A stretch of DNA of 58,250 nucleotides from Raineya orbicola (GTDB taxonomy: Bacteria > Bacteroidota > Bacteroidia > Cytophagales > Thermonemataceae): the NCBI RefSeq assembly GCF_002843425.1, contig NZ_NKXO01000024.1, forward strand, positions 1-58,250, given 5' to 3'. The translations under genes and the position numbers were made by a program. The notes under the pieces are model-generated. The model worked only from the letters and a program-made list of their open reading frames with translations, was not told the origin of the DNA and searched no databases. Of the stretch, positions 1 to 58,250 are shown piece by piece; the first letter of the stretch is position 1, and every line of letters starts with the position of its first letter.

Positions 1-81
1 ATGCCAATCTGATAAATATTTTTGCAAAACAGCTAACATTTCATTACCTTTGCGTAAAGCTTTCCCTTGTGTGTGAGCCAT
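1..81 (-). CDS. transposase, N-terminal fragment (27 codons, cut by window edge)
   Basis: On the minus strand an ATG at 81 opens a frame that stays open to base 1 and begins MAHTQGKALRKGNEM. It lies just inside the IS terminal repeat, in the right place and direction for a transposase whose C-terminus is the fragment at the other window edge. The ATG sits in the 3' arm of an 11-bp inverted repeat (75-85 / 108-118), so it would be paired in long transcripts entering from outside the element. No Shine-Dalgarno sequence is evident, which is common in Bacteroidota. The 27 residues are too few to assign a family. Confidence 0.6.
   Translation of the reverse strand, partial: MAHTQGKALRKGNEMLAVLQKYLSDWH
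21..52 (+). promoter_or_regulatory. Bacteroidota-type promoter inside the IS, antisense to the transposase
   Basis: TTTG at 21-24 and TACCTTTG at 45-52 match the -33 (TTTG) and -7 (TAnnTTTG) elements with a 20-bp spacer. Transcription would start near 59 and run opposite to the transposase gene. Chance matches are possible in AT-rich DNA, but a terminator lies the right distance downstream. Confidence 0.5.
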
Positions 82-125
82 ATAAACTTTGTTTTTTCTC
101 TCAACAATTATATGGCTCTTTTTTT
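59..125 (+). ncRNA. candidate antisense RNA of the transposase (RNA-OUT-like)
   Basis: The predicted start near 59 follows the promoter at 21-52. The RNA would end at an intrinsic terminator made of GAGCCATATAA (75-85), a 22-nt loop and TTATATGGCTC (108-118), followed by seven T (119-125). The product would be about 67 nt and complementary to the transposase message around its start codon (81) and first codons. Its size and position resemble RNA-OUT of IS10, which blocks transposase translation. That it is made, and that it regulates, is inference from sequence only. Confidence 0.45.
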
Positions 126-135
126 ACTTTTTCAA
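107..135 (-). promoter_or_regulatory. possible transposase promoter
   Basis: On the minus strand TTGAAA (135-130) is followed after 17 bp by TATAAT (112-107), a near-consensus sigma-70 pair of the general bacterial type rather than the Bacteroidota type. A start near 100 would exclude the upstream hairpin arm (118-108) from the native message, leaving the ATG free. Read-through RNA from outside would contain both arms and hide it. Confidence 0.4.
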
Positions 136-160
136 ACTAAAAATTTTGTCGGAGGACTGA

Positions 161-3100
161 ATGAAAAGAGTTACTCCCGAAAAACCTCTTTTCTACCCCG
201 CTCTGAACGTATTAGCTTCGGTTTTGTTTAAGCAAGGCAAGTTAAAAGATGCTGAAGAGGCTTTTTTACAGCTCATTAAAGAAACCCGAAATAAATTTGG
301 CGAAGATGAAAGATATGCCAACTACTTGTATAATATCGGCACTTTCTACCGAAATACTTATCAATTTGCCAAAGCCGAAAACTACCTAAAAATGAGCCTT
401 TCTTTGCAAGAAAAATTGCTGGGCAAAAAACACCCCGATTATGCTCTTACTTGCTCACAATTGGGCTATGTATATCAGGATTTGGGCAAATGGCAAGACG
501 CTGAAAAACTTTTGCAAGAAGCTAAAAATATTTTCAATGAAAGAAACGATAAGCTCAATTATATTCTTTCGCTCAATAGTTTGGGAAGTTTGAAAGAGCA
601 TCAGGCGTTTTTTGTTGAAGCCGAAAAGCTCTACAAAGAAGCTCAACAACTCTGCGAACAGCACTTCGGTAAAGAAAAAAGCACTTATGCCACCATTTTA
701 GGCAATTTAGCAGGTTTATATTTCAAGCAAGGAGCATACAAACAAGCCGAACCACTTTTAGCTAATGTTTTAAGCATCAAAGAAAAAGTTTTTGGCAAAA
801 ATAGCCCCGAATACCACATAAGCCTGATGAATTATGCCGTGCTAAAAAAAGAACTCGGTGCAACAGAAACGGCAGAAAAAGACCTAATGAAATGTGCCGA
901 TTACTTTCAGAAAAATGTGGGGAAAAATACGCCTTATTATATTTCTGTTTTGCAAAATTTGGCTGTTATTTATACCGAAAAAGAAAGTTTTTTGCAAGCC
1001 GAAGAGAAATATTTAGAAGCTCAAACGATTTGCCAAAAAGTTTTTGGAGAGCGAAGTTCCAATTATATTGAACTTCTCAACAATTTTGCTCAATTCTATA
1101 TTACGCTTGGCAATTTAGAGAAGGCTTTAGACTTGTATCAGCAAATTTTGTCTTTATCCGAACAGATTTGGGATAGAAATCATATCAGATATGCCAATGC
1201 GATTAGTTATGTTGGATATATTTTTGCAATGGCAGGCAATTACGAGGAAGCTGAAAAATTGGGCTTGAAAAGTTGGGAAATCGCACAAAAATACTATGGT
1301 GAAAATCAGCCTGAACTACTTTCTATACTCAACAATCTTGCCTATACGCTTTCCGAAGCCAAAAAATACAAAGAAGCCTCTTTCTATTTGGAAAAGGCTA
1401 AAAGTGTAGCCGAAAAACTTTATGGCAAAGAAAATATTTTTACAGGGGTAGTTTTCAATAATGTAGGCACAAATTTTATCCGAGCAGGCGAGTATAAGAA
1501 AGCTCAACCTATACTCCTTGAATCCTTGCAAATCCAAGAAAAAATTTATGGCAAAGAACATCAAACTTATCTGACTGCCGAACAGAACCTTGCTTGGCTA
1601 CATAGCTTGCAAAATAATTTCTCGGAAGCCGAAAAAATCTATCAAAGAAATTTAAGTAAGCAAATAGAACGAATTTTTCAGATTTTCCCCATACTTTCAG
1701 AAAATGAAAAAATTAGTTTTGTAAGAAATCAACAAAGATTTTTTGAAAATTACATAGATTTCTGCATTCGTTATCCTTCGTATAAGCCCAATATTTACGC
1801 AGATTTGTTGGATTTTCGCCTGCTTACCAAAGGAATGATTGCGGAGGCTTCACAAAATTTACAGAAAAAAGTGATAGCTCTCAAAAACCCTCAAATTACC
1901 CAACTCTACAACCAATGGCTCGCTAAAAAAAATGAGTATCTAAAACTTTTGAACGCACCTGTTTCCCAAAAAAGCGATACCCAAATCAAACAAGTTACAG
2001 AAGAACTTAATTTTTTGGAAAAAGAACTTTCTAAAAAGGTAGATTTAGGCAAAACACCCAAAAAATACTCTTGGAAAGACATTCAAAAACAGCTAAAAAA
2101 TGATGAGATTGCTATTGAGGTTATCAGAACGCTGACACAAAACCCTACCAATCGTCAGAAAACAGATACTGCTTATGTTTTTTTAATCATTACTACCCAA
2201 ACCAAAGAAGCCCCCGAATTATTACTTGCCCCAAATGCCTCACTTTTAGAAACAGAACAATTAGCCCTCTACGGCAATGTGATAGAAACTCGTAAAACAC
2301 AATTTTATCAGGAGTTGTACGACAACTTTTGGGGAAATATCATCAAAAAAAGTAAGGTTTTACAAAGCACAAATTTCAAGAAAATCTATTTTTCACCCGA
2401 TGGCGTGTATCATAAAATCAACTTGGCAACTCTTTATGATGAAACCAAAAAGCAATTTTTAGGAGAGTTTTTGCAAATTTATCAACTCACCAACTTGAAA
2501 AAGTTAATAGAAACTGATAATCTTTCAGTTTCCAATAAAAATGCTTTTCTCGTAGGCTATCCTGATTATCAAGGAACTGACGAAAAACAAGAAAAACCCG
2601 AAAATAGAGGGTATAGTACTAAAATCACTAACAAAGAAAAGCAAAAACTTTCTCGTTTCTTAGATTTTGAAAGTGTAAGCTATTTGCCCGGTACGAAAAA
2701 AGAAACAGATAAAATTGCTGATATTTTGCAGAAAAAGGGCTTACAAGTAAATCTGTTACAAAGCAAGCAAGCTACCGAAGAAGCTATCAAAAAAGTATCT
2801 AATCCACAAATTTTGCATATCGCCACACACGGATTTTTTTTAGAAGATGTAGATACGGGTTCAGAACTTGATGTAAAGCAAAGTTTGGTGAATAAAAATC
2901 CTCTTTTGCGTTCGGGTTTGCTACTGGCAAATTGTAGCAAAAGTTTAAGACAGGGCGAGTTAAACTCCGAAAAAGAAGATGGTATCCTGACGGCTTACGA
3001 AGTAGCTCAGTTGGAATTACAAAATACTGCTTTGGTGGTGCTTTCTGCTTGCGAAACAGGTTTAGGAGCAATTTTGAATGGGGAAGGAGTTTTTGGTTTG

Positions 3101-3313
3101 CAACGTTCATTTTTTCAGGCAGGGGCTAAAAATCTGATTATCTCGCTGTGGAAAGTAGATGACGAAGCTACGCAAAAGTTTATGGAGATGCTCTACGAAA
3201 ACTGGCAAAACAAAGGTATGAGCCTACAAGAAAGTTTTTATGAAGCTCAAAAAGCTATTCGTCAGCAGTATATCCACCCCAAATATTGGGGGGCATTTGT
3301 GTTGGTGAAGTAA
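161..3313 (+). CDS. TPR-CHAT protease, probably 5'-truncated by the IS
   Basis: The 1050-residue protein has an N-terminal array of about ten 42-residue kinesin-light-chain-type TPR repeats (roughly 1-480), a helical linker, and a C-terminal CHAT domain, a caspase-like cysteine protease fold (roughly 690-1050). The probable catalytic pair is visible: His890 in ATHGFF and Cys964 in SACETG. It resembles the complete paralogue at 12678-16898, but that one begins with a signal peptide and this one starts directly in TPR sequence. The ATG at 161 lies 3 bp outside the IS terminal repeat, and the codon before it (158-160, partly IS) is a stop. The simplest reading is that the true 5' end, with its signal peptide and promoter, was removed by the insertion. 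A product from this ATG would stay in the cytoplasm. The gene may be non-expressed. Confidence 0.85.
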   Translation: MKRVTPEKPLFYPALNVLASVLFKQGKLKDAEEAFLQLIKETRNKFGEDERYANYLYNIGTFYRNTYQFAKAENYLKMSLSLQEKLLGKKHPDYALTCSQLGYVYQDLGKWQDAEKLLQEAKNIFNERNDKLNYILSLNSLGSLKEHQAFFVEAEKLYKEAQQLCEQHFGKEKSTYATILGNLAGLYFKQGAYKQAEPLLANVLSIKEKVFGKNSPEYHISLMNYAVLKKELGATETAEKDLMKCADYFQKNVGKNTPYYISVLQNLAVIYTEKESFLQAEEKYLEAQTICQKVFGERSSNYIELLNNFAQFYITLGNLEKALDLYQQILSLSEQIWDRNHIRYANAISYVGYIFAMAGNYEEAEKLGLKSWEIAQKYYGENQPELLSILNNLAYTLSEAKKYKEASFYLEKAKSVAEKLYGKENIFTGVVFNNVGTNFIRAGEYKKAQPILLESLQIQEKIYGKEHQTYLTAEQNLAWLHSLQNNFSEAEKIYQRNLSKQIERIFQIFPILSENEKISFVRNQQRFFENYIDFCIRYPSYKPNIYADLLDFRLLTKGMIAEASQNLQKKVIALKNPQITQLYNQWLAKKNEYLKLLNAPVSQKSDTQIKQVTEELNFLEKELSKKVDLGKTPKKYSWKDIQKQLKNDEIAIEVIRTLTQNPTNRQKTDTAYVFLIITTQTKEAPELLLAPNASLLETEQLALYGNVIETRKTQFYQELYDNFWGNIIKKSKVLQSTNFKKIYFSPDGVYHKINLATLYDETKKQFLGEFLQIYQLTNLKKLIETDNLSVSNKNAFLVGYPDYQGTDEKQEKPENRGYSTKITNKEKQKLSRFLDFESVSYLPGTKKETDKIADILQKKGLQVNLLQSKQATEEAIKKVSNPQILHIATHGFFLEDVDTGSELDVKQSLVNKNPLLRSGLLLANCSKSLRQGELNSEKEDGILTAYEVAQLELQNTALVVLSACETGLGAILNGEGVFGLQRSFFQAGAKNLIISLWKVDDEATQKFMEMLYENWQNKGMSLQESFYEAQKAIRQQYIHPKYWGAFVLVK

Positions 3314-3385
3314 ATTTTAAACTTAATATGATGTAATTTCATAATATCTTACAACTCCTTACAACTTTTCTTTGAGTTTTTTGTT

Positions 3386-3393
3386 TATTTTTG
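3386..3393 (+). promoter_or_regulatory. -7 promoter element of ispG
   Basis: TATTTTTG matches TAnnTTTG and lies 17 bp before the ATG at 3411. No well-spaced TTTG (-33) is evident. It also argues against the upstream in-frame TTG at 3372 as start, because that codon would lie before the promoter. Confidence 0.45.
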
Positions 3394-3410
3394 TGGTAAA
3401 TTTTTTGTTT

Positions 3411-5369
3411 ATGCAAGAAACGCAAAGCCACAGCAAATTTTTGTATTGCCCTTCGCTTACAAAGTATCAACGCAGGCAAACGATTGAAGTAAAAATTGGA
3501 GATGTACCTTTGGGCGGTAATAACCCCATTCGGGTGCAAACTATGACCATTTCCGATACAATGAATACCCCTGCGGTAGTAGCGGAATGTATTCGCCTGA
3601 TTGAGGCTGGCTCCGAATACATACGTATTACCGCACCAAGTATTAAAGAAGCTGAAAATTTACAAAATATAAAAAAAGAACTACGAAAATTAGGTTACAC
3701 TACTCCGCTTATTGCTGATATTCATTTCACGCCCAATGCCGCCGAACTTGCGGCTCGCATTGTAGAAAAAGTACGTATCAATCCGGGAAATTTTGCTGAT
3801 AGAAAACGCTTTGAGATTATAGAATACACCGAAGCCGAATACCAAGCCGAACTTGAACGCATCAGAGAAAAATTTGTGCCATTACTTAAAATTTGTAAAG
3901 AATATGGTACAGCTTTGCGTATCGGTACGAATCACGGCTCACTCTCCGATAGAATTATGAGCCGCTACGGTGATAACCCTTTGGGAATGGTAGAATCTGC
4001 TTTGGAATTTTTGCGTATTGCCGAAGATGAAGGTTTTTACAATATTGTGCTTTCAATGAAAAGTAGCAATCCGCAAGTAATGGTGCAGGCATACAGGCTT
4101 CTGGTACAACGCCTCCAAGAAGAAGGCTTAAAGCCCTATCCTTTACACTTGGGCGTAACCGAGGCAGGCGATGGCGAAGATGGTAGAATAAAATCTGCCG
4201 TAGGCATTGGAACTCTCTTGGAAGATGGATTAGGCGATACAGTGCGAGTTTCGCTCACCGAAGACCCTGAATATGAAATTCCCGTAGCCAAAAAACTCGT
4301 TAATCGCTATACAGAACGAGAAAAACTACAAAAGCCCATTCCTGCTATTGAAAACTACCCTATCAATCCTTTTGCCTATCATCGTCGCGAAACCTGCGAA
4401 ATTTTGAATATTGGGGCGAAAAATGTCCCTCGTGTGATTGCTGATTTTTCCACCTTTGAAAAAATTGAAATGGACGATTTGAAAAAAATTGGACATTTCT
4501 ATCTCCCTGCTACCGACAAATGGGCAATGAATGACCTTGGAGCAGATTTTTTGTATTTAGGCAACAAATCTGTTCCTTTTATGCTTCCTAATGGTTTGCA
4601 AGCAATACAAGATTATCAAGTTTGGCTAAAGCAGAAAACTGAAAAGGCTTATCCTCTTTGCAATCTAACCGAATATCTTTCTTGTAATGATTTCTCCCCC
4701 ACACTCAATTTTCTTTTGCTTGATGTAGATAGTACAGATTTACAAGGGGAACTGCTTCATCGCTTGCAAAATGAAAAAAAGTCTTGGGTAATGGTTTTGA
4801 AAACAGGTAATCCTCACGCTTTGCCTGCTGTTAGGGCATTAGTTGTAAGGCTCATACAAAATCGCATTGATTTACCTGTAATAATTTGGCGAAGCTATTG
4901 CACCCAAGATTTGGAACAATTACAAATTGATGCCTCTACCGATATAGGAGGCTTGCTATTAGACGGATTAGGCGATGGCTTGATGATTTCCGTGCCTAAT
5001 GAGCTAATCTCAGAAGGCAATAGTCTGGCATTTGGTATTTTGCAAGCTACACGCACACGCATTACAAAAACCGAATACATTTCTTGCCCAAGTTGTGGCA
5101 GAACGCTTTTTGATTTGCAAGAAGTTACTGCTAAAATTCGCAAACGCACCGACCACCTCAAAGGTGTCAAAATTGCTATAATGGGCTGTATTGTAAATGG
5201 ACCCGGCGAAATGGCAGATGCCGATTATGGCTATGTAGGTTCGGGCAAAGGCAAAATTTCTTTGTATAGGGGCAAAGAAATAGTCAAACGCACCGTAGCC
5301 GAAGAAAATGCCCTTGATGAACTCATTAACCTCATCAAAGAAGACGGCAAATGGATTGAGCCTGTCTGA
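3411..5369 (+). CDS. ispG: 4-hydroxy-3-methylbut-2-en-1-yl diphosphate synthase, long form
   Basis: IspG (GcpE) reduces methylerythritol cyclodiphosphate to HMBDP, the penultimate step of the MEP isoprenoid pathway, using a [4Fe-4S] cluster. From the ATG at 3411 the protein has 652 residues. This is the long form with an extra central domain found in Bacteroidota, Chlamydiae and plants; E. coli-type enzymes have about 370. The N-terminal TIM barrel holds the conserved RVQTMT and ADIHF stretches. The C-terminal cluster domain has Cys559, Cys562 and Cys593 with Glu600 in the GCIVNGPGE motif, the expected three Cys plus one Glu ligand set. The start is set by the -7 element at 3386. The gene stands alone, with a terminator-like hairpin behind it. 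Confidence 0.97.
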   Translation: MQETQSHSKFLYCPSLTKYQRRQTIEVKIGDVPLGGNNPIRVQTMTISDTMNTPAVVAECIRLIEAGSEYIRITAPSIKEAENLQNIKKELRKLGYTTPLIADIHFTPNAAELAARIVEKVRINPGNFADRKRFEIIEYTEAEYQAELERIREKFVPLLKICKEYGTALRIGTNHGSLSDRIMSRYGDNPLGMVESALEFLRIAEDEGFYNIVLSMKSSNPQVMVQAYRLLVQRLQEEGLKPYPLHLGVTEAGDGEDGRIKSAVGIGTLLEDGLGDTVRVSLTEDPEYEIPVAKKLVNRYTEREKLQKPIPAIENYPINPFAYHRRETCEILNIGAKNVPRVIADFSTFEKIEMDDLKKIGHFYLPATDKWAMNDLGADFLYLGNKSVPFMLPNGLQAIQDYQVWLKQKTEKAYPLCNLTEYLSCNDFSPTLNFLLLDVDSTDLQGELLHRLQNEKKSWVMVLKTGNPHALPAVRALVVRLIQNRIDLPVIIWRSYCTQDLEQLQIDASTDIGGLLLDGLGDGLMISVPNELISEGNSLAFGILQATRTRITKTEYISCPSCGRTLFDLQEVTAKIRKRTDHLKGVKIAIMGCIVNGPGEMADADYGYVGSGKGKISLYRGKEIVKRTVAEENALDELINLIKEDGKWIEPV

Positions 5370-5382
5370 TGTTAGCCTTTGT

Positions 5383-5403
5383 AATGAGCTAACTCATTTT
5401 TTG
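5383..5403 (+). terminator. intrinsic terminator after ispG
   Basis: AATGAG (5383-5388), loop CTAA and CTCATT (5393-5398) form a 6-bp stem running into a T tract. An alternative pairing uses GTTAGC (5371-5376) with GCTAAC (5388-5393). Confidence 0.5.
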
Positions 5404-5446
5404 GCAAGAATAGACCCTTTAACTTTTGCAGAAAAATGATACACGT

Positions 5447-6226
5447 ATGGCTAATGTTACTCTAAAAAACAGCTTTATTCAGGAAAATAACCTGCATATC
5501 CCCAACAAAGAATGGCGAAATGCCTTCATTACTTTGTTTATAGGTTTCATAGGCTTTGTGGTAATGTCCTTGCCCATTTTAGATGAAGACACCTTCAAGG
5601 AATTTATTGGACCTATGGTCTTTTTGGGCTTCTTTGTGGGGGTTACTTCTATTGTTATTTTCTTTTTGTTCAGAAAAAGAGCCTTAATGCTTGATGAAAT
5701 TCGTCAGGGAAAAAACATTCTAATTCATTGGAAATATGATAAACCCACGTGGGAAAAATTTATTCAAAAAGATACACAAGAAAAACAAAGCTCTGCCAAA
5801 GCTCTAATGAAAGCAACCACTATTATTATGATTATTGTTGCTTTGATTTTTCTTATAGCCGATGAATTTAGCGAAGCATCTATACAAACTTTCTTGGTAA
5901 TTTTTTTAGTCTGGATTTTAGTATTTGGATTAGGCTATTCCTACAACAAAGCGACTCTGAACAACAGAATAAAAAAAGAAGGAGAGGTCATTATTTCTCC
6001 GAATGCCCTTTGGCTATCGGGGCAGTTTCACACTTGGAGAGGCTATGGCTCTCGTTTGGAAGAAATTTCCTATGACGAAAAAGCAAAGACCCTCACACTT
6101 TACTATTCTTTCAAAGTGAGACACGGCAGAAGTACAGAAACTTTTGAGCTCCCCATTCCTGCCAACAAAGAAGCTGAAGCGATTAACTTGATAAAATTTT
6201 TTAACGATAATTTTAGGAATGATTAA
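5447..6226 (+). CDS. four-helix membrane protein of unknown function
   Basis: I do not recognise this 259-residue protein. It has two pairs of hydrophobic helices (about residues 22-45, 50-75, 121-140 and 147-168) separated by a charged cytoplasmic-looking segment, and a C-terminal domain of about 85 residues with no obvious motif. The ATG at 5447 is preferred over the in-frame TTG at 5426, because a TAnnTTTG-like stretch at about 5419-5428 suggests that transcription begins between the two. It is the first of three same-strand genes (5447-8473) with gaps of 37 and 29 bp, so all three probably form one operon. The segment after its second helix pair (ILIHWKYD) resembles ILVHWNNN in the third gene's product, which may be chance. 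Confidence 0.75.
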   Translation: MANVTLKNSFIQENNLHIPNKEWRNAFITLFIGFIGFVVMSLPILDEDTFKEFIGPMVFLGFFVGVTSIVIFFLFRKRALMLDEIRQGKNILIHWKYDKPTWEKFIQKDTQEKQSSAKALMKATTIIMIIVALIFLIADEFSEASIQTFLVIFLVWILVFGLGYSYNKATLNNRIKKEGEVIISPNALWLSGQFHTWRGYGSRLEEISYDEKAKTLTLYYSFKVRHGRSTETFELPIPANKEAEAINLIKFFNDNFRND

Positions 6227-6263
6227 AACATTTTGCTATTTTTAGCAAAAATACCACATAACT

Positions 6264-7709
6264 ATGATTTCTGCTGTATTACTTCGGAAAAATATCATTG
6301 CTCCTGCTATTTTGCTTGTAATAGGGCTGATAAGTGCCTTTGTCATCGCCCCAAAAACCGCCCAAAAAGCTATTTCCCAAGAATATGAAAATTTTGCCAA
6401 AGACACTTGGCTCAATTTTTCAAAAACCTGTAATAAGGTTCTGAATATAATTCAGGAAAGCAATATTCAAAATTTTAGAAAAGATTTTCAAAATGTGGAA
6501 ACAGAAATTGAAAGGGTCTTTGCTATTAAGGATAAGGCTGTACAAAGTGGCAACTGGCAAGACCTATCTAATGCTTATGACAACTTACAAATACTTCATC
6601 GCCTTATAAACACGTTCAGAGATAAGCACAAAATTCTATACGCTTTTGAAACTCTTGAACAAAAATGGGAAGTATGGAAAAAACAAAATTCCAATTTACA
6701 AGCAAGAATTGCTACTCTACAGCCTAAAATCAACCAGTTTTCGGGCAGAGAAAAAGAATATCTATTTTCGGCTTGGAAATTTTATGAAGAAAATCAAAAA
6801 AAGCTCAATCAACAATTTTCACTTATAGAAAAAATCAATCAGGGATTGCCCTTGCAAGAAAAATTAAGCTATGATAACTTGAACCAACTTATTCCAAACA
6901 CAGAATTTCTAATCAATCAGAGCAACGCAGAAACAGAACGTTTGGAACGTTGGGTAAAAGATTTTCCTCAAATTGAAGTAGCAACTACCAATAGAGTTCT
7001 TGCTTATGGAAAATCCATTCAAAATATCAAAAAGCAAGTAGATTCTATTTCTGCCAAAGATAAAATTTTCAACCGAAATACTGCTCTGCGTAAAACTGAC
7101 TCATTACTCATAGCCGCTCAAAACATCTATACCAAAGCCTATCAGTTTTTTACTAACCAAGATTTTCTTTCTGCTTACATCACCTTGGATAACCTAATTG
7201 CTATTGAACCTGCTTTGCAGAACGAATTTTCTACACAAATTGAGCAGTACGAAGCCTTCAAATCGCAATATGATGATATAAACAAAGAACTTGCCGAAAT
7301 CAAGAAAAATGGCTCTACCAATAAAGACTATCAAGATGCTTTGGCTTCGCATAATTTGGCTCTACAATATGCAATGATGGCAAATTGGGCAATGGCTCTC
7401 AGCCATTTACAGAAAAGCTCTCAAATGTCGGAAAGGGCTTATAGCTACACTTTTAAGCGTAGCTCACCACGCCGAGATTATTCTTCGGGTAGTAATTATT
7501 CTAAAAGTGGTGGTGGAGGTTCTTACTCTTCCAATCGTTCAAGCAGTAGTTCATCATCAAGCAAAAGTTACTCATCAAGCAAAAAATCTGACAGCCGTTC
7601 TTGGAGTAGTAGCAGCAGCAGGAAATCATCAAGTTCAAGCAGTAGTAGCTCTCGCCGCTCAGACTCTCGCTCTTGGGGCGGAAGCAGAAGTGGAGGCAGA
7701 CGAAGATAA
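6264..7709 (+). CDS. membrane-anchored coiled-coil protein with Ser/Arg-rich tail
   Basis: This protein of 481 residues has an unknown function. One hydrophobic helix near the N-terminus (about residues 8-28) is followed by about 370 residues of predicted helix and coiled coil, rich in Gln, Asn, Lys and Glu. The last 80 residues are low-complexity, dominated by Ser with Arg, Lys and Gly, and contain SDSRSW twice and a Gly/Arg-rich end. Ser/Gly-rich tails also occur at the ends of TPM-domain proteins, but no TPM domain is visible here. The tail is encoded by AGT/AGC/TCA repeats, which are prone to slippage. It lies between two genes of unknown function in a likely operon. Confidence 0.75.
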   Translation: MISAVLLRKNIIAPAILLVIGLISAFVIAPKTAQKAISQEYENFAKDTWLNFSKTCNKVLNIIQESNIQNFRKDFQNVETEIERVFAIKDKAVQSGNWQDLSNAYDNLQILHRLINTFRDKHKILYAFETLEQKWEVWKKQNSNLQARIATLQPKINQFSGREKEYLFSAWKFYEENQKKLNQQFSLIEKINQGLPLQEKLSYDNLNQLIPNTEFLINQSNAETERLERWVKDFPQIEVATTNRVLAYGKSIQNIKKQVDSISAKDKIFNRNTALRKTDSLLIAAQNIYTKAYQFFTNQDFLSAYITLDNLIAIEPALQNEFSTQIEQYEAFKSQYDDINKELAEIKKNGSTNKDYQDALASHNLALQYAMMANWAMALSHLQKSSQMSERAYSYTFKRSSPRRDYSSGSNYSKSGGGGSYSSNRSSSSSSSSKSYSSSKKSDSRSWSSSSSRKSSSSSSSSSRRSDSRSWGGSRSGGRRR

Positions 7710-7738
7710 GTTTTCACTCAAAAATAAGTAAAAATCTA

Positions 7739-8473
7739 ATGGAATTGGCTTTTTTTTACTTTTATGTAGGCTGGGGAGTAGTTATTGCAGGCACCATTTG
7801 GCTCTCGTGGCGTATTTACAAAAACTACCAAAAAGAAAAACAAAAAATAGACGAAATCAAACTTCAAGAACAAAGAAAAATGGAATTTTACAACAAGCCC
7901 CTTCTCGAAAAATTAGAATTACTGCAGGTTAATGATATTTTGGTACATTGGAACAACAACTACCAAGTAATAGGCAAAAGCAAACTAATAGAAATGACTT
8001 GGGACGAATATGATAACCACATTGCCACAGGCAGATACTTTCCGATTATTTGTTTAGACCAAAACCGCTATTTGGTTAGTATGCCCAAAGGTGAGGGCAT
8101 TGATATTGTTTGGTTTTTTATGGAAAAAGAACCTCTCTCCTTTTCGCTCACGCCATTTTTTGAGGGAACAGACGAAAACCCCGGTCCTGCTATGATTTTT
8201 GCCGATAGCGAACAAACCGCTTATGTTACTTTTCAATTACCTGGAAAAACCGAAAAATGGCAAATGACCGATATTGGCAGTTTCTTTTTTGAGGGGCAAG
8301 GCACTACATTTATGCGTGGTAAAGGCGAAGTAAGACACGTTTTGGCTCAAAGTACCGAAAACCCCAAACGTTATATGCTTTTCTTTGACGTAATTGAAGG
8401 CAATGGCACGGATACTTTACTCGTTGGTGAAAACATCAACCCAGAAATGGAAATTGAATACGTATTACGTTAG
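7739..8473 (+). CDS. membrane-anchored protein, possibly DUF4178-like
   Basis: The 244-residue product has an N-terminal transmembrane helix (about residues 5-22), a short Lys/Glu/Gln-rich linker and a soluble beta-rich domain. The phrase LLQVNDILVHWNNNYQVIG followed by WDEY resembles the DUF4178 pattern (a G/N-D-x-V start, a short strand, then W-x-E-Y), but this is a weak match from memory. The ATG at 7739 is chosen because it starts the hydrophobic anchor 29 bp after the previous stop; an upstream TTG at 7673 would overlap the previous gene's low-complexity tail. It is the third gene of the probable operon and converges with the DUF2805 gene 3 bp away. Confidence 0.7.
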   Translation: MELAFFYFYVGWGVVIAGTIWLSWRIYKNYQKEKQKIDEIKLQEQRKMEFYNKPLLEKLELLQVNDILVHWNNNYQVIGKSKLIEMTWDEYDNHIATGRYFPIICLDQNRYLVSMPKGEGIDIVWFFMEKEPLSFSLTPFFEGTDENPGPAMIFADSEQTAYVTFQLPGKTEKWQMTDIGSFFFEGQGTTFMRGKGEVRHVLAQSTENPKRYMLFFDVIEGNGTDTLLVGENINPEMEIEYVLR

Positions 8474-8476
8474 GCA

Positions 8477-8761
8477 TCACGTAATTTTGTTATGACTAAT
8501 AGCTTTTTGCCGAGAGCAACGAAAACGCCCCATTTGCTCTATTCTTTTTTGTAGATGCTTGGTTTTTCGGTTATTCATTCGTTTTCGCCAATGCTTCCAA
8601 GAACTTTTTTTCATCTCGCTACGCATTAGTTCAATCACTTCTTGTTCTTTCAAACCAAATTGAGCCTCAATAGCCTCAAAGGGGGTACGGTCTTCCCAAG
8701 CCATTTCTACGATTCGGTCAATATCATTGGGAGAAAGATTGTATTTCTCTGAAATGCTCAT
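8477..8761 (-). CDS. DUF2805 / TIGR03643 family small protein
   Basis: The 94-residue protein begins with a helix-turn-helix-like stretch: the LSPNDIDRIVEMAWEDRTPF run is the hallmark of this family, followed by GLKEQEVIELMR and a basic WRKRM segment. The family is widespread in Bacteroidota and proteobacteria and has no established function; the basic character and helix pattern would allow nucleic-acid binding. It lies 11 bp downstream of hflX on the same strand and is probably co-transcribed. Confidence 0.85.
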   Translation of the reverse strand: MSISEKYNLSPNDIDRIVEMAWEDRTPFEAIEAQFGLKEQEVIELMRSEMKKSSWKHWRKRMNNRKTKHLQKRIEQMGRFRCSRQKAISHNKIT

Positions 8762-8772
8762 CGCTATCCATT

Positions 8773-9990
8773 TTATTCAAAACTATGGCTCATCAGGAAT
8801 TGTTGTAAAAAATTTTCGGTATTGTGTGGATAAATCTGAAAATAACGCTCCGAAACAGCCTCAAAAATCATTTGTCGCAGAGCTTCAATATTTTCTTGCT
8901 TAGTGGCTGAAATAAAAAGGCTGTTATCAGCTTTCTTTTGGGCGTAAATTTCTTGCAAATGCAAGGGGGCTTCATCAGGAATTGCCTCCTGATAAATTTT
9001 TTCACGCAAGACATCTATTTTGTTGAAAATAGTAATAATTTTTTTATCTACCGCTTTAATTTCAGCAAGTGTTTGCATTACTACTTGCATTTGCTCCTCA
9101 AAAGAAGGGTGAGCAATATCAACCACGTGAAGCAGAATATCCGCTTCCACAATTTCGGCAAGCGTAGATTTGAAACACTCTATCAGGGTTGTAGGTAATT
9201 TACGAATAAATCCTACGGTATCAGAAAGCAAAAAAGGTACTCTGTTCCAAACTACCTTACGAACCGTAGAATCTACGGTAGCAAAAAGTTTATTTTCAGC
9301 AAAAACATTACTTTTAGAGAGCAAGTTCATCAGCGTAGATTTACCAACGTTGGTATAACCTACAAGAGCCACTCTCACCATTGTATTACGAGCTTTTCGG
9401 CGGGTTTGGCTTTGGCGTTCAATGTGAGCGAGTTTTTCTTTCAAAAGAGCAATTTTATCATTGACGATACGGCGGTCAGTTTCTAATTCCTTTTCACCGG
9501 GTCCTCTCATACCTACTCCCCCACGTTGTTTGCTCAAATGCGACCACATACGCGTCAGGCGAGGTAAAATATACTGATATTGAGCAAGTTCTACCTGAAT
9601 TTTAGCTTGTGCTGTTTGTGCCCTTTGTGCAAAAATATTAAGTATCAGCAGACTTCTATCTAAAATTTTACATTTCAAGATAGCTTCCAGATGCTTTACT
9701 TGTGAAGGTGTCAGTTCATCATCAAAAATAATGGTATCAATTTCATTTTTTTGAATAAAATCTGCGATTTCCAAAATTTTACCTTTTCCTAAAAAAGTTT
9801 TAGCATCAATTTTCTGCAAGTTCTGAACAAACCGCTTTACCACTTCTACGTTTGCAGTTTCGGCAAGAAAGGCGAGTTCATCAAGGTATTCTTGTGTTTG
9901 CTCTCTACTTTGCTGGGGGGTATGAATGGCGGCAAGTACTGCTCTTTCTTTCTTTTTGGCGGTTTGAATGTAATTTTTCTTTTCTATCAT
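8773..9990 (-). CDS. hflX: ribosome-associated GTPase HflX
   Basis: HflX binds the large ribosomal subunit and splits stalled or hibernating ribosomes, using GTP. The 405-residue protein has the N-terminal HflX domain (about 15-125), the glycine-rich linker GGVGMRGPGE (157-166) with the ELETDRR helix, then a TrmE-Era-type G domain with P-loop GYTNVGKST (211-219), DTVG (257-260) and NKID (323-326). Length and motif order are normal for the family. It leads a minus-strand pair with the DUF2805 gene and diverges from the secreted-protein gene at 10181. Confidence 0.96.
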   Translation of the reverse strand: MIEKKNYIQTAKKKERAVLAAIHTPQQSREQTQEYLDELAFLAETANVEVVKRFVQNLQKIDAKTFLGKGKILEIADFIQKNEIDTIIFDDELTPSQVKHLEAILKCKILDRSLLILNIFAQRAQTAQAKIQVELAQYQYILPRLTRMWSHLSKQRGGVGMRGPGEKELETDRRIVNDKIALLKEKLAHIERQSQTRRKARNTMVRVALVGYTNVGKSTLMNLLSKSNVFAENKLFATVDSTVRKVVWNRVPFLLSDTVGFIRKLPTTLIECFKSTLAEIVEADILLHVVDIAHPSFEEQMQVVMQTLAEIKAVDKKIITIFNKIDVLREKIYQEAIPDEAPLHLQEIYAQKKADNSLFISATKQENIEALRQMIFEAVSERYFQIYPHNTENFLQQFLMSHSFE

Positions 9991-10130
9991 ACGAATTTTT
10001 GTGCAAAATTTTCTTTTGTTGAGGCTTTTTTTCGTAAAAAAACGTTTTTATATTTGAAACGAAACAAAAATTTTTGTTGCAATTTTTTTAAATATTTTAC
10101 ACTTTTGTAGCAAATTTAGCACAAAAATTG

Positions 10131-10138
10131 TAGCTTTG
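10131..10138 (+). promoter_or_regulatory. -7 promoter element for the gene at 10181
   Basis: TAGCTTTG matches TAnnTTTG. A TTTG at 10104-10107 lies 23 bp upstream, somewhat farther than the usual 19-20 bp. The 190-bp divergent region (9991-10180) otherwise holds only AT-rich sequence. Confidence 0.45.
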
Positions 10139-10180
10139 CCGTATCAACCTTATAGATTTTTTGTTTTTTGGTGGTAATTT

Positions 10181-10966
10181 ATGAAAACCCGCTATTATTT
10201 TAGCCTTACGCTATGGTTCTTGATGCATTCCTTACTTACCTTCTCCCAAGAAGTAGTTGTAAAAGGAACTTATCAAGGGAAAAATGTATATATTCACAAT
10301 CCACTTTCTACTGACCAAAAAAGTTATTGCATTCAATTCGTCTACCTGAATGGCAACATTGTAGTAAGATCGCCTCGAACGAGTTCTTTTGAAATCAATT
10401 TAGCTTCCCTTGCTATTGGTAGTGCAGTAGAAATTAAAATTGTACATACCGAAGGTTGTAAGCCCAAAGTTATTAACCCTTGGGTGCTTAGGGGACACAG
10501 CAATTTCAAATTTACAAGTTTTACCGCCAATGAAAAAAATCTTGTCTGGTCTGTAGAAGGCGAAACCGCTAACAGCGTCTATTACGTGGAAAGAATGATA
10601 AATAACAACTGGACCAATGTAACTACCCTCCAAGCTCAAAACCCCCAAAGTACAAACTCTTACACTCTTCCCGTTACACACAACGTTGGCTTAAACAAAT
10701 ATCGCATCAAACATCAAGAAAGAAGCGGACAAATTACTTATTCCAATGTGCTGGATTACAACTTTACGCAAGGAATGGTAAAATTTTATCCTCGTAATGT
10801 AAGCAATAAAATTTACTTTACTGCCATAGTAAGTTATGAAATTAGCAATATGAAAAAAGAAGTCTTGAAAAAGGGTAAAGGCAAGGAAGTTGATGTAAGC
10901 AACCTATCTCGTGGTGTATATTACGTTTCTTTTGATAATCGCACGGAGCAATTTTTGAAAAAATAA
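10181..10966 (+). CDS. secreted protein with T9SS-like C-terminal sorting domain
   Basis: The 261-residue protein has a signal peptide (about 1-22, ending FSQ) and two beta-sandwich-like segments; the second (about 105-200) looks like a fibronectin-type fold. The last 65 residues follow the pattern of type A C-terminal sorting domains of the type IX secretion system: FYPRNV, a conserved turn, then VDVSNLSRGVYYVSF and a Lys-ending tail. In such proteins the tail directs passage across the outer membrane and is cleaved. The substrate or role is unknown. A strong hairpin closes the transcript at 10991. Confidence 0.75.
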   Translation: MKTRYYFSLTLWFLMHSLLTFSQEVVVKGTYQGKNVYIHNPLSTDQKSYCIQFVYLNGNIVVRSPRTSSFEINLASLAIGSAVEIKIVHTEGCKPKVINPWVLRGHSNFKFTSFTANEKNLVWSVEGETANSVYYVERMINNNWTNVTTLQAQNPQSTNSYTLPVTHNVGLNKYRIKHQERSGQITYSNVLDYNFTQGMVKFYPRNVSNKIYFTAIVSYEISNMKKEVLKKGKGKEVDVSNLSRGVYYVSFDNRTEQFLKK

Positions 10967-10990
10967 AGTTTTTTTAGGAAATTATTTTTT

Positions 10991-11036
10991 CAAGGCGGGC
11001 TTCGCTGAAAGCGAAGCCCGCCTTGTTGTTCCTTTT
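10991..11036 (+). terminator. strong intrinsic terminator
   Basis: CAAGGCGGGCTTCGC (10991-11005) pairs perfectly with GCGAAGCCCGCCTTG (11011-11025) across a 5-nt loop, followed by the T-rich run at 11026-11036. It separates the secreted-protein gene from the kinase gene. Confidence 0.85.
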
Positions 11037-11079
11037 TCAAAACCTTTCAAAATTTTCTTTCTTTTCTGCAAAAGATTTG

Positions 11080-11087
11080 TAATTTTG
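11080..11087 (+). promoter_or_regulatory. -7 promoter element of the kinase / TPR-CHAT operon
   Basis: TAATTTTG matches TAnnTTTG and lies 28 bp before the ATG at 11116. No TTTG is seen at the expected -33 position. Confidence 0.4.
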
Positions 11088-11115
11088 TCTCTGCCAAAGA
11101 TTAAATTTTTTTAGA

Positions 11116-12651
11116 ATGAACAACCACTACAATGTTTCCAAACGACTGACTATTATTTACATCACGGCTTTAAGTGTTATAGCTTTGGTTACTATTTTGA
11201 GTTATGTTTTTGTCAATCAAAATTTAGTTTCAGACCCTAACGACCCTTCCGATAAACGTTCTCATATTGGCAGAATGATAAATTTCAATGGAGCTTGTGC
11301 TACTTATGCCCAAGAAATTGCTCTGCAAACCTTACTGATTTCCAAAGTGCCTACCACAGATTCAGCTCGTACCATTTTAGAGCAAATAGAATTTGATTTT
11401 GAGTTGCTCCAAAAAGCCTACAAAGGCTTGAAAGAAGGTGATGAAGATTACGGCTTGAACAAAGATTTTAATACTGAAGAAATTAAAGCTGATTTTCAGA
11501 ATACCGACCTCTACTATGAGCCTTTCAGCAAGCATATCAAAGAAATTTTACAAATGGGAAAAGAAATTTTACCCAAAGATAGCCTTCTTTTTTTTGCTAA
11601 GGTTAAAAATATGCAACCCCAAATAACAGAAACAGCACGCGATTTTTCTAACCGAATGTTGGATTTGAGCTTTGCATACGACCAAAAAGCCGCCGATGAA
11701 ATTGCATACTGGGGTAAAGTTGAATTATGGCTTACCATTTTCGCCTTGCTGGTATTATTTATTGAAGCTTTATTTGTTTTTCGTCCTGCGGTAAGCACGC
11801 TTAATACCTATGTAAAAGAAATTGAAGCTAAAAATAAAAGTCTGCAAGAGGCTTATGATAGAATAAAAGCCAATGAAAATCAACTTCGCCTCAATGCCGA
11901 AAATTTAGCCAAAACCAATGCAGATTTGCTCAAATCGCAACAAGAACTTCGCGAAGCCAACCTAATGAAAGATAAGTTCTTTTCTATCATAGTTCACGAC
12001 CTCAAAAGCCCTCTCAATTCGCTGAAAGCTATGGTAGGTTTGCTGACCAAGTTTTCGGATAAGCTCACCACCGAAGAAATACAAAAAACCGCCCAAGACT
12101 TGGATAAATCTATTGACGGATTGTTTGATTTCATCAATAACCTACTTACTTGGGCAAAAGTGCAGATGCAGGAAATGTCCTTTGAGTCCAAAGCCTTTGA
12201 TTTGCGAGATTTGATTGATAAGCAACTCAAATTGTTCAAAGTTTATGCTCAATCCAAAAATATAACGCTCAAATACGCTATCCCCAAAAATAGTGTAGTA
12301 GTTGCTGACCCCAACTATACCGATTTAGTTATCCGTAATTTAGTTTCCAATGCAATGAAATTCACACCTTCAGGGGGAGAAATCAAGGTGAGTGCAAAAA
12401 ATAAAGGCAATTTCATAGAAATTTCGGTTAGTGATACTGGCATTGGTATAGAATCAAGTATTTTGAAAAATCTTTTCAACTGGAATAATAAACACATTAC
12501 TTCGGGTACTTTAGGCGAAAAAGGTACGGGCTTGGGATTAGTGCTTTCTCGGGAGTTTGTAGAAAAAAGTGGTGGCACAATTTATGCAGTTAGCGAAGTA
12601 GGCAAGGGTTCAACTTTTACCTTTACGCTACCTGCATATCAGGAAAAATAA
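11116..12651 (+). CDS. membrane sensor histidine kinase
   Basis: The 511-residue protein has a transmembrane helix (about 10-33), an extracytoplasmic helical domain of about 165 residues, a second helix (about 202-222) and a coiled coil (about 232-280). It continues with a HisKA domain with His294 in the VHDLKSPLN H-box, and a HATPase_c domain with N-box NLVSNAMKF (around Asn412), DTGIGI and GTGLGL. The all-helical sensory domain recalls PilJ-type or four-helix-bundle chemosensory domains. It has no receiver domain and no response regulator beside it, so its partner is unknown. The exported TPR-CHAT gene starts 26 bp downstream with no terminator between, which suggests one transcript. Confidence 0.93.
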   Translation: MNNHYNVSKRLTIIYITALSVIALVTILSYVFVNQNLVSDPNDPSDKRSHIGRMINFNGACATYAQEIALQTLLISKVPTTDSARTILEQIEFDFELLQKAYKGLKEGDEDYGLNKDFNTEEIKADFQNTDLYYEPFSKHIKEILQMGKEILPKDSLLFFAKVKNMQPQITETARDFSNRMLDLSFAYDQKAADEIAYWGKVELWLTIFALLVLFIEALFVFRPAVSTLNTYVKEIEAKNKSLQEAYDRIKANENQLRLNAENLAKTNADLLKSQQELREANLMKDKFFSIIVHDLKSPLNSLKAMVGLLTKFSDKLTTEEIQKTAQDLDKSIDGLFDFINNLLTWAKVQMQEMSFESKAFDLRDLIDKQLKLFKVYAQSKNITLKYAIPKNSVVVADPNYTDLVIRNLVSNAMKFTPSGGEIKVSAKNKGNFIEISVSDTGIGIESSILKNLFNWNNKHITSGTLGEKGTGLGLVLSREFVEKSGGTIYAVSEVGKGSTFTFTLPAYQEK

Positions 12652-12677
12652 ATTTCTAACCTCAAAAAAGAACGTCT

Positions 12678-15600
12678 ATGAAAAAACTGCTATCTTTAAT
12701 GATTTTAGTGATACTCCGCTTACATCTCCACGCTCAGCCACTTCATAAAATTCAAGAGCAATTTGGAGATTTGTACCAAAAAATGGCTCAGGAGGGTAAA
12801 AACAAAAACTATGCCCAAGCCTGTGCTTTCGGCTCGGAAGCAGAATCTCTGGCAGAAAAAGCCTTAGAAGGTAATCAGGAAAAAATCGCCTCGTTTTACT
12901 ACAATCTTGCAGGTTTTTGTGCCGCCGCAGGCGAAGTTGAAAAAGCCGAAAAAGCCTACAAACAATGTCTGGCTATTCGTAAAAAGGCTTTGGGCGTTCA
13001 ACACCCCGACTACATCAAGACCGTAGATAAACTCGCCCAATTCTACACCCAAACTAATCGCCAAGCCGAAGCAGACAAATTGCTCGCTCAACTCAAAAAA
13101 GAACAAAACACCTCAAACCCCCAAATTTCCAATAGCTCAACACAGCAAGGTGCAGAAAGCCCCGAATTTGCCAAAACCCTCACCAATCAAGCCCTGACAC
13201 AAATTAAAGCGAGAAATTTCAAAGAAGCAGAAAAAAACCTTTCCAAAGCTATTGCCATTTATCAAAAAAATAACCTTCAAAACACTGATTTTGCTACTGC
13301 TTCCGATGCTTTCGGTATTGTGTTGGTGAGCCTGAAAGGAGATTACAAAGACGCTACTTCTTATTTTGAAAATGCCTACAACATTCGCAAAAAAGAACTC
13401 GGTGAAAATCACCAACTCACCCAAGAAACCGCTTTCAATTTAGCCGTATGCTATACACAAACTCGTCAATATCCCAAAGCCCAAACTCTCTTTGAAAGTA
13501 TTTTGCAAAGTTTTGAAAAAAATAACCAACAAAATTCGCCTAAATACCAAGAAACACTTATTTCACTGGCAGGGCTGTATTTAGATAGCAAAGATATTAC
13601 AAAAGCAGAACCGCTCCTACTAAAAGCCTATCAGATTGAGCAAAAAAATAGTCAAAAAAGCCCTCAATACGTAGATTTAATCAATGATTTGGCACGCTTG
13701 GAGTTTATCCGTAAAAACTATCATATTGCCGAAAATTATTACCGAAATGCAATAGAACATTATACTGCTACTAAAAACCAAAATACATTAGAATACGCCA
13801 CAGCTCTAACCAATTTGGGAAATATTCTCAAAGAGCAAAACAAAAATATTGAATCTGAAAAAACCTATCAACAAGCACAACAATTGCTAAAAGGTTTAAA
13901 ACAGGAAAAATCACCCGAGTTTTTAGAAATTAGTATGCACCTGGCAGAATTACTATCTAAACGAGGTGAAAACGAAAAAGCCATTAAGGCTTATCAGCAA
14001 ATTTTGCCACAACTCAAAGAATTAGTCGGCGAAAATCACCCTTATTACTGGAAAAGTTTAGCTAATGTAGCTGATTGCTACGCCTCTTTACGTAAATACA
14101 AAGAAGCCCGTCCCTACTATGAACAACTTATCAATAATACTGCGGCTCAAAGTTCGCCCAATTATCCTATCTGGCTCATCAATTTAGGCGGTTTTTACTA
14201 CGAAACAGGTAAATATCAAGAATCTGAAAAATTATTTATCCAAGCCCTGCAAAGCTACGAGTCGCAAATGCAAGGAGCAGAAGTAGATTACATTGAAACT
14301 TTAGAAATCGTTGCCAATTTATACAAAAATCAAGGTCGCTTTACAGAAGCCGAAAAACTATACAGCAAAGCCATTGATTTTTGTAAAAAACAATTTGGAG
14401 AAAAACACTTCGCTTTTACTACACTACAAAACAATTTGGCAAAACTTTATAAGTCGCTTGGACGTTACGATGACGCCGAAAAAATCTACAAACAATCCCT
14501 TGCTCGCTTTACCAAAGTTGATGAAAATAGTGTCGCATACGCCCAACTCCTCAACGATTATGCCGTACTGTATAGCGATGCAGGTAAATTCAAAGAAGCA
14601 GAGCCTTATTTCCAAACCGCTCTAAGTATTTTTCAAAAACAAATAGGCGAAAAATCGGCTGAATATGCCAATGCACTTCAAAATTATGGTAATTTACAAA
14701 GAAAAATGGGGCGTTTCAGCGAAGCCATCAATAATTTTCAGAAATGTTTAAATATTCGCAAGGAAGTTTTGGGCGAGCTGCACCCCGATTATGCCGTTAC
14801 GCTCAATGCATTGGCAACGCTTTACAAAAAGGCTGGTAATTTTGAAAAAGCCGAACCACTTTACCAAGAAGCTCTCAATATTCGGAAAAGCCTTTTAGGC
14901 GAAGAAAATCCTGAATATGCCACCTCTCTGGATAATTTGGCAAACTTCTACCAAAGCACACAACAAAATGCCAAAGCTGAACCACTTTACAAAAGATCTT
15001 TGGAAATTCGTAAGAAAATTTTCGGGGCAAATCACCCTATTATTGCCGCAAGTATGAACAATTTGGCAGTACTTTATACCTCTAACAAACAATTTGCTCA
15101 AGCCGAACAATTTTACAAAGATGCTTTGGCTATTCTTAAAACGAATTTGAGCGACAAGCACCCCAACTATCTAGCTACGCTCAACAATTTTTGTATGCTT
15201 TTGCAAGAGCAAGGCAAATTTCCAGCCGCTATACCTCTCTTTCAACAACTTACACAAAATACACTCTCGCTTATTCAGAAAAATTTTAGCACTTTGAGCG
15301 AAAATGAAAAAAGACAATTTTGGGCTGTCAATAAACCTTATTTGGATAATTTTGTGCTTTTTACTGCTAATTGTGTTAAAGGTAAAATTCCCAAAAATGA
15401 AGTTCTTGCAGGCGAAGCACTGGATTTGCTCGTAATGACCAAAGGCATTATTCTCAATAGCACAGGAAAAGCTCGTAAAGAGATTTTGTCAAGCAAAGAC
15501 GCTCAACTGCTCGCTCAATATGATGAATGGGTAAAACTTCGTGAAATGATTGCCAAATTATCTAATTTAGGCACTGCCGAACTAAAACGCCGAGGTATCA

Positions 15601-16898
15601 ACTTGGATAGTTTGGAAAATAAAGCTAAAAATCTTGAAAAATCTCTTTCAGCTAAATCTAAAGCCTTTGATGAAGCATTTAGCACAAAAGTTATTTCTTG
15701 GAAAGATATTCAGAAACGGCTATCAGAGAAAGATGTTTGGTTAGAGTTTTTGCGTGTGCAAGGCGAAAATAAAGAAGTTTTGTATGTTGTTTTTGCAGTA
15801 AAAAAAGATAGTAAAAATCCCGAAGTTATTATCCTGAATAACGGAAAAGTTTTAGAGCAAGAAGAGTTGTATTTTTACAAGAATTCTGCTAAGTTCCGCA
15901 AAGAGGACAAAGAAAGTTACAAAAATTTCTGGAAACCTTTGGAAATGCTTATTGGCAATGCTCAAAAAATTTACTATTCTCCCGATGGCGTTTATTCACA
16001 AATCAATCCACTTGCACTTTGGGATACCGAAAAAAACGAGTATCTTTGGGATAGAGCCGATATTGTATTTCTGACAAATGCCAAAGATTTATTAGAAAAA
16101 CCCTCAACAAACAAACTGCAAGGCAAAGTCTTGCTTTTGGGTAATCCTTTCTATCAGATTGATGACAACCTGAAAATTAGTGGTGAAACTATCAATTTGG
16201 AGGAGCAGAGTAGTTACTGGATACAAAATCCTATTTTTACAAGTTTGCCTGCCACTGATAAAGAAGTAAGTAATATTGAAAGCATTTTGCAGAAGCTCAA
16301 TGGCTTGCAAGTAAAAAAGTTGCTCCGTGCCGATGCCACCGAAGCCAACTTGAAAGCGGAAATTCAGCAATACAATATGCTCCATTTAGCCACACACGGC
16401 TTTTTTATTCCTTCCGATTTTGAAGAACGAAGCAATGCCATTATCAGCACCGAAATTTCCGAAGATTCACAAGAAAATAATGACCCTCTCCTACGTTCAG
16501 GCTTGATACTTGCAGGCGTTACTGATTATTTCGTAAATCCCAAACGCTCTCCCGACCAAGAAGATGGTATCCTGACTGCTTACGAAATTATGAACTTGCC
16601 TTTGGATAATGTGAATTTGGTAGTACTTTCGGCTTGCGAAACAGGTCTGGGCAAAGTACAAGCAGGTGAAGGCGTTTATGGTTTGCAAAGAGCCTTCAAA
16701 ATCGCAGGAGCTAAAAACCTGATTATGAGTCTTTGGAAAGTAGATGATACCGCTACCCAAGAACTGATGCAAAGTTTTTATAGCGAACTACTTAAAAATC
16801 CAAACCAAGTGCAGGCTTTCAGAAATGCTCAAAAACAAATTCGCGATAAATACAAATTTCCTTACTATTGGGCAGGTTTTGTGATGTTGGGCGAATAA
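12678..16898 (+). CDS. exported TPR-CHAT protease
   Basis: The 1406-residue protein starts with a signal peptide (about 1-20, ending HAQ) and carries about eighteen TPR repeats of the 42-residue kinesin-light-chain type (about 40-860). A helical linker and a C-terminal CHAT domain (about 1040-1406) follow. The caspase-type residues are present: His1240 in ATHGFF and Cys1320 in SACETG, followed by GEGVYGLQRAF. CHAT domains are cysteine peptidases; characterised TPR-CHAT proteins act as regulated proteases in the cytoplasm, so export of this one is notable. It lies 26 bp behind a membrane histidine kinase gene and is probably co-expressed. A paralogue, truncated by the IS, is at 161. Substrate and role are unknown. 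Confidence 0.93.
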   Translation: MKKLLSLMILVILRLHLHAQPLHKIQEQFGDLYQKMAQEGKNKNYAQACAFGSEAESLAEKALEGNQEKIASFYYNLAGFCAAAGEVEKAEKAYKQCLAIRKKALGVQHPDYIKTVDKLAQFYTQTNRQAEADKLLAQLKKEQNTSNPQISNSSTQQGAESPEFAKTLTNQALTQIKARNFKEAEKNLSKAIAIYQKNNLQNTDFATASDAFGIVLVSLKGDYKDATSYFENAYNIRKKELGENHQLTQETAFNLAVCYTQTRQYPKAQTLFESILQSFEKNNQQNSPKYQETLISLAGLYLDSKDITKAEPLLLKAYQIEQKNSQKSPQYVDLINDLARLEFIRKNYHIAENYYRNAIEHYTATKNQNTLEYATALTNLGNILKEQNKNIESEKTYQQAQQLLKGLKQEKSPEFLEISMHLAELLSKRGENEKAIKAYQQILPQLKELVGENHPYYWKSLANVADCYASLRKYKEARPYYEQLINNTAAQSSPNYPIWLINLGGFYYETGKYQESEKLFIQALQSYESQMQGAEVDYIETLEIVANLYKNQGRFTEAEKLYSKAIDFCKKQFGEKHFAFTTLQNNLAKLYKSLGRYDDAEKIYKQSLARFTKVDENSVAYAQLLNDYAVLYSDAGKFKEAEPYFQTALSIFQKQIGEKSAEYANALQNYGNLQRKMGRFSEAINNFQKCLNIRKEVLGELHPDYAVTLNALATLYKKAGNFEKAEPLYQEALNIRKSLLGEENPEYATSLDNLANFYQSTQQNAKAEPLYKRSLEIRKKIFGANHPIIAASMNNLAVLYTSNKQFAQAEQFYKDALAILKTNLSDKHPNYLATLNNFCMLLQEQGKFPAAIPLFQQLTQNTLSLIQKNFSTLSENEKRQFWAVNKPYLDNFVLFTANCVKGKIPKNEVLAGEALDLLVMTKGIILNSTGKARKEILSSKDAQLLAQYDEWVKLREMIAKLSNLGTAELKRRGINLDSLENKAKNLEKSLSAKSKAFDEAFSTKVISWKDIQKRLSEKDVWLEFLRVQGENKEVLYVVFAVKKDSKNPEVIILNNGKVLEQEELYFYKNSAKFRKEDKESYKNFWKPLEMLIGNAQKIYYSPDGVYSQINPLALWDTEKNEYLWDRADIVFLTNAKDLLEKPSTNKLQGKVLLLGNPFYQIDDNLKISGETINLEEQSSYWIQNPIFTSLPATDKEVSNIESILQKLNGLQVKKLLRADATEANLKAEIQQYNMLHLATHGFFIPSDFEERSNAIISTEISEDSQENNDPLLRSGLILAGVTDYFVNPKRSPDQEDGILTAYEIMNLPLDNVNLVVLSACETGLGKVQAGEGVYGLQRAFKIAGAKNLIMSLWKVDDTATQELMQSFYSELLKNPNQVQAFRNAQKQIRDKYKFPYYWAGFVMLGE

Positions 16899-16923
16899 AA
16901 ATTGTTCAAATCACGTTTAATTT

Positions 16924-16945
16924 AGGGCTAAAAAGCCCTTTTTTT
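16924..16945 (+). terminator. intrinsic terminator after the TPR-CHAT gene
   Basis: AGGGCT (16924-16929), loop AAAA and AGCCCT (16934-16939) are followed by a T tract to 16945. Confidence 0.8.
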
Positions 16946-16947
16946 CT

Positions 16948-16955
16948 TATTTTTG
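16948..16955 (+). promoter_or_regulatory. -7 promoter element of the CapA-like gene
   Basis: TATTTTTG matches TAnnTTTG, 13 bp before the ATG at 16969. It immediately follows the terminator of the upstream gene, so the CapA-like gene is probably transcribed separately. Confidence 0.45.
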
Positions 16956-16968
16956 CAAAAACAAAAAA

Positions 16969-18345
16969 ATGAAACTCATCAATTACTTTTTTTGGATTAT
17001 TGCAACTTCGTATTTCCTTCAAAGTTGTACCCCCTCGCAGGGTAAAAAAACGGCTGATACTACCCAAATCATCAAAGAAAACACCGAACCTATTTTAGTG
17101 CTAACAGGTTTTGGGGTAAATTCAGAAAATATCCCTTTCACCGAAGTCCAAAAGAAGTTTTGTGCAGGTGAAATCTATGTATTAGAAAGTTCGGCTGAAA
17201 GAGTAAAAAGAGTATTTTCTTGCAACATAATAAACTTAAAAAAACTTAAAAATATTTATGAGTTTGCCCCTTTGGCAAAAAATAACCTCCTTTTGACTTT
17301 GCTTTCTGAAAGTACTCCCCAATTTAAGGCTATTGCGATAGATAGTGTTTCTTTTTTCCAAAACCCTGAAAAATATCCTCTCTACGCTTGGAGCAACACC
17401 AAAGAAAAATTTGATTTCAAACAAAAAATTACACGTTTTACGCTTACAGGCACTACTGCGGTTACGCGTTATATGGGACGTGCCACCGACCAAAATGGCA
17501 CAGACTGGCTTTTGGCAAACATTTTGGAAAGTGTAAAAGGAAGCGATTTTCTGCATATTAGCAACGAAGTCAGTGCCACCGACCGTTGCGAATATGTACC
17601 CGGAATGCGTTTTTGTATGAAAACCAAGCATTTAGAAATTTTCACCAAATTGGGAGTGAATATTGTAGAACTGACGGGCAATCATAATTTGGATTATGGA
17701 AAAGAGGGTTATATCCAAACCTATGAATGGTACAAAGCGAATGGTATGCAAGTTTTTGGTGGTGGATTGAGCGTAGAAGATGCCTACAAGCCTCTAATTC
17801 TTACACTGAAAGACGGCAAAAAAATCGCTATGGTGGGGTTCAACGAAAGTTGCCCTGTGAATGAGTGTGCGGGCAGGCGTGGCAATAGTGTAGGAGCAGC
17901 GGCTTATGATAGCCTCAAAGTAATGCAAATCTTGCAAGATTTACGCAAAAACCCCGATATTAGCTATATTATTGCTTCGGTACAATTTGATGAAACCGAC
18001 TCTTACGCTCCTACTAAAAGTCAAGCCAAAATCACTAAATATCTCATAGATTGGGGGGCAGATTTTGTATATGGTTCGCAAGCTCACCAAGTTCAGCAAG
18101 TTGAGTTTTACAAGGGCAAACCTATTTTTCACGGCTTTGGAAACTTTCTCTTTGACCAAATCCACCGAATTGGCGTAAGACAAGGCTTTTTCTTGCATAC
18201 TTATTTCTATCAAGGGAAAATGGTGCAGGCAATCCCTATTTTTACTTTTACCGCTACCGAACGCCGCCCCGCTCTGGCAACCCCCGAACAAATTCGCGAA
18301 ATCAAAAAAGTGATTTTTTTAGATAAAAACCTCTATCAGAAGTAA
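16969..18345 (+). CDS. CapA family (PGA_cap) lipoprotein
   Basis: The 458-residue protein has a lipoprotein signal: a hydrophobic segment followed by LQSC, with Cys20 as the lipidated residue. From about residue 160 it matches the PGA_cap domain, a calcineurin-like metallophosphatase fold. Visible hallmarks are the GRATD start, SNEV (where NLE is usual), the metal-binding-type TGNHNLDYG, and near the end SQAHQVQQVEFYKGKPIFHGFGNFLFD. CapA of Bacillus takes part in poly-gamma-glutamate capsule synthesis or export, but most family members in other bacteria are uncharacterised. No other capsule genes are nearby, so the capsule role is not supported by context. Confidence 0.85.
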   Translation: MKLINYFFWIIATSYFLQSCTPSQGKKTADTTQIIKENTEPILVLTGFGVNSENIPFTEVQKKFCAGEIYVLESSAERVKRVFSCNIINLKKLKNIYEFAPLAKNNLLLTLLSESTPQFKAIAIDSVSFFQNPEKYPLYAWSNTKEKFDFKQKITRFTLTGTTAVTRYMGRATDQNGTDWLLANILESVKGSDFLHISNEVSATDRCEYVPGMRFCMKTKHLEIFTKLGVNIVELTGNHNLDYGKEGYIQTYEWYKANGMQVFGGGLSVEDAYKPLILTLKDGKKIAMVGFNESCPVNECAGRRGNSVGAAAYDSLKVMQILQDLRKNPDISYIIASVQFDETDSYAPTKSQAKITKYLIDWGADFVYGSQAHQVQQVEFYKGKPIFHGFGNFLFDQIHRIGVRQGFFLHTYFYQGKMVQAIPIFTFTATERRPALATPEQIREIKKVIFLDKNLYQK

Positions 18346-18424
18346 ATTTTGAGGTTTGAGTAATTTCTCAATCAAAAAATCTCTAAAAAATTTGTAGCTT
18401 ACACTCATAAAATAGAATTTGTTT

Positions 18425-19867
18425 ATGGTGCTTACCAAAGAAATGATAAAAGAACTTAAAAACCAAAGTAAAGGGAATTTAGGCTATTTGATTGATAAAC
18501 ATAAAGATGTTAAAAGTATTGTATTTGTTTTAGAAAATTTAGGACATTTACCCAAAAACTTTGACGGCAATTTTTTAATCCCTCTACTTAAACACGAGCA
18601 TCCACAAGTAAGACTTCTAGCAGTTAAAAATATCGGTAAAATAAACAATGAATATTTTGTTTCTCAACTTTATCAGATGTTTGATAACGAAACAAATACA
18701 TCCGTAAAACGAGAAATAGTTTCAGCAATTGGAAGAATGAGAGACCCTAAAAACAAAGAAATCCTATTGAGAATTTTACAAGATACAGACCCTAAAATTG
18801 TATGTCAAGCAATACGTGCTTTACTAACTTTTGAAAATGACCAAGAGGTTGAAAATCAATTAAAGCCTTTAATAAACCACCCAAATGAAATAGTAAGAAA
18901 TGTTATTTATAAAGAATTTTTTGCAGAAAAAGAAAAAATAAAACAACCTGCTCTATCGCAAATACAAACTTATGACTTTCTGAAAAATGTCGTTGTCAAT
19001 GGTGATGTTTTGGAAGTGCTAAAATATGTACCAAATGAAAGCATACATCTGACTTTTACTTCACCGCCTTACTATAACGCAAGAGATTACTCTATTTACC
19101 CAAGTTATCAGGCTTATTTAGAATTTTTAGAGGCAGTTTTCAAGGAAGTGCATCGAATTACTAAAGAAGGACGCTTCTTAATAGTTAATACCTCACCTAT
19201 TATTATTCCTCGTGTAAGTCGCTCACATTCAAGCAAAAGATACCCAATCCCTTTTGATTTACACCCTTACTTGGTTAAAAATGGTTGGGAATTCATAGAC
19301 GATATTATTTGGCAAAAACCTGATTATTCTGTAAAAAATCGCATAGGTGGATTTATGCAACACCGAAAGCCACTAATGTACAAACCTAATGCAGTAACCG
19401 AATACTTGATGGTTTATCGTAAAGAAACAACCAAACTCATTGATTGGAATATCAGAAATTATGACAAAGAGACCATTCAAGCAAGTTTGGTTCCCGAAGG
19501 CTATGAAACAACAAATGTATGGAAAATAGACCCTTGTTTTGATAAAGTACATTCGGCAGTTTTTCCCGTAGAGTTATGCAAAAGAGTAATTCAGTATTAT
19601 TCATTCAAAGGAGATTTGGTTTTTGACCCTTTTGCAGGAAGCGGTACGGTCGGAAAAACTGCAAAAGCACTAGGAAGAAAATTTTTTTTGACAGAAAAAG
19701 AAACCACATATTTTAACTATATGAAAAGTAAAGCTAAACCTAACTTATTAGACGAAGATAATACAAAGTTTTTCACTTTATCTGAATTTGTTGATTACAT
19801 TAAACGAGGGGATTTTGTTTGCGAGAAAGTCCGTTGCTTACTTCAAAGTCAATTAAAGTCTGTTTAA
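18425..19867 (+). CDS. HEAT-repeat / DNA methyltransferase fusion
   Basis: The 480-residue protein joins two parts. Residues 1 to about 165 are helical repeats of the HEAT/PBS-lyase type, with repeated LLKHEHPQVRLLAVKNIG-like units. Residues 185 to about 450 are an SAM-dependent DNA amino-methyltransferase of the N4-cytosine/N6-adenine class: catalytic motif TSPPY (212-216) precedes the SAM-binding DPFAGSGT (401-408), the beta-class order. Solitary methyltransferases modify specific sites without a matching nuclease. No restriction gene is adjacent; neighbours are the CapA-like gene and nuoF. The HEAT part could act in DNA or protein contact, which is inference. The start at 18425 is an ATG; a TTG lies two codons upstream. 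Confidence 0.9.
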   Translation: MVLTKEMIKELKNQSKGNLGYLIDKHKDVKSIVFVLENLGHLPKNFDGNFLIPLLKHEHPQVRLLAVKNIGKINNEYFVSQLYQMFDNETNTSVKREIVSAIGRMRDPKNKEILLRILQDTDPKIVCQAIRALLTFENDQEVENQLKPLINHPNEIVRNVIYKEFFAEKEKIKQPALSQIQTYDFLKNVVVNGDVLEVLKYVPNESIHLTFTSPPYYNARDYSIYPSYQAYLEFLEAVFKEVHRITKEGRFLIVNTSPIIIPRVSRSHSSKRYPIPFDLHPYLVKNGWEFIDDIIWQKPDYSVKNRIGGFMQHRKPLMYKPNAVTEYLMVYRKETTKLIDWNIRNYDKETIQASLVPEGYETTNVWKIDPCFDKVHSAVFPVELCKRVIQYYSFKGDLVFDPFAGSGTVGKTAKALGRKFFLTEKETTYFNYMKSKAKPNLLDEDNTKFFTLSEFVDYIKRGDFVCEKVRCLLQSQLKSV

Positions 19868-19953
19868 TTTTGATAAAACAACAAAATCTCTTATTTTTGA
19901 AAAAAACTAAAACATTTCATTTGCACATTTTTTTATAGCATAAATTTTAGTAT

Positions 19954-21297
19954 ATGGCAGGTATTAAAATTCTTACTGAGCATATCAACGTTCCGGGAAT
20001 TGAAACCTTTGAGGTGTATCGGAAAATGGGGGGCTATCGTTCGGTAGAAAAAGCCCTCAAAACAATGACTCCCGATGCAGTTACCGAAGAAGTAAAAAAA
20101 TCGGGCTTGCGGGGACGTGGTGGAGCGGGCTTCCCTGCGGGTATGAAGTGGAGTTTTTTGGCAAAACCCGAAGGAGTGCCTCGTTATTTAGTTTGCAATG
20201 CCGATGAATCTGAACCCGGTACTTTCAAAGACAGATACCTAATGAGCCGCATTCCTCACGCTCTCATTGAAGGAATGATTGTTTCCAGTTATGCATTAGG
20301 AGCCAAAACTTCTTACATTTACGTAAGAGGCGAAATGTTGTATGTGATAAAAATATTAGAAAAAGCTATTGCAGAAGCCTATAATGCAGGATTTTTGGGC
20401 AAAAACATTCTTGGCACTGATTACAGCTTGGATTTATACGTACACCCAGGCGGAGGGGCATATATTTGCGGCGAAGAAACTGCACTTTTAGAAAGTTTGG
20501 AGGGCAAACGTGGGAATCCTCGCAATAAACCCCCCTTTCCCGCTGTAAAAGGTTTGTATGGTTGCCCTACGGTGGTAAATAACGTAGAAACTATTGCCTC
20601 TGTTTCTTGGATAGTAAATAATGGCGGTGATGAATATGCTAAAATTGGTATCGGCAAAAGTACAGGAACTAAACTCATTTCTGCTTGTGGGCATATCAAT
20701 AAGCCGGGTGTTTATGAAATTGAGTTAGGAGTGCCTGTGGAGGAGTTCATTTATTCTGATGAGTATTGCGGAGGCATCAAAAATGGCAAAAAATTGAAAG
20801 CTGTAATTGCAGGTGGTTCTTCCGTACCTGTACTGCCTGCTCATCTGATACTCAAAACCGCCAAAGGCGAACCAAGACTAATGACCTATGAATCGCTCAA
20901 TGATGGCGGTTTTCAGACAGGTACAATGCTCGGCTCGGGAGGATTTATCGTAATGGACGAAAGCGTTTGCATCGTAAAAAACACTTTGAGTCTTGCCAAG
21001 TTCTATCATCACGAATCTTGCGGGCAGTGCAGTCCTTGTCGCGAAGGTACAGGCTGGCTTGAAAAAGTCTTGCAGAAAATAGAATATGGAAAAGGCACAA
21101 TGCAAGATATTGATTTGCTTGTAGGTATTGCCAATAATATTGAAGGGAAGACCATTTGTCCGTTGGGAGAAGCGGCGGCTTGGCCCGTACAATCTGCTGT
21201 AAGGCATTTTAGAGATGAATTTGAATGGCACGTGAAATATCCTCACGAAGCAACCAAAAAAGGAGCAGTTTTTCAAGGTATGCCTGTGGCAGTATAG
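19954..21297 (+). CDS. nuoF: NADH-quinone oxidoreductase subunit F
   Basis: NuoF is the peripheral complex I subunit that binds NADH, FMN and iron-sulfur cluster N3. The 447-residue protein shows the conserved RGRGGAGFPAG (FMN/NADH region), GAYICGEETALLESLEG, and the cluster motif CGQCSPCREG with a further Cys in TICPLGEAAAWP. Length is typical of NuoF and too short for HoxF-type fusions. The usual neighbours nuoE and nuoG are absent: upstream, 86 bp away, is the HEAT-methyltransferase and downstream is a convergent thiamine-binding gene. Other nuo genes must lie elsewhere. The last codons form part of the tandem repeat at 21258-21737. Confidence 0.97.
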   Translation: MAGIKILTEHINVPGIETFEVYRKMGGYRSVEKALKTMTPDAVTEEVKKSGLRGRGGAGFPAGMKWSFLAKPEGVPRYLVCNADESEPGTFKDRYLMSRIPHALIEGMIVSSYALGAKTSYIYVRGEMLYVIKILEKAIAEAYNAGFLGKNILGTDYSLDLYVHPGGGAYICGEETALLESLEGKRGNPRNKPPFPAVKGLYGCPTVVNNVETIASVSWIVNNGGDEYAKIGIGKSTGTKLISACGHINKPGVYEIELGVPVEEFIYSDEYCGGIKNGKKLKAVIAGGSSVPVLPAHLILKTAKGEPRLMTYESLNDGGFQTGTMLGSGGFIVMDESVCIVKNTLSLAKFYHHESCGQCSPCREGTGWLEKVLQKIEYGKGTMQDIDLLVGIANNIEGKTICPLGEAAAWPVQSAVRHFRDEFEWHVKYPHEATKKGAVFQGMPVAV

Positions 21298-21737
21298 TTG
21301 CAAAATTGCCACGAATGCACGAATAATTTTAGTTAAAATTCGTGCCATTCGTAGCTTCTTTTTGCGAATTTTAAGTTTATGCTAATCTCAACGTTCCTTT
21401 TCCCATTTTCATTACTAAAAAGGAGTTGTTTTCAAGGTATGCCTGTGGCAGTATAGTTACAAAATTGCCACGAATGCACGAATAATTTTAGTTAAAATTC
21501 GTGCCATTTGTGGCTTATTTTTGTAAGTTTTAAGTTTATGTTAATTTCAACGTTCCTTTTCCCATTTTCATTACTAAAAAGGAGTTGTTTTCAAGGTATG
21601 CCTGTGGCAGTATAGTTACAAAATTGCCACGAATGCACGAATAATTTTAGTTAAAATTCGTGCCATTCGTGGCTTCTTTTTGCGAATTTTAAGTTTATGC
21701 TAATTTCAACGTTCCTTTTCCCATTTTCATTACTAAA
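21258..21737. repeat. three tandem copies of a 159-bp unit spanning a convergent gene junction
   Basis: The unit runs from the last ~13 codons of nuoF, through a hairpin, to the last ~13 codons of the convergent thiamine-binding gene. Copies start near 21258, 21417 and 21576; the core GCCACGAATGCACGAATAAT recurs at 21308, 21467 and 21626, exactly 159 bp apart. Copies 1 and 3 supply the functional 3' ends of nuoF and the thiamine-binding gene. In copy 2 both ends are non-coding remnants. Point differences between copies (for example TAGTTG/TAGTTACA and GTAGC/GTGGC) show that they are not identical. This fills the gene-free stretch 21298-21694. A short ACTAAAA at the joins suggests microhomology. 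Confidence 0.95.
21626..21673. terminator. bidirectional hairpin terminator (copy 3; other copies at 21308-21355 and 21467-21514)
   Basis: GCCACGAATG and GCACGAAT on the left pair with ATTCGTGC and CATTCGTGGC on the right, continuing into AATTTTA/TAAAATT, to give a long, nearly perfect stem. Its place between convergent genes fits a two-way terminator. It is present three times, with single mismatches in copies 1 and 2. Confidence 0.75.
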
Positions 21738-21940
21738 ATTGCCCTATTTTTAGCATAAATTTCCTTCATTGCTTCACTAATCTTTTGCAAAATAACATCT
21801 ATATCGCCAAAAATCTGCGTACTCATACCATTTGTCTGCACTTCCAAAGAGTTATCTTTGAGTTTTTCAATAAAATCTAAAATTATTGGTTCAAAATCGT
21901 TAGTCAAAGGATAAAGACTAATTTCTACACTAACTTGCAT
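21695..21940 (-). CDS. MTH1187/YkoF-type thiamine-binding protein
   Basis: The 81-residue protein matches the small ferredoxin-like family named for MTH1187/YkoF: it opens with VSVEISLYPL, contains GMSTQIFGDIDVILQKI, and ends with VVMKMGKGT-like VMKMGKGTLK. Family members bind thiamine or related ligands, and some are linked to thiamine uptake. It starts 14 bp after the stop of the minus-strand nuclease/phosphatase gene, so they are probably co-transcribed. Its 3' end is the right-hand copy of the 159-bp tandem repeat. Confidence 0.8.
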   Translation of the reverse strand: MQVSVEISLYPLTNDFEPIILDFIEKLKDNSLEVQTNGMSTQIFGDIDVILQKISEAMKEIYAKNRAILVMKMGKGTLKLA

Positions 21941-21953
21941 ATTTTGCAGTTGT

Positions 21954-22997
21954 TTATTTTACTTTCAAATTCACAAAAACGGGCAGGTGGTCGCTATAAC
22001 CTGCTAAATAGCGTTTCCCCGCAAAAGTTCGTAGAGGTTGCCCTTTGTATTGAGCAGGTTCTTGTTGCAAAAGAAAGTCGGGTTTGTAAATAGTGGCTGA
22101 ATTAGGCAGATATTGCAATTTACTTTTTTTATTCAGCAAATTTTGAGAAAGAATTACTTGGTCAAGCACGTTCCACTCTACTTTTTTCTCTCGGCTATTA
22201 TAGTGAGCGTGCGAGCCAAATCCTTCTGCTTTAAGCCGACCCATCGGATTAAATAGCTCCCCTTTTTGCAGATTTTGAGCATCAGCTTTTGACCTTAAAA
22301 CTTCTGTAAGGCTTTTGTTGTAAGGCTCATCGTTCCAGTCGCCCATTAAAATAATGTTACTTTGGGGATTTTTCTGAAAAAGAGAATCTACCGCCTGACG
22401 CACCCTACTTGCCGCCGCTATTCTACGAGGTTCACTCACCTCTATTCCTTCTCTACGCGAAGGGAAATGCACTACAAAAACGTGTAAGGTATCTTTTTTA
22501 GCCAAAATGCCTGAAACTAAAAGCACATCACGCGTTTTATCGCCGTTGGGCAGTTCTATACGCAAACTTTTATCAGCAAAAGGCTGAAAAGTGCTTTTCT
22601 TGTAAATTAAAGCAACATCTATCCCTCTTTCGTCGGGTGAGTTGTAATGTACAATGCCGTAATTGTATTTTGCGATAGTTTCTTGTTTTATCAAATCTTC
22701 TAAAACTCGGCGATTTTCTACTTCACAAAGTCCTAAAATATCAGGAGCATTGTGTCCTATGGTGCTAATAGCATACGCCATATTGGCAAGTTTTTTCTGA
22801 TATTTTGCCTCGTCCCACTGATTAGCAGAAGTAGGCAAAAATTCAGAGTCATCAATCGTAGGGTCATCTTCGGTATCAAAAAGATTTTCCTGATTGTAAA
22901 ATGCCACTGTGAGCAGGTTTTTGGGTGTTTTTTTCTTTTTTTGTGCTTCCGCAGAAACAAAAGCAATTAGTAGCAAAATAAGTAAGTAGTAACGCAT
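21954..22997 (-). CDS. secreted endonuclease/exonuclease/phosphatase family protein
   Basis: The 347-residue protein has a signal peptide (about 1-18, ending AEA) and an EEP fold. Conserved residues are visible: NQENLFD (Asn and Glu), GLCEVEN (metal-binding Glu), FPSRREG, GDWNDEP (Asp and Asn) and the closing YSDHLPV (Asp-His). The family includes DNase I-like nucleases and lipid or sugar phosphatases; the sequence alone does not decide the substrate. It acts outside the cytoplasm. It is followed on the same strand by the thiamine-binding gene. Confidence 0.9.
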   Translation of the reverse strand: MRYYLLILLLIAFVSAEAQKKKKTPKNLLTVAFYNQENLFDTEDDPTIDDSEFLPTSANQWDEAKYQKKLANMAYAISTIGHNAPDILGLCEVENRRVLEDLIKQETIAKYNYGIVHYNSPDERGIDVALIYKKSTFQPFADKSLRIELPNGDKTRDVLLVSGILAKKDTLHVFVVHFPSRREGIEVSEPRRIAAASRVRQAVDSLFQKNPQSNIILMGDWNDEPYNKSLTEVLRSKADAQNLQKGELFNPMGRLKAEGFGSHAHYNSREKKVEWNVLDQVILSQNLLNKKSKLQYLPNSATIYKPDFLLQQEPAQYKGQPLRTFAGKRYLAGYSDHLPVFVNLKVK

Positions 22998-23065
22998 AGT
23001 AGAAAGATTTTTTTGAAATGAACGAGTATTGAAGTAAAAAATTGTTGAAAGATTAGGAGTTGCCT

Positions 23066-26000
23066 CTAAAATTTTCCTACCACCGCTACGGTTTCTTTGT
23101 AGGTTTCCTTTTTGCCCGAAAGGTTGAAAATTTCAAAGAGTACAACATAATAGCCGGGTAAAACACGATTTCTCTCCTCATTCGTGCCGTCCCATAGCAA
23201 AGAACCCTCATTAGGTAAAGTCTGATTTTTTACCAAATAACGCACTGCTCGTCCTTGTACATCGTAAATGATTACATTGGCTACATTTCCTTGCCCTGCG
23301 AACTTGAAATTTATACTTGTAAAATCCGCTTGTCCATCATTGTTGGGGGTAAAAACTTTCGGAACAATCGCAATTTCTCCGCTTTGACTTTGATAAAGTT
23401 TATTTTGAGAATTTTCGTAGCCCGGTGTAGCAAAACCCACACTACTTGCCGCCGAAAACCAAGAATTAGGGTCATTGGTGGGTAAATCAAAACCTAAACG
23501 CTCCAAAGAAACGCCTTTTGTGTCATCAAGCAGTTTGAAGTGCATTTTCTCATCATACTCAAAGCGTTCCACAATTTTATCTAAATTGTTAATAATCAAT
23601 ACCACATCTCTCTCGCTTGTAAAAGCAGGCAAAGAGGAAGGCGTTTGAAGCATCGGCTTACCTTCGGAAAGGGGATAATTTTGCTGAATGTTCAAAATAT
23701 CATCAGAAATAGCTACATAACTACGCGGAGCAAGTACGTAATCTTCATCGGTGATACTTTTTTTACTATCCACAGCCCCATCGCGTATGCGAGCCAGCGA
23801 CCAGCCTTTCAAATTGATAAATTTTGGTGAATTATTGTAAAGTTCAACAAAATCATTGCCCCCTGTACGTGGGTCAAAAAGTACCTCATTGAGTACAATA
23901 TCCAGCGAATCGGCTTGTTCGGGTACACCAAAATCGGCAAAATTAGCTTCTGCAATCAAATTTCCTGCACAATCAGTAATACTCTGCACCACTACTCTGT
24001 ACTTTTCACGATTTTGCAAAACAGGTGAAAGCGTAAGGCGTACTTTTTTGAAGTCTGGGGCTAACACATTGCGAGCCTGTACGCTAATGCCTTTATCAAT
24101 AGTATAAGTAGCATTTGCGGCGGCAGTACTATCCAAACGTTCATTAAAACTTAAAATAACCGTAGTATTACTGGTAGCATCGGCACGCAACAGACGAGGA
24201 GGAATGTTATCAGGGCGAGCCTCTTTCACAGAGTTTTCAACCGAAGGCGTTCCGCCATTGGGGTTTATGGAGGCTGTCCAGTTATCTACCTCGCCACAAG
24301 GATTATCTGTATCAATCATTTCCAAAGCCCAACCGCCTTGCTTTTTGGAGGCATCTTTATACCAACTATCGCTATAAAGCACCGAAAAAACCTGACTGCC
24401 ATTGGGTGCAGTAAGCGTCAATCTTTCACCACTATTGTTAAGACTTACCATTCCACTAACACCATAAACGTTGCTATAAGCAGAAAAATCATTTATCACA
24501 CTTGCATTCACCAAAGTAATGTACTGATTAGGCAAAATATTGATAGCAGGAAGCATTACAGAACTTGTATTATCCAGCAATTTGCAACCTTGCAAGCTAA
24601 TTACCTTATTAGTTCGGTTGTAAAGTTCCAAATATTCTTGTTCGGGAAGCCCTACACGTGGGTCGGGGTCGGCAAAAATTTCAGTGATAATAACTTGATG
24701 AAATGAAGGAGTAAGTCCTATTCCTAATTGAATTTGTGTATTAGCTTGCAAAGCATTGCCCGTACAATCCGTAAGCCCATTGAGCGTAAGCGTATAAATA
24801 TCCCCTGCTACAAGATTGCTACTCAAATTTAATTGTACTTCTTTGTCGCTAATCGCCGTTACTGAACTTACCCCAATGCCCCCTGAAAAACTATAAGTTG
24901 CCGAAAGCAGAGAACTTTGATTCATAGGCTCATTGAAAACTATCCGAACAATATTAGGAGCAGGAATAGCCGTACTGCTCACACGCGGAGCTTGTGTGTC
25001 GGGGGTATTGTTGAAAACTGAATTTTGTTGTGCGGGCGTACCACCAAGAGGGTGATTAGAAGCTATCCAGTTGTTTTCATCACTGCAAGGAAGCGTAGGA
25101 TTGATAAGCTCCAAACTCCAACCGCCATCATCTTTGGCAGAATTTCTGTACCAAGAGAGAGCATACGTAACTACATCAATATCAGTGTTATTGGGGTTAT
25201 CTCGCAAGGTGATAGTTTCTCCTGAATTAGTCAGTGCGTCCCAAGAAGTAATGCCAATTACGGTACCAAAACTGGTAAAAAGTGAAGCGTTTGCCTGCGG
25301 ACACAATAATACATAACGATTAGGTTGCAAAATAAAATCATTGGTAGTAATAGTTCGGGTATTGAGTGTCCAATTTTTAAGGTTAATGTTTTTATTGGAA
25401 CGATTGTAAATTTCTACATATTCGGAAGCAGGAAGCCCTACCACAGGGGTTTCATCTGCCATAATTTCATTGATAATCACATCACGAGGCGAAGCCGTAG
25501 AAATCTGCAAGTATGTAAAAGAAGTTTGCGTTGAGCTTTGTGTGTTAGAGGCAAAATCTACAATATTACTTGCTGTAATGGTGTAATTTTGATTATTAAC
25601 AAAAGGAGTAGAAAAAGTAAGCGTAACCTGTGAAAAATTAGTCGGGTTGCGAGTAGCTGTCAGAGGCGTACCAATACCTCCACTTACGCTATAATTAGCA
25701 GGATTTTGAGCAGATGCAAGGGTTACGCTCTCACTAAAAAAAACATCAAGTTGGTTATTTACAAGGGTAGAAGCACTTATCAGTGTAGGTGGTGCGGTGT
25801 CAGGCGTTGAAATAGAGCCAAAAATTTCCACGTTATCTACCCGCCAAGTGCCTGCGGCACTGCTGGCATTATAGGCATAGATACGAAACTCAATGTTTCC
25901 CGAAACATTATAGAAATTTTCATTGAGGGCAATTACTCTGTTGATAATCAAAGATGTTCCTGTATTGGTGTAAGTGCCTAAATCAGTAGTAAAGCCATCA

Positions 26001-26353
26001 CGACTGGAACGCAAAACCCATTGTGTAGGTCCCGTTCCGCTACGAACTTCATCAAGCTCAAAACTGCTCAAATTCAGCACAAAACCCGTATTAGCGGTAA
26101 TAGTGAAAGAAAAGTAGCGATTCAAGTCTATGGAAGGAGTGTTCCAAGCACTTGCCCCAAAATTATCAGAAGAAGTAACTGCAGTAATGCTCGCACTACG
26201 GCTAAAAACACTCACCGAACCATTAGCAGGTTGGGCATCAGCAGGAAAAGTAACAGGCGTACCCGTAGCCCCCGTAAAACTAAATTGTATGAGTTGAGCC
26301 TGTAAAAAGTGTGCAAGCAAAAACAATAAGCAGAGAAGTATATTTTTTTTCAT
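23066..26353 (-). CDS. large secreted lamin-tail-domain protein with T9SS-like C-terminus
   Basis: The 1095-residue exported protein has a signal peptide (about 1-20, ending LQA) and an N-terminal jelly-roll-like domain (about 20-185). It then alternates three bacterial Ig-like segments (each with FSES-, FNEP- or FNER-type motifs) with three lamin-tail domains. These start at VIINEIMADE, VIITEIFADP and IVLNEVLFDP and each carry EY(V/L)E(I/L)YNR- or ELYNN-type strands and an L.N.. S-type turn. The C-terminus has VFTPNNDGQADF and ends in a CHU_C-like strand pattern ending KETVAVVGKF, typical of gliding-associated type B sorting domains. Lamin-tail domains are thought to aid surface binding or anchoring of nucleases. 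The ATG at 26353 is preferred to a TTG four codons upstream. Confidence 0.88.
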   Translation of the reverse strand: MKKNILLCLLFLLAHFLQAQLIQFSFTGATGTPVTFPADAQPANGSVSVFSRSASITAVTSSDNFGASAWNTPSIDLNRYFSFTITANTGFVLNLSSFELDEVRSGTGPTQWVLRSSRDGFTTDLGTYTNTGTSLIINRVIALNENFYNVSGNIEFRIYAYNASSAAGTWRVDNVEIFGSISTPDTAPPTLISASTLVNNQLDVFFSESVTLASAQNPANYSVSGGIGTPLTATRNPTNFSQVTLTFSTPFVNNQNYTITASNIVDFASNTQSSTQTSFTYLQISTASPRDVIINEIMADETPVVGLPASEYVEIYNRSNKNINLKNWTLNTRTITTNDFILQPNRYVLLCPQANASLFTSFGTVIGITSWDALTNSGETITLRDNPNNTDIDVVTYALSWYRNSAKDDGGWSLELINPTLPCSDENNWIASNHPLGGTPAQQNSVFNNTPDTQAPRVSSTAIPAPNIVRIVFNEPMNQSSLLSATYSFSGGIGVSSVTAISDKEVQLNLSSNLVAGDIYTLTLNGLTDCTGNALQANTQIQLGIGLTPSFHQVIITEIFADPDPRVGLPEQEYLELYNRTNKVISLQGCKLLDNTSSVMLPAINILPNQYITLVNASVINDFSAYSNVYGVSGMVSLNNSGERLTLTAPNGSQVFSVLYSDSWYKDASKKQGGWALEMIDTDNPCGEVDNWTASINPNGGTPSVENSVKEARPDNIPPRLLRADATSNTTVILSFNERLDSTAAANATYTIDKGISVQARNVLAPDFKKVRLTLSPVLQNREKYRVVVQSITDCAGNLIAEANFADFGVPEQADSLDIVLNEVLFDPRTGGNDFVELYNNSPKFINLKGWSLARIRDGAVDSKKSITDEDYVLAPRSYVAISDDILNIQQNYPLSEGKPMLQTPSSLPAFTSERDVVLIINNLDKIVERFEYDEKMHFKLLDDTKGVSLERLGFDLPTNDPNSWFSAASSVGFATPGYENSQNKLYQSQSGEIAIVPKVFTPNNDGQADFTSINFKFAGQGNVANVIIYDVQGRAVRYLVKNQTLPNEGSLLWDGTNEERNRVLPGYYVVLFEIFNLSGKKETYKETVAVVGKF

Positions 26354-26453
26354 AAGTTTTCCCAAAAAATTGCTTCAATATATCAAAAAAATAGTTCAAG
26401 TGTGTAAATGAAATGTTAATTTTGATTGATTCTTGCTAAAATTATCAATTTCC

Positions 26454-26485
26454 CTTGCGATAAAGCCCCAAAATTCGTAACTTTG
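26454..26485 (+). promoter_or_regulatory. promoter of the FKBP isomerase gene
   Basis: CTTG at 26454-26457 and TAACTTTG at 26478-26485 match -33/-7 elements with a 20-bp spacer (one mismatch in the -33). The predicted start is about 22 bp before the ATG at 26514. Confidence 0.55.
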
Positions 26486-26513
26486 AATTTTCACAATCAA
26501 ATTTCATTATTTT

Positions 26514-26972
26514 ATGCAAAAAGTAGAAAACGGGCACGTGGTAAAAGTACATTACACGGGCAGGCTAACCACAGGGGAAATCTTTGACTCTTCGCTTGGC
26601 AGAGAACCTCTTGAATTTACTATGGGCGAAGGACAAATGATTCCCGGCTTTGAACAAGGTATTTTGGGAATGGTAGTAGGCGAAAAAAAGAGTATTCAAG
26701 TTCCTTGCGAGTTAGGATATGGCGAAGTTTTAGAAGAAATGATTTTAGAAGTTCCTAAAAGTCAGTTACCTTTAGGTATGCCTATGGAAGTTGGTACTCA
26801 GCTTGCTATCAATTTAGCGAATGGCGGTCAGATTCCTGCTGTAATGACTGCCGTAAGCGAGGAAACCGTAACCATTGATGCCAATCACCCACTGGCAGGC
26901 AAGGATCTTGTTTTTGAAGTGCAACTTGTGGAAATCAATCCCAAAAAAAGCGGCTTGATATTCTTTGAATAA
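26514..26972 (+). CDS. FKBP-type peptidyl-prolyl isomerase, SlyD-like
   Basis: The enzyme catalyses cis-trans isomerisation of prolyl bonds in protein folding. The 152-residue protein opens with VVKVHYTGRLTTGEIFDSS and has MIPGFEQGILGM, both FKBP hallmarks. The insert-in-flap domain from about residue 68 (GYGEVLEEMILEVPKSQLP) is characteristic of SlyD. The His/Cys-rich metal-binding tail of E. coli SlyD is absent. No signal peptide, so it is cytoplasmic. It stands alone with its own promoter and terminator. Confidence 0.93.
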   Translation: MQKVENGHVVKVHYTGRLTTGEIFDSSLGREPLEFTMGEGQMIPGFEQGILGMVVGEKKSIQVPCELGYGEVLEEMILEVPKSQLPLGMPMEVGTQLAINLANGGQIPAVMTAVSEETVTIDANHPLAGKDLVFEVQLVEINPKKSGLIFFE

Positions 26973-26998
26973 TTTTTTCTATTCTAACAAACAAAGCA

Positions 26999-27026
26999 GA
27001 GGGCTTCGCCTGTTAGCAAAGCCCTC
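26999..27026. terminator. hairpin between convergent genes
   Basis: GAGGGCTT (26999-27006) pairs with AAGCCCTC (27019-27026) around a 12-nt loop, between the FKBP gene and the convergent substrate-binding protein gene. The flanks are AT-rich on both sides, so it may serve both strands. Confidence 0.7.
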
Positions 27027-27058
27027 CATTATTTATTTCATATCTGAAAGTAAGCCTG

Positions 27059-28750
27059 TTATTTTTTAGCTGTGGCTTTCTTTTCGGCGGTGTTCTCTTC
27101 ACCCGGTTTTGCAAAATCTACATTTTCCAAAATCAGCATATTGCTGGAATTGGTTTTCAAACCCTTGATTTTTTTGCTGTAAATTCTCAAAATTTCATCA
27201 TAATATAAAACGATAATAGGAGACTCTTCCACAATAATATTATCCATTTTATGGTAATACTGATACAAGAGATGATGATCTTCATCGTGGTCATCTTTTT
27301 CTTGTGCTTCTACATAGAGCCTATCAAACTCTTTGTTTACAAAATGGGTTTTATTGGGACCTGTGGGCGAAAAATTTTTGCTGTAGAACATTGCAAAATA
27401 ATTTTCTGCATTAGGGTAATCACCGAGCCAAGAACCTCTGAAAAATAATGCCCGCCCTTCATCTACGGTTTGCTGATGTTTTACAAACATATTCATTTCT
27501 ATTTCTACCGTGATGCCAATATCTTTAAGATTTTTGGCAATATTTTCAGCGATTTCTTTGTCAGTAGTATAGGTTTGTAATTTAAGTTTAGGTAAGCCTT
27601 TCCCCCCTTCATAGCCTAATTCTTTAAGAATTTGCTTAGCTTTTTCAGGGTTGTAGCTATATCCTTTCACCACCACAGAGTCAAAAGAAGGTAAAGCGGC
27701 GGGAGTTACTCCTGAAATACCTGATACCCCCAAGCCATTGCGTATAATATTTACAATTTCATCTCTGTTGATAGCGTAGCTAATAGCCTGACGGAATTTC
27801 TTTTTCAAGAAGGGGTGTGTGGTATCGCCTTTGTAGGCAGTAGGGTCTAATTGAAAACCGATATATTCGGTGTTCATATAAGGTACTTTATCTATATTAT
27901 ATTTTTTCTTGAATTCTTCTTTAATTTTGCCATTTGCAATCATTTCTTTGGCATTTTCGGAAAGCCCTACAATAAAATCTAACTTTCCTGCTGTAAATTC
28001 TCTATAAGCTGTATTGGGGTCGTTGATGAAACGAACCTCTACCCCATCAAGAAAAGGCAATTGCTTTCCTTCGGCATCTTTTTTCCAATAATGAGGGTTC
28101 TTATCCAATACCAAACGTTCCCCTTCTTTCCATTCTCTAAACTTAAAAGGTCCTGTACCTACGGGGTGAGAGCGGAAATCATCTCCATATTTTTCAATAG
28201 CTTCGTGAGGTACTACAAAAGCGTAAGGCATTGTAAGAATGGAAAGGAATGGGTGAAATCTGCGTTGCAAACGAATTTGTAAGGTATATCTATCCAACGC
28301 TACAAAAGCAGAATCAGGATTAGGATGAACTTTATCTCTGAAAATCCAAGCTCCTGTACTACGCGTTTTGGCACTTAAAATACGCTTGAAACTATACACA
28401 AAATCTTCAGCGGTAACTTCTCTACCAATACCATTAGGGAAGCAAGGGTCATCGTGGAAATGCACACCTTTGCGAATAGTAAAAGTATAAATGGTTTCGG
28501 TGCTATCCCAACGATATGCCTCAGCAATAGATTGCGTAGGGTGCATATTTTCGTCAAGCTCTAATAAACCATTAAAAATTTGCGTAGTAGCCCAAATAGC
28601 GGCACGGTTACGAGCCTGTGCGGGGTCTAAGGAGTTTAAGCCACCTGTTTGGTTGTAGCGGAAAATTTTCTTTCCGCCATCGCCGTTTTGGTTGCCGCAA
28701 GAAGCCAGCAGCAACACTAATGCCACAAACGAAAGGTATAGTCTCATCAT
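27059..28750 (-). CDS. ABC transporter substrate-binding lipoprotein, peptide type (family 5)
   Basis: The 564-residue protein has a lipoprotein signal (LLLASC) and the SBP family 5 architecture, as in OppA/DppA. Typical stretches are LNSLDPAQARNRAAIWATTQIFNGL near the start, the TIRKGVHFHDD segment, VTAEDFVYSFKRIL and GTGPFKFREWKEGERLVLDKNP. It would bind peptides or similar ligands outside the inner membrane for uptake. No permease or ATPase genes are adjacent. The Met at 28750 (or 28747) is chosen because it puts the signal peptide at the N-terminus and follows the promoter at 28816-28823; an in-frame ATG at 28867 would add 39 residues upstream of that promoter. Confidence 0.92.
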   Translation of the reverse strand: MMRLYLSFVALVLLLASCGNQNGDGGKKIFRYNQTGGLNSLDPAQARNRAAIWATTQIFNGLLELDENMHPTQSIAEAYRWDSTETIYTFTIRKGVHFHDDPCFPNGIGREVTAEDFVYSFKRILSAKTRSTGAWIFRDKVHPNPDSAFVALDRYTLQIRLQRRFHPFLSILTMPYAFVVPHEAIEKYGDDFRSHPVGTGPFKFREWKEGERLVLDKNPHYWKKDAEGKQLPFLDGVEVRFINDPNTAYREFTAGKLDFIVGLSENAKEMIANGKIKEEFKKKYNIDKVPYMNTEYIGFQLDPTAYKGDTTHPFLKKKFRQAISYAINRDEIVNIIRNGLGVSGISGVTPAALPSFDSVVVKGYSYNPEKAKQILKELGYEGGKGLPKLKLQTYTTDKEIAENIAKNLKDIGITVEIEMNMFVKHQQTVDEGRALFFRGSWLGDYPNAENYFAMFYSKNFSPTGPNKTHFVNKEFDRLYVEAQEKDDHDEDHHLLYQYYHKMDNIIVEESPIIVLYYDEILRIYSKKIKGLKTNSSNMLILENVDFAKPGEENTAEKKATAKK

Positions 28751-28815
28751 AAAATTTTTAAGGTAAATTTGAATAAATTTCCTATATTTGCAAGCACTTT
28801 TGTAAAATACTTTTG

Positions 28816-28823
28816 CAAAGATA
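28816..28823 (-). promoter_or_regulatory. -7 promoter element of the substrate-binding protein gene
   Basis: On the minus strand TATCTTTG matches TAnnTTTG and would start transcription near 28809, giving a leader of about 60 nt. Confidence 0.45.
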
Positions 28824-28917
28824 TATTTTTTCAGTAAGCAACCTAAACTTTTTTTCAAAAAAAACATTTTTTCACAAATTTATTTATTTTTGAACAAAAA
28901 AATACATTCTTTTTGCA

Positions 28918-28997
28918 CCTCCCCCCTATACTTCTGTAAATCTCAAAAAGAGATACAATAGAGGGGAGCATACATCTAAATCAGAATTTTAGATGTA
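28918..28997. other. two adjacent inverted repeats in the gene-free region before parA
   Basis: The region 28868-29174 has no gene. It holds a long imperfect hairpin: CTCCCCCCTAT (28919-28929) pairs with ATAGAGGGGAG (28958-28968) with one mismatch, and ATCTC (28940-28944) pairs with GAGAT (28950-28954) inside it. A perfect 10-bp inverted repeat follows: TACATCTAAA (28971-28980) with TTTAGATGTA (28988-28997). Neither matches the known parS consensus. They could be an operator, a leader structure of parA or a terminator; the sequence does not decide. The rest of the region is AT-rich. Confidence 0.6.
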
Positions 28998-29174
28998 ATA
29001 ATTTTACTCGTTTTCAAGAGAAATGATAAAAACTATTAAACAAAAAAACGAAATATCCATTTTAACTTCATAATTCGCATTGTTCAAAAATTTTAATTTA
29101 GAAATAGCCAAAAGATAAAAATTTTGAAATTCAAATATTTAAACCTTTAACTGCATACTCTATTCTGAAATATT

Positions 29175-29945
29175 ATGGGTAAAATTATTGCGATTGCCAA
29201 CCAAAAGGGGGGCGTTGGAAAAACCACCACTGCCATCAATTTAGCCGCAAGTCTTGCTACTTTAGGCTTTCATACTTTGCTTGTAGATGCGGACCCACAA
29301 GCCAATTCTACTTCGGGTTTAGGGCACAATCCCAAACAAATTCAAAGTAGCATTTATGAATGTATGGTGGAAGAAGCCAACATCAACGACACCATTTTGG
29401 GTACTTCCATTGAAAAACTCTTTGTCGTTCCCTCACATATTGATTTGGTTGGTGCAGAGGTAGAAATGATAAACCTAGAGAATAGAGAAGAAAAAATGAA
29501 AAAAGTTTTGCACCCTATCAAAGATAATTATGATTTTATTATCATAGATTGTTCTCCTTCGTTGGGGCTTATTACGGTAAATGCTCTCACAGCCGCCGAT
29601 TCAGTAATTATTCCTGTACAATGCGAATATTTTGCTCTGGAAGGTTTGGGGAAACTCTTGAATACTATCAAAATTATTCAATCTCGCCTGAATACCAAAC
29701 TTGAAATAGAAGGTATCTTGCTCACAATGCACGACTCGCGTGTGAGACTTTCTACACAAGTTGTGGAAGATGTGAGCAATCATTTCAAAAAAATGGTATT
29801 CAAGACAGTCATTCCTCGGAATGTACGGCTGAGCGAATCGCCAAGTTTTGGCTTACCCGCCATTCTGCACGATTCTACCAGCAAAGGAGCGGCAAGCTAT
29901 ATGGAACTCGCCAAAGAAATTTTAGAAAAAAATAAATTAGTGTAA
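29175..29945 (+). CDS. parA: chromosome-partitioning ATPase ParA (Soj)
   Basis: ParA is a DNA-binding ATPase that moves ParB-bound origin regions apart. The 256-residue protein has the deviant Walker A motif KGGVGKTT (11-18), [21 protein letters not shown] and the [12 protein letters not shown] stretch. It lacks the N-terminal DNA-binding extension of plasmid type Ia ParA, so it fits the chromosomal Soj type. It is followed 15 bp later by parB and then by a DUF5683 gene overlapping parB, a likely operon. Confidence 0.95.
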
Positions 29946-29960
29946 TCAAAACGAAAAAAG

Positions 29961-30830
29961 ATGAAAAAAAGTGTTTTAGGAAGAGGTTTGGGGGCTTTGT
30001 TATCGGATTCTAATGTTGTAGAAGAAAATCAAACTTTGCCACAAGCAAGCATCAACGAAATAGATGTCAATGCCATTGAGGTCAATCCTTACCAGCCTCG
30101 TACCGATTTTGATGAAGAAGCTCTACAAGAACTTACTGAATCTATCAAAACACAAGGTATCATACAGCCTATTACCGTACGTAAATTAGAAGAGGGTCGC
30201 TATCAACTAATTTCAGGCGAAAGACGCTTGCAGGCTTCTAAAAGAGCAGGGCTAAAAACTATTCCCGCTTATATTCGCACTGCCAACGACCAACAAATGC
30301 TGGAAATGGCTCTCATAGAAAATATCCAAAGAGAAAATCTCAATCCCATAGAAATTGCTTTAAGCTATCAAAGACTCATTACCGAGTGCAACCTCAAACA
30401 GGAAGAACTGGGCGAAAGAGTAAGTAAAAATCGCGTAACAGTAACTAACTATTTGCGTTTGCTCAAACTCCCGCCTATTATTCAGGCGGCTCTGCGTGAT
30501 AAACAAATCAGTATGGGACACGCCCGAGCCATCATCAATGTAGAAAATCCTGATACTCAAATTGCTATTCTGAAAAAAATTCTTGCCGAAGACCTATCGG
30601 TAAGAGCCGTAGAAAATTTGGTACGAGATTTGGCTTCGCCCAAAAATAAACAGAAAAAAACTGCTGAAAACTCTCTCTCTTACGAAATCAAACAATTACA
30701 ACAAAAACTCTCTTCGCATTTTGGTACAAAAATTGCAATCAAAGCCAACAACAAAAACCAAGGTGAAATCAAAATCCCCTTTCATTCTACGGAGGATTTG
30801 AACCGAATTTTAGAGCTATTGCAATTATGA
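29961..30830 (+). CDS. parB: chromosome-partitioning protein ParB
   Basis: ParB binds parS sites near the origin and spreads as a CTP-dependent clamp. The 289-residue protein starts KKSVLGRGLGALL, has the CTPase/ParB N domain with NPYQPRTDF, LISGERRLQASKRAG and ENIQRENLNPIE, then the helix-turn-helix KNRVTVTNYLRLLKLP, and a C-terminal dimerisation region. It follows parA, and its last bases overlap the next start. Confidence 0.96.
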   Translation: MKKSVLGRGLGALLSDSNVVEENQTLPQASINEIDVNAIEVNPYQPRTDFDEEALQELTESIKTQGIIQPITVRKLEEGRYQLISGERRLQASKRAGLKTIPAYIRTANDQQMLEMALIENIQRENLNPIEIALSYQRLITECNLKQEELGERVSKNRVTVTNYLRLLKLPPIIQAALRDKQISMGHARAIINVENPDTQIAILKKILAEDLSVRAVENLVRDLASPKNKQKKTAENSLSYEIKQLQQKLSSHFGTKIAIKANNKNQGEIKIPFHSTEDLNRILELLQL

Positions 30831-31387
30831 CAGCGAAAAGAGAAGTTAAAATAACAATCCAAAAACATTTTTATTTACTTGCTTTTTTACTTTTTTGCGG
30901 GCTTGTAAGTTCGCAAGCACAGGATACGCTTAAGTCCAGTAAAAACCGCATCAACCGACCACGTGAGGCGGCTTTTCGGGCGGCAGTCTTACCCGGTTGG
31001 GGGCAAATTTACAATAAAAAATATTGGAAACTGCCCATTGTATATGGCGGTATAACGGCAATAGGCTATGGCATTTATTGGAATAATAGCTACTATCAGT
31101 ATTTCAAAAGTGTGTATCAGGAAGCATTCCTGACGGGAAATCCACAGCAAATCAATATTACTGCCGCTGAGTCGCTTCGTAACCAATTTCGGAGAAACAA
31201 AGAACAACTTATTATTGCAGGAGTAGTGTTTTACGGACTTACCATTGTTGATGCCATTGTAGATGCTCATTTTTCTACCTTTGATGTCAGTGATGATTTG
31301 AGCTTGCGTTGGCTTCCTAAAATTGATTTCAGCCCACAAGGGCAAGCAATTTTAGCATTTAGCCTTCAACTACAAGCTAAAAAATAA
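30827..31387 (+). CDS. DUF5683 membrane protein
   Basis: The start codon overlaps the parB stop (ATGA). The 186-residue protein has a hydrophobic N-terminal segment with a likely signal peptide (ending SQAQ) and the DUF5683 hallmark AAFRAAVLPGWGQIYNKKYWKLPIVYGG. A second hydrophobic stretch (IIAGVVFYGLTIVDAIVDAHF) follows. Its role is unknown, but genes of this family commonly follow parAB in Bacteroidota. The phosphopantetheinyl transferase gene converges with it 2 bp away. Confidence 0.85.
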   Translation: MTAKREVKITIQKHFYLLAFLLFCGLVSSQAQDTLKSSKNRINRPREAAFRAAVLPGWGQIYNKKYWKLPIVYGGITAIGYGIYWNNSYYQYFKSVYQEAFLTGNPQQINITAAESLRNQFRRNKEQLIIAGVVFYGLTIVDAIVDAHFSTFDVSDDLSLRWLPKIDFSPQGQAILAFSLQLQAKK

Positions 31388-31389
31388 GC

Positions 31390-32013
31390 TCAAAAAGCAA
31401 TACACAAATGATGTGTTGGAGTAAAAGAATGGTGATATAACGTGTATGCGGTAAAAAAATCTTCTTTCTTTACCCAACCTTTGCAGAAAACTTGCTTTTC
31501 AGGACAAAAATCGCAAATGATATTTTCTCTGAAAGCAATGCCTTTTCGGCTATAAGCCTTGTATAATGCCTCTTTGGCAGTCCATAGTTGGGCTAGATAG
31601 TCTAAATTATTGTGGGCAAAACTCAACTCTTTTTCAGAAAAAACACGCTGAGCTACTTTACGAATTTTCTCTTTCTTTTCTTCAATATCAATCCCCAAAG
31701 GTTTGGGGGCAAAAGCTACTGCAACAAAAGGAAAAGCGTGAGAAATAGAAATTTCCAAAGGTATCGTAGGCAAAAAAGGTTTGCCATTTTCGTTTTTTTG
31801 AATAGGCTCGTAAATAAAATGTTCTTTTGAAGCTATAAACTGCAAAAGATTTCTAACAGCGGCGTATTCACATTTTTTCTCAATAACCTGAATTTGAGAA
31901 AGTTCTATTATTTCTTGAGGAGATAAATTAGAAACAAGATATTCCAAGGGCTCTGTAATTTGCCAAACAAAATACTTGATTGTGCCTTGATAGCCTTCTA
32001 AAAAAACTGCCAT
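31390..32013 (-). CDS. 4'-phosphopantetheinyl transferase, Sfp type
   Basis: The enzyme moves the phosphopantetheine arm of CoA onto carrier proteins. The 207-residue protein has the two family motifs: GIDIEEKKEKI (Mg-binding Asp/Glu) and LWTAKEALYKAYSRKG (the W-x-x-K-E-A-x-x-K box). Preceding FLPTIPLEISISHAFPFVAVAF matches the SxSH region. Length is typical of the Sfp/AcpT group; the carrier it serves cannot be told. It starts directly after the stop of the preceding gene (0 bp), so it is translationally coupled to it. Confidence 0.92.
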   Translation of the reverse strand: MAVFLEGYQGTIKYFVWQITEPLEYLVSNLSPQEIIELSQIQVIEKKCEYAAVRNLLQFIASKEHFIYEPIQKNENGKPFLPTIPLEISISHAFPFVAVAFAPKPLGIDIEEKKEKIRKVAQRVFSEKELSFAHNNLDYLAQLWTAKEALYKAYSRKGIAFRENIICDFCPEKQVFCKGWVKKEDFFTAYTLYHHSFTPTHHLCIAF

Positions 32014-32607
32014 TTATCTTCGGCGTTTTTTTTCACGTTTGCCAAGCTCATCACGTATTTCGGCGGCTTTTTCATAATCTTCTTCTTCCAGAGCTTTGTT
32101 GAGAAACTGATAAAGTTGTTCGTCAGAATATTCTTTAAGTGTCATTGGTGATGGATTATACGAAACTTCCTCATTTTCCATTTCCATAGATGGTTCATCT
32201 TCCAAAATAACCCCCGCCTCTTGCAAAACACTTTCGTAGGTGTAAATAGGTGCGTTCATACGCAAGGCAATAGCAATGGCATCGGAAGGACGAGCATCTA
32301 TTTCTATTTTTCTATCTTCGCTCACGCAAAGCATTTTAGCATAAAAAACACCTTCTCGCAAATCACTGATAACAACTTCTACAAGACGAATTTCAAAAGA
32401 ATCCAAAAAACTACGAAACAAGTCGTGTGTCATTGGACGATTGGGAGTGATACGCTCAATTTCAATGGCAATAGCTTGTGCTTCAAACATTCCAATAATA
32501 ATAGGTAATCGCCTATTTCCGCCTCTTTCGCTCATAATCAATGCAAAAGAGCCTGATTGCGTTTGCCCCGAAGATAAACCTAATATTTCCAAACGTATCT
32601 TGCTCAC
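32014..32607 (-). CDS. bifunctional nuclease family (DUF151) protein with UvrB/C motif
   Basis: The 197-residue protein has the DUF151/BFN domain: LPIIIGMFEAQAIAIEIERI, PMTHDLF and DARPSDAIAIALRMNAPIY. Some members show RNase/DNase activity. The C-terminal 40 residues form a UVR-type helix pair (QLYQFLNKALEEEDYEKAAEIRDEL), as in UvrB, UvrC and some stress proteins. The protein is cytoplasmic. It abuts the phosphopantetheinyl transferase gene. Confidence 0.9.
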   Translation of the reverse strand: MSKIRLEILGLSSGQTQSGSFALIMSERGGNRRLPIIIGMFEAQAIAIEIERITPNRPMTHDLFRSFLDSFEIRLVEVVISDLREGVFYAKMLCVSEDRKIEIDARPSDAIAIALRMNAPIYTYESVLQEAGVILEDEPSMEMENEEVSYNPSPMTLKEYSDEQLYQFLNKALEEEDYEKAAEIRDELGKREKKRRR

Positions 32608-32781
32608 TTTCAGAAGGTTTTGTAAGACTGTTTTATCATTACAAAATTAAAGCAAAAAGTTTAATTTTGCAAGAAAATCGCAAGAAAATTAGCTTTTTAA
32701 CCCAAATTATACCTTGCTTTAAGAAAGAAATCTTACTTCTTGCCACTCTGTTGCTTGCTTCAAAACTAAAAATCTGATAGG

Positions 32782-32789
32782 TAGCTTTG
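32782..32789 (+). promoter_or_regulatory. -7 promoter element of the Lys1-like dehydrogenase gene
   Basis: TAGCTTTG matches TAnnTTTG. It would start transcription about 50 bp before the ATG at 32847, and it excludes an in-frame ATG at 32787 as start. Confidence 0.4.
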
Positions 32790-32846
32790 CATTTAGCAAA
32801 AATGCTTATTTTTCGGACAAATTTTTCAAACAACGCAATTATTTTT

Positions 32847-34049
32847 ATGAAACTCGGTGTAATACGTGAAGGCAAAGTGCCTGTGGATAGACGTGTGGTA
32901 CTATTACCTCATCAATGCAAGTACATTCAAGAGCATTTCCCTGATGTAAAAGTTTTGGTGCAATCCAGTGTAGTTCGCTGTGTAAGGGACGAAGAGTACG
33001 AAACATTGGGCTTACCTGTGGTAGAAAATATAGACGAATGCGATGTTTTGATAGGGGTAAAAGAAGTGCCTATCAAAGACCTTATTCCTGAAAAAACTTA
33101 TATGTTTTTTTCGCATACTATCAAAAAGCAACCTGCTAATAGAGCATTACTGCAAGCTATTTTGGCAAAAAACATTCGCTTGATAGACTACGAATGTCTA
33201 ACAGATGAAAATGAAGAGAGAATCATAGCTTTTGGGCGTTATGCAGGTATTGTGGGAGCATACCACGCCTTACGTACTTGGGGGCTAAAATACAAACTTT
33301 TTGAGCTACACCGTGCCATTGATTGTAAAAGCTATGAGGATTTACTTTCTGAACTCAAAAAAGTTAAACTTCCCCCTATTAAAATTGCTCTTACAGGCAG
33401 AGGGCGTTCAGGCAAAGGAGCTTTGGAAATTCTTCGTGCCGCAGGTATCCGGCAAGTAAGTGCTCAGGAATATTTGGAAAAAGATTTTTCAGAAGCAGTT
33501 TTTGTACAACTTGCCTCCTCTGACTATTACAAGCCCAAACACCCTAAAATCCCTTTTGAAGTTTTTTATGATAACCCTGAATTTTTTGAGGGAGATTTCT
33601 TGAAATTTGCCTACTACACCGATTTGTTTATTTCTACCCATTTCTGGCACCCCAAAGCCCCTAAACTATTTGAATTACCAGATACCCAAAAAGAAAATTT
33701 CCGCATTCGTGTCATTGCAGATATTACTTGCGATATTGGTGGCTCTATTCCTACTACACTGCGAGCCTCAACTATTGCAGACCCCCTGTACGATTTCAAC
33801 CGAAAAACGTTTCAAGAAGAGAGAGCTTTTAGCAATCCTGAAAATATCACTATTATGGCAGTGGATAATTTGCCTACGGAATTGCCTTTCAGTGCTTCAG
33901 AGGACTTTGGCGAGCAGTTTATTCAGCGGGTTTTGCCCCACTTTTTCAATGGAGATAAAGACGGCGTTTTGCAAAGAGCTACGATTGCCGAAAAGGGCAA
34001 TCTTACCGAAAAATTTAGCTATTTGCAAGATTATGTCGCAGAGCATTAA
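32847..34049 (+). CDS. saccharopine dehydrogenase (Lys1)-like NAD-dependent oxidoreductase
   Basis: The 400-residue protein carries the alanine dehydrogenase/PNT-type N-domain and Rossmann C-domain of the Lys1 family. Residues equivalent to the yeast Lys1 catalytic pair are present: Lys72 in GVKEVP and His90 in FFSHTIKK. The YECLTDENEERIIAFGRYAG stretch and the GRGRSGKGALEIL nucleotide loop also match. Lys1 interconverts saccharopine with lysine and 2-oxoglutarate; no other lysine genes are nearby, so a related amino-acid dehydrogenase role is possible. Its 3' end overlaps the convergent ABC ATPase gene by 35 bp. Confidence 0.85.
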   Translation: MKLGVIREGKVPVDRRVVLLPHQCKYIQEHFPDVKVLVQSSVVRCVRDEEYETLGLPVVENIDECDVLIGVKEVPIKDLIPEKTYMFFSHTIKKQPANRALLQAILAKNIRLIDYECLTDENEERIIAFGRYAGIVGAYHALRTWGLKYKLFELHRAIDCKSYEDLLSELKKVKLPPIKIALTGRGRSGKGALEILRAAGIRQVSAQEYLEKDFSEAVFVQLASSDYYKPKHPKIPFEVFYDNPEFFEGDFLKFAYYTDLFISTHFWHPKAPKLFELPDTQKENFRIRVIADITCDIGGSIPTTLRASTIADPLYDFNRKTFQEERAFSNPENITIMAVDNLPTELPFSASEDFGEQFIQRVLPHFFNGDKDGVLQRATIAEKGNLTEKFSYLQDYVAEH

Positions 34050-34728
34050 GCGATTGCCTGCTTACAATCACGCCGTCCAGCATATCAATGATATGATGGG
34101 CGTAGCTGGCATCTTGAGCCGAGTGGGTAACCATTAGAATAGTTACCCCCTCTTGATTGAGTTGCCAGAGAATTTGCATAATTTCTTCGCTATTTTTGCT
34201 ATCCAAATTACCTGTGGGCTCATCAGCAAGTAAAATTTGAGGCTCTATGCACAAAGCACGAGCAATAGCCACTTTTTGCTGTCCGCCCCCTGAAAGTTGC
34301 GAAGGAAAATACTTTGCCTTATGAGCTAATTTGAGCTTTTCAAGCATTTGATAAGACTTTTGCTTGCGTTCTTTTTGAGAAAAACCCAAATACATCAGAG
34401 GTAATTCTACATTTTCTTGCACACTGAGTTCATCAATCAGATTAAAATTCTGGAAAACAAAACCTATGTTTCTTTTTCTGAATTCAGCACGTTGTTTTTC
34501 GTTGAGTTTAGTCATTTTTTGCCCTAAAAACCAATGCTCCCCCGAAGTCGGCATATCCAAAAGCCCAATGATATTGAGCAAAGTAGATTTTCCACAACCC
34601 GAAGGACCCATTATCGCTAAAAAATCACCCCGCTGAACATTCAAATCTATTCCCTGCAGAGCTTCCGTAGCAATTTCACCATTCCAATACGTTTTAGTTA
34701 CCTGCAAAAGTTGTATAAGAAACTGCAT
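34015..34728 (-). CDS. ABC transporter ATPase, LolD/MacB/FtsE type
   Basis: The 237-residue ATPase has Walker A GPSGCGKST (41-49), the Q-loop in VFQNFNLI, signature LSGGGQQKVAIARAL, Walker B ILLADEPTGNLDS and the switch His in MVTHSAQ. This clade powers FtsX/MacB-type permeases in lipoprotein release, efflux or cell division. No permease is adjacent; the FtsX-like permease at 44879 is 10 kb away and is only a possible partner. The last 35 bp overlap the Lys1-like gene on the other strand. Confidence 0.93.
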   Translation of the reverse strand: MQFLIQLLQVTKTYWNGEIATEALQGIDLNVQRGDFLAIMGPSGCGKSTLLNIIGLLDMPTSGEHWFLGQKMTKLNEKQRAEFRKRNIGFVFQNFNLIDELSVQENVELPLMYLGFSQKERKQKSYQMLEKLKLAHKAKYFPSQLSGGGQQKVAIARALCIEPQILLADEPTGNLDSKNSEEIMQILWQLNQEGVTILMVTHSAQDASYAHHIIDMLDGVIVSRQSLNALRHNLANS

Positions 34729-34820
34729 TAGCCTTATGATATTTTTACAAAGATAAGCAATTTATCAAACAACTTTTCAAGCAAATCTAAAATCTCAATT
34801 CCTGCATATTGAAAAAATAT

Positions 34821-34828
34821 TAACTTTG
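34821..34828 (+). promoter_or_regulatory. -7 promoter element of hutH
   Basis: TAACTTTG matches TAnnTTTG, 36 bp before the ATG at 34865. No -33 TTTG at standard spacing is seen. Confidence 0.45.
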
Positions 34829-34864
34829 AAGCCAAAGAATTTCTTAAAATAACTTGCAATTTTT

Positions 34865-36577
34865 ATGAAAAATAACGCAGTGGTATTGAATGGCAATAAA
34901 TTGAGCCTCAATGAGGTTATTCAGGTGGCTTGGCAAGGAGCGGAAGTCAAAATAGCTAATGAATGTTATGCTAAAATACAAAAAAGTCGCGATTTTATTC
35001 ATAAGCAAGTATCTGAAAAGAAAATCATTTACGGCGTAACCACGGGTTTTGGAGCAAACGCTTCCAAAGTGATAGAAGATTATGAGATTGCAAAAAAATT
35101 GCAAAAAAATCTCTTACTTTCTCACGCCTGCGGGGTAGGTAAGCCATTTAGCTCCGAAATTGTACGAGCTATAATGCTCATTCGTCTTAATACTTTACTG
35201 GCAGGCTATTCGGGAGTAAAAGTTGAAACTATCAATTTACTGGCTCACCTACTAAATTTGCGTATTCACCCTGTTATTCCTTCGCAGGGTTCGGTAGGAG
35301 CAAGCGGTGATTTGTGTCCTTTGGCTCATATGGCTTTGGTGCTTATCGGCGAAGGTTTTGCCGAAGTAGAAGGGCAAATAGTATCAGGGAAAGAGGCTTT
35401 AGAAAAATTTGATTTAGCCCCATTGGAACTTGAACACAAAGAAGGTATCGCTTTACTCAATGGCACAAGCATAATGGCGGCTTTGGGCGTTTGGGCGGTG
35501 TATCAAGCCAAAGATGTGCTTTACAAAGGTTTGAAAGCCTCTTGTATGATGTTTGAGGCATTAGGGGCAAGAAGTCAAGCCTTTGATAAACGCCTGCACC
35601 GAGCCCGAAAGCACCGAGAGCAACTCAAAATTGTTCAGATTATCCATAAATTTACGGAAAAATCAACGCTTTTGGGCATAGAAAGTGCTGAAGTTGTGAA
35701 GTTTCTTTTTGATAAAATACAACCACAACTTACTGCCGAACATCGCAGAGAAATTCTGAAAAAATTACAAGATACCCCTCATCAAATTGCATTTTTAAGG
35801 CATTATTTGCCACAAGAAGAGCATTTGCCTTATGCTTGGCTGAGTTTGCATAAAATTCTCACTTTTGCCGAAAAAAAAATCACTCCGCAAGATGCCTACT
35901 CGGTTCGTTGTACGCCGCAAGTGCTTGGAGCGTGTTTGCAAGCCATTCAACACGCAGAAAATATCATTGAAGCCGAACTCAATGCCGTGGTAGATAACCC
36001 TCTGATTTTTGCTGAAAGTGAAGCAGTTGTTTCAGGTGGTAATTTTCACGGCGAGCCTTTGGCTCTGGCTCTGGATTATCTGAAAATTGGCGTTGCCGAA
36101 ATGGGAAATCTATTTGAAAGGCAAATCAATAAATTGGTAGATGAAGCTACGAATGATTGCCTGCCTGCCTTTCTTTCGGCGGATACTTCGGGGCTACATT
36201 CAGGACTGATGATACCGCAATATGTAGCGGCAAGTTTAGTTTCGGAAAATAAAGTACTTGCTCACCCCGCTTCTGTGGATTCTATCCCCACCTGTGCCAA
36301 CCAAGAAGACCACGTAAGTATGGGAACTATTGCAGGCAGACAAGCCCTTGAAATCATAGAAAATGCACGAAAAATTGTAGCAATTTTAATGCTTACTGCT
36401 CATCAGGCTTTACACTTGCGTAAAAAGCAACTTGCTCATATCGGGTTCAAAATAAAACTTGGCAAAGAAACGCAGAAACTTCACAAAAAATTAGATGAGC
36501 TAATAGGCTTTATTGAACAAGACCGCTTCTTACATCAAGATATTGAGCAAATTTTAGCGAATTGGGAAAAGTGGTAG
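34865..36577 (+). CDS. hutH: histidine ammonia-lyase
   Basis: HutH deaminates histidine to urocanate, the first step of histidine breakdown, using the MIO cofactor formed from an Ala-Ser-Gly tripeptide. That tripeptide is seen here at 146-148 in GSVGASGDLCPLAH. The residues that set substrate choice are Ser86-His87 in LLSHACGVG, the histidine type; tyrosine lyases have His-Leu here. YGVTTGFGA and the C-terminal QEDHVSMG are also present. At 570 residues it is longer than typical HutH (about 510). The other hut genes are absent. Its stop codon abuts that of the convergent metallo-hydrolase gene. Confidence 0.93.
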   Translation: MKNNAVVLNGNKLSLNEVIQVAWQGAEVKIANECYAKIQKSRDFIHKQVSEKKIIYGVTTGFGANASKVIEDYEIAKKLQKNLLLSHACGVGKPFSSEIVRAIMLIRLNTLLAGYSGVKVETINLLAHLLNLRIHPVIPSQGSVGASGDLCPLAHMALVLIGEGFAEVEGQIVSGKEALEKFDLAPLELEHKEGIALLNGTSIMAALGVWAVYQAKDVLYKGLKASCMMFEALGARSQAFDKRLHRARKHREQLKIVQIIHKFTEKSTLLGIESAEVVKFLFDKIQPQLTAEHRREILKKLQDTPHQIAFLRHYLPQEEHLPYAWLSLHKILTFAEKKITPQDAYSVRCTPQVLGACLQAIQHAENIIEAELNAVVDNPLIFAESEAVVSGGNFHGEPLALALDYLKIGVAEMGNLFERQINKLVDEATNDCLPAFLSADTSGLHSGLMIPQYVAASLVSENKVLAHPASVDSIPTCANQEDHVSMGTIAGRQALEIIENARKIVAILMLTAHQALHLRKKQLAHIGFKIKLGKETQKLHKKLDELIGFIEQDRFLHQDIEQILANWEKW

Positions 36578-37348
36578 TTATGAAACTTCTACTACCAAAC
36601 CATCGTAAGCCAAAAAAATATTTTCGGGCAAAAGAGAGCTTATTTCCTCGTGTAAGCCCATTCTGTGGCTAATATGCGTAAAATAGGTCTTTTCTGCCCC
36701 AATATGCTGAGCCACTTGAATTGCCTGTTCCAAATTATAGTGCGAAATATGATTTTCTTTTTGTAAAGCATTCAGTACCAACACTTTTGAGCCATAAATT
36801 TTTTGCATTTCTTCCGAAGCAATATAGTTGGCATCGGTAATGTAAGTAAAATTCTCTATACGAAAGCCCAACACAGGCAAACGATAATGAAACACCTCAA
36901 TAGGTATAATCTTTTGCCCATTGATTTCAAAGCTATGCTCTTTGCTAATTTCGTGAAGTTCTACTTGCGGAATGCCCGGATAGCGTTTTTCTGCAAAAAT
37001 ATAAGCAAATTCAGTTTTGAGTTGATTCAGAACCTTACTTGTGCCATAGAGAGGCATATTTTTATTTTGCAAAAAATTAAAAGGACGAACATCATCAAGC
37101 CCTGCGGTATGATCTTTGTGTTCGTGGGTGAAAAGAACCGCATCTAATTTCTTTATGCCTGCTCGTAGCATTTGCATACGAAAATCGGGACCTGTATCAA
37201 TGACTACATTAGCCAAATGGGTTTCTACGAAAACAGCAGAACGCAGGCGTTTGTCTTTGGGATTTTCAGACCGACATACCGAACAATCACAAGCGATTAC
37301 AGGCACACCTTGCGAGGTACCTGTACCCAGAAAGGTAACTTTAACCAT
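36578..37348 (-). CDS. metallo-beta-lactamase-fold hydrolase, PhnP-like
   Basis: The 256-residue protein opens with VTFLGTGTSQGVPVIACDCSVC, typical of the PhnP / tRNase Z-like branch of the MBL fold with a Cys pair near the start. It has the metal-binding HEHKDH in FTHEHKDHTAGLDD, IDTGPDFR, and FTHISHRMG near the end. PhnP is a cyclic phosphodiesterase; most relatives in Bacteroidota are annotated only as MBL hydrolases. Its start overlaps the preceding small gene by 8 bp, so they are co-transcribed. Confidence 0.88.
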   Translation of the reverse strand: MVKVTFLGTGTSQGVPVIACDCSVCRSENPKDKRLRSAVFVETHLANVVIDTGPDFRMQMLRAGIKKLDAVLFTHEHKDHTAGLDDVRPFNFLQNKNMPLYGTSKVLNQLKTEFAYIFAEKRYPGIPQVELHEISKEHSFEINGQKIIPIEVFHYRLPVLGFRIENFTYITDANYIASEEMQKIYGSKVLVLNALQKENHISHYNLEQAIQVAQHIGAEKTYFTHISHRMGLHEEISSLLPENIFLAYDGLVVEVS

Positions 37349-37616
37349 TGAGATTTTCTTGCATTAACTCCTCGTAGAGCTTTTTAGTTTTTGCACTCAA
37401 AAGATTTTCGTCAATTTCTATCTGCTTCAAAATATCTAATAAACAATTGATTTTTCCTTCTGTGGGAAAGTATTTATTCACCACAATCACACGTTGCTCT
37501 TTCAGAATACAATAGCCCGATTTGAAATTACCTTTTTCATAACGTAAATAAAGATTACTTTCAGCAAAAATATCCTCTATTTTACTCAAAAATGCAGGAG
37601 TGTATTTGATTTCCAT
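37341..37616 (-). CDS. conserved small protein of unknown function
   Basis: The 91-residue protein is acidic at its centre and has no signal peptide or membrane helix. GNFKSGYCILKEQRVIVVNKYFPTEGKI reads as beta strands, followed by two helices. It seems to belong to a small uncharacterised family of this phylum. It sits 37 bp downstream of rpoN and overlaps the metallo-hydrolase gene by 8 bp, so it probably belongs to the rpoN transcript. Confidence 0.7.
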   Translation of the reverse strand: MEIKYTPAFLSKIEDIFAESNLYLRYEKGNFKSGYCILKEQRVIVVNKYFPTEGKINCLLDILKQIEIDENLLSAKTKKLYEELMQENLNG

Positions 37617-37653
37617 ATTTGAAAAGTTTAATGAGCGAAAGTTTGCTTTTGCC

Positions 37654-39204
37654 CTAAATTTCTTTTCTTAATCTTGCCACAGGGATACCCAGTTGCTCGC
37701 GATATTTAGCAACCGTACGGCGAGCAATGTGGTAACCTGCTTCTTTAAGCATTCTTTCTAATTTTTCGTCAGAGAGTGGCTCGCGTTTATCTTCATTATC
37801 CACAAATTCTTTCAGTTTGGCTTTTACCTCTCTACTGCTTGCTTCTTCGCCCTCATCAGTAGCAATGCCTTCGGAAAAAAAGTGTTTGAGCGGATATACC
37901 CCAAATTCAGTTTGTACATACTTACTGCTTACCACACGAGAAACCGTAGAAATATCCATATCAATTTTTTCCGCAATATCTTTGAGAATCATTGGTTTGA
38001 GTTTTGTTTCATCACCTTCTAAAAAGAATTCGTATTGGTAAGTAGCAATAGCGTGCATAGTTTTTAGTAAAGTTTGCTGACGCTGTTTGATAGCATCAAT
38101 GAACCACTTAGCAGCATCTAACTTCTGTTTCACAAAAGCAATCGTTTCCTTGACACCCTTATCCTGACGTTTGCTTTTTTGATAAGTATCCAACATATCG
38201 GCAAAAGAAGGGCTAATACGCAATTGGGGGGCATTGCGAGCATTCAAAGCTATATCTAATTTGCCGTTATTGTTGGTAATGATAAAATCAGGGATAATTT
38301 GTTGCGAACCGCTACCTTCACTATCCGATGAATTACCGGGTTTGGGGTTGAGTTTGGTAATCAGTTTTAAGACTGATTTCAACTCTTCGTCAGAAAGTCC
38401 TAATCGCTTTTCTATCTTATCATAATGCTTTTTGGTAAATTCTTCAAAATTATCCTCAATAATTTCAATTGCCCAATCTAAAATTTGCTTTTCTTCATCG
38501 GTATGAATTTCCTCGTATTTTTTACGTTTCAGTTGTATAAGCAGACACTCTTGCAGATTGCGGGCGGCTACACCGGGCGGGTCAAATTGCTGAATCTTTT
38601 TGAGAACTGCTTCAACCTCTTTCTCGGTAACCTCAATGTAATAAGTAAGAGCCAAATCTCCCACCAGAGCTTTGAGTTCTCTTCTCAAATAGCCGTCATT
38701 ATCCAAAGTACCAATAATATGCTTTCCTATAATTTGCTCTTTTTCAGAAAGTTTGAGAAAACCCAATTGCGTTTCCAAAAATTCTACGAAAGTAGTACCC
38801 GCCACTATTGGGAAGTTTTTTTCCTCATCATCAGTGCTGTAATTAGTGTCTTGGGTTTTATAGCTTTCTTCTTCTGCTTGCAAATATTCATCAATATTCA
38901 TATCGCTGATAGCTTCATTTTGTTCGTAAGCGTCGCTATCATTATCATCATACTCGTTATTTTCATCATCATAGTCATCAGTATTATCTTCTTCGCCAAA
39001 AGAAATATCTTCCTCGCTTTCTGTTTCACTATCTTCAAAATCATAGTTATCATCTTTACCCTGTTCCAAAGCAGGGTTTTCAGCAATTTCTTCTTGAATA
39101 CGAGCCTCCAATTCTGCCGTAGGAATTTGCAATAGTTTAATGAATTGAATTTGCTGTGGTGAAAGTTTTTGCTGTAAAGATTGGTGTAAGCCTAATTTTT
39201 GCAT
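37654..39204 (-). CDS. rpoN: RNA polymerase sigma-54 factor
   Basis: Sigma-54 directs polymerase to -24/-12 promoters and needs an AAA+ activator. The 516-residue protein has the Gln-rich activator-contact region I (about 5-47, SLQQKLSPQQIQFIKLLQ and ENPALEQ), a long acidic region II (about 50-115, mostly Asp/Glu/Ser/Asn), the core-binding and helix-turn-helix regions, and the RpoN box ARRTVAKYRE at 494-503. All are intact. No activator gene is in the window. It is the first gene of a short run with the small protein and the hydrolase. Confidence 0.97.
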   Translation of the reverse strand: MQKLGLHQSLQQKLSPQQIQFIKLLQIPTAELEARIQEEIAENPALEQGKDDNYDFEDSETESEEDISFGEEDNTDDYDDENNEYDDNDSDAYEQNEAISDMNIDEYLQAEEESYKTQDTNYSTDDEEKNFPIVAGTTFVEFLETQLGFLKLSEKEQIIGKHIIGTLDNDGYLRRELKALVGDLALTYYIEVTEKEVEAVLKKIQQFDPPGVAARNLQECLLIQLKRKKYEEIHTDEEKQILDWAIEIIEDNFEEFTKKHYDKIEKRLGLSDEELKSVLKLITKLNPKPGNSSDSEGSGSQQIIPDFIITNNNGKLDIALNARNAPQLRISPSFADMLDTYQKSKRQDKGVKETIAFVKQKLDAAKWFIDAIKQRQQTLLKTMHAIATYQYEFFLEGDETKLKPMILKDIAEKIDMDISTVSRVVSSKYVQTEFGVYPLKHFFSEGIATDEGEEASSREVKAKLKEFVDNEDKREPLSDEKLERMLKEAGYHIARRTVAKYREQLGIPVARLRKEI

Positions 39205-39250
39205 AGACTAATAAATTAAGTCCTGCAATATAGCAATAACTTTGCCAAAC

Positions 39251-39853
39251 TCAAAAAATTTGTAAAAAATTTTTATGTAAAGCCCAGACCTGCTCTATAA
39301 GCGAATGTTTTTCATCATTATAGATGATAAAATCGGCAAATTTGAGTTTTTCATCTTCGGGCATTTGCTTTGCTATGATGCCCCTGATTTCGGCTTCACT
39401 ACGCTGTGGGTCGCGAGTGCGTATGCGTTGCAGACGTAATTCTTCGGGAGCAGTAACCACAATGAGTTTATCCAAAGACCTATATGCCCCCGATTCTATC
39501 ATCAAAGCCGCCTCACGTATAACATAAGGCGTACTTTGCTGATGAGCAAGCCACTGCTCATAGTCTTGGGCTACGGCAGGATGCACCAAACTATTGATAA
39601 GTTTAGTTTTTTCGCCATCCGAAAAAACTTGCTCTGCCAAAAAACGCCTGTTCAAAGAACCATCGGCAAGGTAAGCGTTTTCACCAAAGTTCGTTATGAT
39701 TGCTTTTTTTAAGCTATCATTTTGTATCATTACAGCTTTTGCACGCGAATCGGCATCATAAACAGGAATACCTAAAACCTGAAAAATACGAGCTACGGTA
39801 CTTTTTCCCGAACCTATACCACCTGTAATGCCAATTTGAAGGGGTTTAATCAT
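39251..39853 (-). CDS. coaE: dephospho-CoA kinase
   Basis: CoaE phosphorylates the ribose 3'-OH of dephospho-CoA, the last step of CoA synthesis. The 200-residue protein has the P-loop GGIGSGKS (11-18), VYDADSRAK, a LVHPAV stretch and the lid-region LRLQRIRTRD. Length is normal. Its start overlaps the end of the ybbR-like gene by 8 bp, so they form one operon. Confidence 0.95.
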   Translation of the reverse strand: MIKPLQIGITGGIGSGKSTVARIFQVLGIPVYDADSRAKAVMIQNDSLKKAIITNFGENAYLADGSLNRRFLAEQVFSDGEKTKLINSLVHPAVAQDYEQWLAHQQSTPYVIREAALMIESGAYRSLDKLIVVTAPEELRLQRIRTRDPQRSEAEIRGIIAKQMPEDEKLKFADFIIYNDEKHSLIEQVWALHKNFLQIF

Positions 39854-40829
39854 TTTTCTTACGAATAGTTTTTACCTTGTAATGAGGATTTGTTATTTCA
39901 GCACTTTCAATGCCTTGGGGAATATGTTCTAATTGTAGAGTAACGGTAGAATCTTCGGGTGCAAATTTTTTGAAATCTGCAATAATGTTAAAATCTTGCA
40001 AATCAATTTCTTTTTCCAAACTTGCCTTAAAAATACACAGCACTTCGGCTCGTTTTTGCACCAAATCTACATTTTCAGGGAAATTGATTTTTTCAATATC
40101 AAAACGAAGTTTGCGGGTAAAAAAGCGTTCTACTTCAAAGGTTACTTTTACATTAGGTTGCAAGGCTTTCAGATTAGGGCTTTCCCAAGCAGAAAGACTG
40201 ACGAGTTTATCAAAATTTTTACGAATATTATTTTCCCGAATAGTAAGCGGTAAGGAGTCGGGCAGTTGGTTGATTTTTTCTACACTTCCCTCAAAAGTTA
40301 CTACCTGCGGATTGATATAAATAGGACTGACAATCCGATAACCACCACGAAGCATTTTGCTTAGGCTCTCTTTGCGTATGTACAGGCGTACCACTTTACG
40401 CACATTGCGATTATTATTTATGAAAAAAGTATCATTTTTAATCTCTAAAACTTTCAAATCTTTGTCCAATTTGCTTGCAAGAGTATTACGCAAACTCCCC
40501 GAAAGAACATAATTATGCACCTGCGTAGCAGGCATTTGATAGTAGATTAACTTTTCTTTATCATTAGCAAAAATTTCGCGGGCAATTTTCCAGCCTGGGC
40601 CCGAGAGCGTAACAAACAATTTCCTTTGAAAAGTATCGGCATTGGTGCCATTAGCATATTGCAGCCGCACAGGATACACCAAAGAGTAAGTTTGTTCGCT
40701 ATTCAGCTGATAAAAAAACCAAAAAAGAACTGCAAAAAACAAACTCCAAATCATAGCCCTGAAATTACTTTGGTTTTCACCAATCAGTATTTCCTTGAGC
40801 CAATGAAGTAAATTCCTGAAAAACTGCAT
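39846..40829 (-). CDS. YbbR-like domain membrane protein
   Basis: The 327-residue protein has an N-terminal membrane helix (about residues 25-42) after a short basic segment, then beta-rich repeats of the YbbR type (about 60-320), ending in a Lys/Arg-rich tail. YbbR domains regulate diadenylate cyclase CdaA in Firmicutes; no cyclase gene is seen here, so its role is unclear. The ATG at 40829 is chosen because the promoter element at 40846-40853 lies upstream; an earlier in-frame start at 40910 would overlap the divergent restriction operon's promoter. Confidence 0.8.
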   Translation of the reverse strand: MQFFRNLLHWLKEILIGENQSNFRAMIWSLFFAVLFWFFYQLNSEQTYSLVYPVRLQYANGTNADTFQRKLFVTLSGPGWKIAREIFANDKEKLIYYQMPATQVHNYVLSGSLRNTLASKLDKDLKVLEIKNDTFFINNNRNVRKVVRLYIRKESLSKMLRGGYRIVSPIYINPQVVTFEGSVEKINQLPDSLPLTIRENNIRKNFDKLVSLSAWESPNLKALQPNVKVTFEVERFFTRKLRFDIEKINFPENVDLVQKRAEVLCIFKASLEKEIDLQDFNIIADFKKFAPEDSTVTLQLEHIPQGIESAEITNPHYKVKTIRKKND

Positions 40830-40845
40830 CAGAACATTATTTTTA

Positions 40846-40853
40846 CAAATGTA
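40846..40853 (-). promoter_or_regulatory. -7 promoter element of ybbR-coaE
   Basis: On the minus strand TACATTTG matches TAnnTTTG, with CTTG at the -33 position (40876-40873), 19 bp away. Its -33 site overlaps the start of the divergent promoter, so the two promoters share DNA. Confidence 0.55.
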
Positions 40854-40866
40854 CAAAAATTTGCGT

Positions 40867-40897
40867 TTTGTACAAGGCATAAAATTGCATAACTTTG
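40867..40897 (+). promoter_or_regulatory. consensus promoter of the restriction-modification operon
   Basis: TTTG at 40867-40870 and TAACTTTG at 40890-40897 match both elements exactly with a 19-bp spacer, the best promoter in the window. Transcription would start near 40904, about 14 bp before the ATG at 40918. Confidence 0.75.
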
Positions 40898-40917
40898 CAA
40901 ATACACACACAATAAAT

Positions 40918-42057
40918 ATGTATCAAGAACGAACATTTTTGCTGCTATCAGACCATAACGAGGAAGAGAACTTCAAAAAAGAGGTTCTACAAAGTCCTCT
41001 TGGGCTTGCTAAAAATATTATTGATGATCTTTTTGCATCTAAGTTTAGTGATTTGCAAGCAAAATTAGATACTATCAAAGATTTTACAGCAGGGATTAGT
41101 AGTGCAAAAAAATTTAAGGAATACGGATTAGCAAAGCACTATCCACATCTTTTTGCTTTTCACCAATTTTTTCATAGTTCTATTAGAGCGAGACAAGGCA
41201 AAGTTTTAGAAAAAATTATAGGCTTCGTACTAAAAAATTATGTAAAATGTCCTATTGTAACAGAAGGACACGAAAGTTTGAGTATTTTGCAGGCTATCAT
41301 AGATGAAAAACTTGAAAAGTTAGATATAGATGCTCTGGCTGCAAGCCCTGATAGAAAAAAAATCATTCTAATTCAACTTCGTTCAAGAGATGATACAGGC
41401 GGAACAACCGCCAAAGGCTCTTTGGTTGAACTATTACGAAGTATGCTCAGGCTTAATAAAAAGCCAAATATAAAAATATTGTATCTTGTCGGTATTTGGG
41501 ATGAAAGAGATAGTAACCAAAAAAACTCCACCATTACAAAATTCTGCAGCTCTCTAAAAGATTTTATCTCCGATGAAACCTTATTCAAAAAGCAAATTGA
41601 GCAAATATATCATTTCAACGATACACTTATGCTTCAATTAGCATATGGTACAAATGCAATTAGTAGGGCTATTTTTGAATGGTCGGAAAGCCAAGATGAA
41701 GCTATTTTGAGAGGTATACAAAATATAGTGGGTACGATTGAAAATTGGGACGATTTATGGATTGCTGTATCAATAGCTAATTTAGAATTGGAATTACAAC
41801 ATATTCAAAATGTTTCTAATATAAATATTTTGAAAGAAAAAATACAAAAGTTCAATTTTCAGCCAAATATCAGTTCTTATGAAAATATCTACCATTCAGC
41901 AACTCAATTTACTAACCAAATTTTACCTACCTGGAATGAAAATAGCTTGCCTTTTGGTAGTATCGCCGAAAAAGCTCATTACATAAGAGATTTAGTTTTT
42001 TTGTACACAATTCATCAATACGTAAATGACAAATTACAACTTATTCGCAACTTTTGA
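40918..42057 (+). CDS. probable type II restriction endonuclease
   Basis: The 379-residue protein is called a restriction enzyme because it overlaps a DNA methyltransferase gene by 32 bp and has a plausible nuclease core. The core is Asp145 in SPD, a strand IILIQLRSRDD (149-159), then TGGTTAKGSLVE with Glu171. The RSxxD...E pattern recalls the active-site/recognition strand of CCGG-cleaving PD-(D/E)XK enzymes, but the usual catalytic Lys is not in its standard place. The recognition sequence cannot be inferred. The ATG at 40918 follows the consensus promoter; an in-frame ATG at 40849 lies upstream of it. I found no closer family match. Confidence 0.6.
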   Translation: MYQERTFLLLSDHNEEENFKKEVLQSPLGLAKNIIDDLFASKFSDLQAKLDTIKDFTAGISSAKKFKEYGLAKHYPHLFAFHQFFHSSIRARQGKVLEKIIGFVLKNYVKCPIVTEGHESLSILQAIIDEKLEKLDIDALAASPDRKKIILIQLRSRDDTGGTTAKGSLVELLRSMLRLNKKPNIKILYLVGIWDERDSNQKNSTITKFCSSLKDFISDETLFKKQIEQIYHFNDTLMLQLAYGTNAISRAIFEWSESQDEAILRGIQNIVGTIENWDDLWIAVSIANLELELQHIQNVSNINILKEKIQKFNFQPNISSYENIYHSATQFTNQILPTWNENSLPFGSIAEKAHYIRDLVFLYTIHQYVNDKLQLIRNF

Positions 42058-43294
42058 GCATTCAGATTTTGTTGAAAAAAGAAGCCCGCTTTTAGTTTCT
42101 TTCAGAGAATTAGTGCCTGAAATTTCAAATACAAACTACTTAACACACGGCATTTATTACTATCCTGCCAAATTTATTCCACAAGTAGTTCGTTTTTGTG
42201 TGCAAAAATTTACACAAAAAAACGATTGGATAATAGATCCTTTCGCAGGAAGTGGTACGGTTGCCTTAGAAGCAAATCTTCTGGAAAGAAATTGCATTGC
42301 CATAGACCTAAACTATTTGCTCAATCATATCATTCCACTTAAAATTCCAAAAATTCAAGAGAAGCTCAAATATTCAGTTTTACAAGAAAAATTAAACTTT
42401 GTTTTACAAAGTAAAGAAATTTTTAAGCCTCAATGGTCTAACCTTGCCTATTGGTATCCTATTGAAATGCTGAATTTACTTCAAAAATACTGGGGAGGAC
42501 AAAAATCCTTACCCCAAGATATGTATGCTGAAATTATTGCAGCTGCCTTGCTCAAAGTGAGCAAATATTTTTCTTACGCCGAACACAAAACGCCCAAGTT
42601 GTTTCGTTCAAAACAAAAAAGAGCTTTCATTGAAAAAATTTTGCAAGAAAATTGGCAAAAGCAAATGCAGGAAATGCTGCTTAATATTGCTTCCGAAATT
42701 TTAGTAGCTATCAACGAGACATTTGCAAAAATAAGACAAAATAAACATCAAATCTTGTATTTTGGTGGAGTAGATAGTGCTTCCTTTCAAACTTCACAAG
42801 AAATAGATTGTCTTATTACCTCTCCACCTTACTTGCAGGCACAAGAATATATCCGAACTTTCAAGTTGGATTTATATTGGTTAGGTTATAGTGAGGCTGA
42901 AGTTAAGCACATTTCCCAAATGGAAATTCCTTATCGCAAAGCACATTCTTTGGTTCATACTCCTACACTTGACTTGTTGCGTCCTAAAATTACTAATCCT
43001 AAACTACTGCAAATTTTAGAGGCTTATTTCTTTTTTACCTGCAAAGCCTTAGAAAATTGCATTGCCAAACTTAAAAAGGGGAGGAAAGCCTGTATTTTTG
43101 TTGGAAATCCTAAAATAGACGGCATTGAAGTAGAAACTTGGCGAATTTTTTTAGAATACTTTGAGGAAAAAAATTGTATTTTGAAGGGTATTTATGAAGA
43201 TCGTATTCAAAGTCGTCAGCTTTTCAAAGCCCGTAACAATAAAAACCCCGAAGGTATGAAATCCGAATTTTTGCTTGTGCTAGAAAAACAATAA
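42026..43294 (+). CDS. DNA amino-methyltransferase of the restriction-modification pair
   Basis: The 422-residue protein has the SAM-binding motif DPFAGSGT (71-78) before the catalytic motif TSPPY (265-269), the order of alpha/gamma-class enzymes, with about 185 residues between. It would methylate adenine N6 or cytosine N4 and protect host DNA from the overlapping nuclease. The motif order is opposite to that of the methyltransferase at 18425. The 32-bp overlap with the upstream gene implies coupled translation. Confidence 0.9.
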   Translation: MTNYNLFATFEHSDFVEKRSPLLVSFRELVPEISNTNYLTHGIYYYPAKFIPQVVRFCVQKFTQKNDWIIDPFAGSGTVALEANLLERNCIAIDLNYLLNHIIPLKIPKIQEKLKYSVLQEKLNFVLQSKEIFKPQWSNLAYWYPIEMLNLLQKYWGGQKSLPQDMYAEIIAAALLKVSKYFSYAEHKTPKLFRSKQKRAFIEKILQENWQKQMQEMLLNIASEILVAINETFAKIRQNKHQILYFGGVDSASFQTSQEIDCLITSPPYLQAQEYIRTFKLDLYWLGYSEAEVKHISQMEIPYRKAHSLVHTPTLDLLRPKITNPKLLQILEAYFFFTCKALENCIAKLKKGRKACIFVGNPKIDGIEVETWRIFLEYFEEKNCILKGIYEDRIQSRQLFKARNNKNPEGMKSEFLLVLEKQ

Positions 43295-43304
43295 AGTTTT
43301 TTCC

Positions 43305-43312
43305 TAAATTTG
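43305..43312 (+). promoter_or_regulatory. -7 promoter element of the WG-repeat gene
   Basis: TAAATTTG matches TAnnTTTG, 23 bp before the ATG at 43336. It follows directly on the methyltransferase gene. Confidence 0.4.
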
Positions 43313-43335
43313 AAGCTCTGAAAACGTATTTTTCA

Positions 43336-44865
43336 ATGAAAAAGCTATTAGGACTTTTGTTTTTAACTGGTGCTTTGCACGGATTTTCTCAAAATCTTAT
43401 CCCTGCTGAAAAGAAAGGCAAATGGGGCTTTGTGAAAGAAGGTAGTAAAAAATTTGCCATCAAACCCACTTTTCAGGAAGTAATGCCTTTTGGTAAAATG
43501 ATTTCGGCAGAAAGAGCCTTCGCAAGACAATCAGGACAATGGGGCGTAATTGATGCCAGAGGCAAATGGCTTGTAAAACCTACCTACGATACCTTATTCC
43601 AACTCAAAAAAGCACAAACGCTTTGGATTTTAGCTAAAACAGGAAAAGAAAAATTTATCTTGAACGACAAAGGCGAGAAAATCACTCCTGCCTTTTCAGA
43701 TTTTGAACCTTACAATCAGAAAATATTTTTGGTTGTAAAAGATAAAATGTGGGGCTTGTGGTGGAATGAAAATAGCTCTTTCAACGAAATTTTGCCTACT
43801 GCATACGAAAGAATAGGCATTGCCAACGAGGAATTAGACGTTTTTTATGCACAAAAAGATAAGAAAGTCAAATTCTACAATGTACTAACCAAACAATTTT
43901 CAGAAGAGTACGACAAACATCGTTTGCTGAAAGTTACTACCAAAGAAGATAGCACCCGCAAACGTATAGCATATTTAGTGGTTGAACGTCAGGGGAAAAA
44001 GGGCTTGCTTAACCCTACTGATTTCAAAGTTATTTTGCCCATTATTTTTGAGGATATTCGGCAAATACCCAACCAACAAAATAAAATTTTGTTTGAGGTA
44101 CTCAAAGATGGGCTTTTCGGAATTTTTGATAACCAAGGCAAAGTCATTTTACCCACAGAATTTCAAAGAATTTCTTTCCTATACAGAGATTTCATTTTAG
44201 CTATGAAAAACGCTCAATGGGGAGCGTACAATTATGAAGGCAAGCAAATTCTTTCACATCTTTACCAAGATATTCGCTACTGGAAAGATGCAAATGTTTT
44301 TGCCGTGCAAAAAGATACTCTGCACGGAATAGTAAGTTATGAGGAGAAAAACATCTTGCCTTTTTCTTACGAGGCAGTAGATATTTTAAGTTTTGAAAAA
44401 CCTTTTTACATCAGGCTCACACAAAAGAAAAAACAAAAAATTGTGATTTTGGAAGGTGAAAAAATATTGCCTTATCTCAAAAACGAATACGAGAAAATTC
44501 AAAATTTCAACGAAAAATATTGGTATGCTCAAACTTTGCTCAAAAAAATGCTTATTGATAAAGCCACACAAAAAGTTTGGCTTATTCCTCCGCATACCCG
44601 CATAGAAGACGGCAAACGCTTGTATATGACCATCGTAGATAGCCAAAGAGTGATGAAGCCCTTTGCCGAAAATCAGCCCGAAGGCACTTTTTATTTGGAA
44701 AACGAAGATAAAGCCTTTTTCTGGAGACCCACAGAAAATAAAATCATTCCTACTGCAAAAATCAAAGAGTTCGGAAAAGAGGAGAAGGAATTAAATAATC
44801 AACAACCTCAAAACAATAATTCACCCCAAAATAACCCTCCAAGAAGGATTAGACGTAGAAGGTAG
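43336..44865 (+). CDS. secreted WG-repeat protein
   Basis: The 509-residue protein has a signal peptide (about 1-18, ending FSQ) and a series of WG repeats, each with a W/F-G-x-(W/F/Y)-(D/N) turn and a following (I/V)(L/I)P strand: WGFVKEG, WGVIDARGKW, GLLNPTDFKVILP, GIFDNQGKVILP, WGAYNYEGKQIL and GIVSYEEKNILP. WG repeats form beta-propeller-like surfaces; the ligand is unknown. The C-terminal 25 residues are Asn/Gln/Pro-rich and end in RRIRRRR. The permease gene follows after 13 bp, so they may be co-transcribed. Confidence 0.88.
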   Translation: MKKLLGLLFLTGALHGFSQNLIPAEKKGKWGFVKEGSKKFAIKPTFQEVMPFGKMISAERAFARQSGQWGVIDARGKWLVKPTYDTLFQLKKAQTLWILAKTGKEKFILNDKGEKITPAFSDFEPYNQKIFLVVKDKMWGLWWNENSSFNEILPTAYERIGIANEELDVFYAQKDKKVKFYNVLTKQFSEEYDKHRLLKVTTKEDSTRKRIAYLVVERQGKKGLLNPTDFKVILPIIFEDIRQIPNQQNKILFEVLKDGLFGIFDNQGKVILPTEFQRISFLYRDFILAMKNAQWGAYNYEGKQILSHLYQDIRYWKDANVFAVQKDTLHGIVSYEEKNILPFSYEAVDILSFEKPFYIRLTQKKKQKIVILEGEKILPYLKNEYEKIQNFNEKYWYAQTLLKKMLIDKATQKVWLIPPHTRIEDGKRLYMTIVDSQRVMKPFAENQPEGTFYLENEDKAFFWRPTENKIIPTAKIKEFGKEEKELNNQQPQNNNSPQNNPPRRIRRRR

Positions 44866-44878
44866 AATTTGCGTGTAA

Positions 44879-47266
44879 ATGTTAAATGCTTTGCTCATAT
44901 CTTATCGCTTGCTACTTGCCAAACCGCTGTATGTGCTTATCAATGTTATCGGGGTGGCTTTGGGTATGGCAATTGCATTGCTGATTTTGCTATATTTAGA
45001 TAATCAGTTTTCTTTTGATAAGCACTGGCAAAAAGATATTTACCGACTGGCTATTCGCTACAAGTCGGGTAATGAATACCGCCGTATTGCCGCTGCTGAG
45101 CCGCACATCGCCCCTACCCTGCACCGAGCTTTTCCACAAATAAAACATATTACCAAAATTTTGCCTACCGAAGGCACTATCATTGATTATTTGGGGAATA
45201 GCAATTTTTATACAGACGTGTTCTTCGCTGATAGTCTGTTTTTCAAGGTGTTTGACTGCCAAGTATTGCAAGGTTCGGTTAGTAATATTTTTCGCAAGCC
45301 CGAAAGCAAAGAAATTATCCTCACCCAAGATTTAGCCCAAGAAATTTTTGGTTCGGAAAATCCTATCGGGAAAACCTTGCAACTACGCACAACCAATGCT
45401 TTTACTTATGATGGTGAGTACTTGGTAAAAGCGGTGATAGCTAAACAAGAAACTTCACATTTCCCTTTCAAAGCTCTTATTTCTTGGAACTATGAAGACA
45501 AGTTTGTGCAAAATTCTTGGGTTTATACGTATTTTACTTGCAGTCAAAAGCCTTCTTTTATTGCCCAAAAATGGGAATGGTATTATCAAGGTTATCTGAA
45601 ACGCTATTTCCCCAACGAAGACTTGTTTCTCAAACCCATTGTGCAAAATGTGAGAGATATTTATTTAAATTCTAAATTGGAAGCAGAAATCTACCCCAAT
45701 GCTAACAAAAATTATCTTTTCATTTTTTTAGCCACTGCCTTACTAATGATAGTAGTGGCTTGCATCAACTTTGTCAATCTTAATGCTGTACGCTCAACGC
45801 AACGCATACGAGAATTTGCTATTCGCAAAGTTTTTGGCGAAAGCCGCCAAGAACTCCTAATTCAATTGCTTGTAGAAACACTTATTCTGATGTTTCTTGC
45901 CTTTTTGGTATCGCTGATGCTTACAGAACTTGCTTTGCCTTATTTTAGCCAAATTCTTCAAACGCCTTTGGCATTGCGTTCTATCTTTGGAAGCGGGTTT
46001 ATGCTGTTTTGGGTCATTACCTTTCTGCTAATGATTTTACTTTCAGGAGTGTATCCTGTGTTTTATTTGGTAGATATTCCCATTCTGAACGGCTTGAAAA
46101 ACATTTTACCCAAACAAAACTATCGCATTTCCTTTCGTAAAACGCTTTTGGTTATGCAATTTACCATAACCATCGTGATTCTTGCCCTCACCATTATGGT
46201 TATTCGGCAACTAAATTTCGTAAAAAACAAAGATTTAGGCTTTGATAATCAGCGGGTTTTGGTTATTCGTTTGCCTAAAAGCGAAGAAGTTTTTGAAAAA
46301 TTAGATACACTCAAAAAAGCCCTGATGCAAAGCCCTGATGTATTCAAAATTGCTAATTCAGCGGAAATTATTGGTACAAATTTGATTTCTCAATTTCGTT
46401 TTGAAGTAGAAAACAACGGCAAACTCGTAGAAGTAGTAATGGGCAGAATGTCGGTGAATAAAGATTTTATTGATGTAATGGGTTTAGAAATAGTGCAGGG
46501 ACGTAAATTTGATGAAAGAGATACTACTGCCAATGTGGCTCTGATTATCAACGAAGCGGCGGCTACTTATATGAATTGGCAAAATCCGATTGGAAAAAAT
46601 TTCGTGATTAGTCGTGATGAAAATGGTAATCCGAGTGTAATAGGCGAAGTGATTGGAGTTGTAAAAAATTTTCATATCAGTTCTTTGCACAAAAAAATTT
46701 CGCCTTTGGTGTTGGTGTTGAGCAATAAAATTGGGAACTTATTTTTGAGCGTATCTCCCAAGCATCGCGAAGAGGTTTTAGCCTATTTGCAAAAAACTTG
46801 GCAAGAAATTCTGCCTACCGAGCCACTCAACTATTTTTTTCTGAATGAAAACTACCGCAAACACTACCTGAACGAAGAGAAATTAGCTCAAATATTGGTA
46901 TATTTTTCATTTTTAGTAGCTATGGTGGCTTCTTTGGGCTTGTTAGGGCTTTCGCTTTTTATTTCGGAGTTACGTTTGAAAGAAATAGCTATCCGTAAGG
47001 TATTGGGGGCAAGTCGTTGGCATTTGGTACGCTTGCTATCCAAAGACTTTATCCAATTGTTACTGCTTTCGGCTCTGATAGCCGTTCCTTTGGGCGAATA
47101 TGTTATACACTTGTGGCTCAGCAACTTTGCCTATACTACCCAAACTTCGGCAAATGTTTTTATAGGAGCTTTTTTGCTTACTTTTCTTATTGTGGTCATT
47201 CCACTCTTTGTTCAAGCCTTTGCAAGGGTTTTTATCAATCCGAATAAGTTTTTGCAAGCAGGCTAA
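44879..47266 (+). CDS. MacB/FtsX-type ABC permease
   Basis: The 795-residue membrane protein has an N-terminal helix (about 18-40), a periplasmic MacB_PCD domain, and a first FtsX domain of three helices (about 275-410). A second periplasmic domain and a final FtsX domain (about 675-785) follow. The KEIAIRKVLGASRWHLVRLLSKDF stretch is the typical coupling segment, matched in the first half by REFAIRKVFGESRQELLIQLL. The fused double-FtsX form is common in Bacteroidota. It needs a separate ATPase; none is adjacent. Substrate unknown. Confidence 0.92.
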   Translation: MLNALLISYRLLLAKPLYVLINVIGVALGMAIALLILLYLDNQFSFDKHWQKDIYRLAIRYKSGNEYRRIAAAEPHIAPTLHRAFPQIKHITKILPTEGTIIDYLGNSNFYTDVFFADSLFFKVFDCQVLQGSVSNIFRKPESKEIILTQDLAQEIFGSENPIGKTLQLRTTNAFTYDGEYLVKAVIAKQETSHFPFKALISWNYEDKFVQNSWVYTYFTCSQKPSFIAQKWEWYYQGYLKRYFPNEDLFLKPIVQNVRDIYLNSKLEAEIYPNANKNYLFIFLATALLMIVVACINFVNLNAVRSTQRIREFAIRKVFGESRQELLIQLLVETLILMFLAFLVSLMLTELALPYFSQILQTPLALRSIFGSGFMLFWVITFLLMILLSGVYPVFYLVDIPILNGLKNILPKQNYRISFRKTLLVMQFTITIVILALTIMVIRQLNFVKNKDLGFDNQRVLVIRLPKSEEVFEKLDTLKKALMQSPDVFKIANSAEIIGTNLISQFRFEVENNGKLVEVVMGRMSVNKDFIDVMGLEIVQGRKFDERDTTANVALIINEAAATYMNWQNPIGKNFVISRDENGNPSVIGEVIGVVKNFHISSLHKKISPLVLVLSNKIGNLFLSVSPKHREEVLAYLQKTWQEILPTEPLNYFFLNENYRKHYLNEEKLAQILVYFSFLVAMVASLGLLGLSLFISELRLKEIAIRKVLGASRWHLVRLLSKDFIQLLLLSALIAVPLGEYVIHLWLSNFAYTTQTSANVFIGAFLLTFLIVVIPLFVQAFARVFINPNKFLQAG

Positions 47267-47355
47267 TGTTTTGTTAATCTTAATTTAATACATTTTGGTA
47301 TTGAAGTAAGGTAGAATTTACTAACTTTACGCCGAAATTTACTAAATTGTGTTGT

Positions 47356-50300
47356 ATGATGTCAAAAATTTTACGCTACTCATTTGTGTTTTTACTTTGG
47401 ACGTTGTATAGCTTTCGCGGCAATGCACAAGGTATTACAACAGCTTCCTTGGAAGGAAGTGTAAAAGATAATAAAAAGCAACCTGTCATAGGTGCAACTG
47501 TCATTGCCATTCACCAGCCCACAGGCACACGCTATGGAGCCTCCAGCAATGAAGAGGGAGAATTCTTCATTCCTAATATGAAAACAGGCGGTCCTTACAC
47601 AATTACAGTGGAGGCTGTTGGCTACAAAACTCAAAAACAAGAAGGTATCACCTTACAACTCGGACAGACCCTCAAACTCAATTTTATTGCTCCCGAAGAA
47701 AGTGAAGAAATTACTGCCATTGAGGTAATTGCTGTAAAAGATAGAATTTTTGATGCTTCTCGCACAGGGGCTTCCACAAACATTTCTACCGAAGAAATTA
47801 ATGCTTTGCCTACTCTTTCGCGTGGTTTGGAAGACTTTGTACGTCTTACGCCTCAGTTTTCAGCTCAAGCCAACGGAGGGCTTTCCTTTGCAGGGCAAAA
47901 TAATCGTTACAACAACGTAATGATTGACGGAGCCGTAAATAATGATGTTTTCGGATTGAATGATAGAGGCACACCCGGCGGTAGAACAGGCTCTCAACCT
48001 ATCAGCCTTGATGCTATCAAGGAAATTCAAGTGGTACTTGCTCCCTATGATGTACGTCAGAGTGGTTTTATTGGTGGTGGTGTGAATGCCGTAACTCGTA
48101 GTGGTACAAATAGCATAGAAGGTTCGGCATATGCTTTTATTAAAACGCAAGATTTAGTAGGTAATCGTGTGGCTAACAGCGACATTACAATTACTAACTT
48201 CCGCGATAATCAATATGGCTTCCGTGTAGGCGGTCCTATTCTGAAAGATAAACTCTTTTTCTTTGTAAATGGTGAAGTAGGCAGACGCACCGAACCTAAT
48301 CTTTTCAATTTAGATTTTTATGCCCGCAACGACCAAGGACGCTTGCAAAAAATTCTTGATGACCTCAACACTATTCGCCGTCTGCATATTGAAAACTTCA
48401 ACTACGACCCTGGCGACCCTTTGAGAAACTACGATAATATTCAAAACAACAACAAAGTTTTCGTTCGCTTTGATTACAACCTCAACGATAAGCACACCAT
48501 TACACTTCGCCACAATTTTATCAATGCCTTTTCGCAAGAAATTTTTAGAAGTAGCACAACTTTTTCTTTCCCCAATTCTGGTACAAGAATCACCAACACT
48601 ACCAACACCACCGTTTTGGAAGTACAAAGCCGCTTTAATAATAAACTCAGCAATGAATTCAGATTGGGCTATACTAATATTTTTGATATTCGTAGGAACG
48701 AGGAAAGAGATTTTCCCAGTATGCGTGTGAATGTTTCGGATTTGGGAACGGTGATTACAGGAACTGACCGCATTGCAGGGGCTAATAGCCTTCGTCAGAA
48801 CCTTATAGAAATCACTGACCATCTTACTTGGTTTAGAGGAAAACATAAGTTTTTGATTGGTACAAGAAACGAAATTTATCAGTTTGATAACCTTTTCATT
48901 CAAGCAGTTGCAGGTGAATGGACTTTTAATTCTATCCTTGCCCCTCGCGACCCCGTAACAGGGCAAATTGATACTTCTGTACCTAATTTCAGCCTTGAAT
49001 CGGGAATTCCTTCCGCATATTTGAAAAATTATTCTCGTACTTCTAACCCTCGCGAGTCTGCCAAATGGTCAGCAGTGCAATTAGGCTTATATGTACAAGA
49101 CGAATGGAACGCCAACGACCGCTTGCGTCTTACTCTTGGCTTGCGTGGCGATTTGCCCCTAATGCTTGGCACGGTGAGCCGTAACAGACTTTTTGAAGAA
49201 AAATTTGGCGTAAGAAATGATTTAACTCCTACGCCACGCGTGTTATGGTCGCCTCGTATTGGCTTCAATTGGGACGCCCAAGGCAACGGCAAAACCCAAG
49301 TACGTGGAGGAATTGGTATCTTTGCAGGCAGACCGCCTTTCGTGTGGCTTTCTAACCAATACAGCAACAGCGGTATAGATTTCGGACAAGCCAACATTCA
49401 AGACCAAGCCCAACTCAATGCTATTTTTGCAGGGCTTACCCTTGCTCAAAGAAACCAAATCCTAAGCGACCCTAACTACTTGCCTCCCGGAGCAGGCGGA
49501 CAAAGTGGTACTTCGGTAGTGAACCTTACCAACCCCGATTTGCGTCTGCCACAAGTATTCAGAACCAGCTTGGGCATTGACCAAAAACTTCCCATTTGGG
49601 ACATCATCGGAACTGCCGAATTTATCTATACCTACACAATGAATGATATGTTTTTCAGAAATATTAACTTGGTAGGTCAGCAAGGGGTACTCAATAATGA
49701 AGGCAGACCGCTTTTTGGTACCTTCGGACAAGGTCCTCGCCTTTTAGACCCTACCAACTTTACAGGAGCTTACGTGCTTGAAAACGTACAAGGAGGCGTA
49801 CAATATAGTGCTACTGCTCAATTGCGTAAAAATAGCAAAGATTTCTTCGGGAACTTGGCTTATACACACTCTATGGCTCGCGATGCTTTGAGTGCTACTA
49901 ATTCAGTAGCGGCTTCTAACTTCAACAATAACATTGTGGGTGCCAATAGCCCCAATACCCCTGTATTTGCTGAAAATGCCTTCAATGTACGCCACAGAGT
50001 TATTGGTTCATTTGGCTATACCTACAACTGGAATGAATACGGCTCTTCTCAAATTGCTTTATTCTACAACGGACAATCAGGTAGCAATTATTCGTTTGTT
50101 GTACAAGCCGCCACAGGAGGTATCAACGACATCAACCTTGATGGTATTCCCAATAACGACCTCATCTATATTCCTCGCAATGCCTCTGAAATTCAGTTAG
50201 AAGCCTTTACACGCGAGGGGGTTGATGTATCCAAATTTGGTTTTACAGATGCCAACGGCAATTTAATCACAACTGCTTCGTATGTTGTTAGCCCCCAACA

Positions 50301-50751
50301 GCAATGGGAAGGACTAAATAACTTCATTGAAGGTGAAAAAAGTTTAAGAAATCGACGTGGTAAATTTGCAGAAAGAAACGGAGCCGTTGCCCCTTGGAAT
50401 CATCGCTTTGATTTGCGTTTTACGCATACTATCAATGCTCCAAGCAAAAAAGCGAAACATCAGTTGCAAATTACTTGGGATATTATCAATATCGGCAACT
50501 TGCTGAATAGAAATTGGGGGGTACTCCAGTTCGGCAGAAGCAACCCTCTGCAAGCTGTACGATATGATGAACTAACAGGAAATGTTGTGTATCGTTTTAA
50601 TGCAGATGTAGAAGCTGTTTCTGCTAGTCAGAACCCTGTTACAAAAAGTGTAACGATTGATGAAGCAAAAGTTGGTTTCAATAAATATCTCAATTCTAAT
50701 AGCACCCGCTCCGTATGGCAAGCACAATTCGGAATTAGATACTCTTTCTAA
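47356..50751 (+). CDS. Oar-like TonB-dependent receptor
   Basis: The 1131-residue outer-membrane protein has a signal peptide (about 1-22, ending AQG), a carboxypeptidase-regulatory-like beta domain (about 25-115), a plug domain (about 125-240, with LEDFVRLTPQFS and NNVMIDGAVNNDVFGL) and a long beta barrel ending in Phe (FGIRYSF). It resembles Oar-type receptors, whose substrates may include type IX-dependent proteins or large ligands. No SusD partner is present. The ATG at 47356 (or 47359) is preferred over a TTG at 47347. A TAnnTTTG-like site (TAACTTTA) lies at 47332. Confidence 0.92.
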   Translation: MMSKILRYSFVFLLWTLYSFRGNAQGITTASLEGSVKDNKKQPVIGATVIAIHQPTGTRYGASSNEEGEFFIPNMKTGGPYTITVEAVGYKTQKQEGITLQLGQTLKLNFIAPEESEEITAIEVIAVKDRIFDASRTGASTNISTEEINALPTLSRGLEDFVRLTPQFSAQANGGLSFAGQNNRYNNVMIDGAVNNDVFGLNDRGTPGGRTGSQPISLDAIKEIQVVLAPYDVRQSGFIGGGVNAVTRSGTNSIEGSAYAFIKTQDLVGNRVANSDITITNFRDNQYGFRVGGPILKDKLFFFVNGEVGRRTEPNLFNLDFYARNDQGRLQKILDDLNTIRRLHIENFNYDPGDPLRNYDNIQNNNKVFVRFDYNLNDKHTITLRHNFINAFSQEIFRSSTTFSFPNSGTRITNTTNTTVLEVQSRFNNKLSNEFRLGYTNIFDIRRNEERDFPSMRVNVSDLGTVITGTDRIAGANSLRQNLIEITDHLTWFRGKHKFLIGTRNEIYQFDNLFIQAVAGEWTFNSILAPRDPVTGQIDTSVPNFSLESGIPSAYLKNYSRTSNPRESAKWSAVQLGLYVQDEWNANDRLRLTLGLRGDLPLMLGTVSRNRLFEEKFGVRNDLTPTPRVLWSPRIGFNWDAQGNGKTQVRGGIGIFAGRPPFVWLSNQYSNSGIDFGQANIQDQAQLNAIFAGLTLAQRNQILSDPNYLPPGAGGQSGTSVVNLTNPDLRLPQVFRTSLGIDQKLPIWDIIGTAEFIYTYTMNDMFFRNINLVGQQGVLNNEGRPLFGTFGQGPRLLDPTNFTGAYVLENVQGGVQYSATAQLRKNSKDFFGNLAYTHSMARDALSATNSVAASNFNNNIVGANSPNTPVFAENAFNVRHRVIGSFGYTYNWNEYGSSQIALFYNGQSGSNYSFVVQAATGGINDINLDGIPNNDLIYIPRNASEIQLEAFTREGVDVSKFGFTDANGNLITTASYVVSPQQQWEGLNNFIEGEKSLRNRRGKFAERNGAVAPWNHRFDLRFTHTINAPSKKAKHQLQITWDIINIGNLLNRNWGVLQFGRSNPLQAVRYDELTGNVVYRFNADVEAVSASQNPVTKSVTIDEAKVGFNKYLNSNSTRSVWQAQFGIRYSF

Positions 50752-50771
50752 AAAATCGTATTTTCACCAAT

Positions 50772-50808
50772 AAAAATCCCTCTTTTTGCAAGAGGGATTT
50801 TTGTTTTT
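50772..50808. terminator. terminator between the receptor and yceI genes
   Basis: AAAAATCCCTCTT (50772-50784) pairs with AAGAGGGATTTTT (50790-50802) around a 5-nt loop, followed by a T run. The receptor gene ends at 50751 and the convergent yceI gene at 50807, so it probably serves both. Confidence 0.85.
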
Positions 50809-51340
50809 AGCTTTTCACAAACTCTACATTTGCAACAATTTTCACCTCATCGCTTACTACCAATCCACCTGTTTCAGTTACGGCACTCCACGTCAAGCCA
50901 AAATCTTTGCGATTGATTTTCCCTGATACCTCAAAACCCGCTTTGATATTTCCCCAAGGGTCCTTGATAGTTCCACCATAGCTTGCTGATAGTTTCACGG
51001 GTTTAGTAATTCCTCTAATAGTTAAGTTACCGAGCAACTCGTAATTTTCGTCATCAATTTTTCGCAACTCAGTGCTTTGGAATTGCATAGAGGGGTGCTG
51101 TATAGCATCAAAAAAATCAGCAGAGCGTAAATGCTCGTCTCTTTGGCTATTGCCTGTTTCTACAGAGGCTACCTCTGCTTGCAAATTCACTTTTGCACCT
51201 TCAAAACTTTCCCCATTTGCAATAACGTGAGCATCAAACTTCTTGAAAGCACCTGTAACGGTAGAAATTACTAAATGCTTTACCTTGAATTGTAACTCGG
51301 AATGTGTAGGGTCTAATACCCATTTTACTTCATTTGTCAT
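50807..51340 (-). CDS. YceI-like family protein
   Basis: The 177-residue protein matches the lipocalin-like YceI family: WVLDPTHSELQFKVKHL at the start, FDAHV, SADFFDAI and a central strand pattern ending KIVANVEFVK. Family members bind isoprenoid-type lipids in a barrel. No signal peptide is visible, so it is cytoplasmic unless exported by another route; secreted forms do have one. The ATG at 51340 is used; a TTG two codons upstream is possible. Confidence 0.88.
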   Translation of the reverse strand: MTNEVKWVLDPTHSELQFKVKHLVISTVTGAFKKFDAHVIANGESFEGAKVNLQAEVASVETGNSQRDEHLRSADFFDAIQHPSMQFQSTELRKIDDENYELLGNLTIRGITKPVKLSASYGGTIKDPWGNIKAGFEVSGKINRKDFGLTWSAVTETGGLVVSDEVKIVANVEFVKS

Positions 51341-51440
51341 AATCAATAAAATTTTTGGTGAAACAAATTAGATGTTATGATATTTAATGTTAAAACATTT
51401 ATTTTGAAAAAAGGTTCAAAATTTAAGAAAAAAATAAAAA

Positions 51441-51467
51441 CGAGGCTTCACCATTAAAAAAGCCTCG
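51441..51467 (-). terminator. terminator of proS
   Basis: On the minus strand CGAGGCT (51467-51461) pairs with AGCCTCG (51447-51441) and runs into a T-rich tail, 33 bp after the proS stop. Confidence 0.75.
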
Positions 51468-51499
51468 CTTTTGCAATTTTTAGAATTTAGTGAGCAATT

Positions 51500-52975
51500 T
51501 TAATACGCTTGTGCAAAAATTACTCTTTGTGAAGAGGGCTTACCTGTGTAAATACATTTTCCTGTTTCCTTTCGGGCGTTTAATGGAATACAGCGAATAG
51601 TGGCTTTGGTTTCTTCTTTGATTTTCAGTTCGGTTTCGGTGGTGCCGTCCCAGTGGGCAAGGGCGAAACCTCCTTTTTCCATTACTTCCTTAAACTCTTC
51701 ATAGGTATTCACCTCAAAGGTATTTTTTTCTCTAAACTCCAATGCCTTTTGATAAATACTCTGCTGAATTTGCTCCAACAAATTACTTACATAGCCTTCA
51801 ACATCTTGCAGAGGGATAGTAGTTTTGTTTTTAGTATCTCTGCGAGCCACTTCAATCGTCTGATTTTCCAAATCTCGTAAGCCCAAAGCCAAACGAATAG
51901 GAACGCCTTTCACTTCCCATTCTGCAAATTTGAAGCCGGGCGTTTGGGTTTCTCTGAAATCTAATTTTACGCTAATGCCTTGTTTTTTGAGACTTTTGGC
52001 AATATTATCGCAGGCTTCGTTCAGTCGGGCGAAACTTTCTTCCCCTTTATAGATAGGCACAATAACTACCTGAATTGGAGCTACTTTTGGCGGAAGCACT
52101 AAACCGCTGTCATCAGAATGGCTCATAATCAAAGCTCCCATCAAGCGAGTGCTTACCCCCCACGAAGTTCCCCAAACATACTCTAATTTGTTTTCTTTAT
52201 TCAAGAATTTTACATCAAAGGCTTTGGCAAAATTCTGCCCCAAGAAATGAGAAGTACCAGCTTGCAAGGCTTTGCCGTCTTGCATCATTGCTTCAATGCA
52301 GAAAGTTTCATCTGCTCCTGCAAAACGCTCATTTTCGGTTTTTATGCCCTTGATAACAGGAATAGCCAAGACTTTTTCAGCAAAATCGGCATACACTTCT
52401 AGCATTTGTCGGGTTTCTTGCATAGCTTCTTCGGCAGTGGCGTGAGCTGTGTGTCCTTCTTGCCACAAAAATTCAGCAGTACGCAAAAATAATCTCGTAC
52501 GCATTTCCCAACGCACTACATTTGCCCACTGATTGATAAGCAAAGGCAAATCGCGATAAGATTGTATCCAATTTTTATAAGTGTTCCAAATTACAGCCTC
52601 ACTTGTAGGACGAACAATGAGTTCCTCCTCCAAGCGAGAGTCAGGGTCAGCAATGAGTTTGCCTTTTTCCGTAGGGTGATTTTTGAGGCGATAATGTGTA
52701 ACTACGGCACACTCTTTGGCAAAACCTTCGGCGTTTTTCTCTTCTGCTTCAAACAAACTTTTAGGAATAAACAGCGGGAAATAAGCGTTTTCGTGTCCTG
52801 TTTCTTTGAAACGGCGGTCAAGGTCATCACGCATTTTTTCCCAAATAGCATAGCCATAAGGCTTGATAACCATACAACCCTTCACGGCTGAATGTTCGGC
52901 AAGCCCTGCGTGTTTGATAATATCCAAATACCATTCCGAATAATTTTCGTTGCGAGGAGTAATCAGTTTGCTCAT
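51500..52975 (-). CDS. proS: prolyl-tRNA synthetase, archaeal/eukaryote-like type
   Basis: The enzyme charges tRNA-Pro. The 491-residue protein is of the short archaeal/eukaryote-like type, with no inserted editing domain. Class II features are visible: [10 protein letters not shown], the [10 protein letters not shown] motif 1 region, [24 protein letters not shown] (motif 2), [22 protein letters not shown] (motif 3) and the anticodon-binding half with PFxxK-type [10 protein letters not shown]. It ends in QAY, as expected of this type. This form is usual in Bacteroidota. miaE lies upstream, 44 bp away. Confidence 0.97.
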
Positions 52976-53019
52976 AAAGCAAGTTTTGAAAGTTTAACAA
53001 ATGGTTGAAGTATAACTAT

Positions 53020-53601
53020 TTAGTGCATTCTATCACCTCTGATTTCCAAACTTTTAATAATTTCAGCTTCTTGGGCTAAAAGCTCTTGTAAGCGAGCTTT
53101 TACGTAAGTTTCAGGCATATATTCTTTGGCAAGCTCCACAAAATTGACATAATGCCCTGCTTCTGAAACCATTAGTTCGTAGTAAAATTTTTTCAAATCT
53201 TCGTCTGCAATTTGCTCCGAGAGTAATTTGAAACGCTCACAACTACGAGCCTCAATAATCGCATTGATAAGCAATTGCTCTACAAGTTGCTCTTCGGAAC
53301 TCCCCCCTTTTTTACGCAAATTTTGTAATTTTTCTACATACTCATCTTTTCGCTGATGCCCCAAAGGGATTTTTCTTTCTTTCATTTTTTCTAAAACACG
53401 CTCAAAATGCCCCCATTCTTCGGCTACCACAGGAGTAAGCACTTCAACGAGTTTTTCTCTGTCGGGATATTTGACAATGAGCGAAATACAAGAAGAAGCG
53501 GCTTTTTGCTCGCAATAAGCGTGGTCTATCAAGATTTCTGCGATACTTTTTTCAGCCAAATTCACCCAACGAGGGTCAGTAGGTAATTTCAAACCCAACA
53601 T
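53020..53601 (-). CDS. miaE: tRNA-(ms2io6A)-hydroxylase MiaE
   Basis: MiaE is a diiron monooxygenase that hydroxylates the isopentenyl group of the hypermodified adenosine at tRNA position 37. The 193-residue four-helix-bundle protein has iron-binding-type Glu/His patterns: AEEWGHF, IEARSCERF and SEAGHYVNF. The ATG at 53601 gives the usual MLGLKLPTDPRWV start; a TTG at 53619 is possible. It implies that MiaA and MiaB are encoded elsewhere. It is on the same strand as proS and may be co-transcribed with it. Confidence 0.9.
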   Translation of the reverse strand: MLGLKLPTDPRWVNLAEKSIAEILIDHAYCEQKAASSCISLIVKYPDREKLVEVLTPVVAEEWGHFERVLEKMKERKIPLGHQRKDEYVEKLQNLRKKGGSSEEQLVEQLLINAIIEARSCERFKLLSEQIADEDLKKFYYELMVSEAGHYVNFVELAKEYMPETYVKARLQELLAQEAEIIKSLEIRGDRMH

Positions 53602-53674
53602 ATAGCATTTTTTTCGCAAAATAGCTAAAAAAGCCTCGTAAAAGCAAGCATTTTAAGAAATTAGACAAAGGAAT

Positions 53675-54970
53675 TTATGTTTCTAAACCTTCAGGGGTAT
53701 TTTTCTGTTCCCACTTGCTAATGATGCAAGCCGCCATAGCATTTCCTGCGATATTAGTACCACTTCTGCCCATATCTAAAATGTGGTCAATACCTAAAAG
53801 TAAAGCCAAACCTTCTTGTGGGATATTGAATGAAGAGAGCGTTCCTGCTATAATCACCAACGAAGCTCTTGGCACACCTGCAATGCCCTTACTGGTAAGC
53901 ATCAGGATAAGCATCATCTGAATTTGTTGAGCAAAAGAAAGCTCAATGCCATAGGCTTGGGCTATAAACACACTGGCGAAGGTCATATACATTATAGAGC
54001 CATCAAGATTGAACGAATAGCCCAAAGGAATAACAAAATTGATAACTTTTTCAGGACAACCGAGCCGTTTCAGACTTTCAATGAGTTGAGCAAAAGCCGA
54101 TTCGGAACTTGCCGTGCTAAATGCTTGGAAAAAAGGCAAGCGAATTTCCTTCAAAATTCTTACAAAGGGCAAACGCAAAGCCACCGCAATTGCCCCCAAA
54201 ATCACAAATATAAAAATGGCTAGCCCCAAATAAAACGTAAAAATCAAATATGGATACACTTCAATGAGCTTTTGCCAGCCAATTTTACTCACTAACACCG
54301 CCATTGCACCAAATACTCCATAAGGAGCAAAACCCATTACCATATTGATAAGTTTGAGCATCACGTGGGCAAGAGCATCCATAGCTTTGATGATCACGCT
54401 TTTTTGATGTTCAGGCAAGGAAATTGCCGCAATGCCAAAAAATACTGAAAACACCAGCACTGCTAAAATTTCATTATGAGCCATTGCGTCAATCACGCTT
54501 TTAGGGAATGTATGCTCTACAAAACTTTTCAGGGTATTCATTTGAGCATTGATGCCTGTTTCTGTACCTTCGGGGGGCAAAGAGGCTGAAAGCAAATCGC
54601 CAGGACGGAAAACATTCACCAAAATCAATCCCAAAGAAAGAGCAAGCAATGTTGCAAAAAGAAAGTAACCAATAGTTCTCACGCCAATACGTCCAAGAGC
54701 TTTTTTATCGCCCACTTTGGCAATACCCACTACCAACGTACTCAAAACCAGTGGAGCAATAGTCATTTTTATCAGCCTCAAGAAAATATCCATTAGCAAT
54801 TGTAGGTCGCGTGTGTGAAGCGAAAAAGAGCCTATCGTGAAAATATTTTGAGGAGCTGTAATTTCTTTTCCATCAACGATTTGCTTTTGCTCAGGCAAAA
54901 TGATACCTACCACAATCCCCAGTATCATTCCTAAAAAAATCTTGGCGGTCAGCGATAACTTGAATTTCAT
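53675..54970 (-). CDS. dicarboxylate/amino acid:cation symporter (DAACS family)
   Basis: The 431-residue inner-membrane protein has about eight helices plus the hairpins HP1 and HP2. Signature stretches are SSESAFAQLIESL (HP1, the SSS-like serine motif), FNLDGSIMYMTFASVFIAQA (NMDGT-like) and the closing DHILDMGRSGTNIAGNAMAACII. It takes up glutamate, aspartate or C4-dicarboxylates with Na+ or H+; the sequence does not decide which. The ATG at 54970 is used, nine codons after a longer in-frame start. Confidence 0.93.
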   Translation of the reverse strand: MKFKLSLTAKIFLGMILGIVVGIILPEQKQIVDGKEITAPQNIFTIGSFSLHTRDLQLLMDIFLRLIKMTIAPLVLSTLVVGIAKVGDKKALGRIGVRTIGYFLFATLLALSLGLILVNVFRPGDLLSASLPPEGTETGINAQMNTLKSFVEHTFPKSVIDAMAHNEILAVLVFSVFFGIAAISLPEHQKSVIIKAMDALAHVMLKLINMVMGFAPYGVFGAMAVLVSKIGWQKLIEVYPYLIFTFYLGLAIFIFVILGAIAVALRLPFVRILKEIRLPFFQAFSTASSESAFAQLIESLKRLGCPEKVINFVIPLGYSFNLDGSIMYMTFASVFIAQAYGIELSFAQQIQMMLILMLTSKGIAGVPRASLVIIAGTLSSFNIPQEGLALLLGIDHILDMGRSGTNIAGNAMAACIISKWEQKNTPEGLET

Positions 54971-55126
54971 TGCGTTTGTTTTTTGGTAGAAAAGCAAAGT
55001 AATAAGTTTTTTTGATTTTGAGCAAAAGATTTTTTGATTTTAGAGCAAAATTTACATAACTTCGCAATAGTTTTTCATAGCCTCAAACTTTTGAACCTTT
55101 AAGACTAAACCTTGAATTTTTTATTT

Positions 55127-55681
55127 ATGCGAAAATCTGTTTTGTTTTGCTTGTTTTTACTTTGCTTTCTTTTTTGGGATAAAACTTTCGCCCAAGATAG
55201 TACGGGTGTAGAGAAACCCATTGACTCTCTAAAAATTGCCACCCCAACTGATAGTACCCAAGTGGTAGATAGCACTCAACTGGCAGATAGCACTCAACAA
55301 ATGAGCGAAAGTGGCGAAGAAAAAAAAGGCAAATTTTATTTGGTAAAAAAAGCCTATTTCAAAGAGGGTGATAGTACATTTGTGCGTAAAGTAAAAGAAC
55401 GTCTCGCTTACCCTGAAGAAGCTCGCAAACGTAAGTTTTCAGCTACTTTGGTAGTAAAATTTGTAATAAGCAAAGAAGCTACCATTTCTGATATTCAAAT
55501 TGTAGAAGGTTTTCCCGAAGGTATTGAAGCCGATTTTCGGCAACTGATTGAAGATAAAATCAAAAGTGCTATTCAGGAAGTCTCGCAAGGCGGTTGGGAG
55601 CCTGCCACCAATAATTTAGAACAAAAAGTAGCTATGCGAAAAACCGTGCCTATTACGTTTAGTCCGTATAAAAAGGAGTGA
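55127..55681 (+). CDS. secreted TonB C-terminal-domain protein
   Basis: The 184-residue protein has a signal peptide (about 1-22, ending FAQ), a low-complexity linker with three DSTQ units (about 40-60), and a C-terminal domain (about 80-175) whose pattern LAYPEEARKRKFSATLVVKFVISKEATI matches the TonB_C fold. Unlike TonB it has no membrane anchor or Pro-rich linker. Proteins of this type occur widely in Bacteroidota and may bind receptors in the periplasm. The DUF1573 gene follows after 42 bp. Confidence 0.85.
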   Translation: MRKSVLFCLFLLCFLFWDKTFAQDSTGVEKPIDSLKIATPTDSTQVVDSTQLADSTQQMSESGEEKKGKFYLVKKAYFKEGDSTFVRKVKERLAYPEEARKRKFSATLVVKFVISKEATISDIQIVEGFPEGIEADFRQLIEDKIKSAIQEVSQGGWEPATNNLEQKVAMRKTVPITFSPYKKE

Positions 55682-55723
55682 AATTTGCATAATTTTTGAA
55701 GGACTAAACTTAAAAACAAAACT

Positions 55724-56143
55724 ATGAACAAATGGATATTCTCCCTTATCGTAGGGATTTTTTTTCAAATAAATGCTTTTTCCCAAGATAGCACCCAAGT
55801 AATTCGGGATACGATATTTGCTCCTGATGCCCCTCGTATTACCTTTACAAGTAATACATTCCATTTTGGCAACCTGAAAATGGGCAACTCGGTTTCCCAT
55901 ACTTTTGAATTTACCAATACAGGTAAAAAAGACCTTAAAATCTTATCTGTGCAAACCAGCTGTAATTGCACTACAACTTTGTTAGAGAAAAAAATCATTC
56001 GCCCTGGCGAAAAAGGGCGAATTACTGTCATCTATACCCCCAAACCCAATCAAAAAAATGAACAAAAAAAGGTAATTTTGGTTATTAGTAATGCTATCAA
56101 CAAAGAGGAACTATTGTATATGACAGGCTTCGTTGAACCATAA
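55724..56143 (+). CDS. DUF1573 secreted protein
   Basis: The 139-residue protein has a signal peptide (about 1-20, ending FSQ) and an Ig-like DUF1573 domain: ITFTSNTFHFGNLKMGNSVSHTFEFTNTGKKDL, then SVQTSCNCTTT with two Cys, and a GRITVIYTPK closing part. Such proteins are common, small and exported in Bacteroidota; their role is not established. A 14-bp gap separates it from the hydrolase-like gene. Confidence 0.9.
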   Translation: MNKWIFSLIVGIFFQINAFSQDSTQVIRDTIFAPDAPRITFTSNTFHFGNLKMGNSVSHTFEFTNTGKKDLKILSVQTSCNCTTTLLEKKIIRPGEKGRITVIYTPKPNQKNEQKKVILVISNAINKEELLYMTGFVEP

Positions 56144-56157
56144 ATATTTTTTTAGCT

Positions 56158-57096
56158 ATGTTACAAATTTTCAGAAATACATTAGACGCACTATTCAACA
56201 CTCGCGGCGAATATATCAAATCTATACTCGGAGAACCTGAAACTTGGTTTGATACAGATAAATTTTCCGAATTCAATCTGGCTTCTGCCGATATACTGAA
56301 ATTTATCAAATACTCCTCAGAAGCTACTTTGCCTCCACTTTTGGGTGATAATTACTTTTTGAAGCCTTTTATACCTAACTTTTTGCAATCGGTACTATTT
56401 ATGGAACAAGGTAGCATTTGGGAAGTAGATAACCAAATGCCCGAAAAATTTGAACACGAAAAATGGTTTTTTATCAATGGAGTTGTAACAAACGAAGATT
56501 TAGCAGAGGCTAATGCTAAATATCTTATTCATCTATTCCACCGACCTATCACCATTTTGCACAATCCTACTAATGGAATTTTTTTAGACTTAATGCAATC
56601 GGCTGTTGGGAAAAAAGGTTATACCAACATCAAGTTTGCTAATTTTGTACTCCCTACGATTCGTAAAGCTCTTGCTGAAAAAGATAAAGCCGTCATTATT
56701 AGCCATTCACAAGGTACGCTTATCACTTCTACCATTTTAGACCTACTGATTGAAGAAAAAAATCCTCATTTGGGCAAATTGGAAATCTATGCTTTTGCCA
56801 ATTGTGCCGAAGAAATGAGCCACGCTCCTATTCAAAATCCTAATCAAAAACCACATATTGAAAGTTTTTCCAACGAACACGATATTGTTGCTAAACTTGG
56901 AGCTTTACACCCCTATCGTGAGGAAAGAGGTATTGTAATTGATGGTGAGCATTTTATTAAGAAAGACGCTTGGGGGCATTTCTTAAATATTCACTACCTC
57001 AAAGATTTTGCACAAGGCAAGTATATTCACGAAAACAATCCCGAAATAAAATCTCGCTTATTTGGATATTTGGAGGGTAAAACAGATATAGGGTAA
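56158..57096 (+). CDS. alpha/beta-hydrolase-like protein
   Basis: The 312-residue protein has no signal peptide. A nucleophile elbow of the lipase type is seen in VIISHSQGTLITS, with Asp in SNEHDIVAKLG and His in WGHFLNIHYL at about the right places for a Ser-Asp-His triad. The N-terminal 75 residues have no clear motif, and the segment WFFINGVVTNEDLA fits the first strand of the fold. I do not recognise the exact family; a lipase/esterase-like role is inference. It is the last gene of the likely operon starting at 55127. The 174 bp that follow (57097-57270) hold no gene. Confidence 0.7.
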   Translation: MLQIFRNTLDALFNTRGEYIKSILGEPETWFDTDKFSEFNLASADILKFIKYSSEATLPPLLGDNYFLKPFIPNFLQSVLFMEQGSIWEVDNQMPEKFEHEKWFFINGVVTNEDLAEANAKYLIHLFHRPITILHNPTNGIFLDLMQSAVGKKGYTNIKFANFVLPTIRKALAEKDKAVIISHSQGTLITSTILDLLIEEKNPHLGKLEIYAFANCAEEMSHAPIQNPNQKPHIESFSNEHDIVAKLGALHPYREERGIVIDGEHFIKKDAWGHFLNIHYLKDFAQGKYIHENNPEIKSRLFGYLEGKTDIG

Positions 57097-57270
57097 TTGC
57101 TCAAATTATTGATAGATGATTTTATAGGAGCATATTTTTAAGAAAGTATTAGGGGGCATTAAAAAATTTAACAAAATATTCGCTTGCAAGAGTGAAAAGA
57201 ATTTCTTTTTTTAGTAGTTCAAAAAATCTAATGAAGGGGGCGGGGATTTCAGCAAAATGCAGAGGCTCTT

Positions 57271-58128
57271 ATGCTTAAAAAACTACTGCTACTGATTATC
57301 GGCATTGGGCTACAATACTCTAAGGGATTTGGGCAAACCATTATTCTTGAAGGCGAAAAACCCAGCCAAGAAATAGGAAAATATTTGTATTGGGTAGAAG
57401 ACCCCCATAATGATTTCAGCATAGAACAAGTATCAGCTGAAAGTTTCCAAAACCGCTTTCAGAAAAATACACAAGAGGTTTTTAATGTAGGTGTTTCACA
57501 TAAAACTTACTGGCTACGTCTGGAAATACAGAGCAAAGATTTACTTGCTCGTGATTGGCTCTTGTATTCCTCATATCCATTTTTAGATAAAGTTTGGCTT
57601 TATCAAAAAAATAAATTTGGAGAGTGGGAAACCCTCAAATCAGGAATTTTGGAAGAATTCCAAAAAAGACCTATCAAGCACCGTTATATTATTTTTCCAT
57701 TGGAAACCCGTGATACCCTCGTTCAACGGATATACATTAAAATTCATTCTGATACCCCTATCCAATTTCCTGCCTACATTGAGCGTGGAAGTTATTTCGC
57801 TGAACCCTCTCGCCTTTTAGAATTATATTATGGCATTTTTATTGGTATTATGTCTTTAATGCTTCTGGGCAGTATTTTTTATTGGATATACTTCAAAGAT
57901 AAAGATTACCTCTACTATGCCCTTTTTCTTTTGGGAGCAATGATTTTTTACCTTTCGCTTAGCGGGCATTTATTTCAATTTTTATGGCGAACAGAAGGGT
58001 ATTGGGGTAAAATGATTTTAGGTGTAGGTATTGGTATTTGGATAATGGGAGCAGGACTTTTTACCAAACATTTCTTACAAACTTTTCGCTACTTCCCATT
58101 AGGAGGTAAAATAATGCAAATTTTTTAG
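57271..58128 (+). pseudogene. 7TMR-DISM sensor protein, truncated by IS insertion
   Basis: The remnant has 285 residues: a signal peptide (about 1-21, ending FGQ), a 7TMR-DISM extracellular domain of the PF07696 type (about 30-175, with TYWLRLEIQ and WLLYSSYPFLDKVWLYQ), and three membrane helices (about 188-215, 220-245 and 253-275). Full proteins have seven helices and then a kinase, cyclase or LytTR output domain. The frame ends at a TAG (58126-58128) whose last two bases are the first two of the IS terminal repeat, so the insertion removed the last four helices and the output domain. A possible unrelated C-terminus would be needed for function. Confidence 0.88.
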
Positions 58129-58250
58129 TCCTCCGACAAAAGTTGAATAGTTTTTACAAGTTGTGGATATTGGGTATCATTTAAGAGGCAATATTGCAAA
58201 AACAGGAAACCATACCTAAAAAAAGAGAACTCTCTACGCCCGTTAGGACA
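58125..58250 (-). CDS. transposase, C-terminal fragment (41 codons plus stop)
   Basis: On the minus strand a frame enters from the right edge in phase and ends at TAA (58127-58125). It contains NGRREFSFFRYGFLFLQ and ends QLLSED. The GRR-x-F-S-x-F-R-Y-G-F stretch is reminiscent of the C-termini of IS4-type transposases, but the match is from memory. The stop codon uses one base of the terminal repeat and two target bases. It is either a second IS copy or the other end of the element at 1-158. Confidence 0.6.
   Translation of the reverse strand, partial: CPNGRREFSFFRYGFLFLQYCLLNDTQYPQLVKTIQLLSED
58127..58250 (-). mobile_element. 3' end of an insertion sequence, running off the right edge
   Basis: AGTCCTCCGACAAAA at 58127-58141 is the inverted counterpart of bases 144-158. 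The element continues beyond the window and has interrupted the 7TMR-DISM gene. Orientation matches the left element: both transposase fragments read on the minus strand, so the two are direct repeats flanking the window. Confidence 0.8.

Follow-up and report, generated by a model that had tools for sequence, protein, structure and literature searches.

An insertion sequence (IS) of Raineya orbicola appears to carry, at one of its ends, an IS10-style double lock on the synthesis of its transposase, a reading to which I assign a probability of about 0.68 on the strength of sequence comparison and RNA folding. In the first lock, a Bacteroidota-type promoter inside the transposase gene would give rise to a short antisense RNA, running approximately from position 59 to position 125 and terminated by a hairpin followed by a T7 run; by pairing with the native mRNA over about 40 nt, start codon included, this RNA would block translation in trans, and repression would become stronger as copy number rises. 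In the second, the native promoter would be placed within the outer arm of this hairpin, and the native mRNA would accordingly start in the loop and remain open, while RNA entering from neighbouring genes would have both arms and fold over the start codon. The production of the antisense RNA, its ends and both inhibitory effects I infer from motifs and predicted structures.

The window, that is the whole stretch of DNA analysed (58,250 nt), is the complete contig C24, and both of its termini lie inside copies of one IS. The same IS 5' end is present at 12 contig ends, with 100% identity over 160 aligned bases. These copies agree through base 161 and their flanks diverge directly past it, which moves the IS boundary from 158, where the sequence-only reading had placed it, to 161. 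The other end of the IS is borne by 14 contig ends, including the right end of the window. For 10 of the 12 left ends, a partner carrying the identical 9-mer target duplication exists among the 14 right ends: the left end of the window is matched to an end of contig C5 through the 9-mer CTCTTTTCA, and its right end to an end of contig C52 through a 9-bp target duplication. The copies at contig ends are probably recent insertions. No contig containing the IS interior was found in the assembly, where 161 nt and 127 nt of the two ends are present. At 58124-58250, the stop codon of the transposase overlaps the terminal repeat. On the other side of the window, an open reading frame (161-3313), TPR and CHAT-like by eye, adjoins the IS. 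Its start ATG was created at the IS junction, A161 being the last base of the IS, and a host gene was therefore probably cut by the insertion; the 9-bp duplication indicates contig C5 as the other side of the cut gene.

Table 1. Features of the two IS ends in the window (positions in the 58,250-nt contig).
Feature	Position	Strand	Basis
IS4-family (IS10-related) IS 5' end	1..161	minus	12 contig ends, 9-bp target duplications
IS terminal repeat TTCAGTCCTCCGACAAAA	161-144	minus	part of IS 5' end
Transposase gene start, 27 codons, continuing off the contig	1..81	minus	translation, relics, full-length relatives
Antisense promoter, -33 element TTTG	21..24	plus	sequence; relic conservation
Antisense promoter, -7 element TACCTTTG (TAnnTTTG), 20-bp spacer	45..52	plus	sequence; relic conservation
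Predicted antisense RNA of about 67 nt with inferred ends	59..125	plus	promoter position, terminator, RNA fold
Dyad arm over transposase start codon	75..85	plus	perfect 11-bp inverted repeat with 108-118
Dyad loop, partly complementary to predicted native mRNA 5' end	86..107	plus	fold
Distal dyad arm, overlapping native promoter	108..118	plus	inverted repeat with 75-85
T7 run adjoining dyad, putative terminator tail of antisense RNA	119..125	plus	sequence
Native transposase promoter, -7 element TATAATTG	105..112	minus	motif
Native transposase promoter, -33 element TTTG	133..136	minus	motif; overlapping sigma-70-like match also listed
Opposite end of second copy of the IS, transposase C-terminus and stop codon	58124..58250	minus	

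The minus-strand frame starting at 81 encodes MAHTQGKALRKGNEMLAVLQKYLSDWH. Its earlier identification as a transposase gene holds, since this N-terminus is common to relics and full-length relatives and a matching C-terminus is found at the right end of the window. A same-genus relic extends the N-terminus into an IS4-type transposase, and full-length relatives of 362 aa are found in three genomes of the same order (G028, G043, G083) and on one Bernardetia plasmid. A search for relatives returned three loci in genome contigs, none in viral contigs and none with blastn against plasmids. The nearest full-length relative, P0002, matches PF01609 (DDE_Tnp_1) and NCBIfam NF033591, the latter over its cut-off, and the C-terminus encoded at the right end of the window aligns with it at 15 identical residues out of 41 (E 3e-8). 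Since the IS10 transposase also matches NF033591 over the cut-off (404 bits), IS10 is a family relative of the window IS, not a mere analogy. The passages of the IS4-family survey used here (PMC2266710) characterize the IS10 subgroup by a 9-bp target duplication, a DDE transposase with a YREK motif and a length of 1200-1350 bp; they give 5'-CT as the tips of the family and 5'-NT as those of the IS10 and IS50 subgroups. The 9-bp duplication is present (at 10 of 12 left ends), and the tips of the window IS are TT, compatible with NT and not with CT, the latter being what the relatives G028 and L143 (Bernardetia) have. A Y-2-R-3-E-6-K spacing was recognized by eye in P0002, a relative's sequence, the window IS interior being missing from the assembly. 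The window IS is a candidate member of the IS10 subgroup.

The sequence-only reading had proposed that a promoter, a hairpin and a T run encode an antisense RNA covering the transposase start. All of these motifs, including the 20-bp spacer, were recovered (Table 1), and the minus-strand ATG at 81-79 falls within the predicted RNA; the promoter motif applied is the sigma-ABfr consensus (PMC7366714, in the part cited). Structure prediction for 59-125, suggested as a check by the same reading, gave -15.8 kcal/mol, a value equalled by 0 of 200 shuffles, with z-scores of -5.2 for this strand and -5.9 for the reverse strand (200 shuffles). When both strands of the window were scanned for stems with at least 9 perfect base pairs, a last base other than T and a loop of up to 30, the hairpin was the sole one adjoining T7, and none was found in five dinucleotide-block shuffles; a terminator scan with an 8-nt loop limit did not list the site. 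Over the interval from -85 to +30 (the A of the ATG being 0, here and below for the family), the window fold is weaker (z of -2.7 sense and -1.6 antisense), and the gapless score of the dyad has a shuffle p of 0.069. The dyad contains no G-U pair and is thus neutral as to strand. The antisense promoter score of the window, taken alone, is matched by 1 to 6% of recodings.

One might suppose that this promoter drives neighbouring host genes and that the hairpin serves simply to terminate transcription or to insulate. The motif does point outward, and IS elements with outward promoters, such as ISAba1, are familiar. However, the hairpin and T7 begin 23 bases beyond the -7 element and end inside the IS boundary, and transcripts should therefore stop within the IS, which makes such a role improbable.

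The native promoter overlaps the distal arm of the dyad, and the native mRNA should therefore begin in the loop, at about 97-99 by prediction, and lack the distal arm. The predicted cost of opening the start codon is 13.2 kcal/mol in the read-through RNA versus 2.8 in the native RNA; the identical calculation for IS10 gives 13.7 and 4.6 kcal/mol, respectively. The ATG is thus predicted to be hidden in the former RNA and open in the latter, and the hairpin should have a second role that the sequence-only reading did not mention, namely to block translation of read-through mRNA. The antisense RNA in turn is predicted to fold as RNA-OUT does, the stem spanning the ATG and the loop taking in the 5' end of the mRNA, and to overlap the native mRNA by about 40 nt, start codon included. 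The main competing hypothesis is that this fold-back is the sole function, the dyad serving to conceal the ATG when mRNA is read through from outside, with an antisense motif that is fortuitous or unused. It gains from the fact that strong sequestration is predicted solely for read-through RNA; the evidence against it comes from the comparisons below.

The copy-to-copy comparison that the sequence-only reading had called for was carried out, and because the 12 copies are identical it has no power to decide. Six diverged relics of the same lineage are 66-77% identical to the window IS end. The full motif, TTTG-N20-TAnnTTTG, is perfect in the window and in four of them: L014, L018, L021 (genome G003) and L024 (G078). 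The same four keep the -33 TTTG, which is missing in L020 and L013, and TAnnTTTG is kept in five, L013 being the exception. L020, which retains the -7 element and has lost the -33 element, is rearranged beyond the -7 element. L013 (1501-1605; G000 C51:13214-13318) is a decayed relic of about 70% identity that lies in the same genome as the window; it lacks the antisense promoter (score of 6.25 of 9), was excluded from the recoding test and was checked separately later. In that test, which covered the window and five relics, a score of at least 8.25 was observed in 5 of 6 sequences versus 0.4 expected by synonymous recoding; the relics share ancestry and hence are not independent events. When four relics were aligned with the window, the stem was retained through nine pairs in L014 and L020, largely retained with one double compensatory change in L018, and partly missing in L024. 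The five sequences of this lineage covary weakly overall, with a signal that 51 of 500 shuffles equal or exceed. Bernardetia-type elements have a different perfect 12-bp repeat (GCCATAATTGAG/CTCAATTATGGC), whose inner arm likewise holds the ATG and which is bordered on its outer side by an A-run. The perfect promoter in four of six relics, together with its positional enrichment in distant relatives (below), lends strong comparative support to the candidate antisense RNA of IS10-like design.

For the family as a whole, 60 loci were pooled and reduced to 43 non-redundant ones by dropping those that shared over 80% identity in the interval -75 to +60. Also omitted were loci with no clear ATG or with an incomplete N-terminus, together with L145 and L183, and the start codon of each element is a chosen in-frame ATG. 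An antisense promoter was scored when it reached 7.5 of 9 with its end at 0 to +39. By this measure, 15 of 35 non-redundant Bacteroidota elements have one and 20 fall below the threshold. Recoding that preserves the protein leads one to expect 3.3 of 35, and 15 was reached by 0 of 500 recoded sets; with two ISBf13 siblings removed, the count is 13 of 33 versus 3.1 expected. Other estimates of the background are 2.1 expected from codon shuffles, 4 of 43 ATG open reading frames of the window and 4.6% of 216 other open reading frames. The sites concentrate at one position: 12 lie at +20 to +39 and 4 at 0 to +19, with 4 at -40 to -1 and 5 in the entire interval +40 to +599. Among the 15 promoter-bearing elements, median identity over the first 27 residues is 11% (three are ISBf13-like siblings and one further pair reaches 48%), and the predicted antisense RNAs are 59 to 102 nt long. 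In distant relatives too, then, antisense promoters cluster at one position more than their proteins alone would produce, and at the level of motifs a promoter inside the gene, as for RNA-OUT, is a family-wide tendency. The native promoter motif occurs in 26% of elements in the -40 to -1 bin; the other bins range from 0 to 12%. For 8 non-Bacteroidota members scanned with a sigma-70 motif, even the IS10 antisense promoter scored at background.

The dyad also recurs at the start codon. In a profile of 30 elements, with redundancy left in, the mean fold z in a 90-nt window centred at -20 is -3.85 sense and -4.2 antisense, and lies between +0.4 and -0.6 outside -40 to 0. Over -85 to +30, z is below -2 in 26 of the 43 non-redundant elements on the sense strand and in 33 on the antisense strand, the antisense value being the lower in 29 of 43 (p 0.02). 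G-U pairs in 31 dyads are biased towards the antisense strand, 52 to 16 (p 0.001 against shuffles), a bias that IS982 controls share. At least 6 A in 8 bases outside the dyad, which would be a T-run in the antisense RNA, adjoin 11 of the 31 strong dyads, compared with 1.7% of control windows. Proteins can bind to inverted repeats close to IS ends, and the dyad could on this general ground be a DNA-level site, for protein binding or as a transposition end structure, with no role in RNA. That its place stays tied to the ATG from element to element, flanked by promoter motifs of both the native and the antisense kind, argues against such a site, which I regard as very improbable.

Two other families, IS982 and IS4_1, served as controls. 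Start hairpins occur in 11 of 21 IS982 elements (transposases of the same order) and in 4 of 19 IS4_1 elements, some elements being incomplete. For the remaining controls, the elements retained were those whose N-terminus was considered complete, 14 of IS4_1 and 16 of IS982. G-U pairs number 13 antisense to 2 sense in IS982 (10 dyads) and 6 to 2 in IS4_1, and an A-run lies outside the dyad in 1 of 10 and 2 of 5, respectively, which are small numbers. Both the hairpin and the G-U strand bias were considered as proof of an antisense RNA and dropped, because IS982 elements display the one and the other. Some A-enrichment is likewise present in IS982 and does not single out an antisense RNA. Since neither the hairpin nor the bias is specific, it is the promoter evidence that carries the antisense case. 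Antisense promoters exceed expectation weakly in IS982 (2 of 16 elements have one, against 0.4 expected, a count reached by 30 of 500 recoding sets), and many of the elements L268-L286 combine a strong start-codon hairpin and an antisense G-U bias with little antisense-promoter signal. These IS982 data favour the competing hypothesis. For the relatives of IS10, by contrast, that hypothesis accounts neither for the enrichment of the antisense promoter at one position (0 of 500 recoding sets) nor for the A-run adjoining 11 of 31 strong dyads, and I consider it unlikely for the window IS; the double lock remains the preferred reading. In IS4_1, antisense promoters are present in 5 of 14 elements versus 1.4 expected, 5 being reached by 2 of 500 recoding sets; L240, L242, L245, L250 and L251 have a good Bacteroidota promoter in antisense orientation just inside the gene. 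The feature is therefore not unique to IS10 relatives, and antisense control may extend past them. A broader generalization, which I put forward tentatively and at somewhat less than even odds, would make the antisense cassette no peculiarity of IS10 but a control device widespread in its transposase family, and perhaps in sister IS4 groups too, with each phylum writing it in its own promoter code and elements of unrelated N-termini keeping or re-evolving an antisense promoter at one and the same site just inside the gene.

If functional, the pattern would make antisense control a common feature of the IS10 transposase family, and one that Bacteroidota also have, would help to explain the restraint of an IS with about a dozen copies, and predicts RNA starts that can be checked in existing Bacteroidota start-site maps. 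Among the matches listed in the open literature, no antisense RNA was found for a Bacteroidota IS of this kind, and the word "antisense" is absent from the main text of the IS4-family survey (PMC2266710) in the portion used. A map of B. thetaiotaomicron, according to the section cited, holds 78 cis-antisense RNAs (PMC7366714), and it is possible that such an RNA was already detected among them. The putative IS10-style control with promoters of the host phylum is well supported by comparison.

RNA-OUT of IS10 is 69 nt long and overlaps its mRNA by 35 nt (PMC5006887, in the part consulted). The claimed resemblance to it is upheld in several respects. The antisense RNA, a predicted one in the window, starts just inside the transposase gene (+8 in IS10, from the Rfam match, and about +23 by prediction in the window, the A of the ATG here being +1), is about 67-70 nt long and overlaps the 5' end of the native mRNA (35 nt in IS10, about 40 nt predicted in the window); in both, the dyad covers the ATG, which lies in the inner arm, and the loop is complementary to the predicted mRNA 5' end. 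Conversely, the putative window promoters conform to the Bacteroidota consensus, and the stem is shorter (11 bp) and adjoins a T7 run that IS10 does not have there. The Rfam RNA-OUT model (RF00240), to which IS10 scores 98.8, yields no hit at its gathering threshold, whether in the window or at the nine loci of relatives that were scanned.

Protection against read-through by fold-back is a feature of IS10 and IS50. An IS200 version of it has been described (PMC3196728, in the part consulted). As in these three elements, the hairpin of transcripts coming from outside would hide the translation start in the window IS; its dyad differs in also resembling an antisense terminator. IS30, IS200 and ISPpu9 are representatives of other IS families. 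According to the passages cited, IS10, IS30 and IS200 have inhibitory antisense sRNAs, whereas Asr9 of ISPpu9 stimulates translation (PMC8450116). The predicted RNA of the window shares with those of IS30, IS200 and ISPpu9 the targeting of transposase mRNA by an antisense sRNA. Closer to the host, DonS-type RNAs of Bacteroides are short cis-antisense RNAs that act on polysaccharide-use genes (PMC7366714, same section); they resemble the window RNA in phylum and type and differ in that their targets are polysaccharide-use genes and no IS is involved. Finally, a six-member family of B. thetaiotaomicron sRNAs (BTnc020 and others), bound by RbpB, adjoins transposases and invertases in the account used (PMC11697453); these are likewise Bacteroidota sRNAs beside transposase genes, the difference being that they are described as adjacent.
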